Assembly: GCF_000161935.1 (NCBI RefSeq)
Contig: NZ_GG698806.1
Span: 29,523-81,178, forward strand
From: Limosilactobacillus coleohominis 101-4-CHN
GTDB taxonomy: Bacteria; Bacillota; Bacilli; Lactobacillales; Lactobacillaceae
Direction: 5' to 3'
Length of the DNA: 51,656 nucleotides
The notes below the pieces were generated by a model. That model was given only the letters and a program-made list of their open reading frames with translations. It was not told the DNA's origin and searched no databases. This document shows, one piece after another, positions 1-51,656 of the stretch; position 1 is the first letter of the stretch, and the number at the start of each line of letters is the position of its first letter. A program made the position numbers and the translations under genes.

Positions 1-74
1 GAATCAATTATGGATTCACCGTCCGGCTTTTTAACTTGACTAGAAGTTTCTCCAGCCTTGTTTTCCTTTGCCAG
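1..74 (-). other. Open frame remnant at the window edge
   Basis: Read on the minus strand, an open frame runs from just after a TGA at 75-77 to the window edge and would encode a hydrophilic Lys/Glu/Ser-rich peptide (LAKENKAGETSSQVKKPDGE...). No ATG, GTG or TTG start with a ribosome site is visible. It may be the remnant of a neighbouring surface-protein gene or chance. The rest lies outside the window. Confidence 0.2.
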
Positions 75-83
75 TCAGAAAAT

Positions 84-102
84 TAACTATTGGGAGTAGT
101 TA
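84..102 (-). terminator. Weak hairpin after the LPQTG adhesin
   Basis: TAACTA and TAGTTA form a 6-bp stem around a 7-nt loop, followed on the minus strand by ATTTTCT. It sits just past the adhesin stop codon, but the stem is AT-rich, so terminator function is uncertain. Confidence 0.35.
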
Positions 103-114
103 TCAAGCAATTTG

Positions 115-3100
115 TTAATCGTTTTTACGTTTCTTCAGACCAGCAAGGCCTAACATGGTTGTCAATCCAGCAAGTCCTAATCCAGCAACTGCGGCGGATT
201 GGTCATTACCAGTTTGTGGCAATGCATGCTTGTTATTATTAGCGTTGTTGCTAGCACCATTGTTGGTGTTCTTAACGTCGCCATTGTTGTTAGCAATGCC
301 ATTACCTTCGCCGTTACCGTTGTTATGATCACCATTGTCACCTGGAGTTGGTGTTGGCGTGGTGTTACCACCCTTGTCATGGTTACCATTATCGGCCTGG
401 GTGTAGGTAATATTTACTTCAGTGTCGCCAGTAGTAGCTTCAACCTTTTGAGCATCAACCTTAGCTTGGCTAGGTGTATAACCATCAAAGGTTGGTGCAT
501 CAAATTCAGGCCAAGCACTATTAGCGTTGGCGTCAATTACAAAGTGACCATCGACAACCTTACCTAATTTCCAGTCACCGTACTTAGTATTTTTACCTTT
601 ACCATAAGCATTAGGATTCGTTGAAACCGTCTTCGTCCGACCGAACCAAACAGTTTGCTTAGTGGTGTTAATTGCACCAGTAGTTGGATCCGTGACGTTG
701 ATCGTCCGAGTTGGGTGAGCGAACATGTCACTGCTTTCACCTGGGTTGGTTGGGTCGATGTTGTGGTCATCAGGGTTTGTGGCCTTAGTGTAAGCAACTG
801 TGACATTCGCATTAGCAGTGTCAGCTGTGATATTGTTGTTAGCTGCAACCTTAATAGCATTCTTGCCATCAACAGTTGAAGTGTAGCCATCTACTTGGTC
901 GACATCGTATTCCTCCCAAGCACCAGTGGTTGCCTTAGCACCGTTGGACTTCCAAGTGTTGCCGTCCTTAGTAGCAACCGTCCATGGGGTCCAATGCATC
1001 TGACCATCAGGATCAATTGTTTCAGCAACTTGACCTTCACCACCACGAACGAAGTGAACGTCTTGGGTAACTGTTTGAGTTGTACCATCAGTCTTGTAAA
1101 TGGTAATCGTCCGCACAACATCCCTGTTCATGTCCTTGTTAGTTGGATCATAGTTGACCTTGGTTGAACTCTTCTTAACAATAACTGGAATCGTGAACCC
1201 ATCAGATTCGACATTATATGAACCTGGGTAAGTTACAATTTCGTAGCCTTCAGGAAGGCTTTGATCAGCTAAGTCATGCAGCAAGGCAGCAGTTAAGGTG
1301 TCACCTTTATTACTCTTGATTTCAACACCTGACTTACCAGCCTTGGTATTAACTGGCTTACCATCTTCAGTTTGGTAAACCAGGTTACCAGTTGCGTTGA
1401 AGGTTTCACCGCTCTTCAGAGTTAATGGAACCTCAATGGTATCTGGAGTTGCACTTACGTTAGTCAAACCAGCTTGGTAAGTGTAACCATCTGCAATCTG
1501 GTAGTTGCTTGGAACATTACCATCAATCGTACTCTTCAATGTGTCAGCAGAGACATCGGAGCCCTTCTTGATGTTATTGATGTTGATTGTAGCAATTTCC
1601 TTGCCATTGTAAGTGTAGACAATCTTTTGACTGAATTCAGTCTTATCTTGATCAGTCTTACCAGCGTCTGGGTCAGCAATTACGTTAATTGCTGCTGGAA
1701 CATCCAGGTAAGTACCGTCATTAAAGATAATCCGTACAACACCCTTTACACCATTAGCAACTGTCGCCGTTAATGGTTGACCATTTGGTGCCCAAGTCAT
1801 TGTGAATTGCTTCTTAGCATCAGTGCCTTCAACGTAGGCTAAGACTTGAGGCGCATTTGGATTTACATTTTGACCATTCCAGCCAGCTTGACCAAGGTCA
1901 GTTACATCGATTAATTGACGGTATTTATCTTGCGTTAAGTTCGAAATATCTTCACCCTGCTTGAAGGTTAAAGTCTTACCAGTAGTTGCACCATAGAAGT
2001 TGAAGTAGACATTTGACCAGCTACTGCTATTGCCGATGCCAATGTATTGACGTAAGTCACCTAACTTATAATTCATGCGCCAGTGTGAGTTCCCTGGCAA
2101 GCTTTCTCCATCAGTAGTTTGTTCTGGTGAGTCGGGTGCTTGTGCTTGATCGTATAAGATCGAACCAGTGTCATCAGTAGTTACCTTCCAGTTAGTGTTT
2201 GGTGTTAAAACACCATTACCCGCTGGCACCCAACTAATTTGGGTAGCACTTGCATCGAAGCTCTTGCCATTGTCACCAACGTACTTGTCACCCTGAAGAG
2301 TGTAGGTTACCTTGTGACCATAATTATTACCACCTTGCCAATCATATTGGTATTCGATAGTAGTGTATCGAGCTTCCGCCACTGGAATTTCATACCCATT
2401 GGTAGTCCGGTGAACTGGAACAGTTGGTGTAGTAAAACTAATTGATGATTGGTTTCCATACCAGGTATTATGCTCATGATCCATCCCAGTAACAGTAACT
2501 GGTGCTGTAATAGTTTGGTCTGGCTTACCCGGAACTTTAACCGTTACTGGAACTTCATAATGACCCGGAGTAACATCAGCGCCTGGTTTCAAGGTAATTG
2601 TACCAGTTGATGGATCTACAGTGGCCCAAGTTGGAACATTGTTACCAGTCCCCTTAGTAAAGGTCGTCCCTTCTGGAGTCTTTGTGTCAGAAATAACTGG
2701 ATCAGTTACGATTTTACCTGGTTCTACAGAAACTGGCTTGTAACTTGGAGCATATTCACCTTCAGGAACAACTTCAATTGAACCAGGCTTAGTTGGAACA
2801 TCTAAGTAGGTGAAGTTGCCTTGTGCGTCCTTATCAGTAAATGTCAGTCTGATAGTTGCACTAGTATCGCCAGCCTTAGGAGTAGTGGCCCAAGTTGCGT
2901 TGTACTTAATGCCAGCCTTATCTAAGTTAGTAGTATCAATTAATGCCTTGCCTTGTGCAGAAGTCAAGCTTTGACCCTCAACAACCCTAACTGGAGTAGT
3001 AACGTCCTTAGCAGTTGCCCCTGGAGCAACAATAGTCATTTCGTTGCTATCAACTGTTGTGTCATCAACAGTTACTGAAACGGTCCCTGTTAAGTTTTTA

Positions 3101-5616
3101 CTTGCGGTTGGAGTAGTGACAACAGTATTTGGAGTTTCACCACTCCAGGCAATCTTAGCGGTTGACTTATCAATTGGATCAACCTTGCTTGAAACAGTAC
3201 CATCTGGGTTAATAGTGTAATGGTTAATTGCTGAAACTGCATTATTAGCCATCTTAGCTGGGTCCATGCTATTGACTGAGGTTTCGTGGGCCTTTACAGC
3301 TGCAGGATCCGTGACAACTGCATAAGCACCAGTTGCCTTCTTTGGACCATTCGGATCTGAAGGATTTACTAGTTCAGTAGTGATTGTACCGGTATGAACA
3401 GTATCCCCAATGTAAACTGGAACGTTAACCGTGTCAGTTGACTTATCTGGGTAAGTTACAGTAACTGGAACAGTAGTTAAACCAGTCTTGCTGTTATCCT
3501 TAGTTGGCGCAATCGTTAACTTACCTGTAGATGAATCAACAGTCGCAAACGGAACTTGACTTGGATTGCTAATTTCGTACTTAGTACCTTCTGGAGCCCT
3601 ACTATCTGGGTTGATCGTAATAGTGCCATCCTGCTTAGTAGTGTAAGTAGGATCCTCAGTCTTAGTTTCGTCTTGCTTGACGTTCATTGGATCGTAAGTA
3701 GGTTGGTAAAGATCGCTGTCTTGGTCTTGGTTGTTGGTAATGTTTAATGGGATGTTTACAAAATCAACGCTGCCATCTTCATAAGTTACCTTAGCCCATG
3801 CTGACTTATCAGTAGTCTTCAAGTTACCAGTTGGGTTGGTTGGCGCTGATTGGGTACCCATTAAACTAGTCCATTCAGTTGCATCAGTAGAAGGATCATA
3901 CCAAGTTACAGTTGTCTTAAGATCAGGAACGACCTTGCTAGTTGAACCGTCATTTTCGATGTAATCTTTAATACCATCAGCAGCCTTCAAATCTGCCAAT
4001 GTTTGATTGGTTTTACCGTTAATCGTTTGGGTTTCAGGTTGATACTTGTCACTATCCTTAACAGTAACGGCAGGAGTATTAAGTAACTTAGTACCCATTG
4101 CTAGCCGTTGAGGAGTCCAGTAGTTAAAGTTATTCAAGAATTGAACTAAGTATGGTTCATAATAGTCAGAACCATCAGGAGCTGTCCCTTGAACAATAAT
4201 TCCTTGATCAGAATCTTTATTTACCTTTTGACCACCGTTATATTGGTATGAGTTCAAGCCTGATTGTGAAGGTGCCATTGATACAGTACCATTTGAGTGT
4301 AAGAACTTAAGTTGACCCTTTTGGTTTTCTGGAGCAGTTTGACCAGCGGCGGCAAAACCTGAACTTGCATTCGTCCCCCAGTTGTTCATTGAACTAACAT
4401 TATTAACAATCCAAGTAAAACTTGGCGACTTGGTCATGTTAGCTTCATCCCACTGAGCAATTGGTGATTGAGCAATTGTAACCCCGTTAGGTTGACCTTC
4501 GAGATAAACCAAATCTCCACCATTTTTTGGTAAAGCATTCAATCGTTGTAAGTTTACGTAACCAGGATTAGTGAAGTTAACAAATGATTTAACACTTGAA
4601 CCACAAACAGCAATCATTCCTAAACCGGTCTGACTAGCTGAATCCTGCAAATCTAAGGTGGCTCCTTGGTTAACGTTAACGGTAAAGTCACCTTTTAATA
4701 GCCCAGCAGAACCAGAACCCATTGAAATAATTGGACTCAGTGTTTCACCGGTAGCAGTCCGCACAACCTTAATAATACCATTATCATTAATTGTATTAGC
4801 ATCTTGGTTAGTTAAGTTAGCTGGATAACCAACACCGATAGAAAGGACACCGTATTGACCACTATTAAAGTTGGCAATCGTTTTATCAGTATTTTGAAGT
4901 TGTTGGGTTTGAACTTCCAAATCACCAGTCTTGCCAACGTTTAAGTTACCAGCAAGCACGGCGATGGAGTGACCAGTACCCATATTAATATTAACGGTAC
5001 CATCAATATTTACAGTACCAGTGGTGGCATTAGCAGTAACAATTCCCTTAACGTCCTTACCACCGTTAACATTTAAGGTAGCCCCTTGCTTAACGTCTAA
5101 GGTATAAGAATCGGCTGTATCTGGTTGGGAAGTCCGAATTGCCGCACCACCATATTGCAAGTTGTATGATGATGTTCTGGTCATATTAACAGTTGTCGTC
5201 CCATCTTCAACAATGATATTTCCGGCTGTAATAGCATCACCAGCATCACCAGGGGTAGAACCGCCGGTATATCCATTACTGGTTAAATTATTGTTACCTT
5301 TAAGAACTAAGGTGTAAGCTTCACCACTAATATCAGCTGCTCCCATCCAGTTAGTCATAAAGCCGCTAATAATTGGTCGGTCAGTTACATCTGCATTAAC
5401 ATTATTGAAAGTAACCTTAATATTCTTTTGGTTTTCCTTAGTTACGGCTGCGTTATCACCAGCCCAGGCAGCCCCAAAGTAAATCGGACTGTATTGGTGA
5501 CCATCAAAAGTAGCTGCATTGATATTAAGGTTATCAAAGGTGATATCCCAATTTGGATTTTCTTTAGTTTGGTTATTTTTGGTTATTATTGGTAAACTTG
5601 AGTGAATATTTACCAA
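115..5616 (-). CDS. LPQTG-anchored adhesin, C-terminal part (out of frame with its signal peptide)
   Basis: This is the large part (about 1,817 native residues) of a mucus-binding-type surface protein. In order it shows an Asn/Gly-rich beta-solenoid-like region (first ~400 residues, pectate-lyase-like adhesin style), several Rib/immunoglobulin-like repeats (for example near YPDKSTDTVNVPVYIGD), a MucBP-like stretch, two Mub-type repeats near the end (around RDVVRTITIYKTDGTTQTV and HPTRTINVTDPTTGAI), an Asn/Gly-rich wall-spanning linker, and the sortase signal LPQTG with a hydrophobic segment and KKRKND tail. The listed start is only the first in-frame ATG; it has no ribosome site. The real start is in the preceding frame (5573-6238), from which it is separated by a 10-bp duplication. 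With one repeat copy the protein would be about 2,037 residues. Binding to mucin or host glycans is inferred from the family. Confidence 0.85.
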   Translation of the reverse strand: MVNIHSSLPIITKNNQTKENPNWDITFDNLNINAATFDGHQYSPIYFGAAWAGDNAAVTKENQKNIKVTFNNVNADVTDRPIISGFMTNWMGAADISGEAYTLVLKGNNNLTSNGYTGGSTPGDAGDAITAGNIIVEDGTTTVNMTRTSSYNLQYGGAAIRTSQPDTADSYTLDVKQGATLNVNGGKDVKGIVTANATTGTVNIDGTVNINMGTGHSIAVLAGNLNVGKTGDLEVQTQQLQNTDKTIANFNSGQYGVLSIGVGYPANLTNQDANTINDNGIIKVVRTATGETLSPIISMGSGSAGLLKGDFTVNVNQGATLDLQDSASQTGLGMIAVCGSSVKSFVNFTNPGYVNLQRLNALPKNGGDLVYLEGQPNGVTIAQSPIAQWDEANMTKSPSFTWIVNNVSSMNNWGTNASSGFAAAGQTAPENQKGQLKFLHSNGTVSMAPSQSGLNSYQYNGGQKVNKDSDQGIIVQGTAPDGSDYYEPYLVQFLNNFNYWTPQRLAMGTKLLNTPAVTVKDSDKYQPETQTINGKTNQTLADLKAADGIKDYIENDGSTSKVVPDLKTTVTWYDPSTDATEWTSLMGTQSAPTNPTGNLKTTDKSAWAKVTYEDGSVDFVNIPLNITNNQDQDSDLYQPTYDPMNVKQDETKTEDPTYTTKQDGTITINPDSRAPEGTKYEISNPSQVPFATVDSSTGKLTIAPTKDNSKTGLTTVPVTVTYPDKSTDTVNVPVYIGDTVHTGTITTELVNPSDPNGPKKATGAYAVVTDPAAVKAHETSVNSMDPAKMANNAVSAINHYTINPDGTVSSKVDPIDKSTAKIAWSGETPNTVVTTPTASKNLTGTVSVTVDDTTVDSNEMTIVAPGATAKDVTTPVRVVEGQSLTSAQGKALIDTTNLDKAGIKYNATWATTPKAGDTSATIRLTFTDKDAQGNFTYLDVPTKPGSIEVVPEGEYAPSYKPVSVEPGKIVTDPVISDTKTPEGTTFTKGTGNNVPTWATVDPSTGTITLKPGADVTPGHYEVPVTVKVPGKPDQTITAPVTVTGMDHEHNTWYGNQSSISFTTPTVPVHRTTNGYEIPVAEARYTTIEYQYDWQGGNNYGHKVTYTLQGDKYVGDNGKSFDASATQISWVPAGNGVLTPNTNWKVTTDDTGSILYDQAQAPDSPEQTTDGESLPGNSHWRMNYKLGDLRQYIGIGNSSSWSNVYFNFYGATTGKTLTFKQGEDISNLTQDKYRQLIDVTDLGQAGWNGQNVNPNAPQVLAYVEGTDAKKQFTMTWAPNGQPLTATVANGVKGVVRIIFNDGTYLDVPAAINVIADPDAGKTDQDKTEFSQKIVYTYNGKEIATININNIKKGSDVSADTLKSTIDGNVPSNYQIADGYTYQAGLTNVSATPDTIEVPLTLKSGETFNATGNLVYQTEDGKPVNTKAGKSGVEIKSNKGDTLTAALLHDLADQSLPEGYEIVTYPGSYNVESDGFTIPVIVKKSSTKVNYDPTNKDMNRDVVRTITIYKTDGTTQTVTQDVHFVRGGEGQVAETIDPDGQMHWTPWTVATKDGNTWKSNGAKATTGAWEEYDVDQVDGYTSTVDGKNAIKVAANNNITADTANANVTVAYTKATNPDDHNIDPTNPGESSDMFAHPTRTINVTDPTTGAINTTKQTVWFGRTKTVSTNPNAYGKGKNTKYGDWKLGKVVDGHFVIDANANSAWPEFDAPTFDGYTPSQAKVDAQKVEATTGDTEVNITYTQADNGNHDKGGNTTPTPTPGDNGDHNNGNGEGNGIANNNGDVKNTNNGASNNANNNKHALPQTGNDQSAAVAGLGLAGLTTMLGLAGLKKRKND
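5568..5587 (-). repeat. Exact 10-bp tandem duplication causing a frameshift
   Basis: TTTGGTTATT occurs twice back to back (5568-5577 and 5578-5587, plus-strand reading). Reading the gene, the second copy brings a TAA (5573-5575) into frame after ...FTNNNQK. Deleting one copy joins ...FTNNNQ directly to TKENPNWDITF... with no other change, so the insertion alone accounts for the broken frame. Confidence 0.95.
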
Positions 5617-6238
5617 AATCTAACGAATGACTATTACCTTCGATAGTAACTTTCCGGGCAATTCCTTTCTGATTAAGGTTAAGATATCCCTTATCAGCAA
5701 CAGGCTTTGGCGTTGAAATACCATCAACCTTTCCTGTAACGGTGATGTCACCAGTTAAATTAATTTGGTTGACGTTTGCATCGTTCAATGCATTTACAAA
5801 TTCTGACCAGCTAGAAACGTCCTGTGAATTTTGTACAGTTGCGGTTTTATTTGCATCAACTTGTGATGGCGTTACCGGATTAGTCGCTGGTTGTGGGGTA
5901 ACTTGCTGATCATTAGTTTCTTGCTTTAGAGTAGCAGCATCAGTTGTTTCTTGACCCCTATTTGTATTCTGTTGATCTCCATTAGTCGTTGGTTGATCTA
6001 CAGGTTGCTCTTGATCCGTATTGGAAGCAGTACTATTACCGTCATTAGTTGCAGCAGTCTCTTGTCCTGCGGGAGTAGTGGTTGTATTAGTATTGGTATT
6101 CGCGGAAGCATTCAAGCCCATAAAAGTGAACCCAATCAAAACGGAAGCAACTCCAACAGTTAACTTCTTAATTGCGAAACGTTGTTTCTTCGGTTCTTGT
6201 TTACGAAGATATTCATTTTGATTATTACTTGATAACAT
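5573..6238 (-). CDS. LPQTG adhesin, N-terminal part with YSIRK-type signal peptide
   Basis: The first 221 residues of the adhesin. A YSIRK-like export signal (QRFAIKKLTVGVASVLIGFT, residues ~19-38) leads into a cleavable hydrophobic stretch ending near NASAN. A Thr/Asn/Gln-rich spacer follows, then the start of the folded region (WSEFVNALNDANVNQINLTG, then DITVTGKVDGI). GGAGG stands about 7 nt before the ATG. As sequenced, the frame ends at a TAA created by a 10-bp duplication, so the product would be secreted without a wall anchor, unless slippage or repeat loss restores the frame. YSIRK signals usually direct export to the division septum in Gram-positive cocci and lactobacilli. Confidence 0.85.
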   Translation of the reverse strand: MLSSNNQNEYLRKQEPKKQRFAIKKLTVGVASVLIGFTFMGLNASANTNTNTTTTPAGQETAATNDGNSTASNTDQEQPVDQPTTNGDQQNTNRGQETTDAATLKQETNDQQVTPQPATNPVTPSQVDANKTATVQNSQDVSSWSEFVNALNDANVNQINLTGDITVTGKVDGISTPKPVADKGYLNLNQKGIARKVTIEGNSHSLDFGKYSLKFTNNNQK

Positions 6239-6267
6239 TTTATGACCTCCAATTAGTAATTTGCTTT

Positions 6268-6305
6268 ACAGTCATTACTGTATTGTTTAAAAGTTCAAGT
6301 TTCAA
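6268..6305 (-). promoter_or_regulatory. Probable adhesin promoter with inverted repeat
   Basis: On the minus strand, TTGAAA (6300-6305), a 17-bp spacer and TACAGT (6277-6282) form a plausible sigma-A promoter. The -10 overlaps an inverted repeat ACAGT-N4-ACTGT (6268-6281) that could be an operator. Confidence 0.4.
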
Positions 6306-6695
6306 ACATAAAAATTGCATAATTCTTTTAATTCCCTATTGGCTAGGGCCTTCAAGCCCTAAAAAGAAATTCTTGATATATGATTTTTTTCATATCAATA
6401 ATTCTTCGATAAGCCACCTTATCCCTTTTACATCAAGGGCTGTAGCCGTTTTCTGCGATTTTTATCAAATAATAACAAACGGCCCATTTTTGGCATTCCA
6501 TTTATCAATGATTTGATAAAAATTCATCACTTTTTCGATTTATGAACAAATTTTCGTGAAATATTAATTACAAAATCAATCACTTATTATCGGTTAATAC
6601 TGCCTTTCCACAAATCACTAACAAAATTAAATCGGCTAAATTTATAAATCATTCTTAATTGTCCTTCGCTAATTGACTGTTTTATTTATCAACAT

Positions 6696-6734
6696 AAAAA
6701 CGGGAATGTCCATCAATTGGACATTCCCGTTTTT
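6696..6734. terminator. Bidirectional terminator after lacM
   Basis: A perfect 11-bp stem CGGGAATGTCC / GGACATTCCCG with a 7-nt loop is flanked by A5 and T5, so it can work in both directions. It ends the lacLM transcript. Confidence 0.9.
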
Positions 6735-6748
6735 AAATCAACTACTTA

Positions 6749-7711
6749 TTAACTGAATGGTGTAATTGCAAAACTAAACTCATAGTCATGATCAGCAGGC
6801 AGGGTTGCATCTTTTTCAACTGCAGCTCCCCAACTATCAATTCCCCCAACACCACGAACTGCTCCGGCAATCACCAGAACCGTTCGCCGGGCAGCTGGCA
6901 ATTCTTCAATATGGGTTGCGTTTTCTAATTCTTCTGCCGTATACGGCAACAAACTGAAATTAAATGGCTGGCCAATTTGTTCAAACTTCAGCGTAAATGG
7001 TTGCGGATGCAGATTAGCATTATTTTGCGTTGTTTCACGTGTAACTTTTAATGCACTCGTCCGCATGTGCATCCCCATCTCCTGTGGAACCAGGTATGGA
7101 GTTAATGGTAAGCCATCGATGTGATACGTTCCCTCTTGTCCGCCAGCCAGCTGATCTGGGTAGGTTTCGCCCGAGAGCCCGGTGTAGGTAAAGCCAGTCG
7201 CCTTCGTTGGCATGACCATCCGCACACCGAAAACCGGGAGTTCAGGAAGTTCCTTTTCCCCATAATAATGCGCACTAGCTTGAATCCGACCGTTGCTCTC
7301 CACAATGTAAGTCACAGATGTTTGGACAACTGGTATTGTAGCAGTTGAATAGGTAAATTTGATTGTTACCTTTTCTGCTGTTTCGTTCCCGGAAAAACGA
7401 TTATTTAATGGTGCAATTGGCAGTTCAGCGAAGTGATGATCGTCTACCGTAAGTTCAATTGCCGTGCATTTAGGAAACATATCTGCACCGAGCCACTGCG
7501 CACTATGATATGAAAAGCCATTGCCAAGATCGTTGCTGGTACTTGCCCGCCAGTAAGTTGGGTAAATTGGTCGATACAGCCATTCGCGATCGTTAATTTT
7601 CAAAGATTCCATACTTCCTCGTTCATAGCTAAAGAGGTATTCAAAACCATTCCCATGTAAACCGAGCACCCCATCACCATAAACTACGTGCATTTTATTT
7701 GAGTTGGCCAT
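6749..7711 (-). CDS. lacM: Beta-galactosidase small subunit LacM
   Basis: The small subunit of the heterodimeric GH2 beta-galactosidase of lactobacilli, corresponding to the C-terminal domain of single-chain LacZ (beta-galactosidase small-chain, domain 5 fold). It completes the active site formed by LacL and hydrolyses lactose to glucose and galactose in the cytoplasm. The 320-residue length fits the family, as does the glycine-rich [10 protein letters not shown] motif near the C terminus. The start lies inside the end of lacL (17-bp overlap) after GGAGGTGA, so translation is probably coupled. No signal peptide. Inside this gene (7031-7046) is a 14/16 match to parS. Confidence 0.95.
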
Positions 7712-9578
7712 AGTAGTATTTCACCTCCTGCATTGCGGGTTTAGGAACCCGGTTTGCAAACATTAAACCATCTCCAGAAAAGTCTGCATCTGTATGCCGA
7801 TCATCAAAATCACCGCCATACCGCATTGCTAATTGTCCCGTTACTGGATCCGTAACTTGGATGGCTTGGTCGATAAAGTCCCAAATAAAGCCACCACAAT
7901 AAACAGGATATTTCTTGATCAAATCAACATAGGCCTGCATCCCACCAACGGAATTGCCCATGGAGTGCATGTATTCACATTCCATAAACGGTTTATCAGG
8001 ATTATTTTTCAAATATTCTTCCACATCTTTCGGTGGCAGGTACATCCGACTTTCAAAATCAGAAATTCGGTCCCGATATTCAGGATTTTGACAAACTCCT
8101 TCATAATGAACCAGTCGGGTATCATCATGTTGCTTGTAAAATTGCTGCATCGCCGCAATATTGTCTCCGGCGTATGATTCATTTCCCAGTGACCAGAAGA
8201 GAATACTTGGGTGATTTTTAAAGGTTTCGTAGTTAGTGCGTGCGCGATCTAAGACAACATCACGCCACTCTGGCACTGAGCCCGGCACATTATATGATGG
8301 TTCCACTGCCCCCATCTTTTGCCAAGTTCCATGCGATTCCAGATTATTTTCTGCCATCATGTAAATGCCATTTTGATCACAAAGGTAATACCACGGGATT
8401 TGGTCAGAATAGTGACAGGTCCGCACCGCATTAATATTATTTTCCCGAAACGTTGTGATATCTTGTTTCATATCTGCTAATGTTATGCAGCGGCCCGTCC
8501 GACAATTCCATTCATGACGGTTAACACCGTTAATAATCAGGCGTTGACCATTCAGTTTTAACACGTGATCGGCATCAATTTCGACGCGGCGGAACCCAAA
8601 TTGATACGGAATAACTTCTAATAGTTGACCAGCTGGATCATGCACCACAATTTCCAGACGGTAGAGATACGGATCCTGGTTAGCCCACAAATGAACCTCG
8701 GGAATGGTTCCCGATTGAATCGTTAAGGTTTCTGCCACACTTTGGTCCGTGCGCAAAATTGTCTGTCCTGACTGATCTTGTGCAGTAATTGATACCGTCC
8801 CCGCCATGGTTCCCGCCATTTTGAGATTTACCAATAGTTGCCCAGATGTGTAATCATCATTGACGGTTGGCTTAATCAACAAATCTTCGACATGAGTATC
8901 GGGAACGGCCTGCAAGGTCACGTTACGAAAAATCCCTGAAAAGCGGAACATATCCTGATCTTCTAGGTAAGATGCCGTACTGTGTTTAAAAACGGCCACC
9001 GCTAGCACATTGTTTTCTTCTCGCAAAAAAGGCGTTAAATCAAATTCACTCGGGGTAAAACTATCCTCGGCATAACCAACGAATTGACCGTTTAGCCATA
9101 CGTACATGGCTCGTTCAACACCAGCAAACTGCACCCGGACGTGATGGCCTTGCAATCCCGGTTGTAAATCAAAGTGGGTTCGATAACAGCCTACCGAATT
9201 ATCATCCGCAGCTGAAAATTGCCCATGTACAATCTCCTGACCATTTGTAAATGGTGGGCGTCGAAAATGATGCCCTTCCCAAGGATACAGAGTGTTAATG
9301 TACTGATTTTGGGCATAACCGGCCAACTCGATCATGCTGGGAACCTGAATCCAATCCCAATCATGATCATCATAATCTGGTTGCATAAAATCTTGCGGTT
9401 GATCCTGTGGCGTCTTGGCAAAGGTAAACCGCCACCGACCATTTAATGATTGGTAAAAACTACTTTTTTGATTGGCTAATTGTCGATAATTTTGATACCA
9501 ATCGTGGTCGCTGTGGGCCGCAATTTGGTTGACCCGAAAAACCCGGGGATCGTCTAACCATTCTAATTGTGCATGCAT
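7695..9578 (-). CDS. lacL: Beta-galactosidase large subunit LacL
   Basis: Catalytic large subunit of the LacLM beta-galactosidase (GH2), 627 residues, the usual length. The sugar-binding/jelly-roll domain fills roughly residues 40-220, an immunoglobulin-like domain ~220-330, and the TIM barrel the remainder. Visible landmarks are GVNRHEW (351-357), the acid/base Glu467 in WSLGNES and the nucleophile Glu535 in [13 protein letters not shown]. It overlaps lacM by 17 bp, the arrangement known in Lactobacillus. AGGAGGG lies before the ATG. A cre box and a hairpin in the gap after galR suggest it is expressed by read-through from galKTR and/or under separate catabolite control. Confidence 0.96.
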
Positions 9579-9596
9579 GTAAATCCCTCCTTGTAA

Positions 9597-9610
9597 TGTT
9601 ATCGCTTACA
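9597..9610. promoter_or_regulatory. cre box (CcpA site) before lacL
   Basis: TGTAAGCGATAACA on the minus strand matches every fixed position of TGWAANCGNTNWCA. It lies about 20 bp upstream of the lacL start, between the galR hairpin and the ribosome site, a position suited to a roadblock or promoter-proximal repression in glucose. Confidence 0.8.
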
Positions 9611-9628
9611 TTGGCTTGTTAAATAAAG

Positions 9629-9647
9629 GGCTGAGCCAATCCTCAGC

Positions 9648-9648
<1 letters not shown>
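9629..9648 (-). terminator. Hairpin at the galR/lacL junction
   Basis: A 7-bp perfect stem GGCTGAG / CTCAGCC with a 6-nt loop abuts the galR stop codon. On the minus strand the tail is only CTTTATTTAA, so termination is likely partial, giving polarity between galR and lacL. Confidence 0.6.
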
Positions 9649-10655
<1,007 letters not shown>

Positions 10656-12101
10656 TTATAGTTGATCAATAAATCGTTGCCATCCTGCGTTGCCCGCGTC
10701 ATCATTTTTAAATACTCCGGCATCCGCTAGCACGTCAGAAAATACTTGAGCCACTTCTTCCTGAAGCACCTCATCCACATTGGCAGCGGTAATCTCCCGT
10801 CGTGCCTGAACAGCTTTCGCCCATGGCAGGTGACTATCAGCAATTTGATTATCCTGACCAAGCCAGAATTTTTTGACTTCTGCTAATTCATCCTTCAACC
10901 GGGATGGTAAAATGGCCCGTCCCATTACTTCGATCAGGCCAATATTTTCTTTCTTAATGTGCCATAACTCTTCATGTGGATGGAAAATTCCGAGTGGGTA
11001 TTGATCACTAGTGTTATTATCCCGTAAAACCAAATCTAACACAAACTGGTCACCATTACGGTGCATAATTGGGGTCACGGTATGGTGTCGGGTAGCGCCA
11101 TCATCCGCCTTAATCTGCAACTGATCATCACTATAATGGTCCCAACTATTAATGATGTGGGTCCCTAAATTAATTAACGCTAATTCATTGTTACTGATTA
11201 AGCGTAAATCACTCATCGGCCAGTCCACAATCCCCGCCGTTACGTCTGGATAGTCGGTAAAAGAAATTGATTGCCGGAGTTTAGCCTTCATCATTGGAAA
11301 GACGTGCTTACCACCTTGATAATGTTCGTGTGCTAGCATCGAGCCACCAACGATTGGCAAATCTGCGTTGCTACCAACGAAATAATGGGGTAGCTGCTTT
11401 TCAATTTCCACTAAATTAATCAGCGTTTGCTGGTTAATCTTCATCGGTTCGTGCTTGGCATCTAAAAAGATGCAGTGCTCATTAAAGTATGCATATGGTG
11501 AATATTGGAAACCCCACTGTTTGCCGCCAATCATCATCCGGATAATCCGGTGATTACTCCGGGCAGCATGATCAAGGCGGCCCAAGTAGCCTTCATTTTC
11601 CATACACAATGCACATTGCGGATACTTTTTCCCCTTAGCATGGGCAGCCGCCGCAATTGCCTTCGGATCTTTTTCCGGTTTAGATAAATTGATGGTGATC
11701 TCTAGTTGATTACCATCTTGGACCCGCTTGGTAAATTCAATATTGCGCTTAATTGCGGATGCTTTAACGTAATTATTGGTGGTGCACAGTTGATAAAACC
11801 AATTCGTCGCGGTCTGTGGCGACTCCACGTACTTGTTCCAAAACATTGCGTTCACTGCTGCTGGCGTTGGCGTCAGCAGGTCATATAACTGATCACTTAA
11901 GATCTCGCGTGCGGTTGGTCCATCATCAATCTTCTTACGTTGAACAGCTAGATCAACTAATTGATCGACAACCGGACGTTGATCATCATCCACGTCCGCG
12001 TCACCAACTAATGCTCGCACCTTATTCATTACATAGGTCTGGTCCAACGGTGCAAACCGGCCACTGGCAATGGCTTGTTTAGCAAACTTTTCAAATAACA
12101 T
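10656..12101 (-). CDS. galT: UDP-glucose-hexose-1-phosphate uridylyltransferase GalT (class II)
   Basis: Leloir pathway enzyme that transfers UMP from UDP-glucose to galactose-1-phosphate, giving UDP-galactose and glucose-1-phosphate. The 481-residue length and absence of the short E. coli-type architecture mark it as the class II form found in Firmicutes. The probable active-site segment is GGSMLAHEHYQGGKH in the middle of the protein; the Cys pair in YPQCALCMENEGY is also visible. It follows galK with a 15-bp gap and precedes galR with an 18-bp gap, so the three are one operon. No galE or galM lies in the window. Confidence 0.95.
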   Translation of the reverse strand: MLFEKFAKQAIASGRFAPLDQTYVMNKVRALVGDADVDDDQRPVVDQLVDLAVQRKKIDDGPTAREILSDQLYDLLTPTPAAVNAMFWNKYVESPQTATNWFYQLCTTNNYVKASAIKRNIEFTKRVQDGNQLEITINLSKPEKDPKAIAAAAHAKGKKYPQCALCMENEGYLGRLDHAARSNHRIIRMMIGGKQWGFQYSPYAYFNEHCIFLDAKHEPMKINQQTLINLVEIEKQLPHYFVGSNADLPIVGGSMLAHEHYQGGKHVFPMMKAKLRQSISFTDYPDVTAGIVDWPMSDLRLISNNELALINLGTHIINSWDHYSDDQLQIKADDGATRHHTVTPIMHRNGDQFVLDLVLRDNNTSDQYPLGIFHPHEELWHIKKENIGLIEVMGRAILPSRLKDELAEVKKFWLGQDNQIADSHLPWAKAVQARREITAANVDEVLQEEVAQVFSDVLADAGVFKNDDAGNAGWQRFIDQL

Positions 12102-12116
12102 TCTGATTCGCGCTCC

Positions 12117-13286
12117 TTAGTTTAATTGTCGCGGTCCATCAACAATTTCAACATCAAAGAAACTAGCATCATAGCCAACTTTATTACGGTATTCTTCGCC
12201 AACCTGCTGTTTCAAGTTTTCAACTTGGTCCTTCTTGACTAGCGCAATGGCACTTCCTGCAAAACCGCCACCAATCATTCGAGCTCCAGCTACTCCCGGA
12301 AGCTGCCAAGCTGTGTTTACTAGTGTATCCAGTTCACAACTGGAAACTTCATAGTCGTATGCTAATGAAACGTGAGAAGCATTAATCAGCCGCCCGAGAC
12401 GTTCCATATCATTCACCTGCATTGCCTTTGTAGCTTCACGTGTCCGTTCATTTTCCGTGACAACATGCCGTACCCGCCGGATCAACACTGCATCATTAAT
12501 TAAATAGTCATACGCTTCAAAGGTCTTAAAATCGAGATCACTAAGTGACGTAATGCCTAGCTTCTGTTGTAAAAGATGCAGTGCTTCCTGACTTTGCTTA
12601 ACTCGTTCATTGTAGGCGGAATTAGCTAATGAATGTTTTTTATTAGTGCTCATAATTACCAAGGTATAGTTCGGATCATCCATTGACTTATACTGATAAC
12701 TCAATGTTGCGCTGTTTAGTAAAACGGCCTGATCCTTCTTGCCCATCCGGACAGCAAACTGATCCATGATTCCGGAACGCAGCCCTAAAAAGTCATTTTC
12801 TGTCCGCTGACCTAGCTTAGCCAGTTCAATATTGCTGACAGGTAAATTAAATTCATCCTTTAAGACTTCCCCCATCAGCATTTCGATGGACGCCGATGAT
12901 GATAGTCCCGAACCATACGGTAGATTACCATAGATATAAAGACTAAATCCCTTATCAATGAGGTAGCCTTCATGTCGTAAATAAGCGAGCATCCCCTTCG
13001 GATAATTAGCCCACTGTTCCGAATCCTTCACAATTGGATAACGGTCCGTCACGGGGAATGAAACAATTTCACCCTTAATATTTTCAGAGTATAGCTCCAC
13101 TTTATCGTCATCGCGTGGCGCAAAGACCCCGTAAGTTCCTAAGCTAATCGCACACGGCATTGATAAACCATCATTATAATCAGTGTGTTCACCAATCAGG
13201 TTAATTCGTCCCGGTGAGAAGAAAATATCCTTTCCGGGGCGGTGAAATACTTTTTGGAATCCATCCAGTAACGCTTGCTTTTCCAT
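12117..13286 (-). CDS. galK: Galactokinase GalK
   Basis: A GHMP-family kinase of 389 residues that phosphorylates alpha-D-galactose at C1 with ATP. The galactokinase signature GRINLIGEHTDY (26-37), the GHMP ATP loop LPYGSGLSSSAS (122-133) and the C-terminal GGGFAGSAIAL motif are all present. It is the first gene of the minus-strand gal/lac cluster. GGAGG lies 6 nt before the ATG. The promoter (TTGACC-17-TACCAT) and an 18-bp palindromic operator lie immediately upstream, which explains galactose induction. Confidence 0.97.
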   Translation of the reverse strand: MEKQALLDGFQKVFHRPGKDIFFSPGRINLIGEHTDYNDGLSMPCAISLGTYGVFAPRDDDKVELYSENIKGEIVSFPVTDRYPIVKDSEQWANYPKGMLAYLRHEGYLIDKGFSLYIYGNLPYGSGLSSSASIEMLMGEVLKDEFNLPVSNIELAKLGQRTENDFLGLRSGIMDQFAVRMGKKDQAVLLNSATLSYQYKSMDDPNYTLVIMSTNKKHSLANSAYNERVKQSQEALHLLQQKLGITSLSDLDFKTFEAYDYLINDAVLIRRVRHVVTENERTREATKAMQVNDMERLGRLINASHVSLAYDYEVSSCELDTLVNTAWQLPGVAGARMIGGGFAGSAIALVKKDQVENLKQQVGEEYRNKVGYDASFFDVEIVDGPRQLN

Positions 13287-13319
13287 GAGCAGCCTCCGTT
13301 TTCAGTTTAGTAAAGTTCA

Positions 13320-13370
13320 TTAGTAAAATTTTACTAAACTCATGGTAAACCTTTTTGTAAAATTGGTCAA
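13320..13370 (-). promoter_or_regulatory. galK promoter and GalR-type operator
   Basis: On the minus strand, TTGACC (13365-13370), 17 bp and TACCAT (13342-13347) form the promoter. Just downstream is the perfect palindrome TTAGTAAAATTTTACTAA (13320-13337); a partial copy TTTAGTAAAG sits at about 13306. This placement would block initiation when the repressor is bound. Confidence 0.75.
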
Positions 13371-13380
13371 CGTCCTTTAT

Positions 13381-13396
13381 TGTTTCACGTGAAACA
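13381..13396. other. Perfect parS-type centromere site
   Basis: TGTTTCACGTGAAACA is a perfect 16-bp palindrome and matches the bacterial chromosomal parS consensus (TGTTNCACGTGAAACA), the ParB/Spo0J binding site. It lies in the intergenic region between the divergent galK and esterase genes, about 10 bp upstream of the galK -35. Confidence 0.85.
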
Positions 13397-13445
13397 CGAT
13401 TCATTAATGCGCTACAATAGGTTTAAAAAGTAAGGAGTTCAAACA

Positions 13446-14387
13446 ATGAAGTTTTCTGCAAACGCAATCGTGGAACAAACCCACCTCACCGGTCGGTGGT
13501 TTATCCATGATCATTTTTTAATGTCACCACTATTAGGTGCTTCATTAAATTTCACAATTCGTAATAGTGCTTCTTTGTCCATCCAAACGGTAATTAATGC
13601 TAACCCCCTTTCTCCTAGCCAGTTCTTTACCTGCCGGATTGATAACGGTCCTTGGCACCGCTGGCCTGCTTCAGATAAAAGTATGACGTTATCATTTTCG
13701 CCAGTCTGCCACCAAATCTGTATTATGACTGGTGGAAACTGTGATCTTGATGATGTTTGGAATAAAAATGAAGTGTTCACGATTGCCGGGATGACGGTCG
13801 ATGATTCGGCTACCATTCAGCCACTTGCTAAATCCACCCGCGTTCTTGTCCTTGGTGATTCCATTACGGCGGGGTGTTGGGTTGATGGTAAACATGCTAG
13901 CGTCGACTACCGTCCGGAAAGTAACTACTTGGCAGTTGCACAAGACCTCCTTCCCCAAATTGAAATTCACCGGGTGGCTTATTCGGCGGCTGGAGTACTA
14001 CGACCAGGAACCGGAAACGTTCCACCAGCTCAGACTTGGCTCACTCAGTTGAATGCTCAACTCGCGGCACCAACGAAGCCATTTAATTTAGTAATCATTG
14101 CTTTAGGGGTTAACGACCGGCGCTTCTCCACCAGCGAATTTCGTCAGGCATATACTAAATACGTCAAAACAGTTCAACAACGTTATCATTGTCCAGTCGC
14201 ATTAATGGTGCCCTTCTTACAAAGCTTTGCTCAGGAAATCAAAACGATTGGTCAGGAAATAAAGATTCCGGTAATACCAACTGTCGACTGGTGTTCAGAA
14301 ACAGTTGATGGACTGCACCCTAGCCGCCGTGGTTCGTTGACGGCTGGGCAACATTTTGCACAGGCCCTTTTGCAACTGGTACAATAA
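13446..14387 (+). CDS. SGNH/GDSL-family esterase (carbohydrate esterase type)
   Basis: A 313-residue cytoplasmic hydrolase with a beta-sandwich-like N-terminal domain (about 1-120) followed by an SGNH domain. Block I is VLGDSITAG with Ser139, block III is GVND (221-224), and block V is VDGLHPS with Asp288 and His291, so the catalytic triad is intact. The two-domain layout resembles CE2-like and acetyl-xylan-esterase-like SGNH proteins that remove O-acetyl groups from sugars; the substrate is unknown. There is no signal peptide, so it would act on imported material. AAGGAG precedes the ATG. First gene of a plus-strand operon with a phosphatase-like and a PEBP-family protein. Confidence 0.85.
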   Translation: MKFSANAIVEQTHLTGRWFIHDHFLMSPLLGASLNFTIRNSASLSIQTVINANPLSPSQFFTCRIDNGPWHRWPASDKSMTLSFSPVCHQICIMTGGNCDLDDVWNKNEVFTIAGMTVDDSATIQPLAKSTRVLVLGDSITAGCWVDGKHASVDYRPESNYLAVAQDLLPQIEIHRVAYSAAGVLRPGTGNVPPAQTWLTQLNAQLAAPTKPFNLVIIALGVNDRRFSTSEFRQAYTKYVKTVQQRYHCPVALMVPFLQSFAQEIKTIGQEIKIPVIPTVDWCSETVDGLHPSRRGSLTAGQHFAQALLQLVQ

Positions 14388-14411
14388 GGGAAACAGAAAG
14401 GAAGTGATCAA

Positions 14412-15200
14412 TTGGCCCACGAACGAATTATCCCATTATTAAACACCCATAATTTTCGGGATCTCGGTGGTTACCCGACCGTTAATGGTCAAACCGTCAA
14501 ATGGGGAAAGATTTTTCGCTCTGATAAACTTAGTCAACTTTCCGACCAAGATCAACAGCAGCTCACTACGCTAGTAATTCAAACAGACATTGACCTGCGC
14601 TCCAAAGAAGAAATTACTGCTGCTCCAGATCAGCTTCCTGACCACATTGAATACTTATCGAACCCAATTTTCCAACGAGATGTGACCGATTCATCAAAGA
14701 GCGTCGACGGACTCAGCAATGAGTTACGGAGCAACCCGCTCGCTGGCCGTCAGCACATGCAAGCGGTCTACCATGATATGATGACCAGTCAGCACGCTGC
14801 CAATGCCTTTCATGCTATCTTTGCGCAACTGTTAACCGTCAACGAAGACCGGAGCATTCTTTTTCATTGCACCGCTGGTAAAGATCGAACGGGAATGAGC
14901 GCCTACCTAATTCTTCGGGCGCTGGGGGTCAGTGCAGAAATTGCTAAAAAGGATTACTTGCTAACTAATACAGCCCTGAAGAATTTTCTAAACGGTCGCC
15001 AGGCAATGTTACGCGCGGCACAACGCCCAATGACACTCATTGATAACTACACCGCGTTATGGACCGCTGATCCGAGCTACCTTGAAGCGGCTCGTCAGGT
15101 GATTAAAGAACAGTATGGTAATATCAACAACTATCTCAGTTCCGCGGTTGGTCTCACTAAAAATGACCGCGCAGATTTACAAAAACTGTATCTAAATTAA
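14412..15200 (+). CDS. Tyrosine-protein phosphatase-like protein
   Basis: A 262-residue protein of the bacterial tyrosine/lipid phosphatase family (Y_phosphatase3; relatives of LptpA and Lip-A type enzymes). It starts NTHNFRDLGGY (11-21), typical of the family, and carries the CX5R P-loop HCTAGKDRTG (152-161) with nucleophile Cys153 and Arg159; the KDRT form is shared with phosphoinositide-active members. The start is TTG, chosen because AAAGGAAG lies just upstream and no ATG with a ribosome site is near. It follows the esterase by 24 bp and is probably co-transcribed. Whether it acts on protein, lipid or another phosphate is not visible. Confidence 0.87.
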   Translation: MAHERIIPLLNTHNFRDLGGYPTVNGQTVKWGKIFRSDKLSQLSDQDQQQLTTLVIQTDIDLRSKEEITAAPDQLPDHIEYLSNPIFQRDVTDSSKSVDGLSNELRSNPLAGRQHMQAVYHDMMTSQHAANAFHAIFAQLLTVNEDRSILFHCTAGKDRTGMSAYLILRALGVSAEIAKKDYLLTNTALKNFLNGRQAMLRAAQRPMTLIDNYTALWTADPSYLEAARQVIKEQYGNINNYLSSAVGLTKNDRADLQKLYLN

Positions 15201-15217
15201 TTAAGGAGGTTGGAAAA

Positions 15218-15721
15218 ATGAAAATTAATGTACCACTTGAAAATGGTCTCCTACCCGACCGATACGGGAAGTTTGCTCCAGCGGGCAATAAGTCAGCAGG
15301 GCAACCGGTAACGTCATTTCCGATTAAAATCAGTGACGCACCTGCTACAACCAAAGCATATGCAATCGTAATGGTCGATTATGATTCCATTCCAGTTTGC
15401 GGATTTACCTGGATCCACTGGATCGCAACCAATATTCCCGGTGATTGGCAAGAAATTCCAGAAAATGCTAGTTTGGAACTCAAAGACCGGTTCATTCAAG
15501 GAAAAAATAGTAATGCCAGTCGGTTCGTGAATGGGCAACCGCAAACCGGATATACTGGTCCGACACCACCAGACCAGACACATAATTACCAATTAACCGT
15601 TTATGCCCTTGATCAAATTTTGCCGTTAAAAAACGGTTATTGGTTGAATGAATTTCTTCAGGATGCTGAAGGTCACATTGTTGATGAAGCCACCATCCAG
15701 CTACCATCACGTGCAAATTAA
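15218..15721 (+). CDS. YbhB/YbcL family (PEBP) protein
   Basis: A 167-residue phosphatidylethanolamine-binding-protein-fold protein of the YbhB/YbcL (Raf kinase inhibitor-like) family. Characteristic pieces are the DYDSIPVCGFTWIHWIATNI segment and a later YTGPTPPDQTHNY motif (GPxPP followed by H-Y), which line the anion-binding pocket in known structures. Bacterial members have no settled function. AAGGAGG precedes the ATG. It lies 17 bp after the phosphatase-like gene, within the same operon. Confidence 0.92.
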   Translation: MKINVPLENGLLPDRYGKFAPAGNKSAGQPVTSFPIKISDAPATTKAYAIVMVDYDSIPVCGFTWIHWIATNIPGDWQEIPENASLELKDRFIQGKNSNASRFVNGQPQTGYTGPTPPDQTHNYQLTVYALDQILPLKNGYWLNEFLQDAEGHIVDEATIQLPSRAN

Positions 15722-15737
15722 TAAAGGAAGTGAGATT

Positions 15738-15962
15738 ATGGAAACTAGAATTTTCTTTAACCCGGGTGATTCAATTGCCAACATTCACGATTACAACGAA
15801 GCCGTCCGGAAAGGACAAATTTTTAAAAAAGAACGTAAAGTCGACGACCTGGTAATTGCTAAGGATAAGGACAATGAAGAATACGCCATCTTTTACGCCC
15901 GTGACGCGAAGCAAGAACCGCATAATTCTACTAAGGCATACGAAATCAAAAAACACGTTTAG
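15738..15962 (+). CDS. Small conserved-looking hypothetical protein
   Basis: A 74-residue charged protein beginning METRIFF, with no membrane segment. The longer open frame extends upstream into the PEBP gene, but AAAGGAAGTGAG lies just before this ATG, so I place the start here. The 16-bp gap to the preceding gene and the terminator behind it make it the last gene of the esterase-phosphatase-PEBP operon. I do not recognise its family. Confidence 0.7.
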   Translation: METRIFFNPGDSIANIHDYNEAVRKGQIFKKERKVDDLVIAKDKDNEEYAIFYARDAKQEPHNSTKAYEIKKHV

Positions 15963-15976
15963 TTAGCCTACGCACA

Positions 15977-16018
15977 AAAATGCCGCCCAGTTCGTGGAAT
16001 CCGGACTGAGCGGCATTT
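15977..16018. terminator. Bidirectional terminator between convergent operons
   Basis: AAAATGCCGC-C-CAGT pairs with ACTG-A-GCGGCATTTT around a 12-nt loop. A- and T-runs on both sides allow it to serve the plus-strand operon and the minus-strand ABC importer. Confidence 0.85.
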
Positions 16019-16045
16019 TCTGTTCACAGAGAAGCAATATAATCT

Positions 16046-16780
16046 CTAAAATTTCATAGCGGCTAAAAATTCTTGAATGCGTTTCGTTGGTTGATTAAAG
16101 AACTGTTCACTAGCACCCGCAAATTCAATCTGACCGTCTTCAACAAAGACAATCTGGTCAGCAACCTTGCGTGCGAAGTCCATATTGTGGGTCACCACAA
16201 TCATTGAATGACCCTGCTTAGCTAAATCTTGCAGCACCCGTAAAATCTGGGCCTCTAGTTCAGGATCAAGGGCACTTGTTGGCTCATCAAATAAAATAAA
16301 TGAGGTATCGAGAGCTAATGCCCGACAAATGGAAACCCGCTGTTGCTGGCCACCGGAAAGTTGGTTTGGATAACGGTTAGCAACGTCATCTAAGCCGACC
16401 TGTTGGAGCAGTTGGTGTGCCTTTTTCTCAGCAGTCGCGCGACTAACCCCCTTCACGTAGATCGGACCTTCCGTAATATTCTCCAGAATCGTCAGATTTG
16501 GAAATAAGTTCCAACTCTGGAAAACCATGGCTGTTTGGCGACGCATTTGTAAAATTTCTTTATTGGATAAATCTTGTGCATAATCCAGTTTTGAATCGCC
16601 AATTTCTAACGTTCCAGACTGTGGTCGTTCAAGCAGGTTAATTGCCCGGAGTAACGTTGATTTCCCCGCGCCAGATGGCCCGAGAATAACTGTTGTTTGA
16701 TGATCAGGGAATTCAACGCTGACGTCATTCAAGGCGTGATGATTTTGATATTGTTTATCAACATGACTTAGTTTAATCAT
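16046..16780 (-). CDS. Polar amino acid ABC importer, ATP-binding protein
   Basis: A 244-residue GlnQ/TcyC-type ATPase. Walker [10 protein letters not shown] (35-43), signature LSGGQQQR, Walker [13 protein letters not shown] and the switch His in VTHNMDF are complete. It powers uptake of a polar amino acid together with the adjacent permease (3-bp gap upstream) and the lipoprotein 17540-18337. The substrate is probably cystine by overall similarity to TcyABC-type systems, but glutamine or arginine cannot be excluded. Confidence 0.92.
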
Positions 16781-16783
16781 TGA

Positions 16784-17479
16784 CTATTCCCCTTCCGCGG
16801 TAATGTAGCGTGATAGCCGTTTTTCCATGTAATATTGCAAAATTGTCAGTAATGAGCAGAAAATAGCATAAACTGCTGCGACAATTGAGTACATCAATAA
16901 CGGTTGATAGTTATGCGAAGCAATTTGCTGACTCACTAAAAACATGTCCGCAATCGTAATCGTACTTGCTAACGACGTATCCTTAACTAGGCCAATAAAA
17001 GAATTCGACAGCGGTGGAATTGCGATCCGGAAAGCTTGGGGAAAGATAATCTTGAATAACACCTGCTGATAGGTCATACCGATAGAATATGCTGCCTCCC
17101 ACTGACTTCGGGGAATAGAACTAATGGCCGCCCGAATCGTTTCTGAGGCGTACGCCCCGGTATTAAGGGAGAAAGTGCAAATACCAGCCGTCCACGCATT
17201 TAATTGCAGGCCAACGTTGGGGAGACCGTAGAAAACAATAAATAATTGAACAATCAGTGGTGTGGAACGGAAAAGCCATACATAAAACGAGAAAATGGCC
17301 TTAAGGAGCTGCCAAAGCCCTTTAACCACTGCATTTCCCCGTGGCTTAGAAGTTTTAATCAGGGCGGTTATCACCGCAATTACCAATCCAATAATGAACG
17401 AGATCACCGCAATCGGAATCGTGTATTTAATGCCGGCCCATAAAATTTCCGGCGTTGTTGATTTGATAATATCCCACAT
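16784..17479 (-). CDS. Polar amino acid ABC importer, permease
   Basis: A 231-residue HisM/TcyB-type permease with about five membrane helices. The EAA loop is visible as AAYSIGMTYQQVLFKIIFPQAFR. The start is placed at the ATG of MWDIIKS because AAAGGGAA lies 7 nt upstream; an in-frame TTG at 17506 falls inside a hairpin and lacks a ribosome site. It is separated from the binding-protein gene by a terminator-like hairpin, which would give more binding protein than permease. Confidence 0.92.
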   Translation of the reverse strand: MWDIIKSTTPEILWAGIKYTIPIAVISFIIGLVIAVITALIKTSKPRGNAVVKGLWQLLKAIFSFYVWLFRSTPLIVQLFIVFYGLPNVGLQLNAWTAGICTFSLNTGAYASETIRAAISSIPRSQWEAAYSIGMTYQQVLFKIIFPQAFRIAIPPLSNSFIGLVKDTSLASTITIADMFLVSQQIASHNYQPLLMYSIVAAVYAIFCSLLTILQYYMEKRLSRYITAEGE

Positions 17480-17498
17480 TTTAATTTCCCTTTTGTAA

Positions 17499-17533
17499 AA
17501 GGCCAAGCTCGTTATAATTGCGATCTTGGCCTT
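17499..17533 (-). terminator. Intercistronic hairpin after the binding-protein gene
   Basis: AAGGCCAAG (17499-17507) pairs with CTTGGCCTT (17525-17533), followed on the minus strand by TTTTA. It most likely acts as a partial terminator or mRNA end stabiliser, setting a high ratio of binding protein to permease and ATPase. Confidence 0.65.
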
Positions 17534-17539
17534 ACTAAT

Positions 17540-18337
17540 TTATTTTTCAGTAATGTTTTCTTGGAAGTATTTATCAGATAACCGCTTCAATGTACCATCC
17601 TTGCGGAGTTCATTCAAAGCCTTATCCGTCTTCTTCTTCAAACCTTTATTATTCTTCGCCATCAAAATTCCAATCTTTTGACTTGGAATCTTGCTCGTTG
17701 GGACCGTCATTTCCTTTAAGTCATCCGCATTATTCGTCCGTTGATAATAAAGGAATGCTTCTTTCGAGTTCATTGCAGCTTGTACCCGACCCTGCCGAAT
17801 TAATGACATTGCAGTCGCAAAGTCTGGTGATGAAACATTGTCACCGCCGAACTTCTTAACGTTATCCGCATTAGCAGTCCCGGTTGCAGCAGCAATCTTT
17901 TTACCCTTAATATCATTAACATTCTTAATGTCGTTATTATCCTTCTTCATGATTAAGGATGTCTTGGAGTAAATATATGGAGTTGAGAACAAGTATGCCT
18001 TCTGACGTTCAGGAGTCATCGCAATGTTGTTGATTGCCATATCAAACTTATGGGAACCAACCCCTGCAATTAACGAATCCCACTTGGTTGGCACAAACTT
18101 AACCTTGTAACCCATCTTCTTAGCTAACGCCCGCGCCATATCCACTTCAAATCCCGTTAGCTTACCATTTTCACGGTACGAATATGGTGCATAGGTTCCT
18201 TCCAACCCAACTGTTAACGTTCCCTTTTTGACTAATTGGGGACTATTACTTGAAGAAGAGCGGCCACAGGCTGCCAGTGCCACCATTGCAAGTAAACTAG
18301 CACCGATCACACTGATTCTTTTGAGCCATTTTTTCAT
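17540..18337 (-). CDS. Amino acid ABC importer, substrate-binding lipoprotein
   Basis: A 265-residue family-3 solute-binding protein. The signal peptide ends in a lipobox (LAACG), so Cys24 would be lipidated and the protein held on the outer face of the membrane. The family signature is visible at GFEVDMARALAKKMGYKVKF. The TWDSL/KFDMAINN pattern and the overall sequence resemble cystine binders (TcyA/BspA class); this assignment is tentative. It is first in the operon, under a strong promoter (TTGACA-17-TAAACT). Confidence 0.9.
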   Translation of the reverse strand: MKKWLKRISVIGASLLAMVALAACGRSSSSNSPQLVKKGTLTVGLEGTYAPYSYRENGKLTGFEVDMARALAKKMGYKVKFVPTKWDSLIAGVGSHKFDMAINNIAMTPERQKAYLFSTPYIYSKTSLIMKKDNNDIKNVNDIKGKKIAAATGTANADNVKKFGGDNVSSPDFATAMSLIRQGRVQAAMNSKEAFLYYQRTNNADDLKEMTVPTSKIPSQKIGILMAKNNKGLKKKTDKALNELRKDGTLKRLSDKYFQENITEK

Positions 18338-18382
18338 TACCGTATTTCCTCCTTGTCGTCGTGCTTACTTTCAATAAGTAAA

Positions 18383-18412
18383 AGTTTACAGACTCTGTTG
18401 ACGATTGTCAAC
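18383..18412 (-). promoter_or_regulatory. Promoter of the amino acid importer with overlapping inverted repeat
   Basis: On the minus strand, TTGACA (18406-18411), 17 bp and TAAACT (18383-18388). The -35 is embedded in the inverted repeat GTTGAC-GATT-GTCAAC (18397-18412), which could bind a repressor. Confidence 0.7.
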
Positions 18413-18428
18413 ATCATTAATCATCTTT

Positions 18429-18758
18429 TTAACGGTGACCAACAATTTTTTGCGCTTCATCCGCAAACCGTTCATCGAGTTCATCCGCATTCTGTTCAAA
18501 GTCACTAACCCAATTATCGCCAATTGGTTGGACTTTGCCGACCTTCCCCCCCATCACATCAGTTACCTCAAGCGTCCCATCATCCAGCATTTTGACATCA
18601 TCATAATGGCCTTCCAATGCTTCGTCCAGGTAACCTTGTAAAATATCCCGGACCGCAGTCGTAATGACTTCTTCCTTGGTTAGCTCGTGGCCGCGGACCT
18701 TCGCCTGCGCAATCTTCATTGCGACTTCTTCCATGTTTTCTGGTACATCCAAACTCAT
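18429..18758 (-). CDS. Hypothetical soluble protein, 109 residues
   Basis: A small acidic protein, helical in its first half (MSLDVPENMEEVAMKIAQAK). No membrane segment, signal peptide or recognised motif. AGGAAAGGTGAG precedes the ATG, and the gene lies alone between the ABC-importer promoter and a divergent dehydrogenase operon. I do not recognise the family. Confidence 0.75.
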   Translation of the reverse strand: MSLDVPENMEEVAMKIAQAKVRGHELTKEEVITTAVRDILQGYLDEALEGHYDDVKMLDDGTLEVTDVMGGKVGKVQPIGDNWVSDFEQNADELDERFADEAQKIVGHR

Positions 18759-18840
18759 CTTTGCTCACCTTTCCTAAAATTGAAATCTTAGGTTTATCAT
18801 ATCATAATAGTAATAACAAACGAACGAGGAGAAGTGAACG

Positions 18841-19782
18841 ATGAAAAAAGCAGTATTAATTCCTGCTGACTTTCGTGACGCAGGACGAAAAGTTTTTGAA
18901 GATGCCAATATCGAAATGATTGCTGTTAAAAATGTGGATAATGAAGCCTTAATCCAGTATGGTGATCAAGTCCAGGGAGCGGTGGTAATGCTCGATCAAA
19001 TCAGCAACGACACTTATGCGCAAACACCAAAATTAAAGGTCTTGTCCCGGGTTGGGGTTGGTTACAACAATATTGATCCTGCTGGTGCAGCAGCTAATGG
19101 CGTCTGGGTCACGATTACCCCGCACGCCAACTACAATTCAGTTGCAGAAGCCATTTTAGGAGCAATTTTAATGGCTGCGCGCGATACCTACCAACGGCAG
19201 CAATTATTGCTCGCCGGAAAATGGGATCAAGGTCACGCCACTGCCGGTCACGATATTAGTGGTCAAACTTTAGGAATCATTGGGTACGGTCGGATTGGTC
19301 ATGCCTTAGCACAAAAAGCAGCCGCTCTAGGAATGAAAGTCGTGATTAATAACGGTGCCCATCATAAAAAGCTCGAGGTTGGAACTGAAGTGTCATTAGA
19401 CGAACTCTTAGCGACTGCCGATTACGTTTCATTAAGCGCTCCCGTAACTAAAGAAACAACCGCAATGATGAATAAGCAGGCTTTCAAACAAATGAAGCCG
19501 TCGGCAACATTGATTAACTTCGGGCGCGGCCAATTAGTTAATCATGGTGATCTAATTGCTGCATTAAAGAATCACGAGATTCATAGTGCCGTTCTAGATG
19601 CTTTCCAGCAAGAACCGCTTCCAGTAGACGATGAACTCACTAAACTGGATAACGTATTTCTGACTCCCCACATCGGTGGTGGTACAATTGATGCGATGGA
19701 CCGTGGTTGCCATGATGCCGCGAGTGAGGTTGTTCGCGTCCTACAAGGTAAAAAACCACAGTGGCCGGTAAATCAACTATAA
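18841..19782 (+). CDS. D-isomer 2-hydroxyacid dehydrogenase family protein
   Basis: A 313-residue NAD-dependent dehydrogenase of the phosphoglycerate/glycerate/hydroxypyruvate type. The Rossmann signature is LGIIGYGRIGHALAQKAAALG (around residue 143). Substrate- and catalytic-site motifs are VGVGYNNID, NFGRGQLV (catalytic Arg), DAFQQEPL (Glu) and TPHIGG (His). The NFGRG form differs from the usual NxxRG, but the Arg is kept. The precise substrate is not visible. GAGGAGAAG precedes the ATG. It is followed after 12 bp by a Gre-factor gene, probably on the same mRNA. Confidence 0.88.
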   Translation: MKKAVLIPADFRDAGRKVFEDANIEMIAVKNVDNEALIQYGDQVQGAVVMLDQISNDTYAQTPKLKVLSRVGVGYNNIDPAGAAANGVWVTITPHANYNSVAEAILGAILMAARDTYQRQQLLLAGKWDQGHATAGHDISGQTLGIIGYGRIGHALAQKAAALGMKVVINNGAHHKKLEVGTEVSLDELLATADYVSLSAPVTKETTAMMNKQAFKQMKPSATLINFGRGQLVNHGDLIAALKNHEIHSAVLDAFQQEPLPVDDELTKLDNVFLTPHIGGGTIDAMDRGCHDAASEVVRVLQGKKPQWPVNQL

Positions 19783-19794
19783 GGATCTAGAACG

Positions 19795-20262
19795 ATGACA
19801 GAAATCTATTTTCAAAAAATGACCCCTGAGGGCTATCACGAAATTGAGCTGCAGATTGAGGAACTCAAGAAAGAGCGCCCAACTAAGATTGCGCGTCTCA
19901 AAGCTGCTCGCGCGCTTGGTGACCTCTCCGAAAACACTGAATATAGCACCGCCAAACGCGATTTACGGCATCTAGAAAGCCGCCTGCGCTACCTAAACAA
20001 ACAATTAACCTACGCTAAGGTCATCCAGCATCGGGATGGCGGGCCCATTGATTTAGGCAGTACCGTCACCATTGAATTCTTGGATGATCACTCTCAGATC
20101 ACTTATCAAATTGTCGGAACTCACGAAGCCGACCTTGCCAACCACAAACTGGCATTTGACTCACCACTTGGTCAAGCAATGATGGGCAAAATGGCTAATC
20201 TGGTGGTAAATGTGGTGGCCCCAGATTCCACCTATCAAGTCAAAATCATCAATGTGAAATAA
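19795..20262 (+). CDS. GreA/GreB-family transcription elongation factor
   Basis: A 155-residue Gre factor. The N-terminal coiled coil contains the tip motif GDLSENTEY (residues ~41-49), whose acidic residues stimulate transcript cleavage in backtracked RNA polymerase. The C-terminal FKBP-like domain ends with the usual SPLGQAMMGK segment. Length and motifs fit an active factor. Linkage to a hydroxyacid dehydrogenase is unusual and suggests this may be a second copy next to a housekeeping greA elsewhere (inference). Confidence 0.92.
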   Translation: MTEIYFQKMTPEGYHEIELQIEELKKERPTKIARLKAARALGDLSENTEYSTAKRDLRHLESRLRYLNKQLTYAKVIQHRDGGPIDLGSTVTIEFLDDHSQITYQIVGTHEADLANHKLAFDSPLGQAMMGKMANLVVNVVAPDSTYQVKIINVK

Positions 20263-20277
20263 TTTTTACTGCAGGGC

Positions 20278-20316
20278 GAACGTGACTTTTGTAAAAAATC
20301 GTCACGTTCCTTTTTT
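20278..20316 (+). terminator. Terminator after the Gre factor gene
   Basis: GAACGTGAC (20278-20286) pairs with GTCACGTTC (20301-20309), followed by a T-run. Confidence 0.88.
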
Positions 20317-20424
20317 ATATTTCAAAATTTTCATTGCGCATTACATATCGGTGTGTTAATTTTAAGTCACGAATTATAATTCGAGTCAGTTGCTTATCGT
20401 TCGTGTTTAAAAGGAGAATTAATC

Positions 20425-21657
20425 TTGCATTCATTTAAACGTTACGGAATCGCCATTGCCGGAGTTGTTTTTCACTTAATGATCGGTGGCGTATATGCCT
20501 GGAGTGTTTTTACCAAACCAATTGCCCAACAAACTGGTTGGCAAGAAGCGAGCGTTTCCTTTGCTTTTAGTCTCGCTATCTTTTTCTTAGGAATGTCGGC
20601 TGCCTTTATGGGACGCCTCGTTGAAAAGTTTGGTCCTGCTACTGTTGGTACCATCTCAAGTATCTTTTATGGTTCGGGAATCGCTCTCACCGGGGTTGCC
20701 ATCCAGGTCCACCAATTATGGTTGCTTTACTTAGCTTACGGTGTCATTGGTGGCCTCGGCCTTGGTTCTGGTTATGTCACACCAGTTTCCACGATCGTGC
20801 GATGGTTTCCTGACAAGCGTGGCTTAGCGACCGGTCTAGCCATCATGGGATTTGGGTTTGCTGCATTATTGACTGGCCCGCTTGCTCTACGCCTGATCAT
20901 GACGATCGGCCTTGCGAACGCTTTCTACGTTTTAGGGCTGTTCTATTTTGTTGTAATGATTATTACCGCACAATTCATTCGTAAACCTCACCCGCATGAG
21001 CTACCTGCAGTAATTGCCAATAATGCTTCTCGGGTAAGTCTTACTAACCAATCTATGACCGCCAATGAGGCCGTCCGTACTCGTTGGTTTGCTTGCCTTT
21101 GGTTCATGTTTTTCATCAACATCACAACTGGAATTGGTTTGGTTTCCGCGGCTTCACCAATGGCCCAAAGTATGACTTCCATGACCGCTGCTGCGGCGGC
21201 AGTGATGGTCGGTATTATCGGCTTATTCAATGGGTTTGGCCGTCTGGCTTGGGCAACCCTTTCCGATTATATCGGCCGGCCCCTCACGTACAGCCTGATC
21301 TTTATTCTGGATATTATTATGTTGGTTATTTTGATTTTCTTTAAACAACCGTTCATCTTCGCTGTTGCTTTATGTTTGCTAATGTCATGCTATGGTGCCG
21401 GCTTCTCCGTTATTCCCGCTTACCTTAGTGATGTGTTTAGCACCAAAGAGTTAGGCGCTATTCATGGTTATGTACTCACTGCTTGGGCCGCTGCCGGAAT
21501 GGTGGGCCCAGTCCTTCTTTCTTGGACTCATCAAATTTTACATAACTACTACGTGACCTTAATTGCATTCATCATCATTGACTTAATCGCCATGATTATT
21601 TCCATTCGGATTCAAAAAGGTTTTGTCACTAACCAATCTGTCGAATCTGTACGCTAA
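20425..21657 (+). CDS. OFA-family MFS transporter (oxalate/formate antiporter type)
   Basis: A 410-residue, 12-helix major facilitator of the OFA family. The N terminus GIAIAGVVFHLMIGGVYAWS and the loop FMGRLVEKFGPATVG are typical. OFA members exchange small carboxylates, but many in lactobacilli have unknown substrates. The start is TTG, supported by AAAAGGAGAA a few bases upstream. It is monocistronic, between the gre terminator and a bidirectional terminator. Confidence 0.88.
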   Translation: MHSFKRYGIAIAGVVFHLMIGGVYAWSVFTKPIAQQTGWQEASVSFAFSLAIFFLGMSAAFMGRLVEKFGPATVGTISSIFYGSGIALTGVAIQVHQLWLLYLAYGVIGGLGLGSGYVTPVSTIVRWFPDKRGLATGLAIMGFGFAALLTGPLALRLIMTIGLANAFYVLGLFYFVVMIITAQFIRKPHPHELPAVIANNASRVSLTNQSMTANEAVRTRWFACLWFMFFINITTGIGLVSAASPMAQSMTSMTAAAAAVMVGIIGLFNGFGRLAWATLSDYIGRPLTYSLIFILDIIMLVILIFFKQPFIFAVALCLLMSCYGAGFSVIPAYLSDVFSTKELGAIHGYVLTAWAAAGMVGPVLLSWTHQILHNYYVTLIAFIIIDLIAMIISIRIQKGFVTNQSVESVR

Positions 21658-21671
21658 TTTTTTCTAATTTG

Positions 21672-21720
21672 AAAGCAGGGTTAAATGTTGTCTTCTGAGA
21701 CTGCATTTAACCCTGCTTTT
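21672..21720. terminator. Bidirectional terminator
   Basis: AAAGCAGGGTTAAATG pairs with CATTTAACCCTGCTTT around a 16-nt loop, serving both the plus-strand MFS gene and the minus-strand XRE gene. Confidence 0.88.
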
Positions 21721-21721
21721 G

Positions 21722-22357
21722 TCATTCACCTGCACCTGCATTTGGCTTCCACATATACCGGTGTAAGATATTCATCATTCCAATTAAAACTAACAACGCC
21801 GTTTCTAAGTAGGTAGCAACATCCGTATTATTCGAGATCACCATCCCAATCATAATAATGATTGCCAGTAAGAATGCTGCCTTCCCGATGAAAGAACTTT
21901 TCCGGTAACACTTAATTATTCCCTCGCGATGATAACGTTCTTTACTAATTCCTAAAAAGAACGGTTTTACATGTTCACCATACAAAATTGCAACTCCAAA
22001 GACGATTGCAAAGAGAATAGTACAAACATCGATTATCGAAGAGGAATCATTAATATAATTAAACATCAAAAAGAAGATCCCATACATTATGAAAAATAAT
22101 CCCCGAAAGATGCTAAAAGCATTATAAGCTTTGCCTTGCTCTAAGAATTCTTGAAGATCTTGATCTTCTCTAAGCAAGGAATCAATGGAAATTTGATAGA
22201 AATCACTAATTCTAACCAGTGTATTTAAGTCTGGATAACTTTTCCCCTGTTCCCAGTTAGAAATCGTTTGGCGGGTCACATATAATTTTTTTGCGACTAC
22301 GGATTGGGTCAAGCCGCGCTTCTTACGTCGCATTTTGATCTGCGTGCTAAATTTCAT
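21722..22357 (-). CDS. XRE-family regulator with membrane domain
   Basis: A 211-residue protein. Residues 1-65 are a Cro/CI helix-turn-helix (GLTQSVVAKKLYVTRQTISN). The rest holds about four hydrophobic segments (near 83-100, 108-125, 157-173 and 184-196), predicting a membrane-bound regulator. Such XRE-membrane fusions are common in lactobacilli and usually lack a known signal. AAAGGGAG precedes the ATG. It is transcribed alone, and no obvious target gene adjoins it. Confidence 0.85.
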   Translation of the reverse strand: MKFSTQIKMRRKKRGLTQSVVAKKLYVTRQTISNWEQGKSYPDLNTLVRISDFYQISIDSLLREDQDLQEFLEQGKAYNAFSIFRGLFFIMYGIFFLMFNYINDSSSIIDVCTILFAIVFGVAILYGEHVKPFFLGISKERYHREGIIKCYRKSSFIGKAAFLLAIIIMIGMVISNNTDVATYLETALLVLIGMMNILHRYMWKPNAGAGE

Positions 22358-22458
22358 TTTGTTTCTCCCTTTGGCTTTTGAAAAAAGTATAACTGAAGAA
22401 GCCCTGGGAGGCTAGCAAACTTCTTTTGCATCGTTCGTCTGGTAAAGTTTGCAGATAT

Positions 22459-22488
22459 AAAAAAACATCCAGTAATTAATACTGAATG
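22459..22488 (-). terminator. Terminator after the macrodomain gene
   Basis: On the minus strand, CATTCAGTA and TACTGGATG form a 9-bp stem (one G-U) around TTAAT, followed by T7. Confidence 0.85.
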
Positions 22489-22500
22489 CAATATATTGAG

Positions 22501-23016
22501 CTATGGAAATCGGTACTCAACCCGGTCTTGATATGCCTGAAAAGTCTTCGCATCAAAACAAACCATCGTTACTTCCCGGACATTTCGCGCTTCAAGCATA
22601 AACTTTTCAATTGTCTGAACCGCGATCGCAGCTGCTTGTTCCAGCGGATAAGCATACACCCCAGTACTAATCGAAGGAAAGGCCACCGTCTGGCAGCCGT
22701 ACCGATCAGCCAGTTGCAAACTGTTATGATACGAATTAGCGAGAAGCTGTGGTTCTCCAGAATGGCCACCTCGCCAAATCGGCCCGGGCGTATGAATAAT
22801 ATATCTAGCAGGTAAATTAAAACCCCTGGTAATCCGAGCCTCACCTGTCGGACACCCATGAAATTTCTCGCAAGCGGTATACAAAGCGGGACCTGCTGCT
22901 CGGTGAATTGCACCGTCAACACCGCCGCCACCCATTAGCGTTGTATTAGCAGCATTCACAATCGCATCACATTGAAACTTCGTAATGTCTCCTTGAATAA
23001 CTTTTAATTGTTCCAT
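22501..23016 (-). CDS. Macrodomain protein (O-acetyl-ADP-ribose deacetylase type)
   Basis: A 171-residue stand-alone macrodomain of the MacroD/YmdB type, which removes ADP-ribose or its acetyl ester from targets. The key features are GDIT near the start, the AIVNAANTTLMGGGGVDGAI core (Asn pair and Gly-rich loop) and the second loop SISTGVYAYP. I start at the third ATG (MEQLKVIQGD) because GAGG lies 9 nt upstream; longer starts at 23031 and 23025 have no site. It sits alone, upstream of its own terminator. No sirtuin or lipoate-protein ligase homologue adjoins, so it is not the lipoylation-linked SirTM type. Confidence 0.92.
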   Translation of the reverse strand: MEQLKVIQGDITKFQCDAIVNAANTTLMGGGGVDGAIHRAAGPALYTACEKFHGCPTGEARITRGFNLPARYIIHTPGPIWRGGHSGEPQLLANSYHNSLQLADRYGCQTVAFPSISTGVYAYPLEQAAAIAVQTIEKFMLEARNVREVTMVCFDAKTFQAYQDRVEYRFP

Positions 23017-23064
23017 GTAGCTCATCCTCATCAGTGACTAACCTATTATTTCCTGGGAAATAAT

Positions 23065-24963
23065 TTACCAAATATTAACCCGTTCTTCTGCTGGTTTCCA
23101 CATTGGGTCATCTTCATGAATATCAAAGACTTTGAAGAATTCATCTTGATTTTGCGCTTGAACATTGGCCCGTAACTTGTTTGGCGCGTGCACATCAATT
23201 GATAATAGTAATTGCATATACTGCGTAGTGGCCTTCATCCGCCAAATCCGTGCCCAGTTAATAAAGAATTCTTGCCCTGAATAATCTGTTTCTTCTTGGG
23301 CGGCAGCGAGTGCACAACTTAATCCACCACCATCCGCGATGTTTTCGGAAACCGTTAATTTACCATTCACCTTTTGACCGGCAAACGGTAAACCATTAAA
23401 TTCATTAATCATCTTCTGCGCCAGCTTTTGAAAGTGTTCCGTGTCTTCCGTGGTCCACCAATTATTGAGATTCCCATATTCATCAAAAAGGGCCCCATTA
23501 TTATCAAAAGCATGGGAAATTTCATGAGCAATTACCGCACCGATCCCACCATAATTTTCACTACTGGTCTGCTTTAGGCTATAGAACGGTGCTTGCAGAA
23601 TTGCCGCTGGAAATACAATAATATTTTTAAATGGATGGTAGTAAGCATTCACGGTTGCGGCACTCATTTCCCACCGGAGTCGATCTACCGGTTGGTTCCA
23701 CCGACTGAAGAGTTCCCGGTTGGCAACTACCCCTAATTGAGTCACATTCTCAAGAAGGCTTTCGTGTGGATCAACCGTCAAATGATTGTATAAGTCCGGA
23801 ATTTGGTCTGGATAGCCTACCTGAATTCCTAAATGATTTAATTTGGTAATGGCTTTTTGCTTAGTCGTTTCACCAAGCCATTCATTATGCGCTAGACGAT
23901 GCTTATAAACGTCCACCATTTGCTTAACCATGTGGGCAACATCTGCTTTAGCGGTCTCGCCAAAGTATTTACGACCATAGTAATCGCCAACTACTTGGCT
24001 AAAGATTCCCCGAGTCAGATAAAAAGCAAATTTTCGGTGATTAACTGGTTTTTTACTACCGGATAGCGCCCGACTATATTCACCACTAATGGTACGCAAC
24101 TCATCCGTGAGCAGGCCTGCTTGTCCCAGAACTTCGTTAACAATTAACCAGCTCTTAAAAATTGCAAAGTGATCTTTTAAAATTTGATCTAACGCCGCCA
24201 TATACTTTGGCTCAGTCACAATCACCTTCTCTGGTTGTGTACCGATTAACTCACTAATGACTTTTGCCAAATCAAGTTGATTAGTGTGCGCCGCAAATTC
24301 TGCCAAGCTCTGCGGATTATACATTTTACTATAATCGGCACTCTCTTCTGCAATTTTAACATTCGGAACCAGTAATGAATCAAATTGAATTGTTTCATCA
24401 ATCAAATTATCTGCTTGTTCCTCATCATAACCTACTTTTTGCAGAAGCTTCTTCGTCATAATCGACCATTGTTTCAATAAAGCCGGCCCCTGTGGGTTAT
24501 CCTTATCATAATAATTCTTTTCTGGAAGAATTAAACCTGGCGCAGCTGCGAACAGTGCATAGACCGTTGCGTTTTTCATATCCGCATCAATGTCAAAGGA
24601 GACTGGCGATGCGGAACCTTCTAAAATAAATTGCGCCCAATGTTTTTGGTAATCCGTATAACTAGAAAGCTTAGTAAACTGTTCTAGTCGTTTCTGGAGT
24701 GGCGTCATCCCTTCCTGATCACGCCGCGCAAAATCCTTGGCCAGCTGATACAGTTTCACCGCTTCTTGCAATCGACTATCCTGAGGTGCCGTTTGCGTAA
24801 ATTGATCAAAATCATCCATCAATTGCCGATCAATAGCGTCAACCAAATCATTAAATCCCCCCGTAGCTGGTTTATCTTCAGGGATCTTAGCGGTTTTTAA
24901 CCATTCACCATTCACCGCCTCATACAAATCATTTTTGATTTCTGTCTGATTAATTGCATCCAT
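23065..24963 (-). CDS. pepO: M13-family metalloendopeptidase PepO
   Basis: A 632-residue neprilysin-like zinc endopeptidase. Zinc motif VIAHEISHAFD and the third ligand motif ENIADGGG are present, and the C terminus ends in the family-typical ...RVNIW. It lacks a signal peptide, as expected for the cytoplasmic PepO of lactic acid bacteria, which trims oligopeptides after import. I start at the ATG of MDAINQ, 7 nt after AAAGGAGCG; a longer frame to 24990 has no good site. Confidence 0.95.
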   Translation of the reverse strand: MDAINQTEIKNDLYEAVNGEWLKTAKIPEDKPATGGFNDLVDAIDRQLMDDFDQFTQTAPQDSRLQEAVKLYQLAKDFARRDQEGMTPLQKRLEQFTKLSSYTDYQKHWAQFILEGSASPVSFDIDADMKNATVYALFAAAPGLILPEKNYYDKDNPQGPALLKQWSIMTKKLLQKVGYDEEQADNLIDETIQFDSLLVPNVKIAEESADYSKMYNPQSLAEFAAHTNQLDLAKVISELIGTQPEKVIVTEPKYMAALDQILKDHFAIFKSWLIVNEVLGQAGLLTDELRTISGEYSRALSGSKKPVNHRKFAFYLTRGIFSQVVGDYYGRKYFGETAKADVAHMVKQMVDVYKHRLAHNEWLGETTKQKAITKLNHLGIQVGYPDQIPDLYNHLTVDPHESLLENVTQLGVVANRELFSRWNQPVDRLRWEMSAATVNAYYHPFKNIIVFPAAILQAPFYSLKQTSSENYGGIGAVIAHEISHAFDNNGALFDEYGNLNNWWTTEDTEHFQKLAQKMINEFNGLPFAGQKVNGKLTVSENIADGGGLSCALAAAQEETDYSGQEFFINWARIWRMKATTQYMQLLLSIDVHAPNKLRANVQAQNQDEFFKVFDIHEDDPMWKPAEERVNIW

Positions 24964-25004
24964 TGTCTTCGCTCCTTTGACTTTCTTCATTCAATTATAC
25001 CGAA

Positions 25005-25295
25005 TCATCCCTCAAATGGTCGTAGCAATTCCCGTTTAGCAGCCGCCGCAAACCAACGATCATGCATGCCAACTAGTTGGCTAACTGCTTGGTAATTGTC
25101 TAACTTAATGCGACCTTGAATAAGATCGCTTTGTTGAAGCGCTCGTGCCATCTGAACCACCGATGTAGTGACCGGATTTTGATATAACTGGTTCGGTTCT
25201 TCATCCCAATCTAACCATAATAATTTTTTAGCCTGTTGATACTCAATATCATTTTCCATTACCATTTGCAGATAACGTGGTGCCAATAATGTCAT
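25005..25295 (-). CDS. Small protein at the end of the MoxR-VWA operon
   Basis: A 96-residue soluble protein (MTLLAPRYLQMVMENDIEYQ...) with no recognised motif. Its ATG directly follows the stop of the VWA gene (TAAATG), with GGAGG inside that gene, so the two are translationally coupled. It is probably a dedicated partner or adaptor of the AAA-VWA pair (inference from position only). Confidence 0.75.
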   Translation of the reverse strand: MTLLAPRYLQMVMENDIEYQQAKKLLWLDWDEEPNQLYQNPVTTSVVQMARALQQSDLIQGRIKLDNYQAVSQLVGMHDRWFAAAAKRELLRPFEG

Positions 25296-26489
25296 TTATT
25301 GTTCCTCCAATCGACTTACCAACGTTGGAATATTTGTTACCGACAGTGACGTGGTACTCGTCAATAACCACAGAACCCTTTGATAACCATGATTATTAAT
25401 GGTCGATTCACCCCAGCCATCAGTAATTATAATAATGGGGGTTTGTCTATTAACCCGTTGTTGATCTAAATAGTCGAAGACTGCCTGATAGCTGGTTCCG
25501 CCACCACCATAACGAAGCGGCTCCATGGGGTGACTTTGACTAACTAATTCTGGTTTTAGTTGCACTTTTGCATCAAACACGCCAACCATTAATTCTAAAC
25601 CAGCACGCTTGGCCAACCGGTTTACCAGTTCAATGCTGCGACTCACTGTTTCGTTACTCATTGAACCAGATTGATCAATAAAAACCATTAATCTGGTTAC
25701 TAACCGGGTGATGTGTCCCGTTAATTCTAAGCGTTGTGGTTGTCGCCGATTAAAACGGGCCCTTGTCACCTGGTTACCATGCGGAATTTGTTCAATCAAA
25801 CGCCAAAATGCTTTTATAACGGGTAACTCGTACCTCTTACTGATATCCGTCAAATTAGCCCTTAAGGACTGCGGTAATAATCCCCGTTGTTGGGTCGTTA
25901 AGCGCGCTTGACTTTGTTGAACTAAGCGTTGTATTCTCCCTGCACGAATTAATTGGTTACCAGGTTGAAACCATCCCAGATGCATACCACGTGAATTTTT
26001 AACACGACCATGCTTGATTGCATCCCGCAAACGTCGTTGTTGATTAGGGTTTAAGTGCCGCAGGATTTGTAAATAATAGCTCGAATCTTGGTGTGACTTT
26101 AAGGGAAGGTGTAGGATCTGGCTCATTTTCTCTAAGGTCGCAGTGCCCATTGGTGCATTGGCAAGATATTGGTTAACGGCAATATCACATGCCAAACTAA
26201 CTCGCTCCTGGTCATCACTCGCTGCGTAGCGTACTGGATGTTGCCAAGCAATATGAAGCGCTTGGTGTTTCAGCAGCTGGATTAGCTCATCCATCCTCAA
26301 ACGTTTAATTTGCGCTACTGCTCCCTGTAAAATAAGGCGATCATGATGCCAAACTAATGAGATTGCATGATCACCATCCTCAATCATTTCCCGGGAAATA
26401 TTTATCAAGATTTCTCCCATTAACGGGTCCTGATGGAGTAATTCAATCATCGCTTGCGAAAGCCGCTGGTTTACATCCATCTGTTTCAT
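25296..26489 (-). CDS. DUF2201-like protein: degenerate zincin plus VWA domain
   Basis: A 397-residue protein. The N-terminal half resembles the putative-metallopeptidase domain (DUF2201_N), with LLKHQALHIAWQHPVRYA followed by the conserved D-x-x-x-N (CDIAVN). The expected HExxH motif reads H75-Q76-A-L-H79, so the catalytic Glu is replaced by Gln. The C-terminal half is a von Willebrand A domain with a complete MIDAS: D272-Q-S274-G-S276, Thr332 in GGGGTSY and Asp357 in ITDGWG. VWA proteins of this type work with MoxR ATPases as chaperone pairs that insert cofactors or remodel complexes. It starts one base after the stop of the AAA gene. Confidence 0.88.
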   Translation of the reverse strand: MKQMDVNQRLSQAMIELLHQDPLMGEILINISREMIEDGDHAISLVWHHDRLILQGAVAQIKRLRMDELIQLLKHQALHIAWQHPVRYAASDDQERVSLACDIAVNQYLANAPMGTATLEKMSQILHLPLKSHQDSSYYLQILRHLNPNQQRRLRDAIKHGRVKNSRGMHLGWFQPGNQLIRAGRIQRLVQQSQARLTTQQRGLLPQSLRANLTDISKRYELPVIKAFWRLIEQIPHGNQVTRARFNRRQPQRLELTGHITRLVTRLMVFIDQSGSMSNETVSRSIELVNRLAKRAGLELMVGVFDAKVQLKPELVSQSHPMEPLRYGGGGTSYQAVFDYLDQQRVNRQTPIIIITDGWGESTINNHGYQRVLWLLTSTTSLSVTNIPTLVSRLEEQ

Positions 26490-26490
26490 C

Positions 26491-27648
26491 CTACTTCACC
26501 GCGATTTTTTGCAACAATTGATAAAAATCTTTAAATTCACTCTGACCAGCTACCGCTTGTTGATAGATTTGCGTCAAGAGTTCTGGATTATTGTGCGTTA
26601 TTTGGGCAAATTGTTGGACAATGACATATTGGCCATCCGCACTGACCAATGCTAAGTATTGAGTCAGTCTTTTTAAATATTGGCTATCCAGCAACTGATC
26701 GTGATCCTTTTTAATCATTTTAATCAACAGCTGCACCTTATCGGCATCACTAATTTTTTTGAATGCTTCAGTTTTATCTGTAGAAGCTAGGCTTTCAACC
26801 GTCAGCCGACTCCCTTGGTGCAAAACATAATCAGCAAACGCTGTTCCAACTTCAATTCCAAGATCGCCGCTGAACACATCAGCCATCAATGTGGCACGGT
26901 TCTGCTGATCTAATTTTAATAATTGAGTAAGGTTCCTAGATACTCGTTCCCATGAACGCGGGGTGGGGTAAAGATCTCCATTTTGTGGACCATTAAAATA
27001 CGTGGGATGGTCTTGCAAATACCGTTGAACAATCGGCTGGATCCGCGGCTCTCCATGTTGATTCAGCCCGTTAGCCCACTGCTGCCAATCAATCAATGAA
27101 GCCGCCATTTCTAGCCGGACTGTTCGGTCCTTGATCGCATCATCCGCAGGTGTAACTGCATAATCATCATGGGAAAAATTAGTCATCGTGGCATCTGGAT
27201 TTTCCGCAATCACAATTCGTACTTGCTGGGGTAACTTAAGACTATTAATCTGTCGTTGCAAAACCAAGTTCATTAGTTCAGCTTGCACCGCTGCAGTTCC
27301 GCGGTTAAATTCATCCAAGAACCAAATAATGGGCTGATCTGGATTTTGTTCAGCCTGTTGAATAATTTGAATAAGTGTTTCTGAATAACCATACTGAACG
27401 TTAGCAAGCGTCCCATAATTAGTGGTTTGGATGAATGCTTCGTCACGCAGTGGTGGCACCGGAATGGCTAAATCACCTTTTTCACTCAAGCTAACCACCG
27501 TCGTGAATAACTTGGCATTTAATTCTGTTGCAACTTCATTGACGAGAGCTGACTTACCAATTCCCGCTTCCCCAACGATATTGGGAACGTTATCCGCCGC
27601 TAAAACTACCTTGACTGCTTCTTTCATTGCCTGATAACTTAATGCCAC
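26491..27648 (-). CDS. MoxR-type AAA ATPase
   Basis: A 385-residue AAA_5/MoxR-family ATPase. Walker A GEAGIGKS (26-33), Walker B WFLDEFNRG with Asp112/Glu113 and the sensor region VIAENPDATMTNF are intact. It starts with GTG after GGAGGAAATG, and the preceding glycosylase gene ends 3 bp upstream. It probably forms a hexamer that remodels a client recruited by the VWA protein encoded next. The client is unknown, and no cofactor enzyme is nearby. Confidence 0.9.
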   Translation of the reverse strand: MALSYQAMKEAVKVVLAADNVPNIVGEAGIGKSALVNEVATELNAKLFTTVVSLSEKGDLAIPVPPLRDEAFIQTTNYGTLANVQYGYSETLIQIIQQAEQNPDQPIIWFLDEFNRGTAAVQAELMNLVLQRQINSLKLPQQVRIVIAENPDATMTNFSHDDYAVTPADDAIKDRTVRLEMAASLIDWQQWANGLNQHGEPRIQPIVQRYLQDHPTYFNGPQNGDLYPTPRSWERVSRNLTQLLKLDQQNRATLMADVFSGDLGIEVGTAFADYVLHQGSRLTVESLASTDKTEAFKKISDADKVQLLIKMIKKDHDQLLDSQYLKRLTQYLALVSADGQYVIVQQFAQITHNNPELLTQIYQQAVAGQSEFKDFYQLLQKIAVK

Positions 27649-27651
27649 GAA

Positions 27652-28281
27652 TCATTTCCTCCAACCATGATTTTTCATATCTGAATCTCGTTTCCGCATT
27701 TTAGAAACATATGGATTGTGTGCTACATAAAAACGTAAATCTTCCTGGGCATTCGCGCCTTGAGGATTAATTCCCACCCGCGGACTACTCATAATTGCTA
27801 AGGGTTCACGTTTGTTAGCAATCCGAATTGTTAATGATGCATTTGCCATTGATTGACCATCTAATTTACGATCGTGAATTCCCAGAGCTTGAACTAATTT
27901 ACCCGGGCCATTAGTGACATTTGTCCCTCCCATTCCACGATTTCGATTCATTTGTTCAACATTGATCGTTGGCTCCAACGCTCGAATCAGGATTCCTTGC
28001 GGTTCTTCAGCACCTTGAACTACCACATCAAAACAATAATGGGAACGGATTTGATAAATATAGATATCACCCGGATTACCATAAAGCGACTCAGTGTAGT
28101 CAGTTCGGCGGCCACCATATGCATGAGAAGCTGAGTCACTTTCGCCTAAGTAAGCCTCCGTTTCGACAATCAGACCGCCTAATTGCCCTTGAGGACCATT
28201 ATAAATTACTTCACGTCCCAATAAATCTTGCGCAATCACAGTTGTTGGCCGGCCAGTAAAAAATCGTTGATAGTCATTCAT
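27652..28281 (-). CDS. 3-methyladenine DNA glycosylase (AAG/MPG family)
   Basis: A 209-residue AAG-type DNA glycosylase that removes alkylated purines such as 3-methyladenine and hypoxanthine in base excision repair. Family motifs visible are DLLGREVIYNG, the VETEAYLGESDSASHAY block containing the catalytic Glu, and TNGPGKLVQALGI (nucleotide-flipping pocket). AAGGAG precedes the ATG. It heads the operon that continues into the MoxR, VWA and small genes (3-bp gap), an unexpected pairing. Confidence 0.94.
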   Translation of the reverse strand: MNDYQRFFTGRPTTVIAQDLLGREVIYNGPQGQLGGLIVETEAYLGESDSASHAYGGRRTDYTESLYGNPGDIYIYQIRSHYCFDVVVQGAEEPQGILIRALEPTINVEQMNRNRGMGGTNVTNGPGKLVQALGIHDRKLDGQSMANASLTIRIANKREPLAIMSSPRVGINPQGANAQEDLRFYVAHNPYVSKMRKRDSDMKNHGWRK

Positions 28282-28335
28282 AGCTCTTTACTCCTTCTTG
28301 TATGTATCCTATCATTGATCCCGAGGTGATTAAAC

Positions 28336-28695
28336 ATGGAAATTAAAATCGAACGGATTTATACCAAGCCAGTTGACTTAGCCGGTTACCGAATTTTGGT
28401 TGATCGTCTATGGCCACGAGGAATTTCTAAAGTAAACGCTCACCTTGATGAATGGATTAAAGAAGTTGGCCCAAGTACCGACCTACGGAAATGGTTTAAT
28501 CATGACGTTACAAAGTTTGCTGAATTCAAAACCCGCTATTTAGCTGAATTAAAGGATAATCCAGCGTATAATCAATTGCTGGTGACCGTTCGTAAACAAC
28601 TCAAAGGGCAGAACGTAATTCTCCTCTTTGGTGCTAAAGATACGGAACATAATCAGGCAATTATTCTCCAAGAAAAATTGGAACAAGATTTATAA
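28336..28695 (+). CDS. DUF488 family protein
   Basis: A 119-residue protein of the DUF488/YeaO type. The hallmark is near the start: RILVDRLWPRGISK, followed by W-x-K-E-x-x-PS (EWIKEVGPSTDLRKWF). Structures of the family exist, but the function is unknown. GAGGTGAT precedes the ATG. It is divergent from the DNA glycosylase gene and ends in a terminator. Confidence 0.93.
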   Translation: MEIKIERIYTKPVDLAGYRILVDRLWPRGISKVNAHLDEWIKEVGPSTDLRKWFNHDVTKFAEFKTRYLAELKDNPAYNQLLVTVRKQLKGQNVILLFGAKDTEHNQAIILQEKLEQDL

Positions 28696-28701
28696 GAATG
28701 C

Positions 28702-28744
28702 AAATAGGACTCCTCCTCGGCCAAACCGATGAAGAGTCCTATTT
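28702..28744. terminator. Bidirectional terminator
   Basis: AAATAGGACTC pairs with GAGTCCTATTT across a 21-nt loop, which itself can pair (CTCGGccaaaCCGATGA). It lies between convergent genes. Confidence 0.85.
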
Positions 28745-28763
28745 TGATATTCAACTTAGTTAC

Positions 28764-29096
28764 CTAACTAGTAACTTGTTGTTTAAAAATCTGTTGTCCC
28801 GTTGTCAACAAATCTGCTGATGCCTCGACAGATAAAAACCGTTGGCAGGGAACTTCACTATGACGATCTTTAAACTCCATTGGCTCAGCAGCCACAATCA
28901 TTACCATTAGATTATTTTCCGTCAGCAATAATTGTCCCGGGTGATGATACTTGCCCTTGGTATGTTTACCAGTCCGCCACGTATGGATTTTAGCCTGTCC
29001 GTCAGCACCAGTCTTTAACTGGTAACCTCCAGACCCGTCATTTTCTACTGGTAAACCATAAAATTTCTGCACTGTGTATTGATTTTTCTTACTCAT
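28764..29096 (-). CDS. Hypothetical protein, 110 residues
   Basis: A small basic, soluble protein beginning MSKKNQYTVQKFYG, with alternating hydrophobic strands that suggest a beta-rich fold. I start it at the ATG overlapping the stop of the preceding gene (ATGA), which indicates translational coupling; a longer frame reaches 29171 but lies inside that gene. No family recognised. Confidence 0.7.
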   Translation of the reverse strand: MSKKNQYTVQKFYGLPVENDGSGGYQLKTGADGQAKIHTWRTGKHTKGKYHHPGQLLLTENNLMVMIVAAEPMEFKDRHSEVPCQRFLSVEASADLLTTGQQIFKQQVTS

Positions 29097-29467
29097 TCTG
29101 TAATTACCGTTGCTGGGCAGAGTGCACTCACTAATTGGAAGAAATACCCTTCCGTTAAGGCCTGCGCCCATGTTCCTTTATGTTGATTTTCACCATCAAT
29201 AATCATCGACAACATGGCCTTGACTAACTTGTCCTGATTAGTCATCATCACGTCGCCAACCGTTTCATGGTTAATTTGTGGAGCAATCTCAGCTGCCCAT
29301 AACGTTTGACGATATTGTGCATCGTAATCCAAAGATCGCCGAAATCCATCCGCAAATGACCGCATTGTCTGATCATAAATTGGTTGATGCACTTGATCAA
29401 CATCTTGCCATCTAATATGTCCATCAATCATTTGGCGAAAATAGGTTAGATATTCTGCATAATTCAT
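29093..29467 (-). CDS. Hypothetical protein, 124 residues
   Basis: A soluble, mainly helical protein (MNYAEYLTYFRQMIDGHIRW...). It overlaps the next gene by 4 bp (ATGA), forming a two-gene operon. I use the ATG at 29467; an in-frame GTG at 29476 lies too close to the GGAG ribosome site. No family recognised and no signal peptide. Confidence 0.72.
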   Translation of the reverse strand: MNYAEYLTYFRQMIDGHIRWQDVDQVHQPIYDQTMRSFADGFRRSLDYDAQYRQTLWAAEIAPQINHETVGDVMMTNQDKLVKAMLSMIIDGENQHKGTWAQALTEGYFFQLVSALCPATVITE

Positions 29468-29582
29468 CCTTATCACCTTCTCCTCTATTATAGCTGGTCT
29501 AGATCAATTTGCATAAATAATCTCGATTATTGGAAGATCGTGTTATGATCAACTTAGTATTGATATAAAGAAGGTTAATCGA

Positions 29583-30209
29583 ATGGAAAAATTAGTTACT
29601 GCAAGTCAAATGAAACAATTAGATGCCCATACTATTAACGAAATTGGTATTCCTTCCTTAGTGTTGATGGAACGAGCGGCATTGGCAGTGCGGGATGAAA
29701 TTCTAACCGCATTTCCACTAAACCAAGCGAACGTGGTAGTGGTTGCTGGCAGTGGTAATAATGGCGGTGACGGTCTCGCAGTCGCCCGCCTATTAACCAT
29801 CGCCGGAAGTCATGTCACCATTCTCAATGCTGGTAATCCCCACCATGCATCTGAAGAACACCAAACCCAAGAAAAGATCTGTCAATACTATCAAATCGCT
29901 GAAACAACTGATTTAAGTGTCTTGAAAGATGCTACCCTAATCGTTGATGCCATTTTTGGCATCGGAATTGACCGGGACGTGAAGGGGCATTACGTTGAGA
30001 TTATTAAAGCCATTAATGATTCTAAAGCACCCGTCGTCGCCGTCGATATGCCATCAGGAATTAATACTGATACTGGCGATGTGATGGGAAGTGCCGTTCG
30101 AGCCACCACGACCGTAACCTTTGCTTATAATAAAGTAGGCCTTACAAAAGGCGCTGGTGAGCAGTATGCCGGACGCTTAGTGATAGCTAATGATATGGGA
30201 ACTTACTAA
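29583..30209 (+). CDS. nnrE: NAD(P)H-hydrate epimerase NnrE
   Basis: A 208-residue YjeF-N-domain protein that epimerises R- to S-NAD(P)HX so the damaged cofactor can be repaired. Family motifs are LVLMERAALAV, the Rossmann-like GSGNNGGDGLAVARLL and DAIFGIGIDRDV, with VDMPSGINTDTG later. The companion dehydratase NnrD is not fused, as it is in E. coli YjeF, and not adjacent. AAGAAGG precedes the ATG. The stop codon lies at the base of a strong bidirectional terminator. Confidence 0.94.
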   Translation: MEKLVTASQMKQLDAHTINEIGIPSLVLMERAALAVRDEILTAFPLNQANVVVVAGSGNNGGDGLAVARLLTIAGSHVTILNAGNPHHASEEHQTQEKICQYYQIAETTDLSVLKDATLIVDAIFGIGIDRDVKGHYVEIIKAINDSKAPVVAVDMPSGINTDTGDVMGSAVRATTTVTFAYNKVGLTKGAGEQYAGRLVIANDMGTY

Positions 30210-30254
30210 ATAATAAAAAAGGGTTGGTCAAAAACCAACCCTTTTTTATTATTT
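30208..30254. terminator. Bidirectional terminator nnrE/efp
   Basis: A 21-bp stem (AAATAATAAAAAA then GGGTTGGT, pairing with its complement) with a 5-nt loop. It has A- and T-runs on both sides and serves both convergent genes. Confidence 0.92.
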
Positions 30255-30258
30255 AGTA

Positions 30259-30816
30259 TTAAGCACGTGACTTGTAAGCACCATCAGCGGTGTTAACGAT
30301 AATCTTGTCACCGTTCTTAATGAATGCAGGAACTGTGACAACTAAACCGGTATTCAGCGTAGCAGGCTTACCACCACCGTCGATGGTTGCCCCCTTAATT
30401 TCTGGTTGGGTGTCCGTAACTTCCAGCGTAACCGTGGCTGGTAATTCAACCCCAACGATTTCACCATTAACGAAGTCCATTTGTACTTCCATATTTTCTT
30501 GTAAGTACTTCTTTTCTTCAGTAATGTTGGAGTTTGGAACTTCATATTGTTCATAGTTTTCCAAATCCATGAATACGGAATTGTCGCCTTCTTCGTAAAG
30601 GTATTGTGTATTCCGCTTATCAACATTAACTTGTTCAACCTTTTCAGAAGGACGCATCGTGGTGTGCACGATTGATCCAGAACGAACATCCTGAATGTCC
30701 ATCTGCATTAAAGTATTACCCTTACCTGGTTTGTGGTGGTTAATAGTTAAGACCCGCAGTAACTTATCGCCACGCTTGAAAACCATTCCCTTTTTCAAAT
30801 CAATTGTTTGAATCAT
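30259..30816 (-). CDS. efp: Elongation factor P
   Basis: A 185-residue EF-P, the standard length, which relieves ribosome stalling at polyproline stretches. The three beta-barrel domains are all present; the tip loop reads HHKPGKGN, so the residue reaching the peptidyl centre is Lys, as in Bacillus-type EF-P. I start at the ATG of MIQTIDLKKG, after AAGGAGCACTTATA; an in-frame start at 30858 would add an atypical extension. An extended -10 promoter (TGGTATAAT, -10 at 30879-30884) lies upstream. Confidence 0.96.
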   Translation of the reverse strand: MIQTIDLKKGMVFKRGDKLLRVLTINHHKPGKGNTLMQMDIQDVRSGSIVHTTMRPSEKVEQVNVDKRNTQYLYEEGDNSVFMDLENYEQYEVPNSNITEEKKYLQENMEVQMDFVNGEIVGVELPATVTLEVTDTQPEIKGATIDGGGKPATLNTGLVVTVPAFIKNGDKIIVNTADGAYKSRA

Positions 30817-30878
30817 TATAAGTGCTCCTTCACTACGAAATTTCTGTAACCAGCTCACTGATTACAGCATACAAAGTT

Positions 30879-30887
30879 ATTATACCA
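30879..30887 (-). promoter_or_regulatory. efp extended -10 promoter
   Basis: TGG-TATAAT on the minus strand (TATAAT at 30879-30884) is a consensus extended -10; the -35 is weak. It lies about 63 bp upstream of the efp start. Confidence 0.55.
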
Positions 30888-30924
30888 TAGTTTAATGACA
30901 GTTTTTAAGTACCCGCTTGCTAAC

Positions 30925-31545
30925 CTACTTTTGATAAATCAAATTTGAAGCTGGAACACGAATTAACGTATATTGTTCGGCGACATGGCCGGCACGGCAT
31001 CCTAAACCATTTAGTAAATTATTTCGGTACCGAATGGTCATCACCGCTGCAAACGCATGGTTTGTCCGCGCATCTTTCTTCGCCAACTTCTTGCGGTTCC
31101 ATGGATAAGCTGCTGCTTCAGTACTCAAGTAGTGATCACTATCTGCAATGGAACCATAACGTGAGTTCGTCAGGTTTTTACTGCCCGTTGTCCAATAGGT
31201 ATAAGAAACCACTGGATGTTTACCACCTTGACTCCGGTTAGCCTTGACATAGTAATAATCATCCTTCACTTGTCCCAATTGCAATGTTTGGTACTTCGTG
31301 CTTGTCACTACCTCTTGCGCATCATGATAGTTGACTGGCCGAAAGAATGACAGGTAACTCATTCCCCATAGCCAAGCAACGGCAATTACCAGTAACACCA
31401 CGTACCGGATAACTAAATTCCCGGTATAGCGTTGACCAGTCTTTGCAATTAACATTAATTGATGTACCCGAATATAGTGGATTACGTAACATAGGAACAC
31501 TACCGCGCCGATCCACAGTAGCCACCCCAACCAATTCCAAGTCAT
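30925..31545 (-). CDS. Membrane protein of unknown function
   Basis: A 206-residue protein with two N-terminal membrane helices (about 5-24 and 45-66) and a basic extracytoplasmic C-terminal domain of about 140 residues rich in Tyr, Lys and Arg. It resembles uncharacterised membrane proteins that are widespread in lactobacilli, but I cannot assign a function. GGAATGGAG precedes the ATG. It is probably monocistronic. Confidence 0.8.
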   Translation of the reverse strand: MTWNWLGWLLWIGAVVFLCYVIHYIRVHQLMLIAKTGQRYTGNLVIRYVVLLVIAVAWLWGMSYLSFFRPVNYHDAQEVVTSTKYQTLQLGQVKDDYYYVKANRSQGGKHPVVSYTYWTTGSKNLTNSRYGSIADSDHYLSTEAAAYPWNRKKLAKKDARTNHAFAAVMTIRYRNNLLNGLGCRAGHVAEQYTLIRVPASNLIYQK

Positions 31546-31704
31546 TGATTCTCTCCATTCCTTGCTTTATCTACTAAGCAATGATGTTTTGTATAGCATT
31601 AATTGTACCACAACCGATTTCTTCTTCGCCTTTTTTCACAATAACGGGTATAATGGTAATATTAATGCACCACGCCGTGTGAGATTAAGGAGGATTAACC
31701 AATA

Positions 31705-31893
31705 ATGGATGAAGGAAACAACCTTTCAATGGACATTATTAATTACGAAAAAGATCATGATTTAACTGATAATGAAATGGCCTTTGGTAGCCAACTTTCA
31801 GTTGAACGGGTTCATGACATTAAATCCCAAGCTAGCGATGCAACTCCTGAAGAGGAAGGACTGTTACGTCGCTTCATGGATTCACACCAATAA
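31705..31893 (+). CDS. Small acidic protein, 62 residues
   Basis: A soluble acidic protein starting MDEGNNLSMDIINYEKDHD. A near-consensus AGGAGG ribosome site lies 11 nt before the ATG, and a terminator follows, so it is a genuine small gene. No function recognised; it looks like a short conserved Lactobacillaceae protein. Confidence 0.75.
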   Translation: MDEGNNLSMDIINYEKDHDLTDNEMAFGSQLSVERVHDIKSQASDATPEEEGLLRRFMDSHQ

Positions 31894-31906
31894 AAGTATA
31901 AAAATA

Positions 31907-31936
31907 GCGGGAAATCAAATGATTTCCCGCCTTTTT
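31907..31936. terminator. Bidirectional terminator
   Basis: GCGGGAAATCA pairs with TGATTTCCCGC over a 2-nt centre (extended to a 4-nt loop in practice), followed by CTTTTT. It lies between the small plus-strand gene and the LacI-type regulator. Confidence 0.9.
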
Positions 31937-31937
31937 A

Positions 31938-32882
31938 TTACGCTGGTTCATGAAAGCTAACCGGTAATTGTTGAGGGTCAACTTCTACTTGGGGGTCTTT
32001 AATCTTTTTCATTAGTGTATCAATTAATTCATCCGCAATTTGTTCTGTTGGCTGCACAACCGTCGGTAACGATGGCTCAATTTTCCGAATCATCTTCGAA
32101 CCATCATAGCCCGTGACAATAAAGTCATCATTAATTTTCTTGCCTGCCTGAATAGCAACATTACGAATCTCAAGTGCTTGCAGATCATTTGTAGCGATGA
32201 CTCCATCATATTTCCCGGGAAATGTCTCAGCGAAGTTAGTCCGTTTTAAATCCAACGGTGTGTAATTAGCGTGATGCTTCGTCAAATAATCGACCGTGCC
32301 TTGAACCCGATTTAGCGTTGGTGAAACTGAGGTGTCTTCATCAATCATCACGGCAATGCGCTTGGCCCCATGTTCAATTAAATACTGCGCCGATAATTCA
32401 CCACCATGATAATTATCACAAGCAACAATTGGAATATTTCCTGCTAAATAACGATCGAAGGACACGACTGTCGATGTAATTTGCTGGTATTCACGAATGC
32501 CTAAGTTATGGGAACTGGAAATAATTCCATCCACTTGGTTAGCCATGAGCATTCCCAAATAGTCATGCTCAATTTGTTCATTCTCCGCTGAAGAAGCGAT
32601 GATTGTTTTATACCCTAAACCAAACAGTCGATACTCTAAATCATTAATCAATTCTGCAAAGAATGGATTAGTGATATTGGGAAAAATCAGTCCAATAAAC
32701 TTGGACGGTTTGCCTTGCATTGCTCGCGCCAATGCGTTGGGTTGGTAATTTAGTTCACGCATGGCAGCGTGAACTTTAGCGATAGTTTTTTTGCTTAATG
32801 ATCCATAGTTGTTAATGACCCGCGAAACAGTCGTTACTGAGACGCCAGCAAGGTCTGCCACATCTTTTAATTTTGCAACCAT
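31938..32882 (-). CDS. LacI-family regulator of the sucrose module (ScrR-like)
   Basis: A 314-residue LacI-family repressor. The helix-turn-helix is LKDVADLAGVSVTTVSRV (residues 5-22) and the hinge is YQPNALARAM. It lies directly downstream of the sucrose phosphorylase gene but behind a terminator, with its own TATAAT (32912-32917), so it is probably transcribed separately. A palindrome TGTTAAACGTTTATCA overlapping the -35 of the transporter promoter (35774-35789) is a fitting operator. A sucrose- or fructose-derived effector is inferred. Confidence 0.87.
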   Translation of the reverse strand: MVAKLKDVADLAGVSVTTVSRVINNYGSLSKKTIAKVHAAMRELNYQPNALARAMQGKPSKFIGLIFPNITNPFFAELINDLEYRLFGLGYKTIIASSAENEQIEHDYLGMLMANQVDGIISSSHNLGIREYQQITSTVVSFDRYLAGNIPIVACDNYHGGELSAQYLIEHGAKRIAVMIDEDTSVSPTLNRVQGTVDYLTKHHANYTPLDLKRTNFAETFPGKYDGVIATNDLQALEIRNVAIQAGKKINDDFIVTGYDGSKMIRKIEPSLPTVVQPTEQIADELIDTLMKKIKDPQVEVDPQQLPVSFHEPA

Positions 32883-32935
32883 TTTTTATTCTCCCCGGTA
32901 TTAGTTATTTTATTATAACCTAAATTTTGAGCAAG

Positions 32936-32968
32936 AGAAAAGGGACTAAGTTAAATAATCTTAGTCCC
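32936..32968 (-). terminator. Terminator after sucrose phosphorylase
   Basis: On the minus strand, GGGACTAAG pairs with CTTAGTCCC around a 9-nt loop, followed by TTTTCTC. Confidence 0.85.
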
Positions 32969-32983
32969 GCTTTAACAAGTTGG

Positions 32984-34441
32984 TTACTTTTGTTCCATTA
33001 CAACTTCATCATTTGCAGTGATGGTGAATGTCTTGTTGGCAGCATCCGCATCCAGAACCGCAACATTCTTACCATCCTTATCCTTACGAGTGATCTTAAT
33101 GGTCGTTTCAGTTGGTGTTTCAACATCAATTGAACCTTCCAGATCAAAGGCAGCAAACTTGTTCCGCCAAGAAAGCAAATCTAAGAGATTCTTAACGACT
33201 TGACGTTGAACTTCTTGAGCAACTTCTTCCTTTGTGTAGTAGTGACGGTTGATATTACGACCTTCTTTAGTTTTTTCAAGCAAGTCAAGGTCGTTGGAAC
33301 CAGCCAGCAAACCAACGTAGTAAACCATTGGAATACCAGGGGCAAAGATTTGGAATGCCCGGGAAAGTAAGTAAGCTTTATCATCGTCACCTAAAGCAGA
33401 GTAGTAAGTAGAATTGATTTGGTAAATATCCAAGTTATTGTACTCTGCACTAGAGTACTTCCGCTTAACGTTGGCACCAACCTTGTACAATTCGTTGGAT
33501 GCGTAGTCAATTTCATCATCAGTTAAGATATCCTTAGCATTAACTACACCAATTCCATCGTGAGTATCCAGAGTAGTAAATTGCTTCATTGGTGACATCT
33601 TCAACCACTTAGCAAGACGGTTTGTCTTACCAGAGTAAAGTGTGTAAAGCGTGGTCATTGGTAAAGTAAAGTCGTAAATGAAGAAATTGTGAGCAGAAAT
33701 CTTTTGTGGAATCGTGTAGTGTTCATGGATTTCTGGCAAGATAATGGCCTTGTAAGGCGCTAAAATATCTTGAACTTCATTTAAGAGGTCCCAAATTTCT
33801 GGTTCCACGAAGAAGTCATTTGTGCCAACCTTCTTAACAGCGTAAGCAAAGGCGTCCAAACGAATCATGTCCGCTCCGTGCTTAACCATATCGATCAGTG
33901 TTTCCTTGAAGAATTCATTAGCAACCTTGCTCTTAACGTTGATATCGATCTGTTCTTCACCAAACGTGTTCCAAAGGTGCTCCTTCGTACCATCGTCAAA
34001 TTCGATTTCTTGTTCAGGTGCCTTATCCTTACGCTTGTAAATTAAGTCGATATCTTCTTTGGTTGGACGGTTCTTACCAGCCTTTTCCCAGAACTTTTCC
34101 CAACGAATGAAGAAATCATTGTACTTGGAATCATCATGTTTCTTCTTAAAGTCTTGGTACATTTCAGACTTCTTAGAAATATGGTTGATCATAAAGTCAA
34201 ACATCAGGTAGTAATCTTCACCTAATGATTCAACGTCACTCCAGTCACCAAAGGCACTGTCGACCACATCATAACGATAAGGGGCAAAGCCACGGTCACC
34301 AGTGGATGGGAAAAATGGTAATAAGTGCACACCGCCAATGGCATCACCGATGTACTTGTTTAAGACTTCATGTGTTTCCTTGATGTTTTTACCCATTGAG
34401 TCAGAGTAAGTAATCAACATTGCTTTATTTTGAATTGGCAT
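32984..34441 (-). CDS. gtfA: Sucrose phosphorylase (GH13_18)
   Basis: A 485-residue cytoplasmic enzyme that converts sucrose and phosphate to glucose-1-phosphate and fructose, saving one ATP per sucrose. The catalytic nucleophile is Asp196 in MIRLDAFAY, the acid/base is Glu237 in ILPEIHEH, and Asp295 in LDTHDG stabilises the transition state. Length and sequence fit the Limosilactobacillus enzyme class. GGAGGAA precedes the ATG. It follows an MFS transporter gene by 29 bp, in one operon, so unphosphorylated sugar is delivered to it. The fructose can serve as electron acceptor in a heterofermenter (established physiology, not shown here). Confidence 0.94.
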
Positions 34442-34470
34442 TTTTATTCCTCCATAAAGTTTATCTATAA

Positions 34471-35694
34471 CTATTTAGTAGCTTGACGACGAGTAGCAAA
34501 AAAGATGATTGCGGCAATGACCAAGAGACCAATTCCATAAACCAGGAATGGGGCAGCCAGCCCATAACCACTTGTTGGTTGACCCATCAAATGGTTAGTC
34601 CATTCTGCAATTGATGGGGAGAAAAATGCCCCAAAGTTAAACCCGATCAAAACCATTGATGTAACCAGTGGCTGACGCTTTGCTGGTGCCAGATTTGGCA
34701 ACAAATTAAAGATCAATGGCGAAACTAATTGCAGTGGGAACCCAATCAGAAGAAGCCCAATCACCAGGACAACAAAATTAGATCCTGCAAAGTAGAACAA
34801 GAAATTAGATACGGCCATTAAACCCAGTCCTAAATAAACCGTTCCAAAGCCGAGGCGCTTTTGAATTGATCCGTAAAACAACCCACCTAACGTGGCACCA
34901 ATCAGCATTAACGACAAGAAGTTCGATGCCCCAGTGTATTGTGCCCCTTTAATGTTCACGGCCAGTCCTGGGAAACGATTTTCCATTCCCACATAGTCAA
35001 CAACTAACAAGAAAGCAAACAATACTAGCAGGTAAACAGTCGGGCTCGTCTTTTTTATGTCATCCGTATCGAAATCGTCAACGGTTTCTTCGACTTCTTC
35101 TTTAACCTGTTCTTCAACCTTTTCAGCTTTGGCATCATCGGGAACACGTAAACCAAAGAAGATCAAAACAACAAAGGCTAAAGCATAAATTAAGAATGAA
35201 GCATGCCAGCCGCTCATGGTTAACAAGAGACCTGCTAAAAATAGCGTAAAGGCTTGACCAATTTGTTCGGCAGCTGCCCGCCAACCAAGCATTTGCGCAC
35301 GCGTTTCATCTTCGTACCAAACCGAAATCATTGAAATGGCTTGTGAGTTATACAAACCATAACCAGCCCCAAGCAATAAACGAGAACCTAAGATGATTGG
35401 GTAACTATGAATATTAAAGAATGGAACCAGTCCCATTACCCCAACGATCGTAACCCCAATCATAATCATTTTCTTGTCTGAAATCTTAAACCATTGTTGT
35501 AGCAATGGTGATAAGACAACAAAAATCATTACGGCAAACGATGGTGTCGTTGCTAAATACTCAGACTGGGTCTGAGTAACATTCAAAGATGCCTTCAACT
35601 GCGGAAGCGCACTTTGAACAGCATAGGCACTCGTTAACATGAACGAAACTGACAAAAACGCCAATTTCGTCATCATCGAATTCTTATTCTGCAT
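34471..35694 (-). CDS. MFS transporter of the sucrose module
   Basis: A 407-residue, 12-helix major facilitator with a long acidic cytoplasmic loop in the middle (about 185-215, rich in Glu/Asp, for example [17 protein letters not shown]). It is first in the operon with sucrose phosphorylase, so it probably imports sucrose or a related glucoside without phosphorylation; this is inferred from context. The predicted promoter is TTAACA-17-TATATT with an operator-like palindrome on the -35. AAGGAG lies near the ATG. Confidence 0.85.
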
Positions 35695-35750
35695 GTTAAA
35701 ACCTCATAACTCCTTGATTATTAATGGAAAAGCTCATTAATTCACATAAG

Positions 35751-35789
35751 AATATAGCAATCTTCATGCAAAATGTTAAACGTTTATCA
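35751..35789 (-). promoter_or_regulatory. Sucrose operon promoter and LacI-type operator
   Basis: On the minus strand, TTAACA (35774-35779), 17 bp and TATATT (35751-35756) form the promoter. TGTTAAACGTTTATCA (35774-35789, core TAAACGTTTA perfect) overlaps the -35, the expected geometry for repression by the linked LacI-type protein. Confidence 0.72.
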
Positions 35790-35978
35790 AATATATTTTT
35801 AAAGAATTTATTTCCAATCCATTTCTTTATTCATTTGATAAATATAATCATCACATTCTGTTGCTTTTAGACAGTTTACATATTCAATTCGTGGTTATTT
35901 TATGACCATCAATTTTTAAGCAAAAATTGATAAAATTCTTTGACCCTTTCTTAAGATAATGCTAAATTTTAGTTGTTT

Positions 35979-36005
35979 AGAATCTTACGAATTTATTAAG
36001 ATTCT
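35979..36005. promoter_or_regulatory. 9-bp inverted repeat before the LysM hydrolase
   Basis: AGAATCTTA and TAAGATTCT are exact complements with a 9-bp spacer. It may be an operator or a 5'-UTR hairpin; no known regulator is assigned. Confidence 0.5.
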
Positions 36006-36053
36006 TAAATTTCTTAATTATTAATCACATCATTATTCAAAGGAGATTTTATT

Positions 36054-37976
36054 ATGACCAATCGGAACGGTGCGGATCAACCACACTACAATAAGATATA
36101 CCAAAGCGGTCGTAATTGGATGTTTGCAAGTGTTGCTGCATTAACATTGCTGACAGCTGGTGCTACAACTGCTCACGCTGACAGCCAGTCTAATGACACT
36201 AATAATCAAAATCCAAACGAAAATACCGCAGCTAATACTCAACAACAAACTAACCAAGTGGCCATTAACGGAAGCACTGGTGATAATCAAGACCAGTCAA
36301 CAACCAAAAATGATCAACAGACAGCTAACCAAGCTGCAACAGTCGCCGCTAACGTTAACTTTAAGAGTAGCCAAGATAATACTGCTAACAACTCACAAAA
36401 TAATGTGGACGCGGCTACCAATACTACCCAAACATTTAATGTTCAAAAGAATGTTGCACCAATTTCTGCACAACAGGCAGTGGTCAGCTTAGTCCAAACG
36501 CCTGCTGCAAATAATCAAGCGGACATTAGTGCAATTCACTTTAGTAGCAACGCTCACTCTCAGCAATTTATCGAAAGCGTTGCCCCAGGAGCCATTGAAG
36601 GCTGGCGGAAGTACGGAGTCTTACCATCCGTTACCGTTGCTCAAGCAATTATCGAAAGTGGTTGGGGACGTTCTGGCTTATCTACTGAAGCCCACAACCT
36701 CTTTGGGATTAAAGGGTCATACAATGGGCAATCCGTAGTTATGCGGACACGAGAAGTTTACGGTGGTCGCAGCGTTTACGTTAACGCTAACTTCCGTGCT
36801 TATCCAAATAATTCCGCCTCAGTCGAAGACCATGGTAACTTCCTTTACTCCAACAGCCGTTATCGTAACTTATTAGGTGATCGGGACTACGCCAGTGTTG
36901 CACGTAAACTTCGCGCTGATGGCTACGCCACTGATCCAAACTACGCTAATGCAATCATTAACATGGTGCAAACATACGGCTTAAACCGTCTAGACACAAT
37001 TGCCTTTTCAGGTGCACAACCAGTTATTACTAACAAAGGAAACAGCGGTAACAATAACTCATCCGCTTCTGGTTACTACACTGTGCAAAGCGGCGATACC
37101 CTTTCTGGAATTGCTAATCAATTTGCAACGACGGTTCAAAATATCGCTCAATTAAATGATATTGCAAACCCAAACCGGATTTATGTTGGTCAACGGCTAC
37201 TAATTAAGCAACCATCGTCTTCAACTACCACCAATACCCCATCATCCAATACTGGTAACACGGTCGCATCTAGCTACACCGTCCAAAGCGGGGAAAACTT
37301 ATCAGAAATTGCTGCTAAGTTTGGTACCAACTGGCAGACTCTTGCCCAACTCAACAACCTTTCTAATCCAAACCGGATTTACGTTGGTCAAGTGCTTCGC
37401 TTGTCGGCAAACACAGCAGCAAATAACACTACCACGACTTCTAATCAGCAAACTAACCACGCTGATACTTACACTGTCCAAAGCGGCGACAACCTTTCTA
37501 AGATTGCCAGTCAATTTGGTACTAATTACGAAAACTTAGCACGACTGAATAACATTACTAATCCAAATCGGATTTACGTTGGCCAGGTACTGCGGATTTC
37601 TGGCAACACGAATGTTTCTACATCAACGCAGTCAACAACCACCACTAACAACACCAGTTCTTACACTGTTAAGAGCGGCGATACCCTTTCTGGAATTGCT
37701 GCTAAGTTTGGCACGAGCTATGAAGCATTGGCGCAACGCAATAACATCGCCAACCCGAACACAATCTACGTTGGTCAAGTAATCCAGATTTCTGGATCAG
37801 TTAATAACAACCGTAGTTACCAATCAACTAACTCTCAAGGTACTTACACCGTTAAGAGTGGCGACACGCTCTCTGGAATCGCTGCTGCCCATGGAACAAG
37901 CTGGACAAGCCTTGCTAATAAAAATGGTATCCGCGCACCATATACCATCTATGTTGGTCAACGGATTTCCTTATAA
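36054..37976 (+). CDS. Secreted GH73 glucosaminidase with five LysM domains
   Basis: A 640-residue peptidoglycan hydrolase. The N terminus [20 protein letters not shown] fits a KxYKxGKxW-type signal peptide cleaved near AHADS. A low-complexity Asn/Gln/Thr segment (45-160) precedes the glucosaminidase domain (about 165-312), with catalytic Glu201 in AIIESGWG and the HNLFGIKG motif. Five LysM repeats (about 341-385, 407-450, 472-515, 536-580 and 597-640) bind peptidoglycan N-acetylglucosamine. The likely role is cell separation and wall turnover. AAAGGAG lies before the ATG, and a strong terminator follows. The long AT-rich leader suggests regulation, perhaps by WalR-type signals, though I found no clear WalR box. 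Confidence 0.93.
37074..37973 (+). repeat. Five tandem LysM-coding repeats
   Basis: Each repeat encodes YTV(Q/K)SGD(T/N)LS.IA at its start and YVGQ near its end; units are spaced by 14-23 codons rich in Asn, Ser and Thr. High nucleotide similarity makes copy-number change by recombination possible. Confidence 0.9.
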
Positions 37977-37989
37977 TTAGTTAATAGTC

Positions 37990-38025
37990 AAAACGGTCGA
38001 GAAAGTAAATTTTCTCGACCGTTTT
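37990..38025 (+). terminator. Terminator after the LysM hydrolase
   Basis: AAAACGGTCGAGAAA pairs with TTTCTCGACCGTTTT around a 6-nt loop. Confidence 0.9.
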
Positions 38026-38046
38026 CTACATTTTTAGCGATTTCTT

Positions 38047-38075
38047 TTGAAATTATATAAAAAGAGAATTATAAT
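38047..38075 (+). promoter_or_regulatory. Promoter of the ArsR-type regulator
   Basis: TTGAAA (38047-38052), 17 bp and TATAAT (38070-38075). Confidence 0.75.
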
Positions 38076-38124
38076 TTATTTATAGACGATTCGTTTTGGG
38101 ACTTAGTAAAGGGGTTGGCAACAC

Positions 38125-38427
38125 ATGATTAATTATCAACTTTCTAATTTAGGTGACTTAAATCAAGTTAGTTCACTTTTTAAAATTTTAGGTCACCCCA
38201 AGCGACTTCAATTACTCTACTTGTTAATTCAACATTCAATGACTGTCTCACAAATCAGTACTGCTTTGAATTGGGAACAATCAGCCGTTTCTCATCAACT
38301 GCAGTTACTGAAACGACACAATTGTGTAAGCTATGAACGTCACGGTAAACAAATTATCTACAAACTAGATAATCCAACCGTTATGACTCTGATTGCGGAC
38401 GCAGTCGGTGGCATCAACGATTTCTAG
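38125..38427 (+). CDS. ArsR-family winged-helix regulator
   Basis: A 100-residue ArsR-type repressor. The wHTH core is LFKILGHPKRLQLLYLLIQH followed by the recognition helix NWEQSAVSHQLQLLKRH. No Cys-x-Cys metal motif is seen in helix 3, and metal-site residues cannot be assigned confidently, so the signal is unknown. It has a good promoter but no adjacent transporter, so its targets probably lie elsewhere. It ends 4 bp from the convergent argR stop with no terminator in between. Confidence 0.88.
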   Translation: MINYQLSNLGDLNQVSSLFKILGHPKRLQLLYLLIQHSMTVSQISTALNWEQSAVSHQLQLLKRHNCVSYERHGKQIIYKLDNPTVMTLIADAVGGINDF

Positions 38428-38431
38428 TTCG

Positions 38432-38896
38432 CTAGTGTTCTGCCATATGTTCATGCACCAGTCGGCTAATTGCTAACGCACTTTCGTTCGTTTTACTAAT
38501 GGTAATGAACGTATCATTCCCTGCTAACGTTCCAACAATCTCTGTTAAATCACTATCGTCTAACATCCCTGCTAATACAGTCGCATAACTAGAGTTAGGG
38601 GTTGTCTTAATCACGTTCATAAATTGGACTGTCGTACATGATTCAACGCTATCGTGAATTGCATCATACAACCGTTGATGCTTATCTTCATTATCTACAT
38701 GCAATTGTGCATAGTAAGTTTTGCCATGCTGATCACTAACTTTAACAATATTCAATGCATGAATATCCCGTGAAACGGTCGCTTGAGTTGCAGTGACTCC
38801 ATTCGCTTCTAAAAGTTTTAATAATTGTTCCTGAGTACTTACATGGTGCGTATTAATAATTTCTAGAAGTAATTTGCGACGGTCACGGTGATTCAT
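38432..38896 (-). CDS. argR: Arginine repressor ArgR
   Basis: A 154-residue ArgR/AhrC-type regulator of arginine metabolism. The N-terminal winged helix has RRKLLLEIINTHHVSTQEQL and the TQATVSRDI recognition segment; the C-terminal hexamerisation and arginine-binding domain ends with VGTLAGNDTFITIS, the usual G-T-x-A-G-D-D-T motif with Asn for the first Asp. I start at the second ATG (38896), because GGGAG is 2 nt from the first and about 10 nt from the second. A candidate ARG-like element, TGAATGATTATACA, lies in the leader, consistent with autoregulation. An amino acid permease gene lies upstream behind a terminator. Confidence 0.92.
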   Translation of the reverse strand: MNHRDRRKLLLEIINTHHVSTQEQLLKLLEANGVTATQATVSRDIHALNIVKVSDQHGKTYYAQLHVDNEDKHQRLYDAIHDSVESCTTVQFMNVIKTTPNSSYATVLAGMLDDSDLTEIVGTLAGNDTFITISKTNESALAISRLVHEHMAEH

Positions 38897-38959
38897 GATA
38901 TTCATTCTCCCTTTTGTATAATCATTCAGATTATTTTTATATTAACTCATTTTATCCAA

Positions 38960-39000
38960 AAAAAGAAGAGGCCGTTGTTTAAAACGAACCTCTTCTTTTT
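38960..39000. terminator. Bidirectional terminator after the APC permease
   Basis: AAAAAGAAGAGG pairs with CCTCTTCTTTTT; the interior also pairs (CCGTT with AACG). Confidence 0.88.
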
Positions 39001-39011
39001 GGTTAAATTAG

Positions 39012-40445
39012 TTATTTTTGCTTCTGCTTACTCAAAGTTGAATGGTTAATTCCATAAACAAAGTAAATTACCAATCCTGCCAGGAACCAAAATCCTGCAT
39101 AAAGTTTGGCATCGCCACTAAGTCCGAGAAAAACCATCAATGCTGCCAAGAATCCAAGAAATGGCATCACAGGATAAAATGGCATCTTAAAATCAGGATC
39201 CTTAATATCTTTTCCTTCCCGTTGCCGCAAAGCATAAATTCCCAAGCAAACAAACATGAAGGAAATCAAAGTCCCGGCGGAAATCAATTGTGAAAGGAAG
39301 GCAAATGGTAAGAAAGCACCAATCAAAACCGCACCACAAGTTAAAACAAGTAAAGCGTGGTTGGGACGGTTCTTAGCATCTAATTTACCAAGCCATTTTG
39401 GTAACATCCCATCTCGACCAAAGGAATAAATCAGCCGTGACCCAGCAAGTGTCATTCCGATTAAAGCAGTAAACATTCCTACCACAGCAATGGTTTGAAC
39501 AACGACTGCAACCATCGGATGATTAATCGCACGGAGGGCCATACCAACTGGTTCAGCTGAATTGGCGTACTTAGCATATGGCATTACACCAATCAGAACG
39601 ACACTAACTGCTACAAAGAGCACCACAGCAATCAAGAGCGAACCAAGAATTCCTCGTGGCATCGTTTTTTGGGGATTAACTGCTTCAGCTGAGTTAGCAG
39701 CAATCGAATCAAATCCAATATATGACAGGAAAATCATTGAAACCCCCGCATAGATTCCCTGCCAACCACCAAACGCGCCGTTGGCCGTCATCCGGTGTTT
39801 AGGAACGAATGGCACAAAGTTAGCTTTTTGCACCGCAAACGCCCCAACAACTACGAACAGCAGAATGGCGAACACCTTGAGAATAACCAGCAGATTTTCA
39901 ACCCGAGCTGCTCCTGATACCCCCTGCGCAATCAAGAGAGCAACTGCGATAATAACAATCACCGAAACTAAGTCGACAATCCCGCCATTATTACCAAAGG
40001 TATTTGATAAGCTATTCGGTAGTTTCACACCAAATTGGGCAATCAATGCCCGAAAGTTGGCAGATAGTCCGGAACCAACAAAGGCCAATGCAATAAAGTA
40101 TTCAGCCAATAGTGCCCAGCCGGCGATCCAACCAAAAAATTCACCAAAGATAACGTTAATCCATGAATAGGCGGAACCAGCAAATGGCATTGCCGCTGAC
40201 ATTTCAGCATATGCAAAGGCCACCAAACCAGCCACTACCGCAGCCAGAATAAATGAGATAATCACCGCTGGACCCGCATGTTGGGCTGCCACTTCACCTG
40301 GCAGTGTAAAAATTGAAGCAGATACAATTGTTCCAACCCCGAGTCCTAGAAAATCGCGAACCCGCAGTGTTCGGGCAAGGTGAGCATCCTTAATCTCATA
40401 GGTACTCGGATCTTCCTTCATCGTCATTCTCTTCCAAATACTCAT
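39012..40445 (-). CDS. APC-superfamily amino acid permease
   Basis: A 477-residue, 12-helix permease of the YfnA/CAT type (cationic or branched amino acid uptake). The first helix is GLGVGTIVSASIFTLPG, with the G-x-G unwound region of the family, and FAYAEMSAAMPFAGSAYSW follows. I start at the second ATG (40445), spaced 8 nt from GGAG; the first is only 2 nt away. A 26-nt hairpin sits in the 5' leader near the ribosome site. It precedes argR on the same strand, which hints at arginine or ornithine as substrate, but this is speculative. Confidence 0.9.
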   Translation of the reverse strand: MSIWKRMTMKEDPSTYEIKDAHLARTLRVRDFLGLGVGTIVSASIFTLPGEVAAQHAGPAVIISFILAAVVAGLVAFAYAEMSAAMPFAGSAYSWINVIFGEFFGWIAGWALLAEYFIALAFVGSGLSANFRALIAQFGVKLPNSLSNTFGNNGGIVDLVSVIVIIAVALLIAQGVSGAARVENLLVILKVFAILLFVVVGAFAVQKANFVPFVPKHRMTANGAFGGWQGIYAGVSMIFLSYIGFDSIAANSAEAVNPQKTMPRGILGSLLIAVVLFVAVSVVLIGVMPYAKYANSAEPVGMALRAINHPMVAVVVQTIAVVGMFTALIGMTLAGSRLIYSFGRDGMLPKWLGKLDAKNRPNHALLVLTCGAVLIGAFLPFAFLSQLISAGTLISFMFVCLGIYALRQREGKDIKDPDFKMPFYPVMPFLGFLAALMVFLGLSGDAKLYAGFWFLAGLVIYFVYGINHSTLSKQKQK

Positions 40446-40468
40446 ACACATCTCTCCCCTGTATATTT

Positions 40469-40494
40469 CACGGAAGCATTGGCTTCCAAGCGTG
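40469..40494 (-). promoter_or_regulatory. Leader hairpin of the APC permease
   Basis: CACG and CGTG enclose GGAAGC-ATTG-GCTTCC, a 6-bp stem with an outer 4-bp stem, about 15 nt upstream of GGGGAG. It could modulate translation or be the mRNA 5' end; there is no known riboswitch resemblance. Confidence 0.4.
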
Positions 40495-40558
40495 ATTTAT
40501 GATAGAAATCTTATTTAATTCTAATAATTTTACCATTATTTACTATTAACCGCAATTT

Positions 40559-40592
40559 AAAAAGCCCTGAATTTTTTAATTCAAGGCTTTTT
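40559..40592 (-). terminator. Terminator of the heme-efflux-like operon
   Basis: On the minus strand, AAAAAGCCTTGAATT pairs with AATTCAGGGCTTTTT (one G-U), with a 4-nt loop. Confidence 0.88.
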
Positions 40593-40593
40593 C

Positions 40594-42579
40594 TTATTCA
40601 GCGGCAAGTGCTTCAATTGGATTCAATTTGGCTGCTCTCCTAGCAGGCAATAGTGCTGCAAGGAAAGAAATGATTAATGCTGCAAGAAATGCGAAAATCA
40701 CGTTTCCAAACGTTAGTTGAACGATATTAAACTTAATCAATCCATAAAAGGCACTATTAATCCCCCACGTTGCTAACAAAGTAATCACGAGGGCAAGGAC
40801 AGCCGCAAAAAGACCAATTAAGATAGATTCGGAAGTAAATAGGCGTCGAATATCAACCTTTCGTTCCCCAAGAGCGCGTAAAATACCGATTTCCTTCGTC
40901 CGCTCTGATACTGACATGTACATCGTCACAATAATCATCAATGCAGAGACTAGTAGTGAAATTGCAGCAACACCTGCCAAAATACTGGAAGCTAACTTAA
41001 CGTAGCTATTAATCCGTTTCAACATTGAACCAACAGTAATGGTGCCAAAGACACGGCGATTTTGTGAACGAAGGGCATCAATCCGATCAGCAACCGTCTG
41101 AACTTGATCTAGACTAGCTGCTTTGACCGCCAGGAAGTTTGGCCGCTTATCGGCATTTTTGTCCTTCAGCGCTTGATATACCGTTTCATAATTAATTGCG
41201 GAGCCGCCGGCAGTCGCACTATCTACCAGTCCTACAACCTTCACCGGTACTTGCACCGCGACCGGTTGTCCCTGCTGGTTAATCCAATTAAAGGTTAAAT
41301 TCAATTTTTTACCAACAATTTTGCGATAACGTTTTGCACCCATCATTTGAGCAGCTTCTTGCTTGCCAATAACCATCTCTCCCCGACGCGGTTCATGACC
41401 GTGTTTGATGGAATCAGCCTTATCATTAGCATTCCAAGTACTGAGTGCCGTTCCACTTTGAACTTTGCCCGTTTTAGCTACTTCCAAACGGTACGTTGGT
41501 AACGTATAGCCTTTTTCAACTTTTTGCACACCGGATAGCTTATCAAGCCGTCTAATCTGACCTTCGTCAATCATCCCTGCCTGAGGATCACCGGCCATGT
41601 TTTGGAAGGTCTCCATTAGTTCCTGTTGATTCATTTTCCGACCAGTTGTGTTTTTCAACACTTGAATGACCCGCGGATTGGCAACTGAGTTGATTTGTTG
41701 CTGGATATACCGATTAACCCCGTTGCCAAGACCACTGAAAATCATAACCGCAAATAAACCAATGGCGACCCCAACCATAATGAGGGAGTTGCGCCAGAAA
41801 TTATACATTAAATGCTTAAACGAGAATTCATAACTAGCGTGAGCAGGCAGTTTCTGCGTTTGAATATGGGTAGGATCATCAGGAATCTGGTAAGCAGGCT
41901 TTAATCGCTCATCCTGATCAATTTTCCCATCCGCCATATGAACAATCCGCGTCCCGTGATTAGCCACTTCAGATGAGTGCGTTACTGCAATCACTAGTTT
42001 GCCATCCTTAGCAATCTCATCCATTAGCGCTAGCACTTCCTGAGTATTCTTAGAATCTAATGCCCCGGTTGGCTCATCAGCAATTATAATTTGTGGGTCA
42101 CTAGCTAACGCCCGCGCAATCGCGACCCGCTGCTTCTGTCCTCCAGAAAGATGCTTGGGGTATTTATGAATTTGATCAGTTAACCCAACCTTAGTTAGCA
42201 ACTCTTCTGCTCGTTGCTTTTTCTCAGCCGATGAAAGAGTGGTCATATCTAATGAAACTAATACATTATCCAAAACTGTTAAATGGGGGATTAAATTATA
42301 TGATTGATAAATATGTCCAATTGTCGAGCGTCGATACTCATCTAACTGTTTTTCGTTGCGATGATCAAGCAGCTCCCCGTTCACTTTTACTTGACCTTTA
42401 AATTCACGATCAAGACCACCAACAATGTTCATTAAAGTTGATTTCCCACCACCGGACTCTCCTAAAATGGATACGAACTCGCCCTTTTCAAAAGAAAGAC
42501 TGATGCCCTTGAGCACGGGAAATTCATTATTTCCCAGGAAATATGATTTAAAAATGTCGTTTAATTCTAAAAACGCCAT
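40594..42579 (-). CDS. MacB-like ABC transporter (ATPase-permease fusion)
   Basis: A 661-residue protein with an N-terminal ATPase (about 1-230: Walker [10 protein letters not shown], signature LSGGQKQR, Walker [12 protein letters not shown]) fused to a MacB-type permease. The permease has one membrane helix near 265-285, a large extracytoplasmic domain (about 290-530) and three C-terminal helices. MacB proteins are mechanotransducing exporters of peptides or antibiotics; in Gram-positives they often serve bacitracin-type or envelope-stress functions. It is last in an operon with TetR, permease and ATPase genes (27-bp gap after hrtA-like), so it would share the heme-responsive control inferred for them. 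Confidence 0.9.
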
Positions 42580-42606
42580 GTACGCACCTCACCTTTCATG
42601 TCGTTC

Positions 42607-43284
42607 CTACTTAGTTTGTTTTATTTTACCATCATTAATTTCAAAAATGCGATCGGCATATTTACGTAAGCGCAAGTCATGAGTAACCACGATCACCGTT
42701 TTATTTTTCTGCCTGGCGAGGCGTTGAAATTCTTGGCCAACCGCCGCTCCACGTTCACTATCTAAGGCTGCGGTTGGTTCATCCGCCAACACTAGCGACG
42801 GATTAGTATACAGTGCTCTCGCTATCGCTACCCGTTGATTCTGGCCACCAGATAACTGATCCGGATACTGATTCTTTAACTGAAAAATATCAAGCTCGTG
42901 CATCAGCTGATCTAATTCTTTCTGATCGAGATTACCATTCGGCTTCACACGGTCAACCAATTGAAATTGTTCCGCAACCGTTAGGTACGGAAGCAGATTA
43001 TAGGACTGCAGAATAAAGCCAATTTTATTTAAACGCAGGCGTTCAAGTTCGCGATTGTTCATATCCTGAATATCTTGGCCGTCAATTAACACTTGCCCTG
43101 AACTAGGTTGTCTCAATCCACCAGCAATTGTCAGGAAGGTACTCTTTCCCGAACCAGACGGGCCTAAGATCAGGGTTAGTTCACCAGCTTGAGCTTGAAA
43201 ATTAATGGCAGATAACGCTTGGACTTGCCCAATTCCCGTACCAAAAGTCCGATTAACATTTTTTAATTCAATTGTTGCCATCAT
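42607..43284 (-). CDS. hrtA: ABC exporter ATPase, HrtA-like
   Basis: A 225-residue MacB/LolD-family ATPase. Walker A GPSGSGKST (41-49), signature LSGGQNQR and Walker B LVLADEPTAALD are intact. Two adjacent ATGs are possible; the second (43281) has the better 7-nt distance from GGAGG. Gene order (TetR, FtsX-like permease, this ATPase) and the operator type match the hrtRBA heme-efflux system of Lactococcus lactis, so it likely powers HrtB to expel toxic heme. The functional assignment is inference. Confidence 0.85.
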   Translation of the reverse strand: MMATIELKNVNRTFGTGIGQVQALSAINFQAQAGELTLILGPSGSGKSTFLTIAGGLRQPSSGQVLIDGQDIQDMNNRELERLRLNKIGFILQSYNLLPYLTVAEQFQLVDRVKPNGNLDQKELDQLMHELDIFQLKNQYPDQLSGGQNQRVAIARALYTNPSLVLADEPTAALDSERGAAVGQEFQRLARQKNKTVIVVTHDLRLRKYADRIFEINDGKIKQTK

Positions 43285-43292
43285 CTATCCTC

Positions 43293-44354
43293 CTAAATCG
43301 CATCTAATGGATCGATCTTGGTGATAATGCGAACTGGCAATAGTGCACCAATCGTTCCTAAAACAATTAAGCTCAAACCAATCAGCAAGGTTAATGGCCA
43401 ATTAATAAGTAGTGGCACTGCTGATGGGATAACTAATGCGGTCCCCAAGGTCAGGAATAAACCAATTAAGACACCAGCAATCATCAGCAACGTCGCTTCA
43501 GCAAAGGTTGCCCGAATTAACGTCGAAACCGGGATCCCTTGGGCCCTTAAAACAGCATACTCTGGTAATTTCTGCATTGTTAAAATATAAAGAAAGACAG
43601 CAATCACAATTAATGAAATTACCATCAAAAAACCAATCATAAATAGGAACGTGGTGTTTTGAGCTGCATAACCTGGCAGCTTTTGAATAAACTGGTTTGC
43701 CGTATATTTTTTCAATTGCGGATGGCGGTGGGCTGTTAATGATCGGTCAGCAAAAATTCCACTTGCCACAAATTGATTCCCCATCCCCTTTAATTCTTGC
43801 CAAGTTGACAACGAACCAATGGCCAATGGTGAAATATTCAATTTAGCATTCTTCACAAAACCAACAACCCTGTAGGAAGTAGATTGGTCTGCCAGCTTAA
43901 CTTGATCACCAACTTGGTACCCTTTATCACGAAGGGAAGTATCTAGAACAATCTCATTTGTTTTAGTCGGTTTATGGCCAGTCGTCAATTGTAATTTATG
44001 ACGATACAGGTACTGCTCCTGAGAAATTCCCATAAACTGAATTGATTGTTTGTCTTGGTGACGAACAGTGGCCTTTTTTAGGACAACTGGAACCGTCCCA
44101 ACCAACGCTTCGTGATCACCTAACTTTCTGGTTTGCTGATTAGTAAGCATTGATTGACTGAGATTATCATTGGCATCCCGATTGAGGTAAACTGTCTCAG
44201 TGTTCCAGGCACGGATCGCCGCTGTATTTTGATTAGCTAATCCGAGCATTAATCCCGTTAACATAAACATAAGATAGCCAATTAACGTAACCATCCCGAT
44301 AATCAAACCGTAGTGGAGTTTATTATGCTTAATTTCACGAATTGCTAAAAACAT
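43293..44354 (-). CDS. hrtB: ABC exporter permease, HrtB-like
   Basis: A 353-residue FtsX/MacB-fold permease: one N-terminal membrane helix (FLAIREIKHNKLHYGLIIGM... start), an extracytoplasmic domain of about 200 residues, then three C-terminal helices. The opening (ATG of MFLAIREIKHN) resembles HrtB/DevC-type permeases. I use that ATG because GGAGGAT lies 6 nt upstream; the longer frame to 44474 lies inside the regulator gene. It follows the TetR-type gene after 2 bp and precedes the ATPase, the hrtRBA order. Confidence 0.82.
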   Translation of the reverse strand: MFLAIREIKHNKLHYGLIIGMVTLIGYLMFMLTGLMLGLANQNTAAIRAWNTETVYLNRDANDNLSQSMLTNQQTRKLGDHEALVGTVPVVLKKATVRHQDKQSIQFMGISQEQYLYRHKLQLTTGHKPTKTNEIVLDTSLRDKGYQVGDQVKLADQSTSYRVVGFVKNAKLNISPLAIGSLSTWQELKGMGNQFVASGIFADRSLTAHRHPQLKKYTANQFIQKLPGYAAQNTTFLFMIGFLMVISLIVIAVFLYILTMQKLPEYAVLRAQGIPVSTLIRATFAEATLLMIAGVLIGLFLTLGTALVIPSAVPLLINWPLTLLIGLSLIVLGTIGALLPVRIITKIDPLDAI

Positions 44355-44356
44355 CG

Positions 44357-44881
44357 CTATCCTCCTATGATCCCAACTAACGCTGCTCCGAGTCGTTGGA
44401 TAATCGCCTGTTGATCTCCTGGATTCAGCAAACATTCCTGAATCGTTTGGTGACATAGCACCATGATTGCCCACTGCTTTGCATCCAGTCGCTCCAGCTG
44501 TTGGTACTTGATCCCCTGAGCAACTAAAAAGCCCTCATTTGATTCATAATAATTCTTTAAAAATGCTGCATAGTCACTTTGCTGGATCCGTTTCATTAAC
44601 GTTTCGATCATCGCTTCGTGGTCATAGGCCCGCCCGATCTGCTGAACTAACCTTTCCGGATGCAAATCTAAATCCTTGATGACGGTCATTAATAACCACT
44701 GATGAGCATCCACCAAATCTGCAAAGTACTTATAAAAGGTCCCCCGAGCAACACCAGCAGTCTTAACAATGCGGGCTACTTGCGCAGTTGCCAAGGGATA
44801 AGTGCTAAGCTCCTTTAATAAAGCTGTTTTGATGTTCTGTTTTTTCTGGCTAGAAAGATGCTGAAAAGTTTCTGTTGGCAT
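44357..44881 (-). CDS. hrtR: TetR-family regulator, HrtR-like
   Basis: A 174-residue TetR-type repressor. The DNA-binding part contains ATAQVARIVKTAGVARGTFYKYF (residues 31-53, split here only by reading). His74 (DLHPE) and His144 (CHQT) are spaced about as the two heme-ligand histidines of L. lactis HrtR (72 and 149); this correspondence is tentative. AGGAG lies 7 nt before the ATG at 44881; the frame's first ATG (44911) has no site and falls in an operator. Two inverted repeats (TGACA-N3-TGTCA) flank its promoter, indicating autorepression of the operon. Confidence 0.8.
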   Translation of the reverse strand: MPTETFQHLSSQKKQNIKTALLKELSTYPLATAQVARIVKTAGVARGTFYKYFADLVDAHQWLLMTVIKDLDLHPERLVQQIGRAYDHEAMIETLMKRIQQSDYAAFLKNYYESNEGFLVAQGIKYQQLERLDAKQWAIMVLCHQTIQECLLNPGDQQAIIQRLGAALVGIIGG

Positions 44882-44905
44882 AAATTTCTCCTGAAACAAT
44901 TTTAG

Positions 44906-44918
44906 TGACATGGTGTCA
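44906..44918. promoter_or_regulatory. HrtR-type operator 1
   Basis: TGACATGGTGTCA: perfect 5-bp half-sites with a 3-bp centre, located in the 5' leader between the promoter and the regulator start. Minus-strand reading is TGACACCATGTCA. Confidence 0.8.
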
Positions 44919-44935
44919 CCATCTAATTTAGATTA

Positions 44936-44964
44936 ATCATACCAGTCCAGTGACACCGTGTCAA
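44936..44964 (-). promoter_or_regulatory. Promoter and HrtR-type operator 2
   Basis: On the minus strand, TTGACA (44959-44964), 17 bp and TATGAT (44936-44941). Operator TGACACCGTGTCA (44951-44963) overlaps the -35. It closely resembles the L. lactis HrtR palindrome ATGACACAGTGTCAT. Confidence 0.82.
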
Positions 44965-44971
44965 TTTAGAC

Positions 44972-45005
44972 AAAAAATCAGACCGAGCTTTACACTCGGT
45001 CTGAT
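44972..45005. terminator. Terminator after the alcohol dehydrogenase
   Basis: TCAGACCGAG pairs with CTCGGTCTGA around a 7-nt loop, with A6 and T-rich flanks; it also insulates the regulator promoter. Confidence 0.9.
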
Positions 45006-45032
45006 TTTCTACTAATGGGATCTAAATGAGAG

Positions 45033-46043
45033 TTAGGCTTCTTCGCCGCCAACCTTAACGATTGCCTTAGAAACCTTACCTAACTTACCACTAACAAAGT
45101 CTTCCACACCGTTTAAGTCTAATTCGTGCGAGAAGAGTGGCAGTGGGTCAACAGTACCAGAAGCCAATAAGGCAATTGAATCTTCAAAAGTGTATGGGTT
45201 AATGAATGCCCCTTGAATAGTTAATTGCTTCTTGAAGACATCGTAAGTGTTTACTGAGAACTTATCATCTGGGTTCCCAACACCAAACATCAGAACTTGT
45301 GCACCCTTGGCTGCGGCGTCTAATGCTTGTTCTTGAGTAGCTGGTAAACCAACTGCTTCAACAACAATGTCAAAGCTGTCTGCAGGAATTTCTTCCTTAG
45401 TAGTGTTAATGGTCTTTACACCAAAATGTTTACGGTTGTTAGCTAATTTGTCATCAGAACGACCAGCTAAAGTAACTTCGTGAATACCACGAGCCTTCAA
45501 AATTTGGGCAAATAATTGACCTTCAAAACCATCACCTAATACTAATGCCTTTTGGTATGGGTGAGTTTCCAATAGGTCAACCCCGTGCATTGCGCAAGAA
45601 ATTGGTTCAACAACGGCTGCGGCCTTTAATGAAACATCATCAGGAATTGGGTAAACAACCTTAGCTGGAGCAGTGAAGTATTCTTCAAAACCACCATCAC
45701 GAGTAACACCGACTGCATCCAAGTGTTCACACAATTCTGGACGTTGCGTCCGGCAGTATTCACATTGACCACAGTAGATGTTAGGGTCAACAGTTACCCG
45801 GTCACCTGGTTTAACGTTCGTAACGGCTGCACCAACTTTGGTAACCACCCCTGAGTTTTCATGACCTAAAACGATTGGTGGAACAGCTGATGCTGAACCT
45901 GGTAATCCAGCATAAAGTGCCTTATCAGTTCCACAAATACCTGCATAGGCAGTGTGAACCAAGACTTCATCTGGCTTAATTTCAGGAACTTCGTAGTCTT
46001 CAACCTTAAGTTCTTTCTTACCTTCTAAAACTAATGCCTTCAT
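45033..46043 (-). CDS. Zinc-dependent alcohol/polyol dehydrogenase (MDR superfamily)
   Basis: A 336-residue medium-chain dehydrogenase. Catalytic zinc ligands are Cys37 (AGICGTD) and His61-Glu62 (GHE); the structural zinc site is Cys91, Cys94, Cys97 and Cys105. The Rossmann fold follows near KALVLGDGFEG. The PISCAMHGVDLL segment is typical of sorbitol/butanediol/threonine-type members. The nucleotide-binding loop GDGFEG deviates from the usual GxGxxG, so the exact cofactor is uncertain. Substrate unknown. It is monocistronic between its own leader and a terminator. Confidence 0.9.
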   Translation of the reverse strand: MKALVLEGKKELKVEDYEVPEIKPDEVLVHTAYAGICGTDKALYAGLPGSASAVPPIVLGHENSGVVTKVGAAVTNVKPGDRVTVDPNIYCGQCEYCRTQRPELCEHLDAVGVTRDGGFEEYFTAPAKVVYPIPDDVSLKAAAVVEPISCAMHGVDLLETHPYQKALVLGDGFEGQLFAQILKARGIHEVTLAGRSDDKLANNRKHFGVKTINTTKEEIPADSFDIVVEAVGLPATQEQALDAAAKGAQVLMFGVGNPDDKFSVNTYDVFKKQLTIQGAFINPYTFEDSIALLASGTVDPLPLFSHELDLNGVEDFVSGKLGKVSKAIVKVGGEEA

Positions 46044-46254
46044 TAGTAATACCTCTCTTGTGAATAGTTTAATTTACTCCGTCAGTATACGAAAAAACGG
46101 TCTCAATTGTCAAACGATTATCATAACTTCTCCTAATTAATTCTCATCAAAAATCATCATTTCAAAATTGAATTAGCAAGTGGATCCCAAAATTCCGAAA
46201 AAGCCCGGTGATATTGCCCAAAAATCGGCATTTTCCATTGCGTTACTTTATTTT

Positions 46255-46268
46255 TTATGCTAACCTAA
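46255..46268. promoter_or_regulatory. MntR/DtxR-like element upstream of mntH
   Basis: On the minus strand, TTAGGTTAGCATAA matches 13 of 14 bases of the left part of the DtxR-family consensus TTAGGTTAGCCTAACC. It lies about 75 bp before mntH; TATGCTAA is repeated inverted as TTAGCATA at 46313-46320. Binding is inferred. Confidence 0.45.
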
Positions 46269-46342
46269 CAAAGGTGTTCAAATAGATTAATATTTAATGT
46301 GGACATACTTTATTAGCATACGAAAGAAAGGAAGGATTTGGC

Positions 46343-47923
46343 GTGGCAAACACAAAAAATCAACACCGTAAACATAAATTGATTGAATATGCGAACGGTA
46401 AATCTCTTGAGGAAATCAATGGTACCGTTGAAGTTCCTCATGGCAAAGGTTTTTGGCGGACCTTATTCGCCTACTCAGGACCCGGCGCACTAGTTGCCGT
46501 TGGTTATATGGATCCTGGTAACTGGTCAACATCTATTACCGGTGGTCAAAGCTTCCAATATACATTAATGACGACCATCCTGATTTCAAGTTTGATTGCG
46601 ATGTTACTGCAAAACATGGCGGCTAAACTTGGTATCGTAAGTCAAATGGACCTCGCGCAGGCCATTCGGGCTCGTACAGGGAAGGCCTTAGGAGTTCTCC
46701 TCTGGATCATGACCGAGTTTGCCATTATGGCAACGGATATTGCAGAAGTTATTGGGGCGGCAATTGCATTGAACTTGTTATTCCATATTCCATTAGTCCC
46801 AGCGGTTTTCATTACGGTTCTTGACGTATTAGTCCTTTTACTGTTAACCAAGATCGGTTTCCGGAAAATCGAAGCGATTGTTGCTTGTTTAATTTTGGTA
46901 ATTCTCTTTGTCTTCGCCTATGAAGTTGCCCTTTCTAAACCAGTTTGGGGTAGCGCCTTCATGGGATTGATCCCTTCTGAAAAGGCGATTGCCAAGGGAC
47001 CAATTGTTGGTGGAATTTCACCATTAACGGGTTCCCTGGGGATCATCGGGGCTACGGTTATGCCACATAACCTGTACCTTCACTCCGCAATTTCACAAAC
47101 TCGGAAGCTGGACCACACAAATGTTGATGATATTCGTCAAACGGTCCGCTTCTCAATGTGGGATTCCAACATTCAATTAAGTCTGGCCTTTGTAGTCAAC
47201 GCCTTGCTTTTAATCATGGGGGTTGCGGTATTCAAGAGTGGCGCCGTTGAAGATAGTTCATTCTTCGGTCTGTACGACGCTCTGAACAACACTTCCATGT
47301 TAAGTAACCCAATCTTAATTGGTGTTGCCAAGTCTGGAATTCTTTCAACTCTATTTGCGGTCGCCCTCTTGGCTTCCGGTCAAAACTCCACCATTACTGG
47401 GACCTTAACTGGTCAAGTTATCATGGAAGGATTTGTCCACATGAAGATGCCATTATGGGCACGGCGGTTAATTACCCGTTTGATTTCCGTTATTCCTGTC
47501 TTGGTCTGTGTCGCCTTGACCGCTCGGGAATCAGAAAACCAACAACACACCGCATTAAACTTGCTGATGGAAAACTCACAAGTCTTCCTGGCATTTGCTC
47601 TACCATTCTCCATGCTGCCACTATTATTAATGACCAATAGTGAAACAGAAATGGGTGAATTCCGGAATCATGTGATTACCCGGATTTTGGGATGGATTTC
47701 CGTCTTAGCATTAACGTTCTTAAACCTTTACAACCTTCCACAAACTTATGAAGGTTTTGGAATTTGGAACAAAGCGACCTCAGATACATTGGCATGGATT
47801 ACGATTGTTATCATCCTTGCCCTGCTGATTTGGACTTGTGTTGAAATGGTCATTGGTGACCGGCGCTTTGCCGCAGAACACAAGAAGCACACTTGGAAAA
47901 CTAAGCCAGCAGAAGAAAATTAA
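46343..47923 (+). CDS. mntH: Nramp-family divalent metal transporter MntH
   Basis: A 526-residue, 11-12 helix Nramp protein for proton-coupled Mn2+ (possibly Fe2+) uptake. The metal-binding motif MDPGNW (Asp57, Asn60) in helix 1 and MPHNLYLHS in helix 6 are intact. The start is GTG after GAAAGGAAGG. Manganese accumulation protects lactobacilli from superoxide; ahpC lies next, though each gene has its own promoter and terminator. A DtxR/MntR-like element upstream suggests repression by manganese. Confidence 0.95.
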   Translation: MANTKNQHRKHKLIEYANGKSLEEINGTVEVPHGKGFWRTLFAYSGPGALVAVGYMDPGNWSTSITGGQSFQYTLMTTILISSLIAMLLQNMAAKLGIVSQMDLAQAIRARTGKALGVLLWIMTEFAIMATDIAEVIGAAIALNLLFHIPLVPAVFITVLDVLVLLLLTKIGFRKIEAIVACLILVILFVFAYEVALSKPVWGSAFMGLIPSEKAIAKGPIVGGISPLTGSLGIIGATVMPHNLYLHSAISQTRKLDHTNVDDIRQTVRFSMWDSNIQLSLAFVVNALLLIMGVAVFKSGAVEDSSFFGLYDALNNTSMLSNPILIGVAKSGILSTLFAVALLASGQNSTITGTLTGQVIMEGFVHMKMPLWARRLITRLISVIPVLVCVALTARESENQQHTALNLLMENSQVFLAFALPFSMLPLLLMTNSETEMGEFRNHVITRILGWISVLALTFLNLYNLPQTYEGFGIWNKATSDTLAWITIVIILALLIWTCVEMVIGDRRFAAEHKKHTWKTKPAEEN

Positions 47924-47930
47924 TTATACT

Positions 47931-47958
47931 AAAGTCATGGTTTTTACCATGACTTTTT
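47931..47958 (+). terminator. Terminator after mntH
   Basis: AAAGTCATGG pairs with CCATGACTTT around TTTTTA, followed by TTTATTTT. Confidence 0.9.
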
Positions 47959-48020
47959 ATTTTAGAAAATTTCTATTCTAGTCAATGATGTTTGCAAACT
48001 ACTTCAATTCCGAATTAAAG

Positions 48021-48074
48021 TTGATTATTGGCTTAGAATGATTATAATAAAGGTGTAAATAAGAATTATTCTAA
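48021..48074 (+). promoter_or_regulatory. ahpC promoter with two PerR-type boxes
   Basis: TTGATT (48021-48026), 16 bp and TATAAT (48043-48048). TTAGAATGATTATAA (48033-48047) matches TTANAATNATTNTAA at all fixed positions and covers the -10. TAAGAATTATTCTAA (48060-48074) is a second, 1-mismatch copy downstream of the start point. Confidence 0.8.
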
Positions 48075-48093
48075 TTTAAAGGAGCGGGGATCA

Positions 48094-48657
48094 ATGAATT
48101 TAGTAAACCAAGAAATTGATGATTTTAAAGTTAATGCTTATTACAATGGTGAATTAACCACCGTGGCAAAGAATGATGTTTTAGGTAAATGGAGCATTTT
48201 CTTCTTCTACCCTGCCGACTTCTCCTTTGTTTGTCCAACCGAATTGGAAGCCTTGCAGGCCCATTATGATGACTTTAAGAACGCCAATGCTGAAATCTAT
48301 TCAATTTCTGAAGATACCGAGTTTGTCCACAAAGCGTGGGCAGATGCTTCACCAAAAATTGCCCAAATCAAATATCACATGTTGGCAGATCCAGCTGGAA
48401 AATTAGCGCGGATGTTTGATGTTCTCAATGAAGAAAGCGGTCAGGCTTACCGAGGTGTCTTCATTGTGGATCCTGATGGCAAAGTTCAATCCGCTACGAT
48501 TAATAACATGGGAATCGGTCGGAGTGCCGATGAAATTTTACGGACCCTGCAAGCAGCACAGTTTGTACGTCAGCACGGTGATCAGGTATGCCCAGTCAAT
48601 TGGCATCCTGGTGATGAAACTTTGAAACCTGGCCTAGACTTAGTCGGTAAACTTTAA
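48094..48657 (+). CDS. ahpC: Peroxiredoxin AhpC
   Basis: A 187-residue typical 2-Cys peroxiredoxin that reduces H2O2 and organic peroxides. The peroxidatic site is FYPADFSFVCPTE with Cys47; the resolving Cys166 lies in GDQVCPVNWHPG. The reductase ahpF is not the next gene; it may be elsewhere, or a thioredoxin-type donor may be used. AAGGAGCGGGG precedes the ATG. Two PerR-type boxes at the promoter suggest induction by peroxide. Confidence 0.96.
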   Translation: MNLVNQEIDDFKVNAYYNGELTTVAKNDVLGKWSIFFFYPADFSFVCPTELEALQAHYDDFKNANAEIYSISEDTEFVHKAWADASPKIAQIKYHMLADPAGKLARMFDVLNEESGQAYRGVFIVDPDGKVQSATINNMGIGRSADEILRTLQAAQFVRQHGDQVCPVNWHPGDETLKPGLDLVGKL

Positions 48658-48671
48658 AATTTTGGAAGAAA

Positions 48672-48702
48672 CGATAACGAATTATTTTTCGTTATCGTTT
48701 TT
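48672..48702 (+). terminator. Terminator after ahpC
   Basis: CGATAACGA pairs with TCGTTATCG around an 8-nt loop, followed by T5. Confidence 0.88.
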
Positions 48703-48813
48703 ATCATTTTATTAACAATCTGCTGGAGTTGGGTATCGTTACGCGGTTAATGGTATAATGTCAGAAAGAATCCTTGGTATCGGCATTTGCCGAACCAAAT
48801 TGAGGTGAGAGAA

Positions 48814-49485
48814 TTGGATAATAATAACAATCACGACCAAGAAAAACATTTAAGTCGCGTTGAATTATACGACACCCCGAAAAGTCGGAAAAAACCTAAA
48901 CGCAGTTTATTTAGCCGCAAAAGTAAGCAAGCTAACGCCACTGGTCCAATCAGTGATACCCAGGCTGAAAGCAATGTCAATCGCACTAGCCGAACTAACC
49001 TTAAAAAAGCTGGACAACCAAAGCGACCGAAAAAACCACGTGGTAAAAAGAACGGACGGATTTACAAGATTGTTCTTGGCATTCTATTAGGGATTTTGGC
49101 AATCATGATTATCATCTTTGCCATCCGGCAGCAAAATCCGGTAAACAACGACACCGATACCACGGTTTCATCATCAAGTTCTTCGAGTTCTTCTCATAAG
49201 CGTCACCACCGTCGTCATCGTTCTTCATCGATTGATGATGATGATAATCAAGCTACTTATGAGATCCAAACGCCACGATCAAATACCACCACGACAACCG
49301 GTGGCAATAATCAGACGAACCAAAATAGTGCTTCGCAGAACACGAATGACAACCAGCAATCAAACACGAATCAGCAACAAAATAGTCAGCAAAGCAATAA
49401 TGGCGCTAATACTAATAATGGTGGTTCTAATAATAACGGTGGTCAATCTAATACCAGTACTAACAATGGCACAACCAACCAATAA
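48814..49485 (+). CDS. Single-pass membrane protein with long disordered tail
   Basis: A 223-residue protein: a strongly basic cytoplasmic N terminus (about 1-80, Lys/Arg/Pro-rich), one membrane helix (IVLGILLGILAIMIIIFAI, ~85-105), then a Ser run, His/Arg patch, DDDD, and an extracytoplasmic Asn/Gln/Ser/Thr-rich tail with NNG repeats. The start is TTG after GAGGTGAG; no ATG fits. No catalytic domain or wall anchor is visible. It sits between ahpC and the thrS T-box leader and may be a surface or envelope-organising protein; function unknown. Confidence 0.78.
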   Translation: MDNNNNHDQEKHLSRVELYDTPKSRKKPKRSLFSRKSKQANATGPISDTQAESNVNRTSRTNLKKAGQPKRPKKPRGKKNGRIYKIVLGILLGILAIMIIIFAIRQQNPVNNDTDTTVSSSSSSSSSHKRHHRRHRSSSIDDDDNQATYEIQTPRSNTTTTTGGNNQTNQNSASQNTNDNQQSNTNQQQNSQQSNNGANTNNGGSNNNGGQSNTSTNNGTTNQ

Positions 49486-49510
49486 ATATTAGAAAATTTT
49501 CATTTTATCC

Positions 49511-49539
49511 TTGACACTAAAATTTGACTCGCATATAAT
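49511..49539 (+). promoter_or_regulatory. Consensus promoter of the thrS leader
   Basis: TTGACA (49511-49516), 17 bp and TATAAT (49534-49539): a perfect sigma-A promoter. Transcription should begin near 49546. Confidence 0.85.
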
Positions 49540-49545
49540 CAGCAG

Positions 49546-49790
49546 TAATTAAAGGACAAGCCCTATTACCTCCCTATCCAGAGAGTGATTCATTAGTGGA
49601 AGAATCATTAGTGATGGTAATGGCGGTACCACCTTTATAACTACCCTCCGAAATAAGGAGGAGCGGGTCGTGTCCGTTACCACACCTTTGAGAGAATATT
49701 ATTAGATATTCTGAAGATGGGTGGAACCACGCTGATTATGTTAACCAACGTCCCTAGGATCGTTAATTCGGTCCTGGGGACGTTTTTTAT
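49546..49790 (+). ncRNA. T-box riboswitch upstream of thrS
   Basis: A tRNA-sensing leader. The T-box sequence TGGAACCACG (49722-49731, inside GGGTGGAACCACG) would pair with the acceptor end of uncharged tRNA. The terminator is AACGTCCC/GGGACGTT (49747-49754, 49777-49784) plus an inner AGGA/TCCT, ending in T6. The specifier is probably the Thr codon ACC at 49679-49681 (before ACACCTTTGAGAG); another ACC occurs in GGTACCACC near 49626. Uncharged tRNA-Thr would favour antitermination and thrS expression. Confidence 0.92.
49747..49788 (+). terminator. T-box-controlled intrinsic terminator
   Basis: AACGTCCC pairs with GGGACGTT, with an interior AGGA/TCCT pairing and a T-run (49783-49788). It is conditional on the T-box. 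Confidence 0.9.
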
Positions 49791-49811
49791 TTACACAAAG
49801 GAGAGATTTAG

Positions 49812-51617
49812 ATGGCACAAGTTGCAGTAATGTCACCAAACGGTGAAGTTAATAAAATCGATAAGGACTCAGCAGAAAGTGCTGCAGCCCTTCGTCAAAT
49901 GGCTGCTTTGATGTTAAAGGCAGTATTGGCGGACAAGTATGATGGTATTCGTTTAGGCGATGCCGTTGCCGAAGATGACCAATTCTGGGTTGATTCTGAC
50001 AAGGATGACCAACAAGTTTCCGCAGACGAACTGGAAGGCTTAGAAGCTGATATTAAGAAGCTGGCTAAGAACGACGCTAAGGTTGAATTCGTTGAACGTG
50101 ACGTCAACGACGCCCTCGCTGACGTTAAGAATGACAAGTTCTCAACCGAACTCATCAACGACCATGCTAAAAATGGTAAGGTCGCAATGTACAATCTTGG
50201 CAACGCCTATGCTGTTGCTGAAGCACCAATTCTGGTTTATGGTGACGTGGTTAAAAACTTCAAGTTGCTTTCCGTTGCTGGTGCATACTGGAAGGGCATG
50301 TCATCCAACCCAATGCTTCAACGGATTTACGGGACTGCTTTCTATAAGAAGGATGACCTGGCAGAAGATCTTAAGAAGCGTCAAGAAGCTAAGGAACGTG
50401 ACCACCGGGTAATTGGTAATCAATTGGATCTCTTCTTCGTTGATCCAAAAGTTGGTGCTGGTTTGCCATACTGGCTGCCAAAGGGTGCTGCAATTCGGCG
50501 GACAATCGAACGTTACATCATTGATCGTGAAGTTGCAGACGGTTACGAACATGTTTACACTCCAGTATTAATGAACCTGGATGCCTACAAGACTTCTGGT
50601 CACTGGGAACACTACCGTGACGACATGTTCCCACCAATGGACATGGGTGACGGTGAAATGCTTGAATTACGGCCAATGAACTGTCCAAGCCATATTCAGG
50701 TTTACAAGCACCACCTTCGTTCATACCGTGACCTGCCATTACGGATTGCCGAATTAGGGATGATGCACCGTTACGAAAAGTCTGGTGCCCTTTCCGGGTT
50801 ACAACGAGTGCGTGAAATGACGTTGAATGACGGTCACACTTTCGTCGCTCTTGATCAAATTCGTTCAGAATTCGCCAAGATTTTGAAGTTAATCATGAGT
50901 GTCTACAAAGACTTTGACATTACTGATTACAGCTTCCGACTTTCATTACGTGATCCAAAGAACGTCAAGAAGTATTATGCTAACGATGAGATGTGGGAAA
51001 AGTCCCAATCCATGTTGAAGCAAGCCATGGATGACTTAAGCCTCGACTACTACGAAGCCGAAGGTGAAGCTGCATTCTACGGTCCAAAGCTGGATATTCA
51101 AACTAAGACGGCCCTTGGCAACGACGAAACGATGTCCACAATCCAACTGGACTTCATGCTCCCAGAACGGTTTGGCCTGACTTATGTTGGTAAAGATGGT
51201 CAAGAACACATGCCAGTTATGATTCACCGTGGGGTAGTTGGAACTATGGAACGGTTCGTTGCCTACCTGACCGAAATTTACAAGGGTGCCTTCCCTACTT
51301 GGTTAGCTCCTGAACAAGTCCACATTATCCCAGTTTCAGACGACAAGCATGGTGATTACGCTGACCAACTTGGTGCCGAATTACGTGCCGCTAAGATTCG
51401 GGTTAACGTCGACCACCGGAACGAAAAGATGGGTTACAAGATTCGGGAAGCCCAAACGCAAAAGGTTCCGTACACGCTGGTTGTTGGGGACGATGAAATG
51501 GCTAACGGTTCCGTTTCTGTTCGAAAATACGGTGAAAAGGAACAAAATAGCATGAGCAAGCAAGACTTTATGGATGAATTACTTGCTGACATCGCTTCTT
51601 ACTCCCGCGCTAAATAA
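49812..51617 (+). CDS. thrS: Threonyl-tRNA synthetase lacking TGS domain and editing residues
   Basis: A class II synthetase that charges tRNA-Thr. The catalytic core is complete: motif 2 region [20 protein letters not shown], zinc ligands Cys291 (NCPSH), His342 (DGHTF) and His472 (MIHRG), and the C-terminal anticodon-binding domain from about residue 500. It is 601 residues, roughly 40 shorter than usual, and begins directly in the N2 region: no TGS domain is visible. The N2 editing domain is recognisable by the flanking [20 protein letters not shown], but its active-site residues appear lost: HxxxH corresponds to Q29-M-A-A-L33, and CxxxH to A136-E-A-P-I140. A T-box leader controls it. GGAGAG precedes the ATG. 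Confidence 0.93.
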
Positions 51618-51656
51618 TATTCGCTTTACTTGATAACAACAAAACCGGCCTCATGA

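Follow-up and report, generated by a model that had tools for sequence, protein, structure and literature searches.

Canonical bacterial threonyl-tRNA synthetases (ThrRS), such as those of E. coli (1qf6/1tje) and S. aureus (1nyq), carry an N-terminal TGS domain and an N2 domain whose four editing residues hydrolyse Ser-tRNA-Thr. In E. coli, the kcat of editing is 7000-fold lower in the H73A mutant, 70-fold lower in H186A and more than 500-fold lower in C182A/S (PMC4041444). Synthetases that have lost editing are reported from the reduced genomes of host-restricted bacteria, and robust editing is held to be the rule in free-living ones (PMC10057733). Judging by titles and the first lines of abstracts, none of the literature matches listed deals with ThrRS editing in lactobacilli; Melnikov 2018 and Li 2011 may mention these bacteria. 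The ThrRS described here is encoded in a 51,656-nucleotide stretch of the Limosilactobacillus coleohominis 101-4-CHN genome (hereafter, the window). It differs from the canonical enzymes in having no TGS domain and in the replacement of all four editing residues.

The features of the locus are listed in Table 1. The product is assigned to the NCBIfam family thrS (TIGR00418) with 642.8 bits against a cut-off of 383.65, and both the class II core (PF00587) and the anticodon-binding domain (PF03129) are recognised by Pfam. An in-frame TAG stands directly 5' of the ATG, and the frame measures 601 codons from stop to stop. This confirms the length given in an earlier note on this DNA and rules out a mis-called start hiding a TGS domain. 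The T-box control proposed in the same note is supported by the match to RF00230, although its score of 66.4 bits lies under the Rfam gathering score of 93, so that a default Rfam search reports no T-box. The specifier, as read from the RF00230 alignment, appears to be ACC, and the T-box motif GGGTGGAACCACG was seen. A T-box precedes thrS in seven of the eight relatives' loci tested, with none in L016, and the hairpin layout 5' of the gene is similar in the relatives inspected.

Table 1. Features of the thrS locus (positions in the window; residue numbers are those of the 601-residue protein).
Feature	Position	Strand	Basis
T-box leader (RF00230) upstream of thrS, putative specifier ACC (Thr)	49539..49758	+	66.4 bits, E 1.9e-14
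Terminator-like hairpin ACGTCCC...GGGGACGT, then T run	49748..49789	+	read by eye
thrS, threonyl-tRNA synthetase, 601 aa	49812..51617	+	ORF list, NCBIfam, sole copy in genome
N-terminal residues 1-11, possible leftover of the first TGS strand joined to the N2 linker	49812..49844	+	likeness to MADISIKFPDG; 4.5-bit profile match
N2 domain (residues 10-185) with the editing-domain fold but without its catalytic residues	49839..50366	+	alignments, structural alignment
Q29, at E. coli H73 position	49896..49898	+	MAFFT alignment
L33, at E. coli H77 position	49908..49910	+	MAFFT alignment
A136, at E. coli C182 position	50217..50219	+	MAFFT alignment
I140, at E. coli H186 position	50229..50231	+	MAFFT alignment
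Conserved zinc ligand C291 (C334 in E. coli)	50682..50684	+	family alignment
Conserved zinc ligand H342 (H385 in E. coli)	50835..50837	+	family alignment
Conserved zinc ligand H472 (H511 in E. coli)	51225..51227	+	family alignment

Just 5' of the T-box, positions 48787-49485 (+) encode a predicted membrane protein with a long Ser/Asn/Gln-rich tail. It was matched in 35 of 108 relatives' loci, a count that duplicates and low-complexity matches may inflate. A possible link of thrS to the peroxiredoxin gene upstream of it was dropped, as AhpC was found in 3/108 relatives' loci, and two of these (L009 and L187) seem to represent a single gene; the search covered 1500 bases of flank, and a slightly more distant gene would escape it.

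The HxxxH...CxxxH site is absent from the N2 domain of the window protein. The earlier note had assigned Q29, L33, A136 and I140 to the four editing positions, and the MAFFT alignment agrees, so that 4/4 editing residues are replaced. A search of N2 for displaced His or Cys residues found one His and no Cys, which upholds the description of the site as erased and rules out its having been rebuilt elsewhere in the domain. The Pfam tRNA_SAD editing domain reaches 15 bits on this protein, against a cut-off of 24. From these residues we infer that N2 cannot hydrolyse Ser-tRNA-Thr and is a fossil editing domain, which probably keeps a structural or tRNA-positioning role.

All three zinc ligands are kept, as had been claimed, and C291 is conserved in every one of the 169 aligned ThrRS rows (156 from the family and 13 from outside it). 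Among 24 selected positions in or near the synthetic pocket, 21 are identical in all 169 rows and only 293, 341 and 441 vary. The zinc Cys is flanked by E285, S293 and I295 (window 50664-50696) in all family rows and by V/H/M in all outside rows. These three residues probably predate the loss of editing, since the one family genus with an intact site (g36, see below) also has them, and they may have been a permissive step by which discrimination improved before editing disappeared. Judged by its conserved residues, the aminoacylation half of the window ThrRS is intact. A degenerate editing site, an intact synthetic site and a sole gene copy thus coincide in one enzyme.

Loss of the ThrRS editing site is the state of most of the family Lactobacillaceae, which is invisible from one window. 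The family alignment comprised 156 ThrRS from 155 genomes and 40 genera. It included 29 of the 33 genomes of the window's genus (in two others the gene is split, and two yielded no complete gene). Of the 150 family genomes with a match, 129 were used; six of them are from the window's genus, and three of these are in both sets. The labels Limosilactobacillus (g1) and Paucilactobacillus (g20) were inferred from the best named matches. Outside rows were 13 ThrRS from 23 Lactobacillales genomes of other families; they represent seven families, f4 not among them. With the four editing residues written in order, full HHCH was found in 5/156 family proteins, all from genus g36 (5/5; L058 and L095-L098), and HHDL in 21/156 from seven genera (e.g., L044 and L055). 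The remaining 130, from 32 genera, keep none or one of the four residues and are called eroded below. All 13 outside ThrRS have HHCH. As a guess, genus g36 may be Periweissella and the HHDL genera the Leuconostoc-Weissella-Oenococcus group.

The best 80 of 586 named matches, all from Lactobacillaceae, keep zero (75 proteins) or one (5 proteins) of the four editing residues. They include Levilactobacillus brevis, Lactobacillus delbrueckii, Lactiplantibacillus, Pediococcus, Companilactobacillus, Lacticaseibacillus and Secundilactobacillus; the nearest named relatives among them are Limosilactobacillus (80-87% identity) and Paucilactobacillus (73-74%). This set overlaps the 156 proteins, so the counts are not additive, and it is poor in HHCH and HHDL types because the ranking is by likeness to the window protein. 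As a control, the Cys...His half of the site was sought as a pattern, not tied to thrS singly, in 200 Bacilli genomes; it was present in 182, and the reversed pattern in 2. This sample holds one genome of the family (G000) and also f4 genomes that carry the motif. Of the 17 misses besides G000, 13 had a full ThrRS (E<=1e-60), all 13 with HHCH and with different neighbours of the Cys or His; in the other four (G344, G389, G397 and G398) no ThrRS was found at E<=1e-60. The Pfam SAD profile gives 58.5 bits for a protein of the HHCH genus, 57.9 outside the family, 35.6 for an HHDL protein and 31.1 for an eroded g32 protein (L053), which thus still passes the cut-off (24 bits). Three Limosilactobacillus and Paucilactobacillus proteins score 13-15 bits. 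In g36, the SAD match lies inside the ThrRS frame in 5/5 genomes.

The absence of the TGS domain, also claimed in the earlier note, has a narrower distribution. Pfam TGS (PF02824) was absent from the window protein, L099 and L036 (0/3 for Limosilactobacillus and Paucilactobacillus) and present in 4/4 other proteins tested (L053, L058, L044 and L083). Among the rows examined, the domain is missing only in these two genera. Our own TGS profile, built from the other 131 rows, which it recovers by construction, gave weak matches in 3/38 Limosilactobacillus and Paucilactobacillus frames (L017, L018 and L041; about 1e-4 to 7e-4) and a weak one of 4.5 bits at the start of the window protein. TGS-bearing relatives begin with MADISIKFPDG, followed by about 45 residues and then by DGSIEIVTKDS. 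The first eleven or so residues of the window protein may thus be the start and first strand of TGS joined to the N2 linker, which would mean an internal deletion and not a late start; the earlier note, in which the protein began inside N2, would need refining to this extent. The structural alignment begins at E. coli residue 32; this does not support a first-strand origin and would agree with a leftover from the opposite end of TGS; the sequence match to S. aureus ThrRS starts at residue 9, equal to chain residue 55. The domain was probably lost when the stretch separating two short DGS-type repeats was deleted in frame. One such deletion may suffice, since a clade of Limosilactobacillus and Paucilactobacillus is not rejected (p-AU 0.616).

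Phylogenies were built separately for the synthetic and editing parts. In the tree of the catalytic and anticodon domains (69 rows), the family forms one clade (100), split into g36 with the HHDL types (88) and all eroded proteins (95). In the tree of N2 only, without eroded rows, g36 (95/91) and the HHDL proteins, as one clade (97/86), stand together against the 13 outside rows (100/100). This placement does not support the gain of a foreign N2 by g36. An origin of HHDL in two events was suggested by a quick tree that nested g36 among the HHDL types and set genus g35 beside it; this origin was rejected, as constraining the HHDL proteins together gave a likelihood better by 27.88 (p-AU 0.848). 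Most simply, the ancestor of the family would have had the site intact, with a single change to HHDL and a single loss, the latter in the stem leading to the eroded proteins. In the case of the TGS-bearing genus g54 (L077), the quick tree places the catalytic part of ThrRS inside Limosilactobacillus; gene transfer is unproven here, because a tree with Limosilactobacillus constrained to one clade is not rejected (p-AU 0.78).

Measured against the catalytic core, N2 evolves at roughly double the pace where the editing site is gone. The median N2/catalytic distance ratio is 2.26 outside the family, 2.86 in g36 (7 pairs) and 1.82 in the HHDL group, against 4.15 in Limosilactobacillus, 5.44 in Paucilactobacillus (14 pairs) and 5.17 in other eroded genera. 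The dN/dS values for N2 are 0.043 in g36 (6 pairs), 0.099 in HHDL, 0.113 in both Limosilactobacillus and Paucilactobacillus and 0.301 in other eroded genera; those for the core are 0.026, 0.051, 0.040, 0.035 and 0.093, respectively. By dN/dS alone, the contrast between eroded and HHDL proteins is weaker (0.099 versus 0.113 for N2 of Limosilactobacillus), and the latter value means that the fold is still under constraint. Eroded N2 domains are therefore relaxed, yet not free of constraint. Judged by distance ratio, HHDL domains resemble functional ones in their pace of change. This is a hint that their site is altered yet still active, perhaps with Asp as the basis of the editing centre.

The reading that we consider probable is that the window encodes a sole housekeeping ThrRS without post-transfer proofreading, whose Ser-for-Thr errors are tolerated. 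Tolerance is favoured because no second ThrRS was found, no tested editor tracks the loss, and Thr-to-Ser errors are reported to be well tolerated in E. coli, with little growth defect in ThrRS C182A (PMC10057733). The earlier note had also considered a trans-editing factor, i.e., a deacylase that clears Ser-tRNA-Thr in place of N2. This explanation is unlikely, although the genome does contain two stand-alone editing-type proteins besides YbaK (L176). One is a divergent INS-family protein (L177:1312-1872, +), a putative candidate for the ProXp-ST type (subgroups ST1/ST2), directly between tuf and a trigger-factor-like gene; its best PDB match is the hypothetical protein Atu3699 (28.3 bits, with ProXp-ala at 18.5 bits), and within the order sample the remaining matches share 22-36% identity. 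The other is a B3/4 protein of 234 aa (L271:1435-2139, -), and one stand-alone protein of this type deacylates canavanyl-tRNA-Arg (PMC10018355). Either could clear Ser-tRNA-Thr in this genome. As lineage-wide compensators, both were rejected: among 158 genomes of the order, relatives of the INS-type protein occur in 6/21 from the family versus 36/137 others, and a second B3/4 match, counted by hand and not necessarily stand-alone, in 6/21 versus 41/137. The only SAD protein (PF07973) in the window's genome is AlaRS, in a 921 aa frame, with no AlaX-type protein, and AlaRS is the sole SAD match in 5/6 Limosilactobacillus and 5/5 Paucilactobacillus genomes. Many other eroded genomes have two SAD matches, and the second may stem from what is left of N2 in ThrRS or from a different protein. 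A second match was counted in one Limosilactobacillus genome (G131, ThrRS at L099); it may be another, perhaps AlaX-type, protein, since the ThrRS there scores 13 bits only. None of the three editor families tested (SAD/AlaX, INS/ProXp and stand-alone B3/4) tracks the loss of ThrRS editing. A general loss of synthetase editing was not seen among LeuRS, PheRS, AlaRS and ProRS: the window's genome has LeuRS and PheRS editing domains of 233.5 and 233.6 bits and a ProRS INS domain of 93.7 bits, and its AlaRS, read by eye, keeps HTATH and CGGDH. With these editing parts present, the loss looks specific to ThrRS among these five synthetases.

A catalytic site that rejects Ser, through better discrimination or through pre-transfer editing of the kind used by the yeast mitochondrial ThrRS, would make post-transfer editing dispensable. 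The E285/S293/I295 replacement beside the zinc Cys speaks for such a site, as does the fact that the yeast enzyme functions without any editing domain (PMC4267643), but the near-identity of the pocket across all rows weighs against it, and we regard this explanation as improbable. Still less credit is given to a new active site or function of the eroded N2. L33 and A136 are invariant in 32/32 Limosilactobacillus-type proteins, and the dN/dS of N2 in this genus is low enough to be consistent with such a role; against it, the median ratio shows N2 changing faster with respect to the core than it does in the HHCH and HHDL groups, and in other eroded genera variability at the four editing positions is average for N2 (ranks 90-148 of 176). 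Least credible is an extra enzyme, either stress-type, as the earlier note had offered, or duplicated, that accompanies a normal ThrRS. Duplicated synthetases are frequent in nature (PMC4787780), and one Paucilactobacillus genome (G096) has two ThrRS genes, far apart on the same contig and both without TGS and the editing site (L037 and L038). The window's genome (1.73 Mb, 99.97% complete) contains one ThrRS, and 149 of the 150 family genomes having a match show a single one (E<=1e-100), so that this proposal is already refuted for the window's genome unless a thrS copy sits in an assembly gap.

The favoured reading of a tolerant, non-proofreading housekeeping enzyme would imply the following course. 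Post-transfer editing would have been lost once, in the stem of a large lactobacillus clade and not in the window's species, leaving a single T-box-regulated ThrRS with an intact aminoacylation half and N2 as a fossil. From then on, proteins would contain some Ser at Thr codons, and the cells would tolerate it. At a later stage, the common ancestor of Limosilactobacillus and Paucilactobacillus would have lost TGS, probably by the deletion described above.

Lactobacilli produce hydrogen peroxide. H2O2 oxidises the editing Cys of E. coli ThrRS (PMC4041444), and it is a speculation that self-made peroxide drove the loss of the Cys-containing site. A wider proposal, which we put forward tentatively and with some doubt, is that most Lactobacillaceae have lived without ThrRS proofreading since their deep radiation, with Thr codons partly read as Ser (a statistical proteome), and that a side branch rebuilt an Asp-based HHDL centre, avoiding the peroxide-sensitive Cys.

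Levilactobacillus, Secundilactobacillus and Furfurilactobacillus are food- and plant-associated. A food and gut family mostly without ThrRS editing would contradict the rule of robust editing in free-living bacteria, and many ordinary food and gut bacteria may sometimes carry Ser at Thr sites. Such Ser at Thr codons is a prediction that can be searched for in existing lactobacillus proteomics data. The natural series of intact, HHDL, eroded and eroded TGS-less enzymes would serve to probe the cost of proofreading and when it is dispensable.

Several known systems resemble the ThrRS described here. Archaeal ThrRS is likewise a synthetase without editing, but archaea have a separate Ser-tRNA-Thr hydrolase, ThrRS-ed, with a DTD-like fold (PMC7373986). 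Yeast mitochondrial MST1 is also a ThrRS without editing; it is without the whole domain (PMC4267643), whereas the lactobacilli keep the fold. Another parallel is offered by the editing-degenerate synthetases of Mycoplasma and host-restricted bacteria (Li 2011 and Melnikov 2018, as cited in PMC7373986 and PMC10057733), which have a degenerate or inactive ThrRS editing site. In comparison with those cases, the lactobacilli represent most of a family, with genomes of 1.2-3.5 Mb and not only small host-restricted ones, and the window's genome has the editing parts of LeuRS, PheRS, AlaRS and ProRS.
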